Shown here: one piece after another, positions 1-64,000 of the stretch
Position numbering within the stretch: the first letter of the stretch is position 1
Layout of the letters: every line of letters starts with the position of its first letter
Assembly: GCA_025765615.1 (NCBI GenBank)
Contig: JAIVFJ010000020.1
Location: 310,001 to 374,000 of the forward strand
Reading direction: 5' to 3'
DNA from: Zopfochytrium polystomum
Taxonomy: Eukaryota; Chytridiomycota; Chytridiomycetes; Chytridiales; Chytridiaceae
DNA length: 64,000 nt
Position numbers and translations under genes: made by a program
Notes under the pieces: model-generated
Database searches by the model: none
What the model saw: only the letters and a program-made list of their open reading frames with translations
What the model was told of the DNA's origin: nothing

Positions 1-513
1 ATGGCGGCCACCCTCGGCCTGGTCGTCCACGCCGCCGCCGACGGTATCGCCCTGGGCGCCGCCGTCGCCACCGACCAGTCCACCCTCGGCATGATCGTGT
101 TCCTCGCCATCATGCTGCACAAGGCGCCCACCGCGTTTGGCCTCGTCACCCACTTGCTGCGCGAGGGCGCGTCGCGAAAGACCATCAGGCAGCACCTCCT
201 CGCCTTTTCCCTCGCCGCCCCGCTGGGCGCCTTTGCAACGTTCTTGGTGCTGACACAGGTCGGCTGGGACGACGCGCTCGGCATGCGGACCTGGACTGGC
301 ATCTTGCTGCTGTTCAGCGCCGGATCCTTCCTCTACGTCGCGACCGTCCACATCCTGCCCGAGATCTACGCCAAGCCTGGAGGCGCGGGGGGAGGATCCG
401 GGCACCACCACCACGCCCACGGTGGCCAGCACGGCTCGGATCACTTGCTCACGACGCCGCAGGTTGTCGCCCTGGTGGCCGGCATGTTTGCGCCGTACTT
501 CCTAATGATCAAG
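1..513 (+). CDS. ZIP family metal transporter (ZIP9/ATX2-like), 3' part
   Basis: The reading frame is open from the first base, so the gene starts before the window. The translation holds several hydrophobic segments, including a helix with [12 protein letters not shown] and a later LHKAP; both are hallmarks of ZIP (SLC39) transporters, in which these His and Asp residues form the binuclear metal site. A His-rich loop ([11 protein letters not shown]) follows a [10 protein letters not shown] segment typical of the ZIP9/ATX2 subfamily, which moves zinc or manganese across Golgi or secretory membranes. The exon reaches AAG at 511-513, followed by a GTTCCG donor and a poly-T-rich intron with a possible acceptor at 570-571. 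The exon after that reads through charged sequence to a stop at 779-781 and looks unlike a ZIP C-terminus, so the true 3' end is unresolved. Confidence 0.8.
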
Positions 514-520
514 GTTCCGT

Positions 521-553
<33 letters not shown>

Positions 554-932
554 TGTTTTTGATTTTGTCAGACTGACATTCGCATGGGTCCTCTTTTATT
601 ATTAAGCATACCCACTGAAAGGACTATAATGAGACAAAGAATAGCGGATGAGCAGGACCGGAGGAAGAAAGGGGGTCCTGAAAACTGCAACGTAAGTGTG
701 ACATCTCAAGGGGGGTTTCAAGGCTACAATCAACAAAGAGGAAAAAAGAAGAACTGTGCGAAAAGGGGAACCTTAAATTGAACAGCCTTACAATTGAGGA
801 ACAGACGATGTACCCTGGTCAGAAAGGGGTAGAAAGAATAGATTCTATGTAAAGAGGGTTGCGGTGGGAGAAGAGGAAACCGAAAGGAATCTTATGATTC
901 ACACTTGCCGAGAGCGGTTTTCCCCATCGCCA
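514..932. other. 3' end of ZIP gene and convergent spacer
   Basis: Holds a T-rich tract at about 531-554, a possible small terminal exon of the ZIP gene (572-690, followed by a GTAAGTG at 690) and then non-coding sequence up to the stop codon of the oppositely oriented PX-PB1 gene. No other gene is seen. Confidence 0.4.
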
Positions 933-3900
933 TCACGCAGTGATGCATTTGATTGTCAGCTTTGCGTCCGTATCGGACAAACAGACTCCCCAGTCCTCCT
1001 CGTCTGCCACGATGATAGGAGTTCCCTCAGGATCGACATACTCGAAACTGTCAATCACGACTCTGTCGTCGCCTGCGCCGTCGAGAAGCGCGGTCGCCTT
1101 TTCTTCGAGTTTGCGCACCAGGGACGCGAAGGTTATGTTCCGAGAAATCTTGACCGCAACAAAGAAGTCCGCCATCAAGAAGTATGCCTTGACCTGGACA
1201 AAACGGTCTTCGATTTCGCGACGAGTCGTTGGACCACCAAGCGAATGCGAGCGGAGTAGCGCGGAGCGGCGAGAGACATCTCTCTCCCGGTTTGATCTTC
1301 CTCGCCCCCTGTCATCCTCATCGTCGTCATTTCCATTTTCATACTCGTCATCCGTACTGAAGCGTTTTGACGGCGCGGGCCGTGGGGGTGTCGCCTTCTC
1401 TGTGTTGTTGCGTCGCAAGCTGGAGCTTCGAGCGGGGCGCTCCCGGCTGGGCGAGCGACGTCTGGTGGCAGGGGGGGAAGCTCCACGAGATTCCCATGGG
1501 CGTGATATGGATTCCAAATTGGCCGGGGCGGAGGCCTCCCAATCGCGAACCGACCGTGAACCAGACGGCGATCGTGCAGGGGCCGGTCTCCGGGGATCTA
1601 CTCTTTCCAGAAGGGTTGGTCCTTCCCCAGAATCCATCATGATACCACCTGCGCTTCGAGAAAGTAAGCGATCGTATGGACTTGATGTAACAGTTGCACC
1701 CTTGCGCAGTGGGCGTTGTTCATATCGGTCTCCACTCGACCCCTCAACGAAGTCGTTCCTCTTTGGTGCAGTTGGTAGTGACTTGCTCCATAGTGGGGCT
1801 GAATTCGGTGGAAGTCGGCCAAGGGATGATGGGTATACCTGAACCACATCGTCCGGAGGAAGGTCCTCTGGGTAGTCCACGTCTGCATCCCCATACCTCC
1901 TTCCCCACTCCTGCAGGCGGCTCCCATCGGCAGTATTATTCCTTTGCAGTCGGCCCGAATCCAGCGAAGCACCCCCACTGCGAGTGATTTCGCGAACGAC
2001 CGCAGCCGTTCTATTCCACGGTGCGACCGCGTCTATAGTTGGTCCTGCGTCGTTGTCCGGACCATCCGCTGCGTTGGCGACAATTTCCTTCACTTTTGGT
2101 CGCGACATTGATCTGGACCGGTACACGTTCGGCGTACCCCTGGAAGGGCTTCGGCTCTTGCTGTCGTCTGAGGGGCGGGAGACTGTGCGGGCGCGTCCAC
2201 GATCTAATGTAACTACTCTGAAGTCCTCTTCCGGTCGCAAAGGGATTGGTTCCATTTTTTCAGGCCGCCGCGAATTTTCCAAGCCGACGGGGTCAGAGAT
2301 GACTTGAGCCGACATAACAGTGTTCTCATTCAAGTTCGACTTATTTCGGCGAAGTGTCCGATTGATCGTCCCGATGACCATGGAGCGGAGCGAGGACTTC
2401 CCCTTGGAAGCCTGTGGTGGGTCCGGGGATGGTGATGGTGTACTGGAAGAAGGCATGCCATCTCTGCTACGGAATTCATCACGAGGGCTGAAACGAGCAT
2501 CGTCTCGTTGGTAAAAGTCCGCCATGGCGCCGTTCCGTGAATCTTCTCGGCTGTTTTTATAATAGTCGATTGGGTTGATCAGTTTCTCTGAGGCGATTTG
2601 ATTAGCTCGGTCCCTCCGTCGCTGGTACAAGTCCGGATCTGCGTCCCGTAATGGGCTCCTATTTTCCATCGAACCAGATCGCCATTGTGGGTCGTCACGA
2701 TCGTTCCAACTCGGTTGATTGTCATTTATACCGAATAATTTTTGGTTCGACACTTTGTTGTGGGTGTAATCATTCGAGAGCTCGCCAGACCGTCGTCCGC
2801 TTTCATCGCTTTCCGCCTCTGGGTCGCTTTTGTCGTCCTGGAAGCTACCTGCATCAGCAAAAGATGAGCCCCGCCTTTTACTGAAGTCGCCAAATGCCTG
2901 CCCAATGAATGACGGTGGTGGGGCCCTCTGCTCTTTAACTTGAGACACATCGTTCACCCACGCCGTCGTCACCTTTATGCGCGAGTTCTTTCGACGATTA
3001 TTCCCAGGCAGCCCTGTGTCCCCACGAGCATCACCATCAGCGCCAACGCCACGTCTTCCAGAACGTGCCGCTTTTGCCAGGGCCGCTAAATCGACGTCCA
3101 AAGACGATGAGTTTCGAGCGGGAATATTTGGGTAAGGGTTAGCTCCGCCCGCGGCGCCAGGCTCCGGAAGACGTTTTGTTCGTCTCTCGCCTACAGCCTC
3201 AGACGGGGTGATTTCGCTTAATGCAACTGTTGATTCCATAACACTTTGATCTTCTTTTATCGAAGCTGGGCGAGAGGCCTCCGCCAATCCCCGTTTTATG
3301 ACGATTGGTGCATCCTCTCTCCTCGACACTACGGACTCACGGAGGGAGGAGACTGGCCTGCGAGGTGCGGGTGCGGTGGGAGCCCTTCGAGTGGTGGGAG
3401 CCCAGAAGTTGCCGTCATCAATAAGGGGACCAGTAATATTCGTCATTGTTTCGAAAGCGTTTTCGTCCTCATCGTCGTATGCATACGAGGCGACTGTCCT
3501 TCGCTTCTCCTCAGTATCATCAGCTGCATCATCAGGATTATTTCCGTACCCAGTCAGCTTTGCAAGGTACGATGTCAGTTGGGCGGCAACTGTTGCTGGG
3601 GTTGGAGCGGGAGTTGATGGCGGCTCCGGTGAGGACGTAGCCAGAGGGGGCGGCGTTCCATTTGGTTCTGACTGCAGATCCTGCACGATGGCCCCATCAG
3701 CAACTAGGACTTTCGGCTCCACGCGACGCTTTGGGGCCGCAAGAAGGCCACCGCTTTGAGGACCCGCAGACATAACAAAGGGAGGGGGAGGCGACGGCGA
3801 GCGCGAACTGGTTGATTCCTCAGCTTCAAACTGCGCTGCTGGTTCTTCGCGTTGACGGGGTGCGGTTGCCACTTTTAGGTCCTTGACGTCACTTTTCCTC

Positions 3901-5515
3901 ACTGTGGAGGTTGGGACAATGTCCAAACGAGACGAAGAACGTGCAGATATTGGCGGCCGAGCGGAACCGGGCAATGGCTGAGGTTGTATTGGAGCAGATC
4001 CACTTCTTGCCCTGACATCGAGCACTTCATTCTTCACCGATGCTGGCTTGGTGTTCACCGGCTCCCGCGACGGTAGTGAAGCTTTCGACTCGGAATTTGA
4101 TCGCGCCAGACCATCGTTGGGCGAAGGATCCGATTGGCCCGCCAAAATAGCTAAAGAGGTAGATCGGGTTCCGACATTAATCGGCGTTTGGGGCAGAGGT
4201 CGACTCTTTTTCTTTGTGACTCGCTTGCCGGCAGATGGCACATCGGCATCGGAACTTGTCCTCACAGTCAATTCTTCGCGTTTCTTTTGGCGCTTCTTTT
4301 CGTCTGCGGCTCTGTTCACTTCAACTGTACAGTTAGATTAAGAACGTTTTCCCCTTGGATTAGACACTTACGTGAGGCAAGAACTTGGTTGTACAAGGGT
4401 GCGTTAACCTCCCCTCCCTGAAGATCTGCGTCTGCCACCGCCGACGCAACCACAAACTTTCTAGCAACGACACTGTTTCGTGGTGGTCCTTTTGCCGCCT
4501 CGTCGTAAAGCGCACTTATCACTTGATTTAAAGCCGAGGACGAAACAGTTTCATCATTGGCACTTTGAATCTTAGGAAGCAGACTTCCTCGGCGGTTGGA
4601 GTCGTCAGAGGAAAGGTCATTCATTTGTCGGGACATACGGCGCCGCTGCTCGATCGGTGCCAGCCAGTCTTCTTCCAGTGGGGCATCGTCGTCGCCAGCG
4701 AATCCAACTCGACGTCCCTTGTTTTTCGGTTTAAGTGTAAGAATCCCGTTCCCCGTTATAGCAGCCGGATTTCCCTCCCCACTGTACAAGGTTCCCTTGG
4801 ATGGATTTGAAGAGAAGATGTTTGCGGTTGGCGGCGGGTTACTCGTTTTTCCTCGAACATCGCGGCTGTCGGAATTGCCATTCCGTCGACCCAAAGTTAT
4901 GGGCCTGAAAAGTGCCCCAGGTCGCCAGTTCGATCGTGCTTTGACTTGGTCAGGCTGTATTCGTCGGCGGGTGGCTTCCCAGTCTGACGGGGATGGGGAG
5001 AAGAAATCATTGATGAAATCCAACGACCAGATAACTGGAGATAAGGACATAACATCCTGAAGGTACATATCGAGCAGTGTGACCCTCTCCTCGTTGTCCT
5101 CCTGGGTGGTTACTTTCCGCCTTTTGGGGAGGGTGAGGAAGGAGAGCGACTGTTTACGCTTCTTGTCGAGGAGAATAGCATCCTGATTCTTCGCATGCAG
5201 AAGGTGGTCTTGAAGCTTTGCATTAAACGCAAAGAATTCTTCAAACGATCGCCGAATGCACAGTGCGTGCGATGAAGGAGCGTTCATGTTGGCAGGCAGA
5301 GGCTTATTTGTTGAGATCGTAATGACGAAGAGAGTGGCAGAAGTATCGGTCGGCGACGCTAGCAAATCGTCCTCCCAGCCAACAACGTGAACATCCTTGA
5401 ACGGGACATCCGAGGCTTGGGACTGCAGATCGCGGGGAGATAGCGGGCGTGCCGCCGTCGGCAGCGGCGACAGCGACGACGGCGATTCCTGCGACGGCCG
5501 CACCTGCTTAGACAT
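933..5515 (-). CDS. PX and PB1 domain scaffold protein (Bem1/p40phox-like architecture)
   Basis: Two exons, 5515-4372 and 4324-933, joined across a 47-nt intron with a GTAAGTG donor and a CTAACTGTACAG branch/acceptor; the phases match and give about 1511 residues. Residues 35-165 form a PX phosphoinositide-binding domain (conserved RRSFEEFFAFNAKL, LP.RR and a terminal FINDFFSP helix). The last 90 residues form a PB1 domain ending in a DPEGTPIIVADEEDWGVCL-type acidic stretch. The roughly 1250 residues between are low-complexity Ser/Pro/Arg-rich sequence with many SP and RSxS sites. PX plus PB1 is the arrangement of yeast Bem1/Scd2 (polarity, Cdc24 binding) and of p40phox, but I see no SH3 domain. 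Start 5515 (MSKQVRPSQ) is the first ATG after an acceptor-like TTTAATTAGCAG at about 5570, so an upstream exon is possible. Confidence 0.75.
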
Positions 5516-5857
5516 GCGACGTCGCTCGTCTGTCTGTTTCCACTCTGCCAAAAAGGCAAGGATACTGCTAATTAAATGCAACAACGACCAGTCAGGCCCG
5601 GTTGGGTGTTGTTGAGAAAAGAATAAGCAAAAACGAAAAAAAATTAAACAGTTGGCAAAAAAACAACACTCAAAGCAGCAGAAACCAGTCTGCAACACCA
5701 CTCTTGCCTTGTGGGACGCAAGTTCCCCAATAAGATGTGAACGTCGATTGTCGAATTCTTTCACTGAGTGCTCGAGGGGAAGCAGGTGCGGGCAACATGA
5801 CGGCGCATTTTCTTATTCAGCGCGGATATTTCTATATTTCAAAACAACATAGGATTG
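5516..5857. promoter_or_regulatory. Spacer between two tandem minus-strand genes
   Basis: About 340 bases that must hold the 3' end of the Zn2Cys6 regulator gene and the promoter of the PX-PB1 gene. It is A-rich with no convincing coding potential. The ORF continuing upstream of 5515 is low quality and may be 5' UTR or an undetected first exon. Confidence 0.35.
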
Positions 5858-8287
5858 TTAAGGCGCAATTGGCGCTGTGTCCCTCATCGAGGCAACCTCC
5901 ACAACTGCCGCCACGGCAACCTCCGCCGCTGAGGCCGCATCCGACATAATGACTTCCTGCATCGAGTTCGCCAGGCTTGCGATGACTGCTTCGGCGCCGT
6001 CTGTAAAAACGACCAAATAAGTGTGCCCGTAATAGTAAATCGGAGTGCAAAATGGTTCCAAAAGTTAAACTAACGCACCGGGTAGACTCAGTGCATTGAA
6101 CACGGCAGCGAGAGCCGGCGCACCGTGGGCGCTCGGCAGAAGCATCGACATAGCCGCCAGTGCGTGGAGAAACTCGTCAGGAATCGCGACGTCGGCCATG
6201 GTGACTAAAGTCCGCATAATCTGTTCGACCGAGGTTGCCACTGGTCCCACGGTTGCAGTCGCCGAAACCGAAGCACTTTCAGAAGTTGAGCTAATCTCTC
6301 CCGCCGGAGCGTCCGAAGTTGATGGAGAAGAAGCTTCCGAGAAATCAGACACGGCAGGAGGTGCGGACGAAACTCCGTCTTCAGTTTTGACCAAATGCAA
6401 TTGGAAGGACGTGTTCAACTCGCCACCGCAATCCACTGCAAGGAAGTCTGCCTGCTCCAAAAAAACCCCAGAACCGAGTACGTCTGCGACCTGCGGATGC
6501 TGCGATCGATTTAGACTTGGCGCATTTGCCAAAGCCTTTGGGGTCGATTCTGTTGCCGTGAACAATTTTTTCGACGCTGCCTTTGTTGCACTCCGAGGAA
6601 CTAAAGCAAGTGCAGGGACTGACGGCACGGCAATCGCGTCTGTATCGACTTTTTTTGCCTTTTTGACTGGCTTTCGAGACAGGGCAGAGTCCAGGGGAAG
6701 GGGAAAAGGCCTCTTTGCGAGAATGGCGCTTGAGTTGGACGTAGTCGCACTGCTGTCAATTTGATTTCCAGCAGAGGCGTTGGAGTTGATCTTGCTGTCA
6801 AGGGAGGGCTCTGAACCAAGGAGTCCTGCAATTGACGGTTTGGCTTCGCGATCAGCCTGTGAAAACTTATCATTGTCTGTCGACGCCACGGGAGATGGAA
6901 GCTGGGCGGCTGCTTCATCCGGAGGGGTTGCAACTGCAACCAAACTGGGTGTGGCATTTCGAACTGTCGTCTCTTTATGTGATGCAGCAGTGGAAGTAGC
7001 TAGCGCAGCAGCTTCAAGTGCTGCTCGCCTTGCTGCGTTGCACGGCCGACCGCGCTTCTTCCGCTCTGCATCAACACATGTCTCAGCTTTACCGAGCCGT
7101 ACACAACGCTTGTAAAGAACAGATTTGTGAGATGAAGGCACTAAGCGAGGGGCTTGCCATACCTGACACGGGCGGGAAATGTCACATGCGACATGCGATG
7201 TCTTGCAGTTCACACAGGCCTTGTGAACATAAACTTTCGCCTTGGCAGAGTCTTTTTGCTCCTTGGGCGCTTCAAGGAGGTCTGGAGAGCTCTTCAGACG
7301 CGGCAGTTCCGCCGCGACCGCCAACTGACCTTGGGCTAGCCGCTCTGTCACATCAGGAGACAATACAGCCTCGCTCGTGCTGGCTTTCCGGCCAACAACG
7401 AGATTCGTCACATCGACAGCTTCGCTGGTGAGGGAGGAGTCGATGGCCCCATCCGTGGGTTCAACTTCGCATTCCATGTGGTTAGGAAGGCTTTTCGGCA
7501 CACCGCACGACCAGTCCACAGCTTCAATATCTTTCAGCGCATCCAACCACTGTTCGTCCCCTTTTTGCAGAATGTCGTCGTCCAAGAGCAGCATCATGTC
7601 ACCATCATCCAGCGTCACAACTCCACTGTGGTCCAGTGTGTCGTCCAATAGTGGCGCCAGCCGGGAAGGCGCCACTGCTGCTTCCAATGAGTCAAGAGTA
7701 TCGACAACGACACGTCCAACACCGTCTCCCGCCCCAACTCCTCGGCCTTCACCAATGACAACCCCGCCATCGCCAGAGCATCCAATACCATCCCCATCTG
7801 TCCCAAACGAGAACGGGTGCGCACGGTGCCCAAAGTGATCGGTGTGGTTGTCACGGTGGTCGGGTAGGCTGAGGAGGAAAGAGTTGGAGGACCCACTTTC
7901 GTCCTCGCAGATCACCGCCAATTCCCCAGACTCCCCGAAGGGCGTTGAGGTGGTTGACGTCATCGAGGGCAGATTCGGGGGGGCAGGTGAGGACACCACG
8001 TCGCCAGCGACGACGCCGCCATCGCCAGCGTGGGGACCCTGCCTTTCGCCAACGACGGCGGAAGGCGTCGGGCTGAAGCTGCGCGTCGTCTGCATCGCGA
8101 GTGTGAGTGCTGCGACCGCGGGCACAGGAGAGCCTGGAGCGACAGCGGCAGCGGCGAGGCGCGGTGCGGCGCTGCGTTGGGCACGCACGCGGCTGAAGGG
8201 AGGGGAAGGGTGCCGCACCTGACGGCCGAAGGGGACGCCTCCGGTGACGACAGGGGCACCGCCGATGGGCCCCACCGCTCCCGCCAT
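5858..8287 (-). CDS. Zn2Cys6 binuclear cluster transcription factor
   Basis: Three exons (8287-7163, 7108-6079, 6000-5858) give about 765 residues. The DNA-binding domain is split by a 54-nt intron (7109-7162, GTATGG...TTTACAAG). Splicing gives a C-x2-C-x6-C-x5-C-x2-C-x7-C cluster (ACVNCKTSHVAC, then RPCQRCVRLGKAETC) at about residues 355-388, followed by a basic KKRGRP tail. That pattern is the fungal GAL4-type binuclear zinc cluster, closest in feel to the ERT1/AcuK/RDS2 style with SRPC.RC. The second intron (6001-6078, GTGCGT...TTTTTACAG) joins a small last exon rich in Ala and ending at TAA 5858-5860. The rest is low-complexity acidic and Ser/Ala-rich sequence, plausible as activation regions. 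No PAS or fungal_trans domain is evident. The target genes are unknown. Confidence 0.85.
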
Positions 8288-8762
8288 AGTGGACGAGGAC
8301 GGCGAGAAGCCTCCTCCGCGAAGGCGGAGAGGGCGCGGAGAGAGCTCGAGCTGAGGTGGGAGCAGTCGGGGTGAACGAGAGCGAAGGTGAAGGGAAAGAA
8401 GGACACGACGACGCCAGCGGCTTGGGGCAGGAGGACAGTCTTGTGCAGGAAATCGTGGTGGAAGGAGTGATGTTGCCCGGGCTGAACGGCGCGGACGATT
8501 TGCTTTGCTTAGCCGTGATCCAACTGCCGGCCGAGGGGCTGCTATCGCTCGCAGCGGGGGTGCAAGGAGAGGAAGGACAGGCGTGGGGCGCCGCGATGAC
8601 GAGGTGAGGGTCGTGAGGGCCAGATCACGTGGACGGTGGCCCTCGCTACTGTTTCAAACAACAGAAGAAAAAAACAAAGGGGCCCCACTGCGCCACACCC
8701 CCCCCAAACCAAACGATAACATTAGATGTAAGCGGAAGGACGCAGGGGAACAGTTTATTTCT
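8288..8762. promoter_or_regulatory. Spacer upstream of the Zn2Cys6 regulator
   Basis: About 475 bases between the stop of the F-box-like gene and the start of the regulator, both on the minus strand. It must contain the regulator's promoter and 5' UTR. It is GC-rich near 8300-8620 and A-rich after 8660. ORFs here look like compositional shadows. Confidence 0.35.
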
Positions 8763-9793
8763 TCAATCACGTCGGCTCACTTTCAACAAGAATTGCACAT
8801 TCTTAGCTATTCTTCTAAAATTTCGGCTTTCGGAGCAGAAGTACAGCCTCTTCCAGTCAACTTCCTTTGCATCGTACTCTGCCACACAGTCCTGCACTGT
8901 CCGCGTCGGAACGCGCGCAAAGCCATCCCGCACACAATGCAGCCGCCATCCCATTCTGCGGCCGTACGCGTACCAGGATCGGCTCGTCGAGAGAAGGTTC
9001 AAAGAGGTATAACCAGAGCCGAGTAAACGAACAACCTCGTCAACGATGGCGGGGGGAAGAGAGCACGGCGAGGAAAAGGGCTGGTGCCGCGTTTCATAGC
9101 CCACTTCTCCAATCTGTGGCAGAGGCGTCAGCTCGATGGAGCCTTCGTAAGACCCTTCTCGCACGAGAAACAGGTGGAGCGGAGAGTACATATCGAAAGG
9201 CTCGTCTGGGCCTGGCACGTCAGCTGTTTTGACATTCTTCCAATCCGCCTCAGCCGCGCGAATATCGTCGCACATCTCCAAGCCGTACTTTTTCGCGACG
9301 AGATCCCCCAGCCACCACAGCGTGTCAGGTCTCGACAAAACGTACGCATGAGACCCTTGCAGTTCGGGGGACTGCTCCTGTGTCGACTGAATTCCGGCGT
9401 CGTCGGGGCATGCCTGGTGCTGTGAACTCCATGTTGAAGACGTGCACTCGTCAATAAACCCGTCCTGCAGAAAGAACTCGACCAACTTGGTTATCGGCAA
9501 GGATTGTTGATTAAATGAAAAGTCAATCCATTTTGCACAGCTTGCGTGAAAAGGAAAACCGAAATCTGCAGTGGTGCGCCGTTCAGATAGTTGAACAACG
9601 ATATTCGCAAAAGCTCACCATTTTCAAGACTCTCGTGATCCTCATAGTAGAAATTTGCCAAAACATCTTCAACATCTTCCATTCGAAACCAGCAGGAAGA
9701 AGAGAGATCCGGGTTAAAATTCGCCTGCAGTTCTGACGTTCCTTGAGCAGCCTCGCCGTAAAATTCCTCGACGCTGCCATAAACGCCTCCCAC
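8763..9793 (-). CDS. F-box-like protein, 5' exons unresolved
   Basis: The 3' exon (about 9475-8763) encodes about 240 residues with a central F-box-like helix pair: LPPAIVDEVVRLLGSGYTSL followed by LLSTSRSWYAYGRRMGWRL. That is the shape of an F-box (Leu-Pro start, a Trp-containing second half) used to dock substrate receptors on SKP1-cullin ubiquitin ligases. A preceding exon (about 9790-9625, acidic MEDVEDVLANFYYEDHESLEN) has a good GTGAGC donor at about 9617. The matching acceptor is ambiguous: the phase fits CTGCAAG at about 9358 better than sites nearer 9490. Exons further upstream, towards 10137, cannot be fixed. A related, disabled-looking sequence lies at 12420-13400. Confidence 0.45.
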
Positions 9794-10145
9794 TCCTACT
9801 TTGCTCCACCGTCCTGTTCGAAGGAGTCCTGCGTTGAGTGCAACACGTCAGTGGTGCGTCCCTAAGAGCGCACAAGATGGAAGGATAATTGCCGACGGCG
9901 AAGCAGTGGAATGGCATGATCGAAAGGCGGAGAGACCTCTTGCCGTCGCGTGGTGGCTCGTGCAGGTGGTAGTGATGGACACTCCGCAAAGCTTGCAGTA
10001 TGAGTCCCAACAGCCCATCGCGCACTCCAGATACCGGCACAGCTTCCTCCACCGTCAATAATATATATAGAGTTCATCCGGCCTTTGCCAATCTCCTCCA
10101 TTGTCATGCATGACAAGTCTTTCCTTCTCGAGTCCATCAACGCTC

Positions 10146-12118
10146 ATGGCATTGGCGGCAATTTCGGGTGCCAGCCTCAGCCGATCTCGTTACGTGGTCC
10201 CATCTCTGTTCTGCCAACTGCATCGACTGTCCAACGCGTCCCACAGGAGATCCGGTCGCCCCCGGCGCCCCGCACACCCTTCGCACCCCACCGTGCGGTC
10301 TTTCGCCACGGCAATTTCTCCAATGAATTCAGTCGCCGCGGAAAATACAAACGGAAACGACGGCCACGGTGCGCAACCCCAAGCCGCGAGGGCTGCTGTT
10401 ACGACGGAGCAGCCAGATTCGCCCAACAACGTGATACGGCCAAGAAAGGGCTTACGACCTGTGGTCAATGTGCCAACGACGGAAATCACAAACTGGGAGT
10501 CAAGCAATCTTCCGCCAAGCTGGATTGCCTGTTTGAAGTCAGAAGGGATCAGGGAGCCCACGCCTATTCAAAAACAGGTGATGTGTGCCGTGGATTGTTG
10601 TAACAGTTCGCTGACTGAGAGATTATCGTATTTCAGTCTTTTCACGTCATTGCAAGCGGGACAAGCTGCCTTCTTCGCAGCGAAACAGGCTCAGGAAAAA
10701 CTCTAGCGTATTTGCTCCCGCTTCTCCTTCGTCTTCTTCCGTCCACTCTTTCTTTCGTCGTCCGAAAAATCAATCCACTTTCACCCTCGATCATGATTTT
10801 CACTAAGACGGAGCAGGCGTGCCATCACCTCGTTGCTCAGCTCAAATCTCTGCCAGGCCTAGGTCTCAAGTGCATTGTCATACCCCCACCTTCGGATGTT
10901 CCTCAGACGTCGCTTTACTTCCCTGACATCGGCGTCGCCACCCCTGAAACGTTTGTCCGGTATCACCAAAGAAACACCAAACTCTACAAGTTGCTCGCGC
11001 GAACGGAAGGAATTGTATTTGACGAAGCCGATGCGACGGTAACCGCCGAAGTCTCTAAAAAGCTCATCCGCGAAACCTTGGAGATTCGGAAGGTACGGAG
11101 AAGTGGGCCGCAAGGTCGGCCCGAACGGCCACGCCCCTTCCAGTATGTGTTTTCCGCAGCAACGCTGCCAAATGGCAGCGTCAGAGGCTCTCCGAAGAAG
11201 GACACTGTCAAATATCTACTGGGATCTATTCCAGACATCGTTACGGTCGATTCTGCGCACGTTCACTGCCTACCACCGCAATTGGAGCAGCGGTTTGTTT
11301 ATCTTGCATCTGTGTCCCCAATCGGACGGAAACGGCCCGCAGACAGCTCCGAAGGCACAATTGTGCCACCCCTGGAGGAAGTGGATAAGCTGGTCTACGC
11401 GGAGACCGTCTTCCGCGAGAAACTGGACTTACTCTTTCACAAAATGGCTGCGAGCCTAAAATCTGAGCGCAATTCCTCCGCGCTTCTGTCAGACCGATGG
11501 ATCGTGTTTTGCAACGATCGCGAGACGACCGAGCGCGTCCACGCCGCAATCCGGCTCGCAATAACGCGAGGCGAGCTGCGCTCGACGGTGTCGTTCGGAT
11601 ACGTCCACGAAGGCGTGGACGATGAGTGGCGCATCCGCTCAGTCGCCGACTTCGCAACGCCAGAGTACGGGGCCGGAACACAGCCGGAGTTGCACGTGTT
11701 TGTTGCGACGGATGCCGGGTCCCGCGGCATTGATTACCAGTTCGTCTCAACTGTCGTGAACTTTGACTTTCCCACCAACGCCGTCGACTACATGCAGCGC
11801 GCGGGCCGGACGGCTCGGCAGGGACTCGCCGGGACGGTGCTTTCGTTCGTTGCCGCCGAGGATGCCGGGCTTGCTACGCGAATTAAGCACGTAGGCAAAG
11901 GCACGTTTGCTGAGACGGAGAATGGTGGGCGGGGTGTTTTTACTCGAAAGGTGGCCGTAACGAGGAAGGATAAGCGAGACAGAGAGAGGGAGCTGTTCAT
12001 GTTGGAGAAGTTTGAGGCCAGGGGCAAGCTGAAGGAGAAGGGGAAGCAGAAACTGGAGGCTTTGCGACTCGCAATGCTTGAAAGGAATGCAAGTAGAAAG
12101 GAGAAGAAAACCGTGTAA
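10146..12118 (+). CDS. DEAD-box RNA helicase, probably mitochondrial (MRH4-like)
   Basis: Two exons, to 10577 and from 10637, are joined over a 59-nt intron (GTGATG...TATTTCAG) that falls between the Q motif (EPTPIQKQ) and motif I. After splicing motif I reads SETGSGKT, motif II FDEADATV (DEAD), motif III SAATLP, motif V ATDAGSRGIDY and motif VI YMQRAGRTARQG: a complete SF2 helicase core of about 637 residues. The N-terminus is rich in Arg, Ser and Ala with no acidic residues (MALAAISGASLSRSR), as expected of a mitochondrial presequence. With the single-domain layout this suggests an MRH4/DDX28-type role in mitochondrial ribosome assembly. An upstream in-frame ATG at 10101 is possible. The C-terminus is a Lys/Arg-rich tail. 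Confidence 0.88.
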
Positions 12119-12419
12119 ATACTCTAAGTCGCCGGAGCCAACATTGGTTTTCATTTCGGCTCAATGTTCCACAACCTTTTGTGTCTTGCGTCCGACTCGG
12201 CTTCAAATCCTTTGGCTCTGCATGGATATCAAGGTGAGCACACACAACCGGGAAGCGATTGGAAGAAAGGCTGCTTGTGCGTCGCTCGCTGTTCGATCTG
12301 AGTACAATCGATCGATCGTACGACGCTGCAAATTGCGTGAATGAAATAACTTGGCCCGACAACTCCACCCTTTGTGACTCTGAATAACGTGCTACCGCTG
12401 AAACCGCTGCTTTTCATTA

Positions 12420-13400
12420 CTGCCAGGGTGAAAAGGATTTACTGCTCGAAGTGCTCACCCAAGTATTAGAATATCGCGGTGCTGCCCATAAACTCTTTGT
12501 CGCCTCTCGATCGTGACGAGCATTCCGTCGAGCGTTCATGGAGCGACTCTCGGCCATAATATTATCGGTGGAGAAAGCGCCCCATCATGATGCCGATGGC
12601 TCGTTCTTGCCTGTTGCGACAGCGGCAATGTCCGCCAGGTCTGGTCTGGGGATTCATTTGGACGTTCCCGAAGAATCCACGAGAAAGTTCTGTACATCTT
12701 CGTGAGTCATGGAGACTCGAGCAACGACGGATAGCTGGACGTTTACCGGCGCACTTTGGGGAGGCCCGGACAATGTGCGGGAAAGAATTGCCGCGATGCA
12801 GTTGTGGATACTTCTGAAATTCCCGCTGTAGAGATCTGGAAACGCGCGGTGACAGATTATTTTGAAGTACCGCCAATGCGTGCACAGCTCCAAGAAAACC
12901 CCAACGTGGGCTCCGGCCCATTTGCGCAACTTGACATCGCGAATTCCCCATCCAGTGCATTGGAATTTTGGAACGCCTGATAACTCTATGTTTTGAGGTA
13001 ACAGATGATGGCATCAATTTCCTCTGCGGCATTTGGAATGGCCTTCCCCGTTCGGGCCTGACACTCATTCCTGGAAGATCGATACTGCCTGGTTATGCCT
13101 TGAGAGTCTCTTACCAAAGATGGGATCTGCGGAGGCCGTCAGGGCTTGGAGTTTCTCACTGTCTCTGGTACTCTCAGTTGGACTTGAGAATGAGAAACGA
13201 TATAGTCAAACATTCCAATCGCTATAGGCCCAAGTGCCTTCTTCACTCACGTGTACTACCTTCTGCCCCCGAAGTACCGTTCTCTTTCGGAAGATGACTT
13301 GAGCTTCTTAAAGCGCAGTGACGGTTCACGAGCAAATCTTTGCCCAGTCACTAAAAGTTGCTGGGGAGAACTACTGATTGCCTGCTCACCATTAATATCC
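12420..13400 (+). pseudogene. Decayed F-box-like gene (or multi-intron gene not resolved)
   Basis: One reading frame (codon 1 at 12430) stays protein-like over about 950 bases but holds several stops. It opens with DLLLEVLTQVLEYRGAAHKL and VASRS-stop-RAFRRAF, an F-box-like helix pair in which the stop (TGA) sits where the neighbouring F-box-like gene has Trp. It continues with plausible stretches such as WTFTGALWGGPDNVRERI and WLCLESLLPKMGSAEAVRAW. Most interrupting stops are TGA, with two TAG, and could come from CGA, CAG or TGG codons by C:G to T:A changes. Some stops coincide with splice-like strings (GTGAGT at about 12700, GCTGTAG at about 12831), so an intron-rich gene is not excluded. 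An alternative frame at 12760-12980 is also protein-like. Confidence 0.4.
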
Positions 13401-13744
13401 GCTGATTAATGGGACTTGACTGCGAGATCTATCATTCAAAACGTATGTGAGCGGGATTTCGCAGCAAGAACTTTTGCTTGCAGCCGCTTCAGTTCGCTTA
13501 CGCTGCTGCTGCCGAACCAATCGCCTTTTTTCGTGGTTGGTTCCCACGATCTTTTTTTTTGGGTGGCTGTGGTGATTTTGCCCCCACACAATGTGTGTGT
13601 GTGTCTCCCATCGGTGGCACTGAATGACAAATGCGTTGCCTCCCCATTTTGGATTAATTGACGGAAACAAAAAGAGGCAAAGGGAAAAGAAAAAAAAAAA
13701 AGGGGGGGGAAGACAAGAAAGAAAAAAAAAAAAAAGACGACCCA

Positions 13745-14257
13745 ATGACGCCGTCCCCGCAACGCGCTTACGCCGACTTTGCCTTCCGCCACTCGTTCGA
13801 CATTGCGCAGGACGTCGAGGCCGCGCCGCTCGCCGTCCTCGACGCCTGGATCGACAAGGTCTTTGTCGGCACCAACCCCACAACCGGCGGCGACGGCGCC
13901 GGCGCCGGCCGCGGCAGGGTCGGCCTCAAGCGGCACCTTGTCGCCGCCGACGCATACGAGACCATCCTCGCCGCCGCCGGCCTCGACGACGGCAAAGACG
14001 GCGGCGGCACCGTCCCGTCCCTCCTGTTCGACATGGGCCCCTTTGGATCCACCCCTTGGTCCGCGCTGCTGTCGCTCGTCGAGTTTGTCCCCGTCGACGG
14101 CGGCGCTAGGACCACCGTCAAGTGGGGCGTCAAGACCGTGCCAAAGAAGTTGGACGGCGACGGCGACGGCGAGGAGGACGATGCTGCCGCGCGCGCCTTC
14201 ACCGAGGATCTTTTGACCAAGCAGTTGGCTGGGCTGGCGGCCTCGTTCAAAAAGTAA
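13745..14257 (+). CDS. Small uncharacterised protein, possibly START/Bet v 1-like
   Basis: A single-exon ORF of 170 residues starting at ATG 13745, just after A-rich leader sequence. It lacks a signal peptide or membrane helix. The order of elements, an N-terminal AYADFAFRHSFDIAQDV, an internal LSLVEFVPVDGGARTTVKWGV pair of strands and a C-terminal amphipathic helix (DLLTKQLAGLAASFKK), is reminiscent of the helix-grip (START/polyketide-cyclase) fold, but no diagnostic motif is present. The middle is low complexity (Gly/Ala/Asp). It faces the PUS3 gene convergently, with about 290 bases between the two stops. Confidence 0.5.
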   Translation: MTPSPQRAYADFAFRHSFDIAQDVEAAPLAVLDAWIDKVFVGTNPTTGGDGAGAGRGRVGLKRHLVAADAYETILAAAGLDDGKDGGGTVPSLLFDMGPFGSTPWSALLSLVEFVPVDGGARTTVKWGVKTVPKKLDGDGDGEEDDAAARAFTEDLLTKQLAGLAASFKK

Positions 14258-14551
14258 CCTTGAAATCGCTCTGTGTTGCCACGCGGAATTTTTTTTTTTT
14301 TCTCCCGGTGAGACGGTGCCGTGGCAGACCCCTCCTTTTGCACTTCCCTCTGTACTCGTTGTTTTTGTATGAATGTTCCAATCAGTGCCCCCTCTTCCCC
14401 CGCCTTGAGTCAGTGTCGACGTATGTACAAACATCTCCAACACACCAAAACAAAAAAAAAAAAAAAAAAAAAAAAAGCCGAGTTGTGCAGTGTTTCGCAT
14501 TGTTCCTTTTTCTTTGTTCTCTAAGCAGGCACCTCGCGGCACTTCTGCCCT
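14258..14551. terminator. Convergent 3' regions with an A25 tract
   Basis: The space between two converging genes carries a T-rich stretch near 14290 and an uninterrupted A-run at 14452-14476. Both genes' polyadenylation signals should lie here; no canonical AATAAA was noted on either strand. Confidence 0.35.
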
Positions 14552-16546
14552 TTATATGGGGACCGTTCTGTCTGTTCCTCCGTTGCCCTTGCGCGGCCGC
14601 TTTTCCCCCTTGCTTTTGCCCGTCGTCTCCTTCTTCTTTTGCCCCGCCCCACCTCCCACTCCTCCTCCAGTCCCAGCCGGCGCAGTCCCCTTCCGCTTCG
14701 ACTCCCGCTCCGCCATCGACTCGCACCGGCCCCGCTCGCGAATGGGCACATACGCCTTGTCCCCCGGCCCACCGAACCCGCCCGCGTCGCCGCCAAACTC
14801 GGCTTGGATTGCAGGACCGTGACGGGAAAAGAGGGACGCGATGGCGGCGGTAGAGGCGGACAAAGCAGAAGTAGAAGAAGATGATGAAGAAGAAGAAGAA
14901 GAAGAAGAAGAAGAAGATGATGATGATGATGATGCCGAGGAGGAGGAGGAGGAGGAGGAGCCCGGCGAGGTGGCGGAAAGAAGCGCGTGCACCTGTGTCG
15001 CCTTAACGGCGTGCTCGCGCCAGAGCGACCACAGCGCCGTCGTGAGTCGTTCCCGCGCGCCATCATCGTTGTCCTCCGCCACTTTCTTTCCATCGCTGGC
15101 TCCGCCATCGTCGCCGCCGTCTCGGTTGCCGACGCGGAACTGGAGCAGCCCCTCTGGGTATCCGCACTCGACAAGCACAAGGGGAAGCTCCGGGGCCATG
15201 CGGTAAAGCGGGCGGCCTGCGCCCGGCGGGTGCCGAGTCGTGTCGAGCAAATGGTCGACCACGTCGGGGGCCTCGAGACCGCGCCCGACGAGGAAGAGGA
15301 TGGCAACCATGCAACGAACCTGGTGCCAGAGGAACGCGTGGCCTGCGACTTCAAACACGAGGAACGCATCGGGGACGAGCGGCGCCGCGAGGGGTGTGTC
15401 TTCGCTGCCGATGCCATCCGTAATGGGATTCAGAGGTCGCGGCGGCGGCCACGGACGCACGTCGGCAGATAGGATCGTGCGCTCATACTTGAGGTTGGGC
15501 TTGGACGCGTCGATTTTGCAAAAGAAGCGAAAGTCGTGGGCGCCGACGTAGCGCCTTGCGGCGTCGCGCATGCGCTCTACGTCGAGGCCCTCGGCCGGGA
15601 AAAAGTATCTGTATCGGCGGTGGGTGCAGTCGAAGCGAGCATCGAACGAGGGAGGGGCAGGGGACCACGCGAGCACCCGCACGTCGGGAGGGAGCAGCCT
15701 GTTGAGGATGGACACGTACGGGATCTCGGAAAAGCCGTCGGGCACCGGACCTGCGGGCTCGGCGAGGTCCGCTTCGCTGCCTTCGTTGGTGGGGGCGTCT
15801 ACTTGCCCGTCTGCTGTTCCGCTCACCTCGTCGTCGTCCAACACGTCCATGTCAACGTCGCCATTGGCGCCGGCGTCGGCGTCCCCAACCTGGATCTGGC
15901 GGCGGCGCTTCAGCACGTTTGTTCGCGTCACGTCCATGAGCTTTCTCTTCCTGACGCCCCCATCCAACGGCCAGTCGGCGGCGGTTCCCTTAGCGCCGAT
16001 GGGAAGGGCCGATCGAATGTGGAGGCCAAACACCTGTTCAAAGCTGGAGACTCCCTTGTCTGTGCGTCCGCACCGGCTCCAGTGGCAGTCGCGTCGGTTT
16101 GGGATCAGCCTGGCGCGGATGAGTGCGTCAAACAAGACCGCTTCGACGGTCGGCACAGTATCTGCCTCCTGCGAGGCCAGCCCATGGTACGACCAGCCGA
16201 GGTACGCGACTTTCAAGGCGATGGGTCGGCAAGAGTGCTTTGAAAAGTCAAAGACGCGAGGCTCCTTTTTCTTGCGACGAGCCGCTTGATCCGCAGGCGG
16301 TTCAGCCAGAGCGTCGGCAGCCGCCGCAGTACTTTTGTTGGCTGTGTTGTTTGATTCGTGCCCCGCTGCTGTGGGTGGCAGAACAGGTTGGCCGATCGCA
16401 TCCTTGGATCGCAGCGACTCTTCGAGCTGTCTGATTCGCGCGATCAACTGCGGTGTAGACCAATCCGCGTAGTCCACGTCCCCAGCGACCGAGCGATCTG
16501 AAACTGCAATGTCGTGCCTGGGCAGGCCCTGGCCGCCGCTATCCAT
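14552..16546 (-). CDS. PUS3: tRNA pseudouridine(38/39) synthase
   Basis: An apparently intron-less ORF of about 664 residues from ATG 16546 (an in-frame ATG at 16639 is less likely). It contains the TruA-family core: KVAYLGWSYHGLASQ, the catalytic-Asp motif CGRTDKGVSSFEQV, NRLLPPDVRVLAW, the Arg/Tyr-rich FDCTHRRYRYFF and the late AFLWHQVRCMVAILFLVG motif. The combination and the preceding KHSCRPIAL stretch match the eukaryotic DEG1/PUS3 branch, which isomerises U38/U39 in the tRNA anticodon stem. Two features are unusual: an acidic, low-complexity insert between the TDKGVS and NRLLPP motifs, and a poly-Ser tract of about 30 residues near the C-terminus encoded by GAA/GAG-type triplet repeats on the plus strand (14870-14960). 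Confidence 0.92.
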   Translation of the reverse strand: MDSGGQGLPRHDIAVSDRSVAGDVDYADWSTPQLIARIRQLEESLRSKDAIGQPVLPPTAAGHESNNTANKSTAAAADALAEPPADQAARRKKKEPRVFDFSKHSCRPIALKVAYLGWSYHGLASQEADTVPTVEAVLFDALIRARLIPNRRDCHWSRCGRTDKGVSSFEQVFGLHIRSALPIGAKGTAADWPLDGGVRKRKLMDVTRTNVLKRRRQIQVGDADAGANGDVDMDVLDDDEVSGTADGQVDAPTNEGSEADLAEPAGPVPDGFSEIPYVSILNRLLPPDVRVLAWSPAPPSFDARFDCTHRRYRYFFPAEGLDVERMRDAARRYVGAHDFRFFCKIDASKPNLKYERTILSADVRPWPPPRPLNPITDGIGSEDTPLAAPLVPDAFLVFEVAGHAFLWHQVRCMVAILFLVGRGLEAPDVVDHLLDTTRHPPGAGRPLYRMAPELPLVLVECGYPEGLLQFRVGNRDGGDDGGASDGKKVAEDNDDGARERLTTALWSLWREHAVKATQVHALLSATSPGSSSSSSSSASSSSSSSSSSSSSSSSSSSSTSALSASTAAIASLFSRHGPAIQAEFGGDAGGFGGPGDKAYVPIRERGRCESMAERESKRKGTAPAGTGGGVGGGAGQKKKETTGKSKGEKRPRKGNGGTDRTVPI
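14868..14960. repeat. Triplet repeat encoding poly-Ser in PUS3
   Basis: Imperfect GAA, GAT and GAG triplets on the plus strand read as Ser codons on the coding (minus) strand. The tract lies in a non-catalytic tail and is expected to vary in length between strains. Confidence 0.7.
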
Positions 16547-17527
16547 CGCGGCGATTATCGACGGGCGAGGTCTGGCGCTGCTGTCACTTGAATGTGCACT
16601 CCCGCCGCACGGCAATGTCGGAGGGTTTTGGAAGCGCAAGGGCGACGGCGAGGATGATTTCGAGGCCTCACTGTGGCTCCTCCACCTCCTCGTCGCAGTT
16701 GCAGTTGCAGCTGTTGTTGCAGCTGTTGTTGTTGCTGTTGTTGTTGCTGTTGTTGGAGCACGAGCCGCAGCAGCAGCGGGGGCAAAGCGGCGCGCGGGGG
16801 TGGCGACGGCTGTTCTTGCTGATGCAGCAATCGCAATCGCAATCGCAATCGCAGACGCAGACGACGTGGGGGGCAGTGATGAGTGGGTTTTGGTCGTTAG
16901 GAAGGGGTTGGGTTGGGTCGATGGCTGGTCGGGGCGGCGGGTCGGTCGCTAGGCGGCGAGCTGCATTCAATAAGCGAAGTTATTTATTTTACTTTCTTTT
17001 CTTTCAACAGAAACAACAACAAGGCAAAAACGTTCGGCCCCCGAAAACCAACCCGCAAGGTCGAAAACCAACCCGCAAGCCCGCCCGCGTGCGTCTTCCG
17101 CTGCAGGTGGATGTTACTCACCACAAACCAACAGGATCTCTGTTGATTGCGATGGACTTGGAATCAATGAGCTGCACAACACCAGTCAAAATGGAACATC
17201 CGAAGCCTTCAATATGCCATGGGGGGCTACTGCATGGGCGTACAGTCTCACTCGGCAAAAGGTTTGCGTGGTTGACTGCTTAGCCTGTTGGGGTCCGATG
17301 GTGAGACAGCGGAGCTTGTGAAGCCTTTTGTTTGCACACTTCAGAATGGGACAAAGCTTCGAAGCAGCCACAACTCCACACAAGGAAATTGTTGCAGCGG
17401 AAGGATGGTTAACCCCCTCACAAGAGCCTAGCTGGGAAAGCATGGGGGGTCTGGGAACCTGTCACTCAAGTGTTTTTTTTTTTTATTTTTCGACGAAGTC
17501 TTCTTGTAGGGTGCGACCTTCCTCCAC
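16547..17527. other. Spacer upstream of PUS3 with GTT/GCT and CAATCG repeats
   Basis: Nearly 1 kb without a supportable gene. It holds a GTT/GCT triplet array at about 16690-16760, a short tandem of AATCGC units at 16829-16855 and a direct repeat of the string TCGAAAACCAACCCGCAAG-like at about 17041-17080. It must contain the PUS3 promoter and the 3' UTR of the NLR-like gene. A plus-strand ORF across 16588-17283 is largely repeat-driven and was not accepted. Confidence 0.4.
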
Positions 17528-20500
17528 CTAGTGCGTGACTCCGCCGCTTCGCGTCAGCAAGTCCTGCACCTCGGCGCCGCGCGCAAGGCCGAGCGGCGTC
17601 TCGCCGCGGTTCGTCCGCGCATTCACGCTCGCCCCGTGTTCGAGCAGGAACTGCACCACCTCCGCGTGCTCGCTCTTCGCCGCAATATGCAGCGGCGTCC
17701 AATCTTCGTTCTGCCGTCCGTCCACCGCCGCGCCCTTCTGTATCAGGTACCGCACAATGTCGAGGTATCCGAACGACGCTGCCATGTACAGCGGCGTGCA
17801 CCCGTCGGCGTGCCGCACGTCAACGACCTCGTCCCTCCCGCCGTTACGCACCAGCTGCTTAACCACTTCGACGCTGCCCCCCCCAACACGCAACGTGGAT
17901 CGGCGCCCAGCGGTCCTCCCGCATCGTCCGCACGCTCGCGCCGTGCTCCAGCAGGCACCGCACCACCGCCGCCTCGCCTGTCTGCGACGCAATGTACACC
18001 GGCGTGCACATCTCCCGCTGCGCCGCGTCCACCTCCGCTCCTCCGCGCAGCAGCCGCCGCACCACCGACAGCCGCCCCAACCGCGCCGCCACGTACAGCG
18101 GAGTCCGCCCCTCGCGCTGTCGCGCGTCCACCGCCGCCCCGCGCTTCAGCAGCACGTCTACCACCTCGATTCGGTCGTACAGCGACGCAATGTGCAGAGC
18201 CGTGTGCTCGTCGTCGTCGGCCGCGTCGACCAAAGCGACCGGCGCTCCACCCTCCGGCGCCGCCTTGTGCTGCCACTGCGGCCTCGTAATCGCTGCCGCC
18301 GCAGGTCCCCCAAGAAGCGCCTCGGCAACGGCCGTGTGCCCCTGCCACGCCGCAAGATGCAGCGGCGTGCGCCGCCTCGCGTCGCGCGCGTTCGCCGGCG
18401 CACCGTGCTGCAGCAGCAACCGCACGACATCGGCGTGACCGCGGAAAGAAGCGACGTGCAGCGGCGTCCACCCGTCGCTGGGCCGCGCCGCGTCCGTACG
18501 CGCGCCGCGTGCCAGTAGCCACGCGGCTGTCTCGGTGCGGCCGCTGCGGGCGGCGATGTAGAGTGGCGTGCGAGAGGCTGTGTCGGGCTCGTCGATTGAC
18601 GTTGCGCCAGCCAGCCACGCGGCCAATGCGTATTCGTCTTGATCCGCTGCTTCAAAGACAACATGAGTCGTTTCGGTTTCCTCGACCTAAATTTTTTTTT
18701 TTTTTTTTTTTTTTTTCCGTTTTGGTTTACCCCACACCCAAGCTGAGTTAGATTGCTTTTGCGAGCAAGCGGCAAAAACGACATGGGAAAAAAACATACA
18801 CTAACATGCTGGTTTCCCCACTCGAAAAAGGCGAGGTAGCAGTTTTTGTCCTCGGCGGTCGTGTCGTCTGAGTCTCGAAGCGTAGCATCCGCGCCCATTG
18901 CGAGCAGCCGCAGCACCGTCTCGGGGTGGTTGCCCCTCGCTGCGACCATCAGCACCGTCATGTTCTTCTCACCGCACTCTCCGTGCTCCCCCCACGTTTT
19001 GCCTCTCGCGTTGATGTCCTCGCCGCCCACTTGTATCAACGCTGCTGCCGCATTCGTCATTCCACGACGCGCGGCCTCGTACACTGGCGTCGACATGAAG
19101 ACGTCCAGGTCCGCCGCGGCGCGGACCAAAGGCCCAGCGGGCGCCGCGGTCGTTTCCACTTTACCGCCGACGTCGGCGTCGTCGTCGACGTTGGCCTCGG
19201 CCGCCTCGACGAGAATGCACTCAGCGGCGTGGTCCTTGCCGGCGGAAATCGCGCAGCACAGCGCCGCGGGACCGTATCGGTCCAGCCGGCAGAACTCGGC
19301 AAACTCCTCAGACCCAACGAGCGACGATTTGCTCACCTCTTCGACGTGGTGCAGCCAATACCGAAATGCGTACTGCGCGTGGTCGCGGCTGGGCACGAAC
19401 CCTGGCTTGGCGCTGAGCGCTTCAAACTTGTTCCTCATCGACTCGGTCGGCAGCTCGCCGGATATGGTCCTGATGCAGTGCTTTGCTAGGATTCGTTGGC
19501 AGTGCGAGATGTCCAGCAGGAATCGAGGGTCCTTGCACCGCTCAGGCGAAGTGAGGTAATCGGCGAGACTCTTGTGCATCAGCCGGATTTTGCCTCTGTC
19601 GCTCATGTCCAAAATTCTGCGGATCTGAGAAAATGTTTTCAACAGGTCAGGTTGCGAGCCATGGGAAAGATGTGGATCAGTGCAAAGAAAAAATTGTAAA
19701 TACTTACCTCGAGAAGAACCAACCCCACGTCGGGGCTGTTCACGTCCAAAATCTCCGTGATCATTGATTTGGTGAGGGGCTCCTTCGCCGCGCAAACGAG
19801 ACCCATCACCGATCGAAAGTACTTCAGGTTGGTTACTTCGCACCTGTCGAAAAACTGCGTGTAGACGCCGTCCAGTCCAGTCTCGAACGTCCTGATCGCT
19901 GCAAGCACTTCGCTCGCAGAGTACTGCAGGAGCTGCTCCGTGGCAAAGCGAGCAAACTGAAAAATGCCGGCCGAGCGCGCAAACACTTCGTCCTTGACTT
20001 GATTGAGCTGGTCGCGGCTCAGCTCGTCGCACGAAAACCTGTCGCGCAGAATCGCGGTCGCGAGCAGGTCCATGTCCTTTCTGTTCTCGTCGTCGTCCGG
20101 CAGCAGCACCACCGTCGGCACCTGCTCCATGGCCGCGAAAATGTCCTCGTCCGGCCGGCTCGTGACAAAGATCCGCACAAACGGCGGCAGCTCCACCGCC
20201 TCCACCGACAAAACCGCCAGCAGGTCCTCGCGCCGCTTCTCCCGCGGCCGTCCGCACTCGTCCAGCGCGTCCACGACAATGAGCACCACCCCGCCGTCGT
20301 CCACTTCCCCCGCGGCCTCCACTCGCTTCAGCCCGTCCACGACGACCGCCTGGAACGCCTGCCGCGCGTTCGCGAGCACGCTCGCCCGCCCGCCGCTTCC
20401 AGCCTGGCGCCGCATCCGCTCCACGTCCTCGGCCATCACCGCCACCGCGTGCGCGCGGAACGCCGCGAACCGCTGCGCCAGCCCGTACGCGATGCTCGCG

Positions 20501-22497
20501 ACCGCTCGCGCCGCGTTGCTCTTCTCCGCGTCGTTGTGCCGGCAAAAGAACGCGCTGCCCAGCGTCGCGTGCGCGGGGAGCTCCGAGCTCGCCAACCACG
20601 CGATCGTCGATTTGCCCAGCCCCGCCCCGCCGTACAGCCAGAGCACTGTCGACGGCGGCGGCGGCGACGGCGGCGACGGCGGCGGCGAAGTCGAGGTCGA
20701 GGTCGAGGTCGAGGTCGGGGTCGACGGGACGGGTGGGTCCAGCCACGCGTGGATCTGCTCGAGATAGTAGCGGCGCGTGCCGTGCACGTAGTTTTTCGCG
20801 TACTGCAGCTTGTCGTTGGAAAAGTCGTTCGGCTGGAGCCAGCTTTCGAGCGTGGGTGCCGCCGAACCGGCGGCGGACGCTGGGGTTGGCGGCGACGCGT
20901 TGTTCAGAGCCTGGGCCTGGATCTCGGCTTTCCGCTTGTTTATTTCGGCGACGAGAAGATCCATGGACGTTTCCCACTTTGAAGAACCGTACGGTCGGTC
21001 ATAAAAGTCTGCATACAACAGGCTGGATAAGGGGCAGGTTCTGTCAGCGACGGTCGAAGCGAACAAAAGATTGGATTCGGAGAAAAAAACGGACCTTGAG
21101 GTGAGGATGAAAGCCTCGCCTCTGCGCTGCTCCCCGTCTTTGATCAGGTTGATGGGCACAATGGGCTTCCCCGCGTCGCTGGCATAACGAATCTCACGCA
21201 GGCAGTTTCTTGAAGCCTGAAAAGTTGACCGGCTTCAAATCAGCGACTTGAAGACAGTACAAGCTCGTGAGGAGTCTATCTCACTTGGTAAGCCTCGGTT
21301 AAGGCAGGAATGAAAACGATGCTGCCATCAATGCCTCTGGCCATCGCGTCATAGATGGATCCGCTCATGGCATTTGCATCGATCCAGATGTTTAAATTGT
21401 GCTTGTCGGTCAGGTCTTTATGAATTTGGTGCACTTCTGCTTTGCTTCCGTGGCTGAAGTTTCAAAGTATTAGTTATACGGTATATAAATATAAAGGTTG
21501 TCAGGCGAGAAACGCAAAACACAGAGAGACGAAAAATACATACTGATACGAAAGAAAGCCATCGAAATCAGTCGCGAGCGACTTGTTTGAGCCAGTCGTT
21601 GTTGCATGGCGGGAGCTGGTGGCAGGTGGTGAGGCTGGCGGTGTCGGGTTGGCCGACGGGGCAGACCCAGGTAGGCTCGACTTTGCTGGAGTCGGCGTTG
21701 ATGAACATGGCAAGGCCCCGTGTGTGGTGTCCGAGGTGGGAGACAACGGCGGGATTGGCGGCGGCGGGACGGATTGCGAGGCCACTGCTTTGGACAGCAC
21801 CTTGAGGTAGATGATGTTTGGATGCTGAGAGCCCTTGATGAAATCCCGAACAATCCTGTCGCTGAGGTTGGTGATGTCGATTGCCCTTCCTGCGTCCATG
21901 ACCATAATCGAAATAGCGGTCTTGTCCGAAAACTGATCCGAGCTTGCAAGAATCTATAAGTTACGGAATTTAGCGAGCTGCAAAAGGAGAAAAAAAAAAA
22001 GAGAAAAAAAAAAAAAAAGAATCCAGTCACCGCTTTCAATAGCCCTTCTTTATCGGGAGTTGATAGCTGCAAAATCTGATGAATATCGTCTCCAGGAAAG
22101 AGCACCGCCACATAGCGTCGCTTTCCTTTTATCATGTCTTTCAGACGCAGCAAGCCGTGTTTGATGGTTCCTGGTGGAGTTGTTGTGGGAGTTGGTGAGG
22201 AGGACGGGGCATGGTTAGCGAATGAGACTTGCCGACTGGGCCACCACTCCCCACGCACACGGACGTACCACCCTGCGTACCACCAGAGCGCGCATTTCTG
22301 CCGCGAGAAGCGGGTGGAATCAAGAACGTTGCGTCGTCCGCGATCGTTGTGGACTCTGCATCCGCCCAGGTGGCGGTCGATTCGTTTCCCATCGATGAAT
22401 GAAATGACGCTGCTGTCTCGCTGATCGCCGAAAGTACTGAACCTGCTCCTCCTCTCTTTGGCCTGGGCTGGGGGCAGGGCTGGAGGGTGCTGCTCAT
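17528..22497 (-). CDS. TIR-NACHT-ankyrin NLR-like receptor
   Basis: Eight exons are read on the minus strand: 22497-22269, 22170-22031, 21953-21544, 21453-21285, 21216-21095, 21022-19708, 19624-18800, 18686-17528. All junctions have GT/AG ends and matching phases. Residues about 255-385 form a TIR domain: FLSYH strand, IWID, SGSIYDAMARGIDGSIVFI, then SRNCLREIRYA, whose Glu aligns with the catalytic Glu of NAD-cleaving TIRs. Residues 485-655 are a NACHT NTPase with P-loop GGAGLGKST, Walker B VLIVVDALDECG and a FVTSRPDED sensor motif. A helical region with HKSLADYL follows, then two ankyrin repeats in exon 7 and ten in exon 8, about 1455 residues in all. The first 250 residues hold an unrecognised domain plus a Pro/Thr linker. 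Ankyrin repeat 9 of 12 is broken by an 8-base C run (17877-17884): removing one base restores the frame. Likely role: intracellular sensor of foreign or damage signals. Confidence 0.85.
17877..17884 (-). other. Frame-breaking homopolymer in the ankyrin region
   Basis: Eight consecutive C (G on the coding strand). With eight, the frame reads HVACWGG then QRRSG and stops at 17859. With seven it reads HVACWGGSVEVVKQLV, a perfect ankyrin continuation, and stays open to 17528. Either the assembly has one extra base or the allele is truncated. Confidence 0.75.
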
Positions 22498-22696
22498 CTC
22501 TCTCGCTTGCGGGGTGCGCACGCGTGGGGGTACTAATATATTGGGGGCCGCCGTTATCGGTTTTACCAAAAATGCTATGTAAAACCAACATAATAAATAT
22601 GGGGCGAATGCCAAATGCCCGCAGGCACGAAAGATATTACATATATAATAAAAAGTGGGGGTGATCCGAGGCCGTCACATGGGCAAAAGAGAAGAA

Positions 22697-22698
<2 letters not shown>

Positions 22699-22735
<37 letters not shown>

Positions 22736-22768
22736 TGTGTGCGTGTGTGCGCGTGTGTGTGTGTGTGT
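22699..22768. repeat. (TG)n microsatellite
   Basis: About 16 uninterrupted TG units followed by GC-interrupted TG units. It lies upstream of the NLR-like gene start at 22497. Confidence 0.9.
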
Positions 22769-23020
22769 CTTTCCCCTTCTTCTCTTCTTCTTCTTCTTCT
22801 TGTTATCGGGCCTATCGGCGTGGCTGCGCGCTGAGCCGCTGCCGGTGCTGCTGCGTTTGCTCGTGACTGGCCTCTCACCCAAACATCTGCTGCAATTGAG
22901 AGAAAGCAAAACCTCCATTATTACTTCATAACGGTTTCACCGCTAATTGAAACAGCTTGAAGAAAACGTAAGAGCAAGGAAGAATACTCCGCAATGGGCG
23001 GACCCGCCGCCCCCCCTCCG

Positions 23021-23022
<2 letters not shown>

Positions 23023-23070
<48 letters not shown>
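23023..23070. repeat. (CT)24 microsatellite
   Basis: A pure CT tract of about 48 bases. Confidence 0.95.
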
Positions 23071-23073
<3 letters not shown>

Positions 23074-25199
23074 CTGGTGCTTTCCCCGGGGGCGACGCCG
23101 CTGCTGAATGGAGAAGCAAAAGGCTCTTTCTTCGATTGAGGGCTGATACAATTATCTTGGGGTGGCGGCAGCGCAGTGGTGGTGAGAATTACAGCAATAA
23201 TATCACTGTATTTATCCCAAAACTCATTTTTATCTCCGTTTCAATAATTTTTATCTTCTTCTTTTCTTGCTTTTCTAATTCTTTTGAAACAAGGACTGCC
23301 GCTGCTGCATATGAACTGCATTTCAACTGCAAAAACAGGGGTTTTAGGGATAGTGCTGCAATTTGGAATCCCCGTTTTCGTGATTTGAGAATTATTATTG
23401 TTTACGCGGGAGGCGAAATACATGTGACTCGACGAGAATCCGAAATTTTCAATGCGGAAGACTGTTCATTCGGAAACATCAAACAAACACATCAATATAT
23501 TAATGTCTCAAAAATCGAAGCTCCTCGCGGTGTGGCAACAACCAGTTCCAACAAGTTTGAGCAAACACTGCTTTAACCCTTGAACCCCAACGTCCTTTAT
23601 CTTGATTTTTTGTGGCTGTGGAAAAAAAGAGAGGAACACACAGGCCTTTTTTTCTATGTAGCAGCAACACGAAGAGACGGCTCCAAATTTGCGCTGTACT
23701 CTTGAACGCTACTGGCCTGCGACAGTGAGCGCACAGTTGCGCCTGCTGATCCTGCTGGACGTCGGCGGCACAGACGTCGACAACACTGTGGCCGCCTGTT
23801 CTACCTTGCATTTTGTGGTGCTGGAAGGCGGAGCGGCAGCGGCGGCAAGGCAGATGCGGTGTGCGAGAGATGGTGGCAGGGGGCGGCAAAAGCGACAGGG
23901 AGAAGGAGGGGGAGGTGACAGTGGCGGGGGCCCGCAGTGGACAAAGTTGCGCCTGTGGTGGAGATGAGGGTGTCGTAGGCATCGTGCAGATCTGGGGGAA
24001 GTAGTGATGAGGAGGCGACGGCAGCGAGAATGACGTGTATGAGGACTTCGGGACCTGCTGAGTCTGCTGCACTGCGCGCTTGTCACAGCTCCCAACATCT
24101 GGTCCGTGGCGCTGCGATTGACAAACTGTATGCCATACCCCTCCCCTTCCCCACTCTTCCCACCCCCCTGGCTGTGAGAGTCGTCGTCAGGGCGCAGTGT
24201 GCGGCGCTGGTCTTCTGCAAGATGAGCATGGAGGGGCGTTGAGTGGTTATGACAAAAACTACCGTTGGTGGTGAACTTCGGTACACCCCCAAAATATTAT
24301 TTCACAACCCAAATGCCTGGATTCTTTAAGAAAGGCTTAGAGGATATCCCAAAGAGCTATCTCAGCTTGCTATCCCAAGGTTTTGGCCAGTCAGTGATAG
24401 GGTGGAATATTTCTTCCAAAAAACGTTAATGTAGGTGTTCTGGAATGAATCTTCACTCTCAGACAGACAGTGAATATTAAAATATACCTAGCGATGGACG
24501 TCGTGATGTTGTGTGAAGTGAAAACGTGCCCGGTGGTGCCATAGGAGAATTTCGTCTACGAAACGGCCTAAAATTTCGGGTTTCCCCTTGCGGTAGACTT
24601 GTACACGTCCGGCACACGTCGACTGAGCGATATCAGATCGCTACACAGTGCCAGGCTTGCACGGCAGCAGCTGCACGCCCATTGTGGATGTCTGCGTCAG
24701 ACAGACAACAAAAGGACAAAATCCAATTAAGTAGAGGGCATAGTAAATGTACTATTTGACAAAGGTCTGGGCGTGAGGACAGATATTATAGCATACCATT
24801 TAGCCTCCACCATGCAGGTGCTAAGTGCTGGGACTTGAATCCCCACTGGTGTTATGCTTTTACTCAGCGTTGAGCTGGAGCACATGCCTTTTGAGCAAGT
24901 CTGCGGAGGCGCCTTAACTTCCTTACTGTAACAGCAAGTCAGGCATGTTTTCTAGTTTTTAATTGGACTCCTCCTTCTTGGGCGTCTGGGCTGCGTGGTG
25001 CGCACCGCGCGGCGCTGGCTGGGTCCAACAACAAAAGTCACTTATCCTAACTGGGAAAATCCTGGTTTGGGTTACGATCACGGTTAAAGCCGGCTAACCG
25101 CAGAGCCTTGGCAACAAGCCTCCGTCAATTCGTTCTCTCCATGCTGGAGAATGCAACTATGGTAAGCCCTTCAGTATAGAGGAGGTAGTTCACTGCAAA

Positions 25200-25560
25200 A
25201 TGAAACTAAGTGCAAATTTGCTTACTTTTGGTGTCTGGCACTGTACCCACGATTGTTTTTTCTTCAATGGGAACGGCACTTTGACCGGAAACAGCAATAT
25301 TTACAATCATTTAAAAAAATTGGAAGCGAAAGGGAACAAAGCCAAACGCTTGGTGAATCGAAACGGACACAAAAAGCGGATCATAAGATATTACCTCCGG
25401 TCACGGCCTTTTGAAAGCAGCATCCGCTTGTTCACTGTATGGGTCGATTTCACTTCGCTGTGTGCCAAGATGACCAACCAGTGATCGGCGACAACCCTGA
25501 ATTTCACCGACTCCGGAAGGGCAGTGGCGGCACTGGGTGTACAGTACATTAAATGCATAC
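25200..25560 (+). mobile_element. Possible remnant of a hAT-type transposase
   Basis: The frame starting at 25200 carries a BED-finger-like pattern: VWHC..DCFFFNGNGTLTGN followed by SNIYNHLKK, that is paired Cys, then Asn and His in the usual order. About 150 bases on, a different frame (from 25440) reads FHFAVCQDDQPVIGDNPEFHRLR, which resembles the conserved hAT segment where a hydrophobic run precedes P..V.NP.F..L. The two pieces sit in different frames, so the element is inactive if the reading is right. Terminal inverted repeats were not identified. Confidence is low because both matches are short. Confidence 0.3.
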
Positions 25561-25954
25561 TGTTAGGAACAAGCAGAGCGGGTTGCAAAGGCTCGCACAA
25601 CCTGAACAGAATACGGAACCGTTGAAGAGCGAGCAAGTTGCAGCTCTTGTTGACTTGTTGACTTGGTTCCGCGCACCGCACCAGCCCCTTCGCTCACATG
25701 ACGGGCGTAGTTGAGCTCTCTGACAAGGCGCGAAAAGTTTCGAAAAAAAAGTTCGCGTCCGCTGTGTCTCCCCCCCCGACGCGCGCCCACGCCGTGCCTT
25801 GGCCGCCACCACCCGCCGCAACCCACGCGCCGGAACTTGCGACGAAACACACCGCCCACTCTCCTAAGCGATCCCCACCCCTCCTCCCCGCTATTCCCAT
25901 CCACCCCCCTTCTCCGCGCCGAAAAGCAAGTCACGAGCACGGCAGAACTTTGAA

Positions 25955-28095
25955 ATGACCGAGTGCAGCGTCCTGCCGAGCCTATCCGCGGACTCTGGCT
26001 TCGACGCCCCGCACCCGCCGCCACTGCCGGCGCACCGGTCGCGCGACCCAACCGCCCCCGCCACCACCGCCACGACGTCGCCCTCTGCGCGGCTACCGCG
26101 CCCCACGCTGCCGTCCTGCGAGCCGCAAACGATGGCCGGGGCGGCGCGGAAAGACCCGTTCGAGCATCGACACTACCTCGCGCTGCACCCCACCTGCAAC
26201 AAGCTCCTCGCCAAGCGGTGGGAGGACCACTCGCGGGACTTGCACTGCAGGCGGCTCAAGCAGGCTAAGCCGACCATCGACAACTCGCAGCCGAGGGCGT
26301 ACCCGCACCTGGAAATGAGGCTCAAGCGGTGGCAGATTGAAGAAGGTTTTTTTGGCCGGGGCGGTGTTTGGGGGTGGAAACCTCGTTGAAAGGGCGGAGG
26401 TTGACTGACGAGCGCCCCCGCCCCCTTCCCCTTTTTTTTTCCATCCCAATAATCACTCTTTTTTTACAGAGCGGCTCCACAACATTGAAAAGAACAATCA
26501 CATCCTCCTGGACAGAATCACGTTTCAAATGCTGAGCACTTCTGAAATCTCAAATCTCACCGAAAAGGAGATTCGGAGCCCGACCTTTCTCGTGGCCGGT
26601 GAGCACAAGCGAAAGAGGAACTTGCAGCGCATCATGAAAGAGAATCTGGTGAGTCCTTGCGGGGTCTCCAACGCGCATAACAAGTACCCAAAAATGAAAA
26701 ATAAAAAAAACGACACGAAAAAAAAAAAACAGACCATTCTCCAACGCATCGAAGACAAGGAGCCCAACTACAACCAGATGGAGTGGCTCGAAGACCGCCA
26801 GCGCAACCTGGGCTACCTTTTCAACATTTCCCAGTTCCCGCGACACTACGAGCAGCTGCGGAAGCAGGGCGAGGCGGCGCTCAAGGAGCTGCACGCCCAG
26901 TCCCTCTACGTCATACCGCCACGGACCGGCGGCGACGGCGGCGAACACGGTTCGGGGGCCGGCGCGAGAGGTGGCGGCGGCGGCGGCGGTGGTGAGCGAA
27001 GGAAGAAGAAAAAGGCCGCGAAGAAGCCCGCCGCGCACACCGCCGTCGACGCAGGCAAAGACGCACATGCGGAGGCAGGCTCGCGAGACCCGGCCGCCCC
27101 GGCCTTGGCTCGCCCCGCCGACGCCCGCGCTAGGCATCAGCAGCAGCAGCAACAGCAGCAGCAGTCACCGTCACCACCGCCGCCGCCACCGCCCGCTGCC
27201 TTCATCTCGCCCCCCGCCGCCGTCTCCCCGCGCCCCGCGTCTGCCGCCGCCTCGTCCGCCACCCCAGCACCGCTGCCCGCCCTGCAGCGCGTCTCCGCTG
27301 TCCCCGGCTCCCGCCCGCTCTCCGCTGCCCACCGCGTCCTCCCCGCCGCCGCCGCCGCCGCCGCAGCGGCCTCGGCTTCCTCGCCCCCGCCACCGCCGCC
27401 GTCGCAGCAAGCGGCCGCGCCGGGTTCCGCCGAGACGCCCTACCCGCCGCCGCCCGCGGATGATGATGCGCATGAACGCGCCCCCGAGGCCGCTGTTGCT
27501 GCTGCTGCTGCTGCCACAGCCGTTGCTAAGGACGACGGAGGAGCCGAGGCGCCGTGGGCGGACGACGGCGACGACGGCGGCCCGGCTTTCCCTGTCGCGG
27601 CGGCGCTAGAGGACAGGCCCGATGGCGGTGGTGGCGGTGGTGGCGGTGGCGACGGCGGCTGCGAGACGGCCGGCGAGGGTGAGGCGCCGGTGGAAGCTGC
27701 GGCGGTGGCGGCGGCGGAGGTGGAGGAAGGGATCGAGGGGGCGGAGGGTGGCGCGGGCGAGGACCAGACCGACGCGGTCGCGGAGGTGAACGCTGCGGCG
27801 ACGGCGACGGTGATGGTTGAGAACGGGGTTGGCGAGAGCGGCGAGAGCAGCGATGGGGAGGGGCGAGTGGGAGACGAGGTAAGGGGGAAGGGTGGCGCCG
27901 ACTGGGGGTTCGTGCTGACTTTTTTCTTTTTTCCGGTTCAATTCACATCTGTGACAGGGCCAATACGACACCGACCAATTCGACCCCGACGCCGGCGCTG
28001 ACGGCGACGGCGAACTCGGCAGCGGCGGCCCGGAGCCCGAGACAGACGAGGCCGCCGCCGAAAGTGACCACGAACCGACTGCTCTCGACATATAA
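25955..28095 (+). CDS. CFAP97/Hemingway family flagellar protein
   Basis: Four exons (25955-26345, 26470-26648, 26733-27878, 27958-28095) with matching phases give about 617 residues. An ATG at 26132 is an alternative start. Residues about 65-190 match the CFAP97 (KIAA1430/Hemingway) domain: HYLALHPTCNKLLAKRW, KPTIDNSQP, then HLEMRLKRWQIEEERLHNIEKNNH and ILLDRI, the same order as in known family members. A second conserved stretch follows in exon 3 (NYNQMEWLEDRQRNLGYLFN). The C-terminal half is very low complexity (poly-Pro, Ala, Gly, Glu), encoded by GC-rich triplets. The 84-nt intron 2 is in frame without a stop and could be retained. CFAP97 proteins occur in ciliated eukaryotes, so the organism should make flagella. 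Confidence 0.8.
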
Positions 28096-28719
28096 AGCCA
28101 TGGAGGAGGGCGGCGGGGGTAAGGGATGGATCGAGGATTGTTATTTACTTGTTATAGCGGTCTTTATTGTGGTGTGTGTGTGTTTTTTTTTTTTTTTAGG
28201 CGGAGTAAGCAGCACAACACCGAAATAGAAGTGCAGAAAACGCGCGGTTTGAGGGGGGCTTAGGGACCGCGGATTTTTTAACTTAATTTATGGTCCTTTC
28301 TGTAAACAAGCCCACGGAAGACGTGGAAGACGAGAAGAGCGTTAGTGATGCCTTGTTCTTCTTCTTCCTTTTTTTTTTTTTTTTTTTTTTTTTTTTGGCT
28401 TGTCACCCACGGCGTTGCCCGTGATCCCGTTCAGGGCCGTTTCAACCCTTTGCCCATTTGCCTTCCCGCGTGTTTCCCCCCCTACTTGACGCGGGAAAAA
28501 TAGAAAGAAAAAGCAAAGGGAGAGTAGTGCGCGCACCAGTGGGCCGTTCGCGTTTCGCGTTTCGCGCCACAGCACGCCCTCGCGCCCGTTGTCTCTGTAA
28601 ATCTGGATGCGTCCATCTGTCTGTCCGTCTGCATGTCTGTCGGTCCAAGAACTGTTTGTCTGTTCTAGTATTTTTTCCTATTTTGGCTGTCTAATTTGTC
28701 TTGTCTCTTTCTCCCTCTC

Positions 28720-28774
<55 letters not shown>

Positions 28775-28805
28775 GTCTCTTCCTCTCCTTCTTTTCTCTC
28801 TCTGG

Positions 28806-28848
<43 letters not shown>

Positions 28849-29252
28849 TTCCTCTTCTCTCCTTTTGATTCAATGATGCAGCACGCGCGCGCGAGTCTGG
28901 ACGCACGCGCCGGGCTTGCCTCTGTTGGGCTTGCTGCACGCTGATTGGTGGGGGACGCTTTGAGAGAGGCAGAGAGAGAGAGACAGACAGAGCGAGAGAG
29001 GCAGAGAAACTGGGAAAAAGAGAGAGACAGAGACAGGAGAGAGAGAGAGAGAGGGAGAGAGAGAGCAGGGAGAGCAGGGAGAGCCAGATGAATTCCCGCG
29101 TCGCCCTCACACTTAAATACCCCCGCTTCCCTGCGGCTCGGGCCCTCCTTCCGTCTCTCAGTCAAACCTTCCCTCGCCCTCACACTCACTCACCCTAACC
29201 CTCACCTTCCTCACTTCCGCTCGCAGTGCGTTGTCGATCTTCGTCAGCAGCC
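28096..29252. repeat. Spacer with T28 and CT/GA simple repeats
   Basis: About 1.15 kb between two plus-strand genes. It holds T-runs at 28185-28198 and 28369-28396, a CT-rich array at about 28705-28855 and a GA-rich array at about 28968-29075, separated by about 110 bases of ordinary sequence. The two arrays are complementary in composition and could pair as a long imperfect hairpin. No gene is seen; the phosphate transporter promoter lies at the right end. Confidence 0.7.
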
Positions 29253-31553
29253 ATGCAGCGCCAGGGGTCCATCGGAAGCGGCAGCGTCAACATCTACCCT
29301 CACCAGCGAATCGCACAGCAGCCGCGCCACAACAACCACCAAGATGTTCACGTCCAGTACCTCTCCAACTCGAGCTCGCAGGCCCCCCTTCGCAAGAACT
29401 CGCAGCCCGCCGTGGACTACGCCTACAACGGCCGCATCCAGACCGTCGGCCAGAAGCGCGCCCGCGCATTTGCGCTCCTCGACGAAGCCGAGCTGGGTTC
29501 GTTGGAACTTCTTTTTGGGGATCCATTGTGGATGGAGGGAGAAGGCGCTGGAGGTTTGAGTGTGTTGAGAGGAGTGAGAAGGAGCGAAAGCTTTGAGTGA
29601 ATCCAAAAAAAAAAAAAATGCTGACGTGTTGCGCGTAAACCATTCGCATTCCACTAGGCTGGTTCCACTTGCGCGCCGTGCTGGTATCGGGCGCCGGGTT
29701 CTTTACCGATGCGTACGACATCTTTGTGATTTCACAATGCTTGCCGATGATGTGAGTCCCGCTTCGATTTGCTCTCTCGGCCTTTTTTTCTGACTTCGGC
29801 TCGTCTCGTCTTGTCTTTCCCTTCCGTGCTGAGAAAAAAAGCTACCAAATCTATTACAGCTCTTACGTCAAAGGTTGGAAAATTGCTTGTCCCTGCGTCG
29901 TGGACTGCATCCGACTAACACGCTGTGGCAAACCCCCCAGGCTCCTACCCGGCACGATTCGTGAATGCCTCAGCTCCCTTCAACGCAAACTACACCTACA
30001 CTCCGCAACAAGGTATTTATTTCTGCTGCCCATTATTCTCTACTTCCATTGCTTTTGTCTGTGAACGACAAATGTACGTCACATCCTACCTAACCCATCG
30101 TTCATCAACAACAGTTCTCACCGATTGGGTCAACTCTGGCAACAACAAACACCTCGACGCGCTCCTCAAGGCATCCACCAATTGGGGAAACTTTATCGGC
30201 CAACTCCTCTTTGGCTACCTCGGCGACAAGCTGGGCCGCAAGCGCATGTACGGCATTGAACTCATGATCATGATCTTTTGTACCGTCTGCACGGCGATGG
30301 CAGCCCCTGCCGCCCGCGGTCTCTCCATAATCGCCGCGCTGTCGGTCTGGCGCTTTTTCCTCGGCATTGGCATCGGCGGCGACTACCCAATGTCGGCCAT
30401 CATCACGTCCGAGTTTGCCAACGTGCGCTACCGAGGAATGATGATAGCCGCCGTGTTCGCGATGCAGGGCATCGGCATCCTGATTGGCGGACTCGTCTTC
30501 GTCGTCACGCTGCTCTACATGAAGCCCTACATCGTCGAAGACTTTATGAACCTTGACTACGTGTGGCGCATCGCGCTCGGCACCGGTGTCATCCCCGCCG
30601 CAATCGCGCTCTACTTCCGTCTGACCATCCCCGAGACCCCGCGCTACACCGTCGACGTCGTCGGCGACGCGGAAAAGGCCGAGCGCGACGTCGTCAAGGT
30701 CCTCGCGCTCAACCAGGTGCGCGACGTGACGTCCGCGTGGGGGGAGGAGCCCGCCCCGCCGACCACCCGCGTCGCCGTCAAGGGCGACGACTTTACCGAG
30801 TACTTTGGTCAGCCCCGCAACCTGCGCATCTTGCTCGGCACCGCCTACTCGTGGTTCGCGCTCGACATTGCCTGGTACGGACTGACGCTGAACCAAAACA
30901 CTATCCTCAGCTTGATCAACTACAACGGACCCGCAAAGATCTCTGGGTTCTGCGTCCAGAACGGGTCCGACCCACAGTTCTGCCCAGCGCCGTTTGCTGA
31001 CCCCCTCGCAACCGTATTTGACTACCTTTACCCGCGCGCCGTCGGAAACATCATCATTGCGTGCGCGGGAACTGTCCCAGGGTACTGGGTGGCCGTGCTG
31101 CTTATCGAAAAGCTCGGCCGCAAAACAATCCAGTTCGCCGGCTTCATCGTCCTCACGGTCGTCCTGCTGGTCCTCGCCATCTTTTGGTCCACCATCTCCT
31201 CGAACGCAACCTACTTTGTCCTCCTCTTCACCGTCGCGCAGTTCTTCTTCAACTTTGGGCCCAACACGACCACCTTTGTGGTCCCTGGCGAAGTGTTCCC
31301 GACGCGCTGGCGGTCGACCGGCCACGGCATCTCGGCCGCGTGCGGCAAGGTCGGCGCCATCCTGGGCATCCAGGCCGTCGGGCCCTTCTTCAATCAGAAC
31401 CCGCAGCTAGTGCTCTACGTGTTCAGCGCCGTCATGTTGTCCGGGATTTTTGCGACTTTCTTGATTCCGGAGACCAAAGGCAAGACGCTGGAGGAGCTGT
31501 CGCAGGAGGACGGCGTGTTCATCGACTCGACCGAGGTCGTTTACAGGGCTTGA
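29253..31553 (+). CDS. Phosphate:H+ symporter of the MFS (PHO84/PHT1 type)
   Basis: Five exons (29253-29496, 29658-29751, 29860-29873, 29941-30012, 30115-31553) give 620 residues with consistent phases. Exon 3 is only 14 nt. After a hydrophilic N-terminus, TM1 holds GFFTDAYDIFVI, the signature of the phosphate:H+ symporter family. Further family features are LFGYLGDKLGRKRMYG (MFS loop 2-3 motif), GIGIGGDYPMSAIITSEF, ETPRYTVDV after TM6, the second-half TLNQNTILS and the C-terminal PETKGKTLEELS. This is a plasma-membrane importer of inorganic phosphate coupled to protons, normally induced by phosphate starvation. No PHO4-like site was looked for exhaustively. The best-supported start is MQRQGSIGS at 29253. 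Confidence 0.9.
29860..29873 (+). other. 14-nt micro-exon of the phosphate transporter
   Basis: Flanked by CTATTACAG on the left and GTTGGA on the right; the following intron has a GACTAACAC branch-like site. It supplies the residues ISYVKG between the TM1 end and the extracellular loop and keeps the frame (phase 2 in, phase 1 out). Confidence 0.65.
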
Positions 31554-32202
31554 GGCGCCAACTATCGATTCGACGGATGTCTTGTAATTTTTTTTTTTTT
31601 TGGGGTCTTTCTGTAGCCCTTTCTCCCTCTGTGCGCTTCATCTCACCTTGATCTTCTTCCTCTGTCTCCTTCGTCTCCGCAAATCGGACACATCTTGCCG
31701 TGTTGATTAGCGCTCCTATGTTGATTGCTATCGCTCCCTCTCGCCGCTTGTCCAGGTCACAACTCCTTCTCCTAAAGCCCCCTTCCTTCCCCCTCTCCCT
31801 CCCGTCTCTCTTCCTTGGCTTCTTCATCCAACCACTCCTTTACTATCGCTCAACATATGGCAGAACCTTTTGTGTACTGGCCAAAACAGTTATAGAATGC
31901 TGTGCGGAGTATTTTTCAGTTGTCCGTTTTTCTTCATACCCTACTTTGCCTCACCAACCTCCGCAAGCATTCTACGCATCCTTCTGTCCTCTCTACCCCC
32001 ATTACCCAAAAAAAGAAAACCCCCCTCAAAAAAGGGCCGTATGTAACGAACGCAAACCAGAAAAGCCGATCGTTGAAAGCGGGAAACTCATAAGCCTACT
32101 TTAACCTCTTAAAAAGCAAACTCTTGTTGTTTTTCACTGTTTTTTGACGCCCCAAGTTTACCTCTCATTTACCTCCTGTTTTCCATTTTATTTTCCACGC
32201 AC
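31554..32202. other. Convergent spacer, T/C-rich
   Basis: About 650 bases between the phosphate transporter stop and the in-frame stop of the minus-strand gene. Pyrimidine-rich, with no supportable ORF. Confidence 0.4.
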
Positions 32203-32235
32203 CTACCCCCTGCGCGAGTCGAACGTGGAGAAGAG

Positions 32236-32278
<43 letters not shown>

Positions 32279-34250
32279 CGAGGCCTCTTGTTCCAAAAGA
32301 ATTGTGGGGATGGGAGGAGGATAGCAAGTATAGAAACAAGGGGAGGAGGAGGAACAGAAAGAAGAACAGTACAGTGCAATCGAAAGCACAGGCAGCCAGG
32401 CGGCGGCGGCAGCCGCATCAGGTTCACAGAAAACGCCAACGGCGCCTTGCTCCGCCGAACCGTCCCCGCCATCGCACCGTCCGCCGCCCCGCCATCTCCC
32501 TCTCTACCCTCCCCAACGACGACGACGCCCGAGCCCGAGCCTGAAGCCGCCGCCGCCGCAAACTTGTCCTCGGCTACCACCATGACCCGCGCAGGCGGCC
32601 GCACCTCGCACTCGTCGTTCCGCGTCGAGTGCGCCACGTACCACACCGTCACGCGGCTCGTCACCAGCCGAAAATACTGCCGAAACACCCGCCCGCCGCC
32701 GTGCGCGACCGCCACCGACTCGTGCGGCGTGCGGTCCGTCATCCACGTCATTGTCTTGGCCTCAAGCATCCTCGGGCCGCCCCGCCGCGCGCCTGCGGAG
32801 CCGCCGTAGGGCCGGAAGTTGCGGCCGTTCATCCACGGAAAGAGGTCGCCGGTCGCCGCGCGCTTTGGCGGCCCGCGGTCCAGCAGGTGCCGCAGGTGCT
32901 CAATGTCCCCGTGCGGCCCCGCGATCCCCGCCGGGTCCCGCAGCACGCAGTCCCACGCGCGGCTGCTGTTTGGCGTGTTGGAGGCTTGGAACACGCCGCC
33001 GACGATCTGCCGGGTGGATTCTGTTTGCCGGCGTAGGGGGGGGGAAGGGGGGTGTTTTAGTTGATCTCTGCAAAGCTTGCGTTGAACAGATTCGGCATGG
33101 CTTCCTCACCGATCGTCCCGCCGCCCCATGCCACATGAATTATCTTCGGCTGTCCTCCCCTTACCCCTCCTTCTCCTTCGCTCATCTGGTAGCAGCTGGG
33201 CGTCTCGACGTGCAGTCCCGGCCGCCGCTGCGTCTCTCCCGGCTCGACAAAGCCCTCGTGGATCGTGAGGTACCCGACCTTGAATTTCTCGCCCGGACAG
33301 CGCGCCAGGCACGCGTTGATCATCGAGGAGTACCGCTTGCATTTCAAGGGGAGGCTCCCCGCCCGCCCCATCACGACCGGAAGCATGTTCACGTGGAACG
33401 GCTCCACACGCTCGCCCAGCGCCGCGACCAGCCGCTGCTGCGCGCGCGAGATGCGCTCGGCGGCGGCGGCGGCGTCGATGTTGCTGTCGTCGTCGATAGA
33501 CCACACCGGAGCGTCCGCTGCATCCACTAGATCCTCCGCCACGGCCCACCGCGCCAGGTCCCGCCACATCCCGCGCATCTCGGCCGCCGCCGCCGCCGCG
33601 CCGCCGTCCGCGGGCAGCCGCGCCTCGGAAAAGTCGCGCGCCGCCGTTGCGGTCGACGCCGCGCGACCACGCTGCGAACGGACCAGCGGCGGCGGGAACT
33701 CGACGCGGAACAGCCCCGCCCGCAGCCCGCGCTGCTGCGGCGCGCTCCAATCCACGTGCCGCGCCCGCGCCGCGCGGAACGCCGCGATCACGAGCGCCGC
33801 GGCGTCGAGGTCGCGCCGCAGCACCCGCAGCGGGCTGCGGCGGCTCAGGTGGATGCCCGCGAGGAGCGCCGCCACGCACGGGTCGAAGGACCCGCCCGAT
33901 AGTGGAGGCGGCGTCGTGGTGAAGTTGGCCTGGTACGTCTTCTCGCCGCCGCCGCCGCCGCGCGTGCGGGGGGGAAGGAGGTCTGTGCGCAGCAGCTGCG
34001 CGGCGTCGTCCTCCGACTGCAGTGGGCGCATGCGCGATTTGCGGCCGTGCCGGTACTGCAGGCCGTGGATGGCGGACGGCGGGATGGCGAAGGCGGCGGC
34101 GATCGCATGGTGGAGGGCGTCGAGTGTGCAGACGGCTGCTGCACCCACGCGGACGGATTTGACCTGCGGCGTGACGCCGTCCTTCATCGTCACCTCGATG
34201 TTCAGGATGGCGGTGTGCTTGCTCGACGAGCCTTTGCCCTCAGCCGTCAT
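32203..34250 (-). CDS. Conserved protein of unknown function with a TDRTPHES motif
   Basis: Two exons, 34250-33110 and 33020 downwards, joined over an 89-nt intron (GTGAGG...CAAACAG). The C-terminal half contains KVGYLTIHEGFVEPGETQRRPGLHVETP, a Gly-rich HVAWGGGTI, then GGVFQASNTPNSSRAWDC, HGDIEHLR, MTWMTDRTPHES and FRQYFRLVTSRVTVWY. I recall this block order from uncharacterised proteins of fungi, oomycetes and algae. The spaced His, Asp and Glu residues suggest a cupin-like or 2-oxoglutarate-type metal enzyme, but this is inference. The N-terminal 100 residues resemble a ubiquitin-like or PB1-like fold. The 3' end is doubtful: the open frame runs through a 41-base homopolymer (32236-32276, read as poly-Phe) before stopping at 32203, so the real stop or a last intron probably lies near 32400-32560. 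Confidence 0.6.
32236..32276. repeat. A41 homopolymer
   Basis: An uninterrupted run of 41 A on the plus strand, among the longest in the window. It lies at the uncertain 3' end of the minus-strand gene. Confidence 0.95.
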
Positions 34251-34881
34251 GATGGCGCGGCACGGCGGTGGGACTCGAAACTTGCTTTCCAGTTGCTGAG
34301 CCACTGCCACAACTGCACTTGACTGACGAACCGAGGACGAACGCTCCCATATTGTCGGGGGCAAACATATGTGGCCGCTAGCGCATAGCGCATGGTGGTT
34401 TTGAACTGAGCTGTTCAATTCTTTTCGCTCACTTAGTTGGCCCGTGCTCTTTCAAAGACCCGCCCAGCGCTCAGGGGCTGCCTCTTCCTGTGGAAGTAGT
34501 CGAAGGGCCACCGCCCGCTCCTACCACCACCGATGCAGCAGCAGCGGCTGCCCTACCGGTGGGGGGTGGGGGTCTCCGGGTTTCCGCTTTGCCCTAAACT
34601 CGCGTAGCCGCAGCTCCGCCTGCGTCATCCACTCCGTCGCAACCGAACATCATACTTGGTACAGCGCGTTAGAGCAGATATGACGCGACGACAGCAGTTG
34701 AACACCATCGACAGCGGAGAGCGTAACGCGGGTCGGACTGTGGGATGGACCAGCGGAACACATAGGTTTGCAGGAGGTTACGAATAATTTTCTACACCTG
34801 GACAGCCCAAACGCAGCCTTCTCATCAGGCCTCCTGAGCACGCTCGTACCAGCCTCCTATTTCGCTTCCGCCTTTTCTTGT
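34251..34881. other. Spacer upstream of the TDRTPHES gene
   Basis: About 630 bases containing the promoter of that gene and the 3' end of the next minus-strand gene. No protein family is recognised in the short ORFs. Confidence 0.35.
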
Positions 34882-35575
34882 TCAGTCGGTACCGCCGAAA
34901 GGCCGCACCTGCCAGATGAAGAACTTTGGCGACTTCAGCTTCTCACAGCACTCTCGAAGCATAATCGCTATTTTCTCCATGGTCTGCACTTCGGCGGTTG
35001 TCGGGTCCGGCAAATCGCAATTGTTCAGTGGGCCCGACTCTTGCGCATCTGAAAACGACAAACGAGTTAACTTGATTTGCAAAACACTCAAGAGGCTAAG
35101 AAAAAATTGCCAAAGTAGCAGCAACAGCGACAGGAGGAAAGCAAGCACCGCCAAGTGAATCCAGTGGGTTTCGCGCCCCTCGCGGAATTTTCCATTGTCG
35201 AGTGGAGGGCCATCTGCGCATCCACCTCTACCTCAACCTCCTGTTTCAAGCCGAGACGCTCGACGATAAAGAGCCAAGTTTCAAGAAGCAGGCGCCCGAT
35301 CGACCACGGGTCCACGCCAAACCCGGTGCGCCGCTCCTCAACGACTTCCACGGCCCGCAAAACAAACTGCGCTCCAGACGGGCAACCGAAGCTGGACCAA
35401 AACGACGCCGCCGAAACGGGTCCCAGGTCAGCTTTGGACAGGATCGTAGGACGGCCAACATCCTCCCCCGCTGGGCGGGGTGAGGGCGCTTCCCCACCGT
35501 CCGCCTGATTTCCTGTGTCTATCGTAAACGAACCTTCCCTGTCGATCGCTCGTGAGAAAGGTGGCTTGGTTGCTC
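34882..35575 (-). CDS. Unrecognised protein, exon structure unresolved
   Basis: Two minus-strand segments look coding. The first (about 35575-35157) reads from SRAIDREGSFTIDTG through GRPTILSKADLGPVSAASFW to FVLRAVEVVEERRTGFG and PWSIGRLLLETWLFIVERLG. The second (about 35050-34882), after a TTTTCAG acceptor, reads TTAEVQTMEKIAIMLRECCEKL. The join between them (a GTGC or other donor near 35145) does not keep the frame in my reading, so a donor was missed or there is a base error. The W..GRLLLETW stretch faintly recalls HORMA-type proteins but not enough to name it. No start codon is fixed. Confidence 0.4.
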
Positions 35576-35877
35576 ACAGCAGTGGCGTCTCGTATCCACA
35601 CGGAGTGCGGGTCTTTTTTTTTCTTTCTTTCGCTTTTTCTGTCCTTTTTTGTTTCGCGCCAGACACAGAATGCCACGAAGACGCGGTCCGCACCCGCCAA
35701 ACTGCCAACGAGGACCACGAACTCACGTTCAGTTGAGTGTGCGTGTGTGTATGCACAACCCCCTCCAGGTACTATTATTTGCGTGTCCGAAAGAGTTTTC
35801 CTTCTTCAAACAGCCAAAGGGAAAAATTGCGCTTTTCATTCCCTTCCCACGACCGCGGCCTCCTCGACGAATCCAGT

Positions 35878-37674
35878 TCAAAAGAAGCTCGCCCGCAGAT
35901 CCCCGGGGATGCTGTCCTTCTCCGTCCTCGTTTCTGACGCACTGTCGACACCGCTGCTCGCATCGTCGTCGCCGTCGTCGTCCTCGTCGTCGTCGTCAAT
36001 ATCGCTCTCAAACGCCAGCAACCCGAGCTCCCCGCCGCCTCCCGCATCCTCCGTCGGCAGTGGCGCGTGCCCACCCCCATCCGCACCCCCGCCGCCGCCG
36101 CCTCCGCTGTCCGCACGCAGCCGCTGCAAGTTGTACGACGCGATGCCAGCGATGCTGACGACCAGCCCGACCGACTTGAGCGCCGAGAACGGGCGGTCGC
36201 CAAACACGAGCGCCGACACGACGATCGTGAGCACCTCCTTGACGATGCCGGCGACCGAAAACGTCACGACGCTCGTCAGCCCGATCAGCACGAACTCGGC
36301 CATCAGCATCATGAACGCGAGCACGCCGCCTGCGAGCATCGCCGCGAGGATCACCGCCGTCGACCGCGCGGTCGCAAAGTACGGCGACCGCCACACCCCG
36401 TCCTCCGTCAGCGCCGCCAGCGCGCCCAGCGTCACCGCCATCACCGGCGCGAGGAAGTACGTCGTGGCGAGCGGGTTTGCCGTGGCGGCCGACGCCCCGC
36501 CGTGGCTGCCGTGGCCACCGGTGCTGCCGCCGCCGCCGCCGCTGGTGCGGCCGAGCAGGAGGAGCTGCGTCACGCTCCAACGAAAGCCCGACAGCACGGT
36601 TGCAGTCTGGACGAGGAGGAAGCCCTTGACGTCGAACGACGGCGTGTCGTACACCATGAGCGCGACGCCCGCGCAAATGGTGAGGATCGTGGCAGAGAGT
36701 CGCCAAGTCGGCGTTTCCAGGCCGAAAAGAAAGGCAAACAGCAGGACAAACATGGGCGAGCTGCTCTTCACCATCGTGTAAAACGAAAGCGATATCGTCT
36801 GCGTGCGTGTGTGTGTGTGTGCGGGGTTTCCAAGAGAGGTGCAATGGAGTATCATGTGAGTGTCTGTTTCGTTTTCTTCCCGTTCAAATAAAAGGGAAGA
36901 AAGGGTCGATCGGGGCGCCGATCGCCCGCCGGCGCCGCGCTGCCCCCAACAAAAGGTCCCTTCCTCCCCCACCCCGTTACCTCGAGCGACGCATTAGACA
37001 GCCCAATGTCCAACCCGGTGGCGACGCCGCACGGCACGATCCTCGCGAAATAGTCCCTAGGCTCCGGTAACCTCTTTGGTCGCCAGTCCGGGCGCACCCA
37101 CCGCAGGGCGGCGGCGGCGCAGGCGAACTGCACGCACATGTGCACCGCGGTCGTCATGAGCGGGTACTGAAAGTTGAGCGCGCTGCCGCCAAACAGCGTC
37201 TTGTTGTACACGCTCAGCGTCAGCGAGAGGAGGAACCACAGCACAATGTACGGGAGCGGCGTCAGCGCGTGCAGCCACGTGTCGTAGGAGGCGATCGGGG
37301 TCGTGCGGGCGAGGTGCGTCGAGAGGACGTGGATGCGGTGCGCGAGCCACGCGGGGTGCGGGCTGGTGAAGGGACCGGCTGGGCCCGGGCTGGAGTGTGA
37401 GAGTGGGAAGGCACCTGCTGCGCCAGAGGAAGCGGTCGTGGAGGCTCGCCGCCGGCGCGTGGGTGATGGAGACGGAGCAGCGACGGCGGAACCGTTTGAT
37501 TGGGATTGGGGTGGCGGGGCCGGCTGCTGCTGCTTTGGTGGCGGGTAGGTAGATCGCGGCGGCGGGGGGGGCGGGGTCAAGCAAGTTGCCGAACTGGCCG
37601 GGTGGTGGCGGCGGCGGCACGAATACCACCGCGGTGGATGCCGTCGACGACGCCGACGACGACGAAAAGTCCAT
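35878..37674 (-). CDS. Nucleotide-sugar/triose-phosphate transporter, SLC35C2/YMD8-like
   Basis: Two exons (37674-36981 and 36798-35878) are joined over a 182-nt intron (GTAACG...GCACGCAG) and yield a multi-pass membrane protein. Family motifs: LSVYNKTLFGG at the start of TM1, FQYPLMTTAVHM, GLDIGLSNASLETISLSFYTMVKSSSP spanning the splice junction, FLFGLE, FDVKGFLLVQTATVLSGFRWSVTQLLL and SVAGIVKEVLTIVVSALVFGD. The order is that of the TPT/NST family and closest to SLC35C2 and yeast YMD8, Golgi or ER transporters. The N-terminal 90 residues are Pro/Ser-rich. The natural start MDFSSSS at 37674 reaches the transporter frame only if the 8-base G run at 37564-37571 is seven bases; otherwise an Arg-rich start at 37688 must be used. 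The C-terminus is an acidic Asp tail. Confidence 0.82.
37564..37571 (-). other. Second frame-changing 8-base homopolymer
   Basis: Eight G on the plus strand. Removing one joins DPAPP to PPRSTYPPPKQQQP and links the plausible N-terminus (MDFSSSSASS) to the transporter frame. Same length and type of run as the break at 17877-17884. Confidence 0.55.
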
Positions 37675-37952
37675 CTCGGGCCAATCAAGGCGCTTTTTCA
37701 CAAAAAAAAAAAAAAAAAAAAAAAAAAGGGAAATATATCGAGGTAGTCTAGGTAGATGACCTGAACACTGATAGTTGCACTGACCCAGCCAGATTGCTAT
37801 TACATAAACTAAGAAACACTGCATGGTTGCACGCACGTTACGCAATGCACGCAGGGGGGAGGAGGAAGGGGTCAGGGGGGCAACGCGGAAAAAGGGGAAA
37901 GGCAAGGAAATCCATCTCTCTCGCTCTCTCTCTTGCGGCATTCAAATCGTGG

Positions 37953-40542
37953 TCAATGAGCAGGGCACGAGAGCGCAAACTTCCCCTGGAGCTGCGGCTT
38001 GAAGCCGGCCCACGAGTACAGCGGGAAATCCAGCGAAAGATTGTACGTCTGCCAACGGGGCGGATGGATGAAAAAAAAAGGAATGCAGCAGAGTTAACTT
38101 CCGCAGCCCTCGAGCGCTGGAAAACATCCACGAATATTTGCAACCCACCATTTCAAGCGACGCTGGATTCTGCAGTTGACGGCACACGATGGAGATCGCG
38201 TCGGCAAACGATTGCGGAGCAGCTACTTGGTTGCCCGTCCCTGAAAGGGTCATCGTCGAAGGCTGAGGGAGGGGGCGTCGAGGGATTTGCTTTCACGTTA
38301 ATGCAAAGCCAACACCACTCTTGAGCAGACTTCTGGTCCCTCACCAGCTGAATGGGCGTTGTCGTTCCCGGCGGTAAAGTCGCGCTCGAGTTGCCATCCA
38401 GGATAGCGGAAAACAAAAGAGCAGCACCCCCGGAACCGCCATCGACGAGGCTTCCTGACGCTGTCGCGTTTCTCAGTGATAATGGAATAACCCCATTTGA
38501 ACGGAGTCCGACTACGAGCATGGAGATGACGCTGAAGCTACCATTGGCCGCACCAGTCCCGTTGGTGGGGACGCCCGGTTGCTGCACCATGGAAATAGTC
38601 TCGACGTTCACAGGTCGGGGCCACAGGACCACCAAAAGTGCTATGGCGGCAACGAGAAAGACGCCCCCGACAATAATTGCAGCCAGCCATGGGCCGCGCA
38701 GGAAGCGGCGGGCCAAGCGGCGCATTCGGAGAGAGGAGAGGCTCTTTGGACGGGAGTCACCGAGCGTTCGGACAGAAGCCACACTTGCAGTGCGCGATCG
38801 GCCCACCGCGGAGAGTGCTTGAGGTCCCGCTGCAAGAAATCAGTTAGGTCATACGACGCATGGGCCCCCAACTCCATACCGGCATTGTGTAGCGACGGCA
38901 AGAATCCTTCTTCGCTTTTCCGCCCAGGTTGCGCGACTGGAGTGGGTCGCTCGATCGCCATGGAAGCTTGAGCGAATGACATAGAGTTCAGGTCGTGGGA
39001 AGTTTTCCGAAAGTAAGCCTCGGCAGCGGCAACAGCTGTTATTGCAGCTTCGTCTCCAGTCTTTGTCGAGCTGGCGCCACCGTAAGTACGCAGAGTCAGG
39101 TTGTCGGGGGAGCTGGTATTGGACGCGTTGAACTCAAACTGCTGCGATTGTTGCAACTGCTGCTGGAGAATCTGCTGCTGGACCATAAGCTGAAACTCGG
39201 TTGAAGTAGGGGTGCCCGCCATGGCCGAGTTGGCATTCGCAAGGGCCGCGAGCTGGAGGTCGCGAAGACTGTTTCTGAAGCTTGCAGAAAAGGTTGTACT
39301 GGACTTTGGACGGGAAATCCCCTGGAAAGTGATCTCGTGGTCTTGCTGGAACGTTACCTGAGACCGTCGCTTCTGGGCGGGGCTGGGTACAGTGAAGTCA
39401 TCACCAGCCACGTGAATCGTCCCCGCAGGGGCAAACTTGACCGACCCTTCGCTGTGGCTGCTACTTGAATCTTCGTAACCCTCATCGATGGATCTCGAGT
39501 CAAGAAAGGCGTCCTTTCGCACTGCGACAATGACATCGACAGCTGCAAATAAACGCCGCCCCTCCGTCAGCCCGTTTGCTTTCGCAAAACTGCTAAACGT
39601 TTGTCCGGCAGTAAAGAAATGTGCGACAGTTGCCCTCACGTCGGTGGTCATCAGCGTGGCAGGGATTGTAGAGCGAATGTCCGACGGCGCAAAGGCGTGG
39701 GCCGACACGGAGAGCATTTCCAGCTTGGGATCGTCCGAAAATATTGGCCCCGTGTCGGCCCGGTACAGGTCCAAATCCAGGTGTGTGAGTCTTCGCGCCA
39801 AGAGCGACGATTCCAGGCGCAGCGCAACGTATTCCCGCATTTGGTAAATCGAGGTCGTGGGCAGAACGGATATAGCGAACGGTGGCGACGGAGCCGGTTT
39901 CCCAACGACGATGCATGACAGCTCCATTTTCGTCAACGGAATCCCCGTCGCCGCCGCCGCTGCCGCGGCGTAGGCGTCCATCCGCTGCTGCTGCTGCTGC
40001 TGCTGAAGTCGAAGCAGCAGCGACTGCTGAGATCTTTGGAAAGCCAGGCTCGGAGGCTTCTGCTGAGAAGGGGTCTTGGTCAGGGGCGCCGGTTGCGGCG
40101 GCGGTAGCTCGTACGACGAGGACCCAGTGAAAGAAGCGGCCGACGAAGACGCTTGCTGCTGCAGGAACCGCATCTGGGCGAGCTGCATCTGCAGCGGGGA
40201 CGCCGTTACGGCAGCAGGATCAGCGCCTGCGGCTGCGGCGGCGGCTGCGGCCCCTGGCATTTGACGCGACGGGGCGGTCGACGACACAATCGAAGGAAGT
40301 GTGGGAAAATCTGTCGCTGCAAAAACGCCCGACGCCGAAGAATACAGCGCCGGCGATGACGAGAACACGGCGGCTTCTAGTTCTGGCGGTTTGGTCGAGG
40401 CGGGGGCGGCTGTAGTGCTGAGTGCAGCTGGCGCTGTGGGGGGTGGTGCAAACACTGCTCCCTGCAGAGCGGGAGTGGCAGCGGCGAGATTGGCATCATC
40501 GCCCCCCAAGGAGGCTTCACCTACTGCTGGATTGAAGTCCAT
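37953..40542 (-). CDS. Membrane protein with a Crinkler-like N-terminal module and an LEA2-like ectodomain
   Basis: Four exons (40542-38880, 38829-38345, 38262-38149, 38048-37953), phases consistent, about 785 residues. After 210 residues of Gln/Ala/Ser-rich sequence comes a compact module: MELSCIVVGKPAPSPPFAIS, TSIYQMREYVALRLE, LTHLDLDLYRAD. Its layout (ubiquitin-like strands ending in an LxLYxA box) recalls the Crinkler header. A disordered Gln-rich stretch follows, then RRLARRFLRG, one membrane helix (AAIIVGGVFLVAAIALLVVLW) and an extracellular or luminal domain. That domain has the LEA2 pattern: PVNVETISM, ISMLVVGLRSNG, LPPGTTTPIQL and a final YNLSLDFPLYSWAGFKPQLQG. A single-pass type II topology is expected. 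The function is unknown; the Crinkler resemblance is a visual inference, the LEA2-like domain is better supported. Confidence 0.6.
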
Positions 40543-41139
40543 TTTTTTTGTGTGGTGCGCGAGTGGCTTTTGTTCGCAGGTCGGTCACAGGTTGGACTGG
40601 ATAGAAGAGGGTGCTGCTATGTTCGGGGGGAGGGCTGCTTGCTGCGTGCTGGTTGGGCGAGAGTGGACCGTTGAGAGGGCGACGATGTCGAGCTGGGACC
40701 GGGGGGGAGGGGGCCAAAGGGGAAGGGGGTCGGTCGGGGAATGAAAGAAAGCCCGACGAACGAGACGAGGGAATGTGTCTGCCAGCTTGCTGTCCAGCGC
40801 CAAGCACGAAAACGTTAGACGTTGGCACAGACTCACAGACAGACCGACAGACAAACAAGCTTCACACCAAACGGCGGCCGTCGATGATTGGTTGTTTGTT
40901 TTGATTCCAAGCAGGGAGGGAGGGAGGGAGGGCCACGACAAGGAAAATAAAAAGAATAGAAAATAAAATTATAAAAACCGCACACGCAACGCGAAGATAC
41001 CACCCCCCCACCGCACCGCTTCACCGCTTCCAGTCTTGAACCCAAAGAATCCACTCACAGATATTTGTATTACATCACGCCCTCAGGCTTTCTTTGCTAA
41101 ATCCATCACCCTCAAAGGCAGAAATGGGGTCCTAAAGTC
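40543..41139. other. Spacer between the LEA2-like gene and MCM4
   Basis: Contains the promoter of the minus-strand LEA2-like gene and the 3' region of... no minus gene to its left starts here; MCM4 begins its 3' end at 41140. A short GAGG tandem lies at 40913-40931. No ORF is credible. Confidence 0.35.
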
Positions 41140-45353
<4,214 letters not shown>

Positions 45354-45837
45354 GGATGGAATGAATGAATGGTTGAAAGGGGATTTGATTTTTTTGTTCG
45401 TTTGTTTTTTCGGCTTGTCCGAAACGACGTTGGTTTGTCCGACACGGAAAAATCGGACGGGATCTTCGAACCAAGTTCGCACCAGCACAGGCACGCGTTG
45501 TTGCAAGCACGAAATATGCGCAAACGACGCACCCCCCCCTCCTACCCGCCGCCCCACCTTATCCCACGCCACTAGTAACTACCACCTTGCGTCTGTCTGC
45601 CAACGCTGATCGTGCTGATTCGACTCGGCTCGTGTCGTGGCAACGCCACATGGACGTGGCGGATTTTGAAATAAATAAAATAAAGTAAAATGGGTGTAAA
45701 ACTTTGTGGCAAGAGGTTCCATATTCGACGCTGGCGGGAACAGTGGAGCCCGCTATTGCCGAAGCATCCCAGCTTGTGCAAGCATAATCTGAGTAGGAGG
45801 CACCTGAAGCTCTTCGTTGACTCTGTTAGATGGCTCG
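45354..45837. promoter_or_regulatory. Spacer between DRC1 and MCM4
   Basis: About 480 bases holding the MCM4 promoter and the DRC1 3' region. No MCB-like ACGCGT element was confirmed; a run of C at 45530-45545 and an AT-rich stretch at 45660-45700 are the only visible features. Confidence 0.35.
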
Positions 45838-48708
<2,871 letters not shown>

Positions 48709-48834
48709 GCGTTTTTGCGTGGTCGGCTTTGGAAAGCAGGGGTTGAAAATTGTCGGGGTGGCCCCCACAACCGTCCTTTGCAGGTCACGTGATGGGACGC
48801 GCAATCAATTACACTTCGGCACGTATTTCTGGGA
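48709..48834. promoter_or_regulatory. Bidirectional promoter between DRC1 and RPT5
   Basis: Only 126 bp separate the two divergent start codons. The spacer contains a perfect CACGTG palindrome at 48786-48791 inside GGTCACGTGAT, the core of Cbf1/USF-type bHLH sites. No TATA box is apparent. Confidence 0.55.
48786..48791. promoter_or_regulatory. CACGTG E-box
   Basis: A perfect palindromic hexamer, 45 bp upstream of the RPT5 start codon. The flanks (GGT...AT) match the preferred context of Cbf1-like factors; binding is inferred. Confidence 0.4.
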
Positions 48835-50587
48835 ATGGCGTCGCTGGAGGACAAGGCGATCTGGGAGCAGGCGGCAGCCGCAGACGGCGACGACGACCTC
48901 GGCGCGGACATTCTACGCGCCAGCACGGACGAAATCGTCAACCGCATCAAGCTGCTGGAGAACGACATCAAGGTGGGGGCTGCTTGCACATGACCGCGTG
49001 TGTGTGTCGCGCATGCATACGCACGTACGATGTGGGGGTTGATTGAGGGCTGCGCGCGGCCACTGCCCGCCCACCGCCCACCACCCACATGCCCGCAGAA
49101 CCCCCTCGCTCTTCTTCGTCCTCTGGCGCCTGAACACCCTCGCGTTCTTTCCTCCCACAGGTCATGAAGAGCGAGCAGCTTCGGCTGGCCCACGAGCAGA
49201 CGGCGGCAAAGGAGAAGATCAAAGAGAACAAGGAGAAGATCAAGCTCAACAAGCAGCTGCCGTACCTCGTCGCCAACATTGTTGAGGTACCTTATTGCCA
49301 CCGAGTCCTATAATCCCTTTCTAAGCCGTAGCCCGGCGCGGCGTCCGCAGATCCTAGATATGGACCCAAACGACGAGCCGGAGGAGGATGGCGCGAATAT
49401 CGATCTCGACGCCCACCGAAAGGGAAAGTGCGCTGTTGTTCGCGCCACCACGCGTCAAGTGGGTTTTTATCGTTTCGTTCTCCAATATTTGCTGAAAAAT
49501 CTCTCTAAGCTTCTCATCTCTTAACTATTGCAGACGGTTTTCCTGCCAATGATTGGCCTCGTGGACCCCACAAAACTGAAACCAGGGGACTTGGTTGGTG
49601 TAAACAAGGACAGTTTTCTGGTTTTGGACACCCTACCACCCGAGTAAGAGTTCTCCCAAACGCGACTTTAACCAACGTCTGTGTCCTTCGTAGGTATGAC
49701 TCGCGCGTCAAAGCGATGGAGGTCGACGAGAAACCGACAGAGGATTACAGCGATGTCGGCGGTCTGGAAAAGCAAATCACGGAACTGGTCGAGGCAATCG
49801 TCGAACCGATGAAGGAACGAGAGCGATTCTTGAACTTGGGCATCAAGCCACCCAAAGGGTGTCTGATGTACGGGCCGCCCGGCACTGGCAAAACCCTGCT
49901 TGCACGGGCGTGCGCCGCCCAAACAAACGCAACGTTTCTGAAACTTGCTGGCCCGCAGCTGGTCCAGATGTTTATCGGTGACGGCGCCAGGATTGTTCGC
50001 GATGCGTTTGCACTTGCAAAGGAAAAGGCGCCCACAATCATCTTCATTGACGAGATTGACGCCGTCGGGACCAAGCGCTTTGACAGCGACAAGAGCGGTG
50101 ACCGTGAGGTGCAGAGAACGATGCTTGAGCTTTTGAACCAGCTGGATGGCTTCAGCAGCGACGATAGTATTAAGGTTGTGACATCCTCCAAGCGTGCCCT
50201 TGGCTCGGCTGTGTCTTCAGACTGATTTGTTTGTTTATTGTAAATGCAGGTCATTGCAGCAACGAATCGTATCGACATTCTTGACCCGGCGTTGCTGCGC
50301 TCCGGTCGGCTGGACCGAAAAATTGAGTTCCCTCTTCCGAACGAAGAAGCTCGGGCGAGGATCATGCAAATCCACTCGCGAAAAATGCGGTGCGCGGACG
50401 TTAACTTTGAGGAGCTGTCTCGCAGCTGCGACGAGTTCAACGGCGCGCAGTGCAAGGCTGTTTGCGTCGAGGCGGGGATGATTGCGCTCCGCCGCGGTTC
50501 CTCGGAGATTCGGCACGAAGACTTCATGGAGGGGATTCAGGAGGTTCAGGCCAAGAAGAAGACTTCCCTTCAGGCAAGTGTGTTTTT

Positions 50588-50630
<43 letters not shown>

Positions 50631-50703
50631 CCGGCTGCACCGCCTCGACACTAAAACTTTCTTTATTCAACCCTACGTCGCAAAATAACAGTACTATGCG
50701 TGA
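48835..50703 (+). CDS. RPT5: 26S proteasome regulatory ATPase RPT5 (PSMC3, subunit 6A)
   Basis: Seven exons (48835-48972, 49161-49286, 49351-49458, 49534-49643, 49694-50174, 50250-50573, 50692-50703) give 432 residues, the usual length. The N-terminal coiled coil ([25 protein letters not shown]) is followed by an OB domain and the AAA+ core. The core has [20 protein letters not shown]-loop [10 protein letters not shown], Walker [28 protein letters not shown], and [28 protein letters not shown] with the arginine fingers. The last exon is 12 nt and encodes Tyr-Tyr-Ala, the HbYX motif that docks RPT5 into the 20S alpha ring and opens the gate. The intron before it starts with GCAAGT rather than GT and contains a T39 run. 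The fit to the invariant LQYYA end of animal RPT5 makes the GC-AG assignment strong. Confidence 0.95.
50590..50628. repeat. T39 homopolymer inside the last RPT5 intron
   Basis: An uninterrupted T run lying between the GC donor at 50574 and the acceptor at 50690-50691. A polypyrimidine tract of this length so far from the acceptor is unusual. Confidence 0.9.
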
Positions 50704-50771
50704 TGTCTCTTCCAAGCTTGTTATGCTGTAATAAAAAATACACACAAACATATGCTTAATTGCAAAACCCG

Positions 50772-51540
50772 TCAAAAGTTGAGGTTGGCCCTCATCGTGG
50801 TGAAGTCGCGCCTGACTTTGAGGGCCTTTTCGAACAAGGGGACGCTCAGGCCGTCCACGTTCCGCGTTAGCTTCGCCCGCAGCACGACCGTCTGCGTCCC
50901 AATAACGGGGATGTTGGCGTTGAACGTGCCAACCGCCCGGTGCGACCGCTTTTTACCCATTTTGTGGTTTATGGGGAGGCGAAACGTGAGAAGGCAAGAG
51001 GATCAGGGTCCACGCATTTGCACCCGAAAGCCCCCTCCCCCCAGCTCAATTGAGCCGCACGCAATAGCAACGACGGGAATTGCGGGAAGAGAGGCCAGTG
51101 TACCTCACCTCAAGCCATTCGAGGTCCCCAACGACCTGGTACAGCACCTTTGGGTTGTGGCGGTCCATGACACCGAGCAGCGATGTGTCGACAAGAAGAT
51201 CCAGCGCGCCGTAACTCAGAACCGCCATGTTGAGCACCGGGTCAAAGTGCTTGAAGCTTTGGTTGGTTGGGTCGTGTCGGTATTAGGAGGTCGGCGGGAG
51301 GGGAAGTGGAGTGGGTGGGTAGGCAAGCACTCACACCTGCCGCCGCCTCCCCTCTGGGTTCTTGCTCGCGCCTTCCCCCCTTCCCCCCCCTCCCCCCCCC
51401 CCCCGACTCACCATCCAAGCACGCGCACGCATGCGCCCGCCATGGCGGCGTCGTGCTGATGCACGTCTGCGAGTGTCACGACCTCGGCGTGCCGCTTGTC
51501 CATGTCAAAAAGAGGGTGATTGGTTGCTGGTCAGAATTGT
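50772..51540 (-). CDS. Conserved-looking protein of unknown function
   Basis: At least three minus-strand exons. The 5'-most visible one (about 51535-51413) reads TNHPLFDMDKRHAEVVTLAD then VHQHDAAMAGACVRVLG and ends at a GTGAGT donor. The next (about 51260-51110) reads FKHFDPVLNMAVLSYGAL, DLLVDTSLLGVMDRHNP and KVLYQVVGDLEWLE, ending at GTGAGG. The last (about 50945-50772) reads SHRAVGTFNANIPVIGTQTV, VLRAKLTRNVDGLSVPLFEK, ALKVRRDFTTMRANLNF. The clean reading, good donors and compact size suggest a real, conserved soluble protein, but I cannot name the family. Acceptors are weak (AACCAAAG, GTAAAAAG), and upstream exons towards 51740 are likely. Its 3' end converges on RPT5, with about 70 bp between the stops. 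Confidence 0.5.
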
Positions 51541-52585
51541 CAAGCACTCAATAGAGGGCTGTGAGCCTGCGGCATTTGGACCGAGGGGGATGGCGACGCC
51601 AAGTACGGGGTGGGGGGGGAAGGGTGGGAGGTAGAGAAGGGGGTTTGCATTTTGTGCACGTTGTCGCATCAACAGCGCTGGCTTTTGTACTGCATCTTCG
51701 CAGCTGTGATATCGCGATGGGAACAGTTCCCTTCATTCATCCGGACGATGGAAAAAAAAAAAAAAAAATAAAAAAAAATAAAACAACCTGCCTCTTTGGA
51801 TGGAAAGAACGACCGACAGTCGCCAAGGCAAGAGTCCCGAGCCAGTCGGCCAGCAAAACTCGTTATGGTCTTTGGCAAATCCGGAGTCACGCCCTTCGCC
51901 TTGCAATGTAGTGCTTAAGTCGAAAGCCACATATTCTGTAAGGCCAACAACTCCAAAAAAAAAGTGAAAAAGGAAAAGCAGTCCGATGGGAGGAGGTACA
52001 AAAAAAGGGAAACAGCAGTGTTGGCAACGTCGGCAGCCGGAGCGTGGTCTGGGCGTGTGGAGCAATATAAACGGGCAAGAACTGGGTTGTCCCAAATTTT
52101 GGAAAGATCCCCACCGAAATAAGAAGTCTGTTATTATGACCGCAGCCGCCCACCGTCTTTGTTTGGGGGACTGCCTCACACACTCTCTTTCTCTCTCTCT
52201 TTCTCTCTCTCACTCTCTCTCTCTCTCTCTCTCGCTCTCTCTCTCGCTCTCCGTGGGCAATAACCATTCCAAAAAATACGAGACTGAATCAGAAATGGTT
52301 CCATACTATTTTCAACCAGACATTTGCCACATGTTGAGGATTGAAACAAAAGACATGGAAAAAGGGTGTTGAGAGCTGCCATTTCCAAGAATCGGAGTTG
52401 TGCATTTACCTCAAGATGCTCAGGGATACAATCAAATTTATTCTTTTATTTTTATGGAAGGATGCTTCATTCAATGTGAACAATGAGGTTCTCGGCTTTT
52501 CCATCAATAGCCAAGACCTAGCACAGGCTGTTTTGACTCGTCCTTGAAGACTGCTTCGCAACTTCGTGCCCTCCCGCGGCCGCCG
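51541..52585. other. Spacer with A/C homopolymers and a CT microsatellite
   Basis: Upstream of the 50772-51540 gene and downstream of the EXORDIUM-like gene. Contains A-rich runs at 51751-51781 and a CT-rich tract at about 52183-52249. Some 5' exons of the gene to the left may lie at 51550-51740. Nothing else is supportable. Confidence 0.4.
52183..52249. repeat. CT-rich microsatellite
   Basis: Interrupted (CT)n of about 65 bases with TTCT, CACT and CGCT interruptions. Confidence 0.85.
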
Positions 52586-52738
52586 TCAGCTTACGCACGC
52601 CAATGCTGCGTTGCTCCATATTTTCTGCGGTGTTAAAGGTGGGTGGCCGGGGGTAAGCCAAGCATTTGAATTGTGGATGGGTTGGGGGAGAGTGGAGGAT
52701 GGTGGGGAGAGTAGGAGAGTGAGGCAGATATATGCGAG

Positions 52739-52776
<38 letters not shown>

Positions 52777-55035
52777 TGTATGTGTGCGTGATTGAGTGAG
52801 TAAGTGAGTATTGCACAGCGCTGGGAAGCTTGCATCGCCGCGCGAAAGCCGCCGCCGTTCCTCACTCGCCTATTAAATAACCCTTCACCTACCTGCACAA
52901 TGAGAGTGTATCCAGACGCGTTCGTCGACGTCCCCTGCATCGAATTGCAAATGTCGGCAACCTCGCCGTACTTTTCGTTGTACCACGCGACCGGCGGTCC
53001 GACCACCGTTGCCTGATTGACGTAGGGGTCTGTTACCTGTTCGCGTTGTTGTTTTGCAGGAAAGATGTGTGCGTGTGATATGTGTGTGAATGTGCAAGTA
53101 GAGGCGGCGGGAAAACGTAGTTGCAAAGAGACGTCGATGCGCTGAAATCGTGAAAGGCTCACCGCTTCCGATATCTCGTGCGAAGACGTCTGCGTTTTGA
53201 AAGCAACGTTTTCGTGTTAGCCTTCGCGCCGAAATGCAAAATGCTTTTTTCATCACGTAATTCTGCCCATCTGTCTTCTTCCCTCCTTCTCCCTCTTTCC
53301 CTTCTCGTCTCTTCTTCTTACCATTTGCAGTGCGATCCATGGGTTTGCGTCGCCGCAGTATGGACAGGTCAGACCTTGAACTGTGACTGGAAAAAAAAAG
53401 TAAATAAAACATAGACGAAATACTGGGTTATCACACAAGCTTCAAACCCTTAAAGTATACGAATCCCTCCCGACTCGCAACCCCCCACCATTTTTTTCCG
53501 AATGGACTTACATTTCAAGTTGACGTAACCAGTGGAGGCATCCGAGAAGTCGGAGTGGTAGCCGCCTATTCCTCCCATCACCCCAAAGAAAATTTGTTAA
53601 ACCGAGAACGCACCACCTCCCGCGGCTCTCCTATCCCTCCTTCCACTCTCCATCAGCGTCCGCCAACTTACAAAACACCTGGCAATACGCCTGCTGCTGC
53701 GTCGTCATCTGTTTCGGCAACGTGTCCTTTCCCGCCACAAAAATGTACAGCGCGTCCGGGTCCGCCGGAAGCACCTTGCGCGACACGAACCCGCCAATCA
53801 GCGGGCCGATCTCCGCCTCGTCGATCGTCGTGCCGGTCTTTGGCGCCGTCACGGCCCCCGCGAAACGCATTTTTTGCGTGATCTTCCAGGGAGTGGGGTT
53901 TACGTTTGGGAGGGGGAAAAGATTGGAAGCGAAGGCTGGATGCACCCACCTTGTACTGCTTCATTATCTGCCACCAGCTTCCGTACGCTGATTATCCCGT
54001 CGAACACAATTATGTTTGATTTTTTTTTTTTTTGAATTTAATAAAGCAAGTGAAATGTTACAGCAGCTCATGGAAGTGAGATAATCATCCACCGCCTGCT
54101 TACAGAGGTTGTCGAGAAACGTGTGGAATGCAAGCTGCTGCGAGAGGGATGAGTCCCACTGGTTGCCGTACTTTTTTTTTTTTTTTTTTTTTTTTCGCGA
54201 TAATCCAGGCTCGAGGTTTCAGTGGGATTTTACGAAGGTGAATTGTGGCGTCTTACCCCTGGGGTTCCAAAAGTATTTGGTGTGTGTCAAAGATGGTCAC
54301 AAAACAGAATGCTGGGAAGGAGGCGGCCACACTCACATATGACGTCTGCGAAACACAATCAGTGGGGAGGAGTGGGGTGGAGGGGGATCGAAAAGCGTCA
54401 AAAACGTGGACCCAAAGGCCAACCGGTCGCGCACACGGTCCTCACATAAATTTACAGGTGCCGTCATCAGAGGCCCACCTAATCTGAGGGGGTTAGTGGA
54501 AACAAGAGAGAAATATGGGGATAACATAGTTGGCTCACCGTAGTAATTGAGCATGTAACTCGGTCCAGCTGTCGTCAGGAGACGGTTCCGGCACAATTTT
54601 AAGAAACGCGGGTTAGCCTTGGTAGCAACAGCTTGGTTTTGGCTAGGTTTTCCACTCTTCAATTTTTGATATGGCTACTCAACTGGGAGCTGCAACGCTG
54701 AAACTGGTCACGCCGCGCCTATCTATGGTGACGGTATCAACCGACGACGACGCGCTGCTGTTCGCAGCCGCGACGAGCGACATTCTCGGTCCCGCCGCTG
54801 TCGCTGCTGCTGCTGCCGCTGCCGCTGCTGCCTCTTCTGACCCCGCCGCCGCCGCCGCCGATGCCGTGACGCGCTGCGGCGCGCCGAGAAGAAGCACAGA
54901 TACGACACAGAGCGCGGCGACGCAACCAACCTGCCGACACCACCGTCGCAGCGGCCTCCGGCGCCGTCGGTGTCGCCTCCGCTCGTCGTCGTCGCTGCCG
55001 TGGCCGCCGGCTCGGCAAGTTTCGGAGGGTCTCAT
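52586..55035 (-). CDS. EXORDIUM/phosphate-induced protein 1 (PHI-1) family secreted protein
   Basis: An intron-rich minus-strand gene. The 5' exon (from about 55035) has a basic start, then a signal-anchor-like VGCVAALCVVSVLLLGA. Then: SYMLNYYG joined to GGPLMTAPVNLY, YGNQWDSSLSQQLAFHTFLD, SYGSWWQIMKQYK, and LIGGFVSRKVLPADPDALY with IFVAGKD. These are followed by CGGYHSDF, a 27-nt exon (53163-53189) encoding TSSHEISEA, VTDPYVNQATVVGPPVAWYN and GEVADICN, and a last exon (52624-52586) KIWSNAALACVS. The order GGP..V, YG.W, W..., CGGYH, HE..EAVTDP, W.D...GEI.D.C, WSN follows plant EXORDIUM/PHI-1 proteins, which are secreted and linked to growth and phosphate responses. The join between APVNLY and YGNQW is not resolved (a tiny exon near 54330 is likely), and the link from the signal-anchor exon is tentative. 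Confidence 0.72.
52740..52772. repeat. (GT)n microsatellite in an EXORDIUM-like intron
   Basis: About 16 GT units between the penultimate and last exons of the minus-strand gene. Confidence 0.9.
53163..53189 (-). other. 27-nt micro-exon carrying the HE..E motif
   Basis: Bounded by AAAACGCAG and GTGAGCC; it encodes TSSHEISEA, which joins VTDPY in the next exon to complete the most conserved EXORDIUM motif. Confidence 0.7.
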
Positions 55036-55852
55036 CGCGGGCCCGCCGATGGTGGTTGGGTAAACTGGAAGCGATTTCGGTCCAACAAAAAGTTGAGACA
55101 GAAGAAATTGGAGCTCGATTCGTTTTGGACAAACAAAACGCGTTACAAAGGGAAAATATGGAAGAAACGCGGGAAATGGGTGGTTGGCGGTTGTCAGCCC
55201 TCCTCAACCCCTCACTCCCCCCACCTCCCCTCCCCTCCAACTCCAGATCCGTTACCGTCCTGTACCTAAGCATGTGCCTGCCTATTGGACGTTCGGCGAT
55301 ACCGTTACGTACCTGTAACATGCATTTTTCGTCTTTCAATAAGTGCTTCCTTGCTGATTCCACAACTCTGCTATCCAATCCACTGCCCACCTGTTCTGCA
55401 TGAAACAAAGATATTGATCCGTTCAGCACGTCGCCGGTCCTGCTAATATTAGCGGTGGCTCACGATGAGCGGTCACAGATTCAGCAATCAGATGCAAACC
55501 TAAATCCCTAACCCATTTTCTTTATTAAGTCTTTGAGCACCCTCACTGAGCCGGTTTCAGCGCAGCAGTGAGATTTGAGTTTGTAGTATTAAGCGTCGAT
55601 GCAATTTTGACGTCGATACAATTTATTGGGAAAACCGGTAAAGTTTTGCGCGCTGCAAAATGTGGACAGAACAACGGAAATCGGACAGTTCAAAACTTCG
55701 GACACTTAACGTGCGGCGGGCTGCCTGACAGTGCGCAGGCCTGATCCTCCCACCAGTGTGCTTTGTAGTCTCTACGTCGTCAACTCTATTTCGCCATTCT
55801 ACTGAAAAAAAAGAATAAAAAAAAAAAAGCCAAAAAAAAATTCAAGGACAAT
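55036..55852. promoter_or_regulatory. Divergent spacer between the EXORDIUM-like gene and CFAP119
   Basis: About 800 bases that should hold both promoters. AT content rises towards 55850 with several A-runs just before the CFAP119 start. Minus-strand ORFs at 55040-55430 lack family features and are probably leader or shadow. Confidence 0.35.
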
Positions 55853-56817
55853 ATGCTGCCCCTAAAAGACTTGTCCAAAAAAGAAGTTTACGACTTCTAC
55901 GCCCTCAGCAGCCCGGACGAGGGCCTCAGGTAGCAAACTCCAAACCCTGCTAAAATCCCCCTACACACCCTCGCAGCGTGCGGCTGCATCAGATCAGACG
56001 ACCGCAAACCGCGGTCGTCCACGCCCGCCGTCCCTTTCTCTTACAATTGCCATACTGTGGAACCTTCCCACCCCCAAAACAAAACACAATTCAAAAATAC
56101 CAACAACCACACCGCCCCCAAAAGATTCGCATCGAACCTCGTGAAATCGGAAGACGACCCCGAGAAGCATGCGATTCTTGCCGATTTCTACTTTTACTGC
56201 CTCTGGTACGTTCAGAGTTGGGTGGGGGTGGGTGGGTTTGGGTGAGCGGATTTTCAAAATATATGGCTCAAAATCGACACTCTACCTTTAGCTTTGCGCG
56301 GGACAGCAAGTTCTCGCCAGACAAGGCATCCTCGTTCTTTGCAATCATGAAGGAAACCCACCGCCACGCCATGTGTAAGAAGAACGAGCGCGTGTGGGGC
56401 GGGCGGGAGTAGAAGTGTTTGGGGGTGTTTTCCTTTCTGTTTTTTGCTTCAGACTCACACACCAAAACACACCCCAACTGCGAACCCACCACCAATCTCG
56501 CACAAAAAAACTGCGAAACGCGAACGGCATCGCCACCACAACGCACCAAAAAAAAAAAAAAAAAATCCACCAGCAACGCCGTTCATCAACCTCGACAAGG
56601 ACTACGGCTTCTTCAAAGACCTGCTCCTGCGCCACTCCATCTACCGCCCGCCCTTTAGCGAAAAGGTTTTTCAGTTCGCCGAGATGAAGGCCATCACAGA
56701 GTACGCCGTCAACACGTACGTTGAGGTTTTCTCTCTCTTTTCATCCTCTCTTTTGCGGTCTACCGACCAAAAAACGAGCATTTACAACAAATGAGTGGTA
56801 ACCGGGGCCACCAAACC

Positions 56818-56858
<41 letters not shown>

Positions 56859-57831
56859 CTTCCGCCACTACATGATGTACAAGTACGTCTTCACCAAAAA
56901 AGTCAAGATAGAGTTCACCATCGAGAACGCCGACCTCACGCCCTCCAGCTCCGCTGAGGACATTGCCGCGGCGGCGGCGGCGGCGGGGACTGCGACGGCG
57001 GGAACGGGAACGGCCGCGGCTACGTCGCTGCCGCTGCCTGCAGAGGGCCACGCGACGGCGGCCGCCGCCGCCGTCGTCGCAGTGGACGCGGTCGGCGGAG
57101 AGGTGCGCGCGCGCGGGGGGGGAAGGGGGAGGTCGCTTCTACACTTTTTCCCCCCCCCGTTTATTGTGGAGGGCTAACACTTCCCCCACCCACCTTCCCC
57201 TCCCAGCCGGCAGCTCGCGCACTCGAGTCGGAGGTCGGTGCGGCTACGGACGTTGCGACGACGGGCGACGCGGCGGCGGCTGCCGACGGCGCGAGCGGGG
57301 ACGGCGGCGGCGCGCAGGGGGCAGAGGCGGCTGCGGGGGCCACCGGGGCGGCCGACGCAACGCCTGGGGCAACGGGGGCGGAGGCGACGGCGGCGGATCC
57401 TTCTGGGCTGCAGACGCAGCTGGCGCATTCGTCGACGTCGGCGGGCGAGGGAGAGGCGGGCGGCGCTGGAGGTGAGACTCGAGACATGAAAGAAAACCCC
57501 CCTGCACGAGACCCCCGGGCGTTTACAAGAAAGACCTTGAACGAGTCCCACTCACACTTCGCACCCTTCTCTTTGTTTTCTTTCTTTTTGTTCCGTCGTT
57601 CAAGAGCACGCGGCGCTTTCCAAGCACGACCAAGCTGTAGCCGATTTGCGGAACCTGGTTATTGCGAGCATCGCGCCCAAGCTCGAGGAGATGAAGTTGA
57701 GCTTTACGCAAAAAATGGCGGCTCAGGAAGACCAGTTTGCCGCGCGGATGAAGAAGCTGGAGCTGGAGGAGAGCAAGCTCCTGAGCACGAGCAAGGACAA
57801 GAAGGAGGTGAAACCAAAGGGGAAGAAGTGA
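55853..57831 (+). CDS. CFAP119: Cilia- and flagella-associated protein 119 (CCDC189 family)
   Basis: Seven exons (55853-55929, 56125-56205, 56292-56374, 56574-56715, 56856-57102, 57207-57471, 57605-57831) with matching phases give 373 residues. The core reads LADFYFYCLCFARDSKFSP then DKASSFFAIMKETHRH, STPFINLDKDYGFFKDLLLR and HSIYRPPFSEKVFQF, and AEMKAITEYAVNTYFRHYMM followed by YKYVFTKKVKIEF. This is the order of animal CCDC189 and Chlamydomonas FAP119, axonemal proteins needed for normal flagella. An Ala/Gly-rich low-complexity insert (exons 5-6) precedes a C-terminal coiled coil (LRNLVIASIAPKLEEMKL) and a Lys-rich tail. Intron 4 is notable: an A36 run (56819-56854) directly abuts the AG acceptor. 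Confidence 0.85.
56819..56854. repeat. A36 homopolymer abutting a splice acceptor
   Basis: The A run is followed directly by G and then the CTACTTCCGC exon start, so the acceptor has no polypyrimidine tract at all. Confidence 0.9.
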
Positions 57832-57915
57832 ATAATAATAATAATAGAACAACGCAACAAAAGATAACAGCAGTACATATGTATCATTTACTGTCCAACC
57901 GTCCCAACCCCACAA

Positions 57916-60435
57916 TTATAATAAGTTGAATTTCCGCATTTTCATTCGGAGCCCGCTGATCTCCTTGTCGACAAAGTCGAGCTCGTCCTCTATGTCTTCT
58001 TTGCGACGTCGTAGCGTCGCAGATCCTCCGCTGAGGGGTATTCGCTGCAAATCCGACGAAAGCTTGAAAAGCAAAATGCGGTTCAAGTTCGGTGAGTATA
58101 CTTGCAGCAAAACCCCAATTTTGGTTTTTCCAAAACTACCTTTGCCTTGCGGTCGTTCAAAACTTTAAGTCTCGCGTCGCAATCCGCTCGCATAGATATG
58201 TAATCAACGGGGCCCACATCGGACTCCATGACGGAAAAAGCAGCAGGGCCATCGCCCTCCCTCGATCTCTGGCTCAGTTTCGATTTTGGAGAAGTCGACG
58301 CGATGCTGGACAGGCTCGACCGTAACTGAAGCGGCGACTTTTCCTCGTAGCTCTTCATCTTTTCGAAAAAGTGCGCCCGATCTTGAGAGCTCGGCTCATC
58401 CGAGACCGTTGTCGGTGCCCACGCGACTTTTCCTGGCAAGCGACCTTGCTGAGACGGAGCAAAGCCTTGATCGGCCCGGCTTGTTGCAAAGAGTCTGTCT
58501 GCCGCCGCCGAATCCCCCCGGCTTGTCGACCTCGATCCATTCAAATCCGACATTGTTTGAGTGGATGCTTCATATAATCGATCGTTCTGAGCGCTCAAGG
58601 TTGCAGCCAAGGACTAGTGAACAAGTCTTAGAATAAAAAATGCAATGTGACCCAATGAACCTTTAGACTTTCATTATCGTACAAAAGCTGACTCATTCGC
58701 TGCTTGTAGAATTCGCTCGCTTCTTTTGACGTTGCTCCTTCATACTGCAGTTTCTGATGTTGCTTGTTAGACATTATTCAACAACAGTGCAGAGTTGCAA
58801 TACCCGAAGCTCGGAGCGCAACGCATCGTTTTCCGCCAGCAGTTCACTGACATAACGCTGATTACAAAGGGGCCAGAGCATCTATTTCTTACCTGTTCTG
58901 CTCCTGTAGACTCTTCACCTTTCGAGCAAAAAGCTGAAATTCTTTTTCGTTCTTTGCTGTTCTCGACTAGCCACGAGCGAGAAAAGCTCAGAAAAAGCCG
59001 TTGAACACTGAAAGGTTCAAGTTCTCTTCACCTTCTCAAGCATTAAAGCATCGCGTAAATCCGCGTTATCGATTCGCGTTTGTTCGAGAATGAATACCGC
59101 GTTATTCAGCTGCTCAGACATTGCTGTGACGCCGCAAAGACAGAGAAGGCAGATGGGTGAGAAGAAAAAGCAGGAATTGAGCTAGTAAAAAGAAGAAGCC
59201 TACTTCTGAACATTTCCGACTGCTTTTCGGCCTCGCTCCTATACTGATCGACCGAGGCCAACAGCTTGTCCCGATCTCGAAGGACTTGCGCCAGCTTTGT
59301 CAAATTTTGAATCGATTCTCCTTGCTGGGGGGCGTGGGGATGCAAATGAGCTTACCTCGGCTCTAAGCCCAAGCACCAAGTCGCGATTTAGGGCGGCACC
59401 GAGACTGTGAGTCCCGGATTCTGAGCGGTCAGCTCGCACCGCGCTGTCCCCAAAAAAGGCGGACGGTCCCGGTCGCGACTTGCTCTGCGACGAGGGCACG
59501 GCGTGCGGCGGCGGGGATGTGAACCGCGCTGTTCCGTTCGTGTGGACCAATGACGAGTCGTCGTGCACGGTTGTCGAGTCGAGCGGACTCGCGGGGGGCC
59601 GCGGCCTGCCACCTAATCAAACGCTCCGTTAGAGTCGCAGGTTTTAAAACTGGCTCCGTAATACCATCACGGAAGGCCAGTAATCGCGGCGAAATCGGCG
59701 ACCGAGCTGGAGTCCCAGTGGTCGAAATGGGGGATGCGGCAGAGGACCGCTCTGCCGAGGACGGAAGCGACTGACCGATAGCTGAGAAACGAGCAACGAT
59801 GAACGTCAGGACGGAGTTCATTTTCGTCCTTCACAGCCTCCGCGGCGCCAAACCTTTGGCTTGGGATGGCGGAGTTCTGGGGATCTCGCGGCGAGACGAG
59901 GATTGCAGTAGCCGGATCTCTTCCACGGAGAGTCCAACGGTCGAAAACGAAGCCGATCTGCGGTCGAACGACACCGGCGTCTCTGCGGATGCCCTGCCAG
60001 AACCCTTGCCCGGTTGTGACGCTGTTGACCCAGTGGATTTTCTTTGGTGCGTTCTGAGTTGTTGCCTGTTCGTTATTTGGATAGTGGGTGAAGATCGTTG
60101 TTAAGTTATGTCTGGTAGAAAACGAAGGCCAACTTTACCCAAACGTACTTTAGGCTTTGCGCGAATTCCTCCACCAGAGCACGGTCCTCGTCGTCAGCTT
60201 CTTGCAGCCGATCGCCGATGAAGACTGCGTCGAGCTGATCGATGGACGATATCGTTTTGGCAGCTCGGTTGGCTTGGGCATGCCTGCGCCACCATTGGGA
60301 CTCAACTCTGCCTGGATGCGCCTCCGGCGATGACCGCGTCGGGGAGGAGTCGCTGCCCACCAGTATAAAGCGCTCCTCCATTTCAAGCTCGGCTTCATCC
60401 CCAAAGGATGCCGTTCTGTCGTTGTCACCGTTCAT
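57916..60435 (-). CDS. Coiled-coil protein, family not recognised
   Basis: A minus-strand gene of about nine exons from ATG 60435 (MNGDNDRTASFGDE) to TAA 57916. The N-terminal exon holds a helical IDQLDAVFIGDRLQEADDED. A Ser/Pro-rich middle (about 60040-59390) follows, with STGSTASQPGKGSG and RLLAFRDG. Short exons then encode heptad-rich helices: RDKLLASVDQYRSEAEKQSEM, MSEQLNNAVFILEQTRIDNA, YVSELLAENDALRSELR, KLQYEGATSKEASEFYKQRM. A long exon (58610-58140) and the last exon end with EDIEDELDFVDKEISGLRMK. The exon count and helix pattern resemble centrosomal or axonemal scaffold proteins, but I cannot assign a family. It converges on CFAP119 with 84 bp between the stops. Confidence 0.6.
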
Positions 60436-60543
60436 TTACAATGTGGTAAGCAGCCCCCAAAAGAAATAAAAAGTGGAAAAGTGTATAGAAAGATGTGCAA
60501 AAGGCCAAGCACCCGAAAGCAACTGGGACCAGGGGCCGGCGAA

Positions 60544-62194
60544 CTATTTGACTTTGTCCAGCTCCATCTTGAGCGTGGCCGCCTGCGACCCGCCTTTCGC
60601 CTGCATGAGCGATTCAATAATGACTTCCAACTCGGCGACTTGCGTTTTCAAAGATCTAGAGCAAAATTCGGCGGAGCAATCAGCAGCAATCAGCTGTGGT
60701 CAATCTCACTCACGACCCATTGTGATTGTGCGAAATTACTGACCGGTTGAAAATGATGAGGCCAGCATTTGTGGTATGCTCCTCTTGCAGCTGGCTCTTG
60801 TACTGCTCAACAGTCTTGAGATCGACAGCGTTATACTTCTTGTAGTTCTCGAGGTCCTTCACCGCCTGGTTTCTCTCCTTGATTGCTTGAGCCTCCTTTC
60901 GTTCAGCCTCTTTGAGCTTGTGCTCCAGCTCTGATATCCGCTGAGCCTGCTCCGTGATGGTACTTTCCAGCTCTGTCTTTTCAGCCGTGAGCTTGCGGAC
61001 GTAAGCGCCGGAAGGTCCGTCATCCACCGGCGCCGGTAGAAACTCTGGCGTAGACTGAACATGCGGAGATGAGGACGATGCGACGGCGACGGGTTTTGTG
61101 CCAGATGGAGGTTTCTGGGATTGAAAAGAAGGTGAGCCGTGGGGATATGAATACTAGGTGTGGTTTTTTTCTGGAAAGTACCCGTCCCTCACCACATCAG
61201 GCGCAAAGGAAATTCGCTTCGGCCGTTCTGACGGAGCGGACGCTACGCGCAGAATCCCCACGGGATCTGTCTTTTCCGTATACGCCGCTGGCACGATGCT
61301 TGTCGACGCCGCGACCCTGTTTTCCTCTCGAAGAGGTCTTGCCATCGACGCGATCTGGCCAATGGGCAGCGGGGAGGTACCCGCCGCTTTGGGCTTCGCC
61401 GAAGTCAAGGATCGAACCAAGCGATGGCTGCTTCCATCGTTGTGGGTTCCCATCTGAAAGGAAGGGCGGTCGGAGTTGCGCCGCTGGCGGGCGGCGTCAA
61501 CAGCTGTGCGGTTGTGGGCTATCTGGCCGATCGCGGTCGCCGCCACGACGGACTTATTGATGGAGGATGTCGTTGGCGTTTCGAGACGCTTTGTGATAGG
61601 CGACCTAGTCTGGTTGGGTGCGGTTGCGCGCGCCGATCCAATAGATGCATCGAGAGGTTTGCTTGAAGCAGCGTCCGAAATAGATCGGCCAGCTGGGGAA
61701 ACGTCCGCTTCCGATTGCGGTGTTTTTCCGCTGATCGGAGGCGCGGCCGAAGCTGTTTTTGAGCGAAGCGGAGGAGGCTCCTTCTGTTTTGGCGGATAAC
61801 TCGCACCCGAGGTTGGGGTAGAAACCGAGGACAGTTTCGAGCTCCCATCGACTGATGCCTGTCGCCTTGAGAGGATTTGCGACTGCTGCTGCTGCTGCTG
61901 ACTCCTTGATATGCTTGGGCCGCCGGCATTGGAGACTACTGCTGCCTGCGCTCTTGTGGGCTCGGAAGGCCTCTGCGTCGGGAGAGGCTGCTGCTGCAGC
62001 TGCAGCTGCTGCTTGCCTGTTGTGTTATTGGCAGAAGAGGCGGCGGCGGCGGCGGTGGAGAGAGCGATTGCAGAAGAGGAGGAGGAGGAGGAAGTGGTGG
62101 TGGCGGGGGCAGTGGTAGTAGTAGTTGTAGTAGTCGTAGCGAGTGGTAGTTGTTGTTGCTTTCTGCCTGTAGTTGTGCTAGTGCTGCTGCTCAT
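60544..62194 (-). CDS. Low-complexity protein with a C-terminal coiled coil
   Basis: Three exons (62194-61193, 61114-60744, 60655-60544) give 494 residues. The first 330 residues are rich in Ser, Thr, Gln and Ala, with poly-Thr and poly-Gln tracts and many SP/TP sites, and end in RPKRISFAPDV, a basic-hydrophobic KRISF-like box that resembles a PP1-docking RVxF motif. Exon 2 begins KPPSGTKPVAV and carries a continuous coiled coil (KLTAEKTELESTITEQAQRI, SELEHKLKEAERKEAQ). Exon 3 continues it (SLKTQVAELEVIIESLMQAK) and ends LKMELDKVK. The family is not recognised. A cytoskeletal or scaffold role is possible but unproven. Confidence 0.65.
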
Positions 62195-62270
62195 GACGGT
62201 TGACGTGTTTCCTCAATCCATGGAGGCGCTTGGAACGGGTTTCGAAATCGGGCGCTCCGGTCTCGGTCTG

Positions 62271-62306
<36 letters not shown>

Positions 62307-62503
62307 TTTTGGGTTTCTTCTCGCTCGCTCGACTTTCTCACTCTCTTTCTCTCTCTTTCTCTCTCTCTCCCCCTCTCTCACTCTCTCACTCTCTCACTCT
62401 TTTTCTCTCTCACACTCCCGCTCTCTAATATATCTCCTTCGCTCTCACTCACTCACTCTCACTCACTCTCTCTCCTCTCTCTCTCTCTCTCTCGCTCTCT
62501 CAC

Positions 62504-62553
<50 letters not shown>

Positions 62554-62754
62554 TCTCTCTCGACCCCAGAAGCCGATTCTCCCTTATTTTGCAACCAGCA
62601 ACACTCTTCACTGTTGCTACGGCGACGGCGACAAGCCCCTGCAGGGCTTTGGAGCCGTCAAAGAGCAACGCCGCACCGCCCTTGCCGCGCCCCAGACGAC
62701 GACGGCGACGAAATTTCTCCAACACTGCTACTATAATACCCAATTTACACAAGT
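62195..62754. repeat. Spacer with T33 and a long CT-rich array
   Basis: Holds a T33 run at 62273-62305 and about 230 bases of CT-rich simple sequence (62336-62560) with CACT and CTTT interruptions. The promoter of the coiled-coil gene and the 3' UTR of NSRP1 must lie here. Confidence 0.8.
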
Positions 62755-64000
62755 TTATTCGCTATCCGACTCGTCCTGTTTGGACTGCTGCTGGGCCTTA
62801 CGCGCGAGATACCGCGCACGAGCGTCCATGACCGTTTCCTCCGTGGCCTTTTTCGCCATCTTCGCGGCGACCGCGGCCAACTCTTCCTCCTTCCTCTTTG
62901 CCGCTTTCGCCTCCTCCTCTGCCTTTTGCAGCAGCACCTCCTCCAACATGCGCGCGCTCTGCGCCTCCCGGACCCTCCGCGCCTCGGCCTCTCTCCTCCG
63001 CCGCGCCGCCTCCTCCTGCTGGCTCTTGCGCGCCTCCATCCGCGCCTTCTCCTCCTCCTCTTTTTCCTCTTGCAGGCTCTTGAGCTTGGTGCGGCTGACG
63101 TTCAGCCCGCGCGTCAGCAACCCGCGCTTGTCGACAATCTCCATCGAGTCGTTCAGCTTGACCTCGCCGGACCGGATCGCGGCTTGCAGCCGCTCCCGCT
63201 GCTCCTCCTCCTCTTCCTTTTGCCGTCGCTCGCGCTCGCGCGCGGCTTGAGCGATCTGCTCGGGCGTCAGTTTGGTCGCGCTGCCACGGTCGTTCGCGTC
63301 AAGCAGCTGCCGGTAAAACAGGGTCATGTCGCCTCCCTGCAACGCCGCTTTTGTTTGTTAATTAGTAAAACAACGAAGTGGGGGATCAGTTACAAAAATA
63401 CGTTGGAAACGTTCAGTTACCTTCTCGCATCCTCTCCTCCTCCTCCCTCCGCTTCAGGTCGGCCATCTTCTCCTTGTACGCCTCGGTCACAAACGCCTCC
63501 TTGTCGCCAAACGCGTCTCCCTCCGCCTCGCGCTCCCGCTGCGCCTTGCGCTCGTCCGCCCTCTCTAGCTCAATCTTTCGCTTCGCCGACGCCGCAATCA
63601 GGCTCTCCACGTACCGCGCCTTCTTCTTAACCGCTCCCCCCCCTCCACCCGCGTCACTCCCAGCGCCGCCGGTCCCGCCGGCCTCGTCGTCGCCAAGATC
63701 CCGCCGCCGCCGCGCCGCCGCCTCCGTCTCCTTCATCGCGTCGTACACCCCGTCGTAGTCAAACACCGTCGGGTCCTCCGCCAGCGCCACCGCGTGCTGC
63801 CGCTGCACCTTGAACGACGACGCCACCGCCGCCTGCACCTGCCGCACCTCGCGGTTCGTCCGCGTCCGCGCGCGGGCGAGCGCCGCTGCGGCGGCAGCCG
63901 AGGCCGACGAAGACCCGTCTGTCGTCAGCTCCGTGATCGCTTCAGAGTCGTCGTCGGCCCGTCGCCGCTGGGCCGATCGCCCGCTGCCGCCGCCGGGCTT
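62755..64000 (-). CDS. NSRP1: Nuclear speckle splicing regulatory protein 1 (NSRP1/CCDC55), 5' end missing
   Basis: Two exons are visible, 64000-63421 and 63332-62755, joined over an 86-nt intron (GTAACT donor; acceptor GGGAG at 63333-63334 chosen because it restores the frame). The frame is open at the window edge, so the start lies outside. Exon 1 contains LAEDPTVFDYDGVYDAMKE, the family signature, then KKKARYVESLIAASAKRKIE and EREAEGDAFGDKEAFVTEAY. Exon 2 holds DMTLFYRQLLDANDRG. Together these are the conserved blocks of NSRP1 (DUF2040), a nuclear speckle factor that affects alternative splice-site choice. A long charged helix rich in Glu, Arg and Ala follows, ending in QDESDSE. Confidence 0.88.

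Follow-up and report, generated by a model that had tools for sequence, protein, structure and literature searches.

A single predicted gene of eight exons occupies positions 17528 to 22497 of the window, by which we mean the whole 64,000-nucleotide stretch of the Zopfochytrium polystomum genome that was analyzed; it lies on the minus strand, as do all of its parts described here. The in-frame GT-AG model and Pfam matches give the order PB1-like domain, TIR domain, NACHT (NPHP3_N), winged-helix-like region, and ankyrin repeats. The initial annotation had called eight exons, and the rebuilt model predicts the same number, with seven introns that are each GT-AG, exon joins that all keep the frame, and a translation of 1345 aa up to the first stop. 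The acceptor of intron 5 was shifted by 18 nt to fit the family; the unshifted version, of 1351 aa, was used for the Pfam searches. Contamination was ruled out by the introns, by family members on many contigs, and by a neighboring Pus3-like ORF, for which the best 32 of 120 listed matches bear chytrid names.

Exon 1 (22269 to 22497, start codon at 22497-22495) encodes an N-terminus with no family match in Pfam. The gene model and profile comparison (A3 versus A5 for exon 2) place the start of the PB1-like domain in exon 2 (22031 to 22170) and its remainder, to about aa 176, in exon 3 (21544 to 21953), where it is followed by a Pro/Ser/Thr-rich linker and the first TIR strand, DFDGFLSY. The TIR domain continues from helix alphaA in exon 4 (21285 to 21453), which includes WIDANAMSGS of the BB-loop region, through alphaC with Glu324 in exon 5 (21095 to 21216), and ends in exon 6 (19708 to 21022), which also encodes a linker and the NACHT. 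Exon 7 (18800 to 19624) holds the end of the NACHT module and, from about 19090, the first ankyrin repeats, and exon 8 (17859 to 18686) encodes the main-frame ankyrin repeats matched by Ank_2.

Ahead of the TIR, at about aa 93-176, lies a distinct domain. This segment of the window protein matched no Pfam family, and a profile of the window-type N-terminal domain found no match in the PDB (best E value of 0.45, to unrelated proteins). Among the relatives, PB1 scored above its cut-off of 23.6 bits in P0144 (34.4) and P0158 (23.7) and below it in P0143 (20.4) and P0004 (17.1), with no match in P0137 or P0154. Profile-profile comparison of the window-type domain with the PB1-positive set gave 93.1% (E = 3.3e-07), and residues 20-98 of the P0003 structure model have the predicted secondary-structure order bbabbab, which is the PB1/ubiquitin order. 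Since the window family had no PDB profile match, it is the relatives, one of them through its fold order, that make the domain look PB1-like. Neither this domain nor the frame break described below figured in the initial annotation.

The TIR domain (20995 to 21569, aa 252 to about 366) is split by introns 3, 4, and 5, and TIR_2 matched aa 256-372 of the 1351-aa version at 50.3 bits (cut-off of 28, E = 4.2e-13). The Glu proposed earlier as catalytic in SRNCLREIRYA stands as a candidate: it is Glu324 (codon 21195-21193), within NCLREIRYA. When the TIR sequence was searched directly in the PDB, Glu324 aligned with KEIVTA of SARM1, but this match was weak (E = 1.1), so fold comparison was needed. 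Of the 20 fetched TIR-NACHT paralog loci, 19 carry the Glu motif (the exception is L023), as scored with a pattern written after the segments had been inspected, and the corresponding E218 of P0003 hardly varies among 18 aligned rows. Four residues before the catalytic Glu, plant TIRs and SARM1 have a W; the predicted protein has N at this position, a difference that was counted against a reading as an NADase receptor. The intron after AYQ within the TIR recurs in 18 of the 19 fetched paralogs with a TIR match.

The NPHP3_N core (20155 to 20655) matched aa 486-652 of the 1351-aa version at 71.2 bits (cut-off of 24.8, E = 1.5e-19) and was recovered by the genome scan at 73.5 bits. Its Walker A (GGAGLGKST, 20631-20605) and Walker B (VVDALDEC) are both intact. 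Of the profiles that the initial annotation advocated checking, TIR_2 and Ank_2 (184.7 bits in the 1351-aa version) matched, but the classical NACHT profile PF05729 stayed below its cut-off in the window protein (20.4 versus 26.7) and is not claimed. The winged-helix-like region (19466 to 19815) spans intron 6; HTH_TANC1 scored 18.2 bits there against a cut-off of 27, for which no claim is made, and 31.3 bits against the same cut-off in the relative P0001. With an NTPase bearing Walker A and Walker B, C-terminal repeats, and an N-terminal effector or signaling domain, the predicted product has the makeup of an NLR, or NACHT-type STAND protein.

About twelve ankyrin repeats had been described. 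Nine repeat stretches do lie in the main frame across exons 7 and 8, but four more (two near-complete and two fragments) lie in a second frame past a run of eight G residues (17877 to 17884). The frame changes at this tract, so that the last ankyrin stretches, 118 aa ending with a stop at 17528 (17528 to 17884), sit in another frame. In the present sequence, an error of sequencing looks no different from a genuine frameshift. Visual inspection gave no plausible GT-AG intron at the frame change, and the repeat register runs through it, so an intron there was rejected. A genome search for a second copy with which to check the run returned only three short matches of 75-77%. Mean internal identity of the repeats is 0.47 in the window gene (six usable repeats) and 0.55-0.86 in 13 paralog loci, which indicates that several paralogs are of a type with highly similar repeats and that the window gene is not. 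In close paralogs, the repeats are highly similar with few hypervariable positions and the arrays vary in length; paralogs of this type look like fast-evolving sensors.

The window gene is not a one-off. The 80-Mb genome contains 85 TIR_2 matches and at least 150 NPHP3_N matches (150 scored of 231 candidates). Among the matches listed, 39 besides the window gene have a TIR directly 5' (0.3 expected by chance), while none has one directly 3'; 111 NPHP3_N matches have no TIR_2 partner. Of the 20 loci fetched, three pairs share 97.6-99.4% identity across stretches longer than 6.5 kb, so the 39 may include haplotype copies. The NACHT exons of the paralogs are under purifying selection, as judged by dN/dS for the 16 of 20 fetched loci with a sufficiently complete NACHT exon; one near-identical pair (L020/L021) gave dN/dS of 1.79 on a dS of 0.004, and another was undefined. 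A tree was built from 13 of these 16 loci, leaving out three near-identical partners. Within the family, the window gene is older and diverged.

Deposited chytrid proteins (P0001-P0005 and P0137-P0150) belong to the same family. Two protein searches scored 7991 and 7995 candidates sharing most words, and P0002 and P0005 were missing from the second list. Identity over the window TIR-NACHT region is 38% to P0001 of Entophlyctis, 35% to P0002 of Polychytrium, and 33% to P0003. The TIR-NACHT-ankyrin order recurs in P0001, whose TIR is incomplete (24.6 bits, cut-off of 28), and many chytrid relatives carry WD40 in place of ankyrin. For the predicted structure of P0003 (pTM of 0.48), the top Foldseek match was the plant TIR-NLR RPP1, but the whole-chain TM-scores were 0.16/0.26 with an rmsd of 24.9, so a shared domain arrangement is not implied. 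The TIR fold of P0003 matches SARM1, and Hydra TRR-2 and MyD88, whose TIRs are not known to have enzymatic activity, match equally well.

Taken together, the domain order, the intact Walker A and Walker B, the conserved candidate Glu, and the many paralogs of the same order, some with hypervariable arrays, make it likely that the product of this predicted chytrid TIR-NACHT-ankyrin gene is an intracellular immune receptor of the TIR-NLR type, which would cleave NAD+ on sensing an invader, in the manner of plant and bacterial TIR receptors. The sensor role first proposed for it keeps its receptor-like build (the P0003 fold matches and the repeat arrays) and loses its singularity. In the proposed mechanism, the ankyrin array would sense a foreign or disturbed protein and release the NACHT NTPase for nucleotide exchange and oligomerization. 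The attached TIR domains could then pack, with active sites forming between neighbors, and hydrolyze NAD+ or convert it to a signal nucleotide. The infected compartment would die or shut down, which would curb spread within the thallus and to zoospores. A head-to-tail contact, either for stacking of receptors or for docking to a partner, is probably added by the PB1-like N-terminus.

Other readings of the gene were considered. The TIR might signal rather than destroy NAD+, as a MyD88-like scaffold recruiting separate TIR proteins or by making a small messenger nucleotide, read by another effector, in the plant or Thoeris style; we consider this unlikely, and the Glu that nearly all of the fetched TIR-NACHT loci retain would be dispensable in a pure scaffold. 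Somewhat less likely still is a role in strain self/non-self recognition after cytoplasmic contact, like that of the HET-domain NLRs of Podospora, rather than defense against viruses or microbes. The differences among paralog arrays in length and at few positions would suit such a role, and the available text of the review PMC12881547 describes fungal HET-NLRs as acting in heterokaryon incompatibility. However, although the genome has 28 HET matches, none lies within 4 kb of the 150 NPHP3_N matches listed. We also know of no fusion biology for Z. polystomum, which counts against allorecognition.

To about the same low degree, the window gene itself may have decayed, with function lost at the frame change at 17884-17877 and retained by the paralogs. 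The low identity of its repeats and the failure of the genome search to find a second copy point in this direction, but its TIR-NACHT part, at about 45% identity to the closest paralogs, is intact with all motifs, most repeats are retained in the main-frame product, and G8 runs are typical sites of sequence error. It is very improbable that the model fuses a TIR gene to a neighboring NACHT-ankyrin gene. Deposited chytrid models can fuse neighbors: in P0154, the beginning of a PB1-like-TIR-NACHT gene has been attached to a NACHT gene that lies upstream. Here, however, an uninterrupted 531-aa ORF (21234-19639) runs from helix alphaC of the TIR through the NPHP3_N core, which excludes a separate gene as the source of the TIR exons for that half of the domain, and 20 of 71 homologs have TIR and NACHT in one deposited protein. 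A two-gene artifact is therefore largely refuted. The shared ORF, the TIR_2, NPHP3_N, and Ank_2 matches, and the chytrid affinity of the neighboring ORF uphold the original claim that one gene of a zoosporic fungus combines TIR, NACHT, and ankyrin.

Returning to an NAD+-cleaving TIR-NLR receptor, a broader proposal can be put forward more tentatively. Chytrids may run an expanded, plant-like TIR-NLR immunity, with dozens of PB1-TIR-NACHT receptors, ankyrin arrays diversified by repeat turnover at few hypervariable positions, and NADase-resistosome defense against mycoviruses or microbes, a role that HET and other effectors would largely fill in Dikarya. Most of what is known of fungal NLRs comes from Dikarya, and the NACHT-type matches and TIR-NACHT pairs counted above all belong to a single chytrid genome. 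If the chytrid TIRs are NADases, an early branch of the fungi already had TIR-NLR immunity, and the relation of TIR to the fungal HET domain becomes testable. According to the available text of PMC7482067, dsRNA was purified from Z. polystomum WB228 and total RNA was sent for sequencing, material with which both the predicted exons and a possible antiviral role could be studied in a natural host.

A 2014 survey found no NLRs in the chytrids it analyzed (PMC4986451, available text). NLRs of Chytridiomycota with TIR are mentioned in one sentence of the available text of PMC9815663; TIR in chytrid NLRs is thus already in print and not new in itself, and that text does not give their architecture, PB1-like domain, expansion, or repeat variation. 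It also describes an unannotated cluster of TIR-like (SEFIR-like) effectors in Pezizomycotina NLRs, which by description resemble the window gene in placing a presumed TIR-fold domain before a fungal NLR. The HET-NACHT-WD40 receptors HET-E, HET-D, and HET-R likewise join a fungal STAND module and repeats to a TIR-related death domain (PMC4986451, available text), but theirs is HET and that of the window gene is TIR_2. Among bacterial antiviral STANDs (Avs3) and other TIR-STAND proteins, P0184 is far in sequence from the window gene, and its TIR did not match a chytrid TIR profile built from six sequences, the window gene's TIR among them. SARM1 differs from the window gene in its ARM and SAM domains and is not known to carry a NACHT. 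No NB-ARC or LRR was found among the 13 Pfam matches of the window protein. Plant TNLs such as RPP1 and RUN1 likewise have a TIR with a Glu in alphaC, then a STAND NTPase, and then a repeat sensor, but they use NB-ARC and LRR, whereas the chytrid family uses a NACHT of the NPHP3_N type, ankyrin or WD40 repeats, and a PB1-like domain ahead of the TIR.

The predicted TIR-NACHT-ankyrin gene (22497-17528, minus strand) can be modeled with seven GT-AG introns that join all eight exons in frame. Its product matches the Pfam families TIR_2 (50.3 bits versus a cut-off of 28) and NPHP3_N, a NACHT-type NTPase family (71.2 bits versus 24.8), followed by ankyrin repeats (Ank_2, 184.7 bits), so the architecture proposed in the initial annotation, with all three parts in one eight-exon gene, is upheld. 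The exception in the HMM search suggested there was the classical NACHT profile, PF05729, which scored under its cut-off. One open frame (21234-19639) covers the TIR from helix alphaC onward and continues past the NACHT core. The TIR-NACHT join is therefore independent of splicing, which argues against TIR exons that belong to a separate gene. The intron 5 acceptor was shifted by 18 nt because relatives have T-A-S-L-L-Y-A-D-F or T-A-G-x-L/I-Y at this point, and the resulting product is 1345 aa long. The ankyrin array stood as to its repeats but not as one continuous frame: nine repeat stretches lie in the main frame, which switches at eight consecutive G residues (17884-17877), and four, two of them near-complete, lie in the other frame up to 17528. 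No second copy of the gene was found in the 80.16-Mb assembly. The gene is an old family member that is slightly damaged or mis-sequenced.

A further domain precedes the TIR at about aa 93 to 176 and had no Pfam match in the window protein. The corresponding domains of two deposited relatives match PB1 (cut-off of 23.6), at 34.4 bits in P0144 and, barely above the cut-off, at 23.7 bits in P0158. In profile comparisons, the window-type N terminus matched a profile made from four relatives of this type (93.1%, E = 3.3e-07), which in turn matched NBR1-homolog chains (E = 1.6e-05) over a stretch that we take to be the PB1 of NBR1. The predicted structure of another relative, P0003, has a bbabbab order in this domain (pLDDT of ∼60 to 79). 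We refer to the domain as PB1-like, not PB1.

Profile searches of the assembly returned 85 TIR_2 matches (79 above cut-off), at least 150 NPHP3_N matches among 231 candidates, 86 PF05729 matches, and 28 HET matches. Of the 150 listed NPHP3_N matches, 39 have a same-strand TIR_2 match no more than 4 kb away on the 5′ side, with a spacing of 313 to 484 nt in 37 of these 39 pairs. Among the listed matches, TIR_2 was never found just 3′ of NPHP3_N (chance expectation, 0.3), and none had a HET match within 4 kb. The 39 pairs exclude the window gene, whose TIR is divided by introns; its nearest paralogs in a protein search share ∼45 to 46% identity with it.

The other 111 listed NPHP3_N matches have no TIR_2 match within 4 kb 5′, and many of them sit in single open frames of >1000 aa. 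No listed NPHP3_N match lies just downstream of 46 of the 85 TIR_2 matches. The ten best of these loci, inspected by eye, all keep the motif around the candidate catalytic Glu of alphaC, mostly as xxEIKFAN, and one (L003) has an ankyrin-like stretch close by. Such loci could encode partners of the TIR-NACHT receptors. A single 541-kb contig holds seven TIR_2 and seven listed NPHP3_N matches, more than any other.

Twenty of the 39 TIR-NACHT loci were scanned with our own profiles. An ankyrin array follows the NACHT in 14 of the 20, and WD40 repeats occur in L023, L024, L025, and L029. Locus L011 has a truncated NACHT and neither repeat type. In L014, ∼5.3 kb interrupts the NACHT (L014:1743-7067), and a single ankyrin stretch lies at the locus edge. 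L014 and L024 have 2.2 kb in common at 99.4%, perhaps a mobile element. The Glu motif was found in 19 of the 20 loci. Our TIR profile gave no match in L023. Of the 19 loci that it did match, 18 share the position of a TIR intron with the window gene; in the remaining one, L019, the entire stretch lies within one frame. For NACHT exons, dN/dS was calculated for 120 pairs from 16 loci; among the best 30 by similarity, it was 0.11 to 0.23 in 28, and the two near-identical pairs gave an undefined value and 1.79 on a dS of 0.004. Purifying selection acts on the paralog NACHT exons.

Outside this genome, the first protein search gave 16 matches, the six best all from chytrids. Our profile search gave 71, which our TIR and NACHT profiles sorted into 20 with TIR and NACHT, 35 with NACHT only, 4 with TIR only, and 12 with neither. 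All 20 TIR-NACHT matches carry chytrid names (Entophlyctis, Obelidium, Siphonaria, Blyttiomyces, Quaeritorhiza, Synchytrium, and Zopfochytrium), and the chytrid TIR profile found no TIR in the Dikarya-named matches among the 71. The first search adds P0002 and P0005, which brings the chytrid set to 22: WD40 was found in 12, ankyrin in 1 (Entophlyctis P0001), and neither in 9, some of which are partial models. A tree of NACHT sequences places the window gene on one branch with ten ankyrin paralogs of Z. polystomum and the Entophlyctis protein (support, 100/98). Chytrid TIR-NLR receptors are a real class that is likely to be functional.

Among the deposited models, P0154 (Z. polystomum DFJ73DRAFT_375406; locus L015) apparently joins an upstream NACHT gene to the start of a PB1-like-TIR-NACHT gene. 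Its residues 510-1105, 1105-1202, and 1202-1319 align to part of contig C428 of the window's assembly with 595, 97, and 118 identities, the other columns being nearly all intron-like gaps. Because of this apparent fusion, deposited chytrid models of the family may be unreliable. P0137 (Blyttiomyces) reads TIR-NACHT-TIR-NACHT-TIR within one model, and P0004 (Siphonaria) ends in another TIR-like segment and also has a synaptobrevin match. Beyond the chytrid set, P0184 combines TIR_2 and NPHP3_N; the chytrid TIR profile gave no match to its TIR.

Zopfochytrium polystomum is placed in the Chytridiales by NCBI. Pfam identified ordinary neighbors: a DEAD-box helicase (10619-12118, plus strand), a sugar-transporter-type MFS protein (29919-31553, plus strand), and, adjoining the window gene, a Pus3-like tRNA pseudouridine synthase (14552-16948, minus strand; PF01416, 90.9 bits), for which the best 32 of 120 listed matches are all chytrid (top, Cladochytrium tenue, 55%). 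By eye, two minus-strand ORFs at 933-5812 resemble a PX-domain protein and a protein with a PB1-like C-terminal end, conceivably a Bem1-like scaffold.

In the portions of the literature available, TIR in Chytridiomycota NLRs is reported in one sentence of PMC9815663, which also describes Pezizomycotina NLRs with TIR-like effectors; HET is treated as TIR-related in PMC12881547 and PMC5658179. We met no chytrid TIR-NLR in the accessible text of PMC6040629 and PMC7075850, and a search of the open-access literature found neither a PB1-TIR-NACHT receptor nor a chytrid TIR-NLR expansion in the text available. The accessible part of PMC4986451 describes chytrids without NLRs and offers gene loss or divergence as causes. 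The PF05729 score of the window gene would fit divergence, but the 86 PF05729 matches here are at odds with it, so the chytrids available to that study may simply have lacked NLRs. As far as PMC7482067 could be consulted, Z. polystomum WB228 was one of the isolates with dsRNA purified in a virus screen, and total RNA of isolates including it was sent to sequencing.

Usable repeats were present in 13 loci, whose arrays contain 6 to 20 of them with a mean internal identity of 0.55 to 0.86. When 62 repeats from seven close paralogs were pooled, the majority of positions were near fixed, and variability was highest at positions 9 (3.02 bits), 31 (2.53 bits), and 6 (1.79 bits). The paralog arrays are in this respect like the fungal NLRs with highly similar repeats and few variable positions described in the available parts of PMC9815663 and PMC4986451, whereas the window gene's own array, with an internal identity of 0.47 over 6 repeats, differs from those systems and falls outside the highly similar kind.
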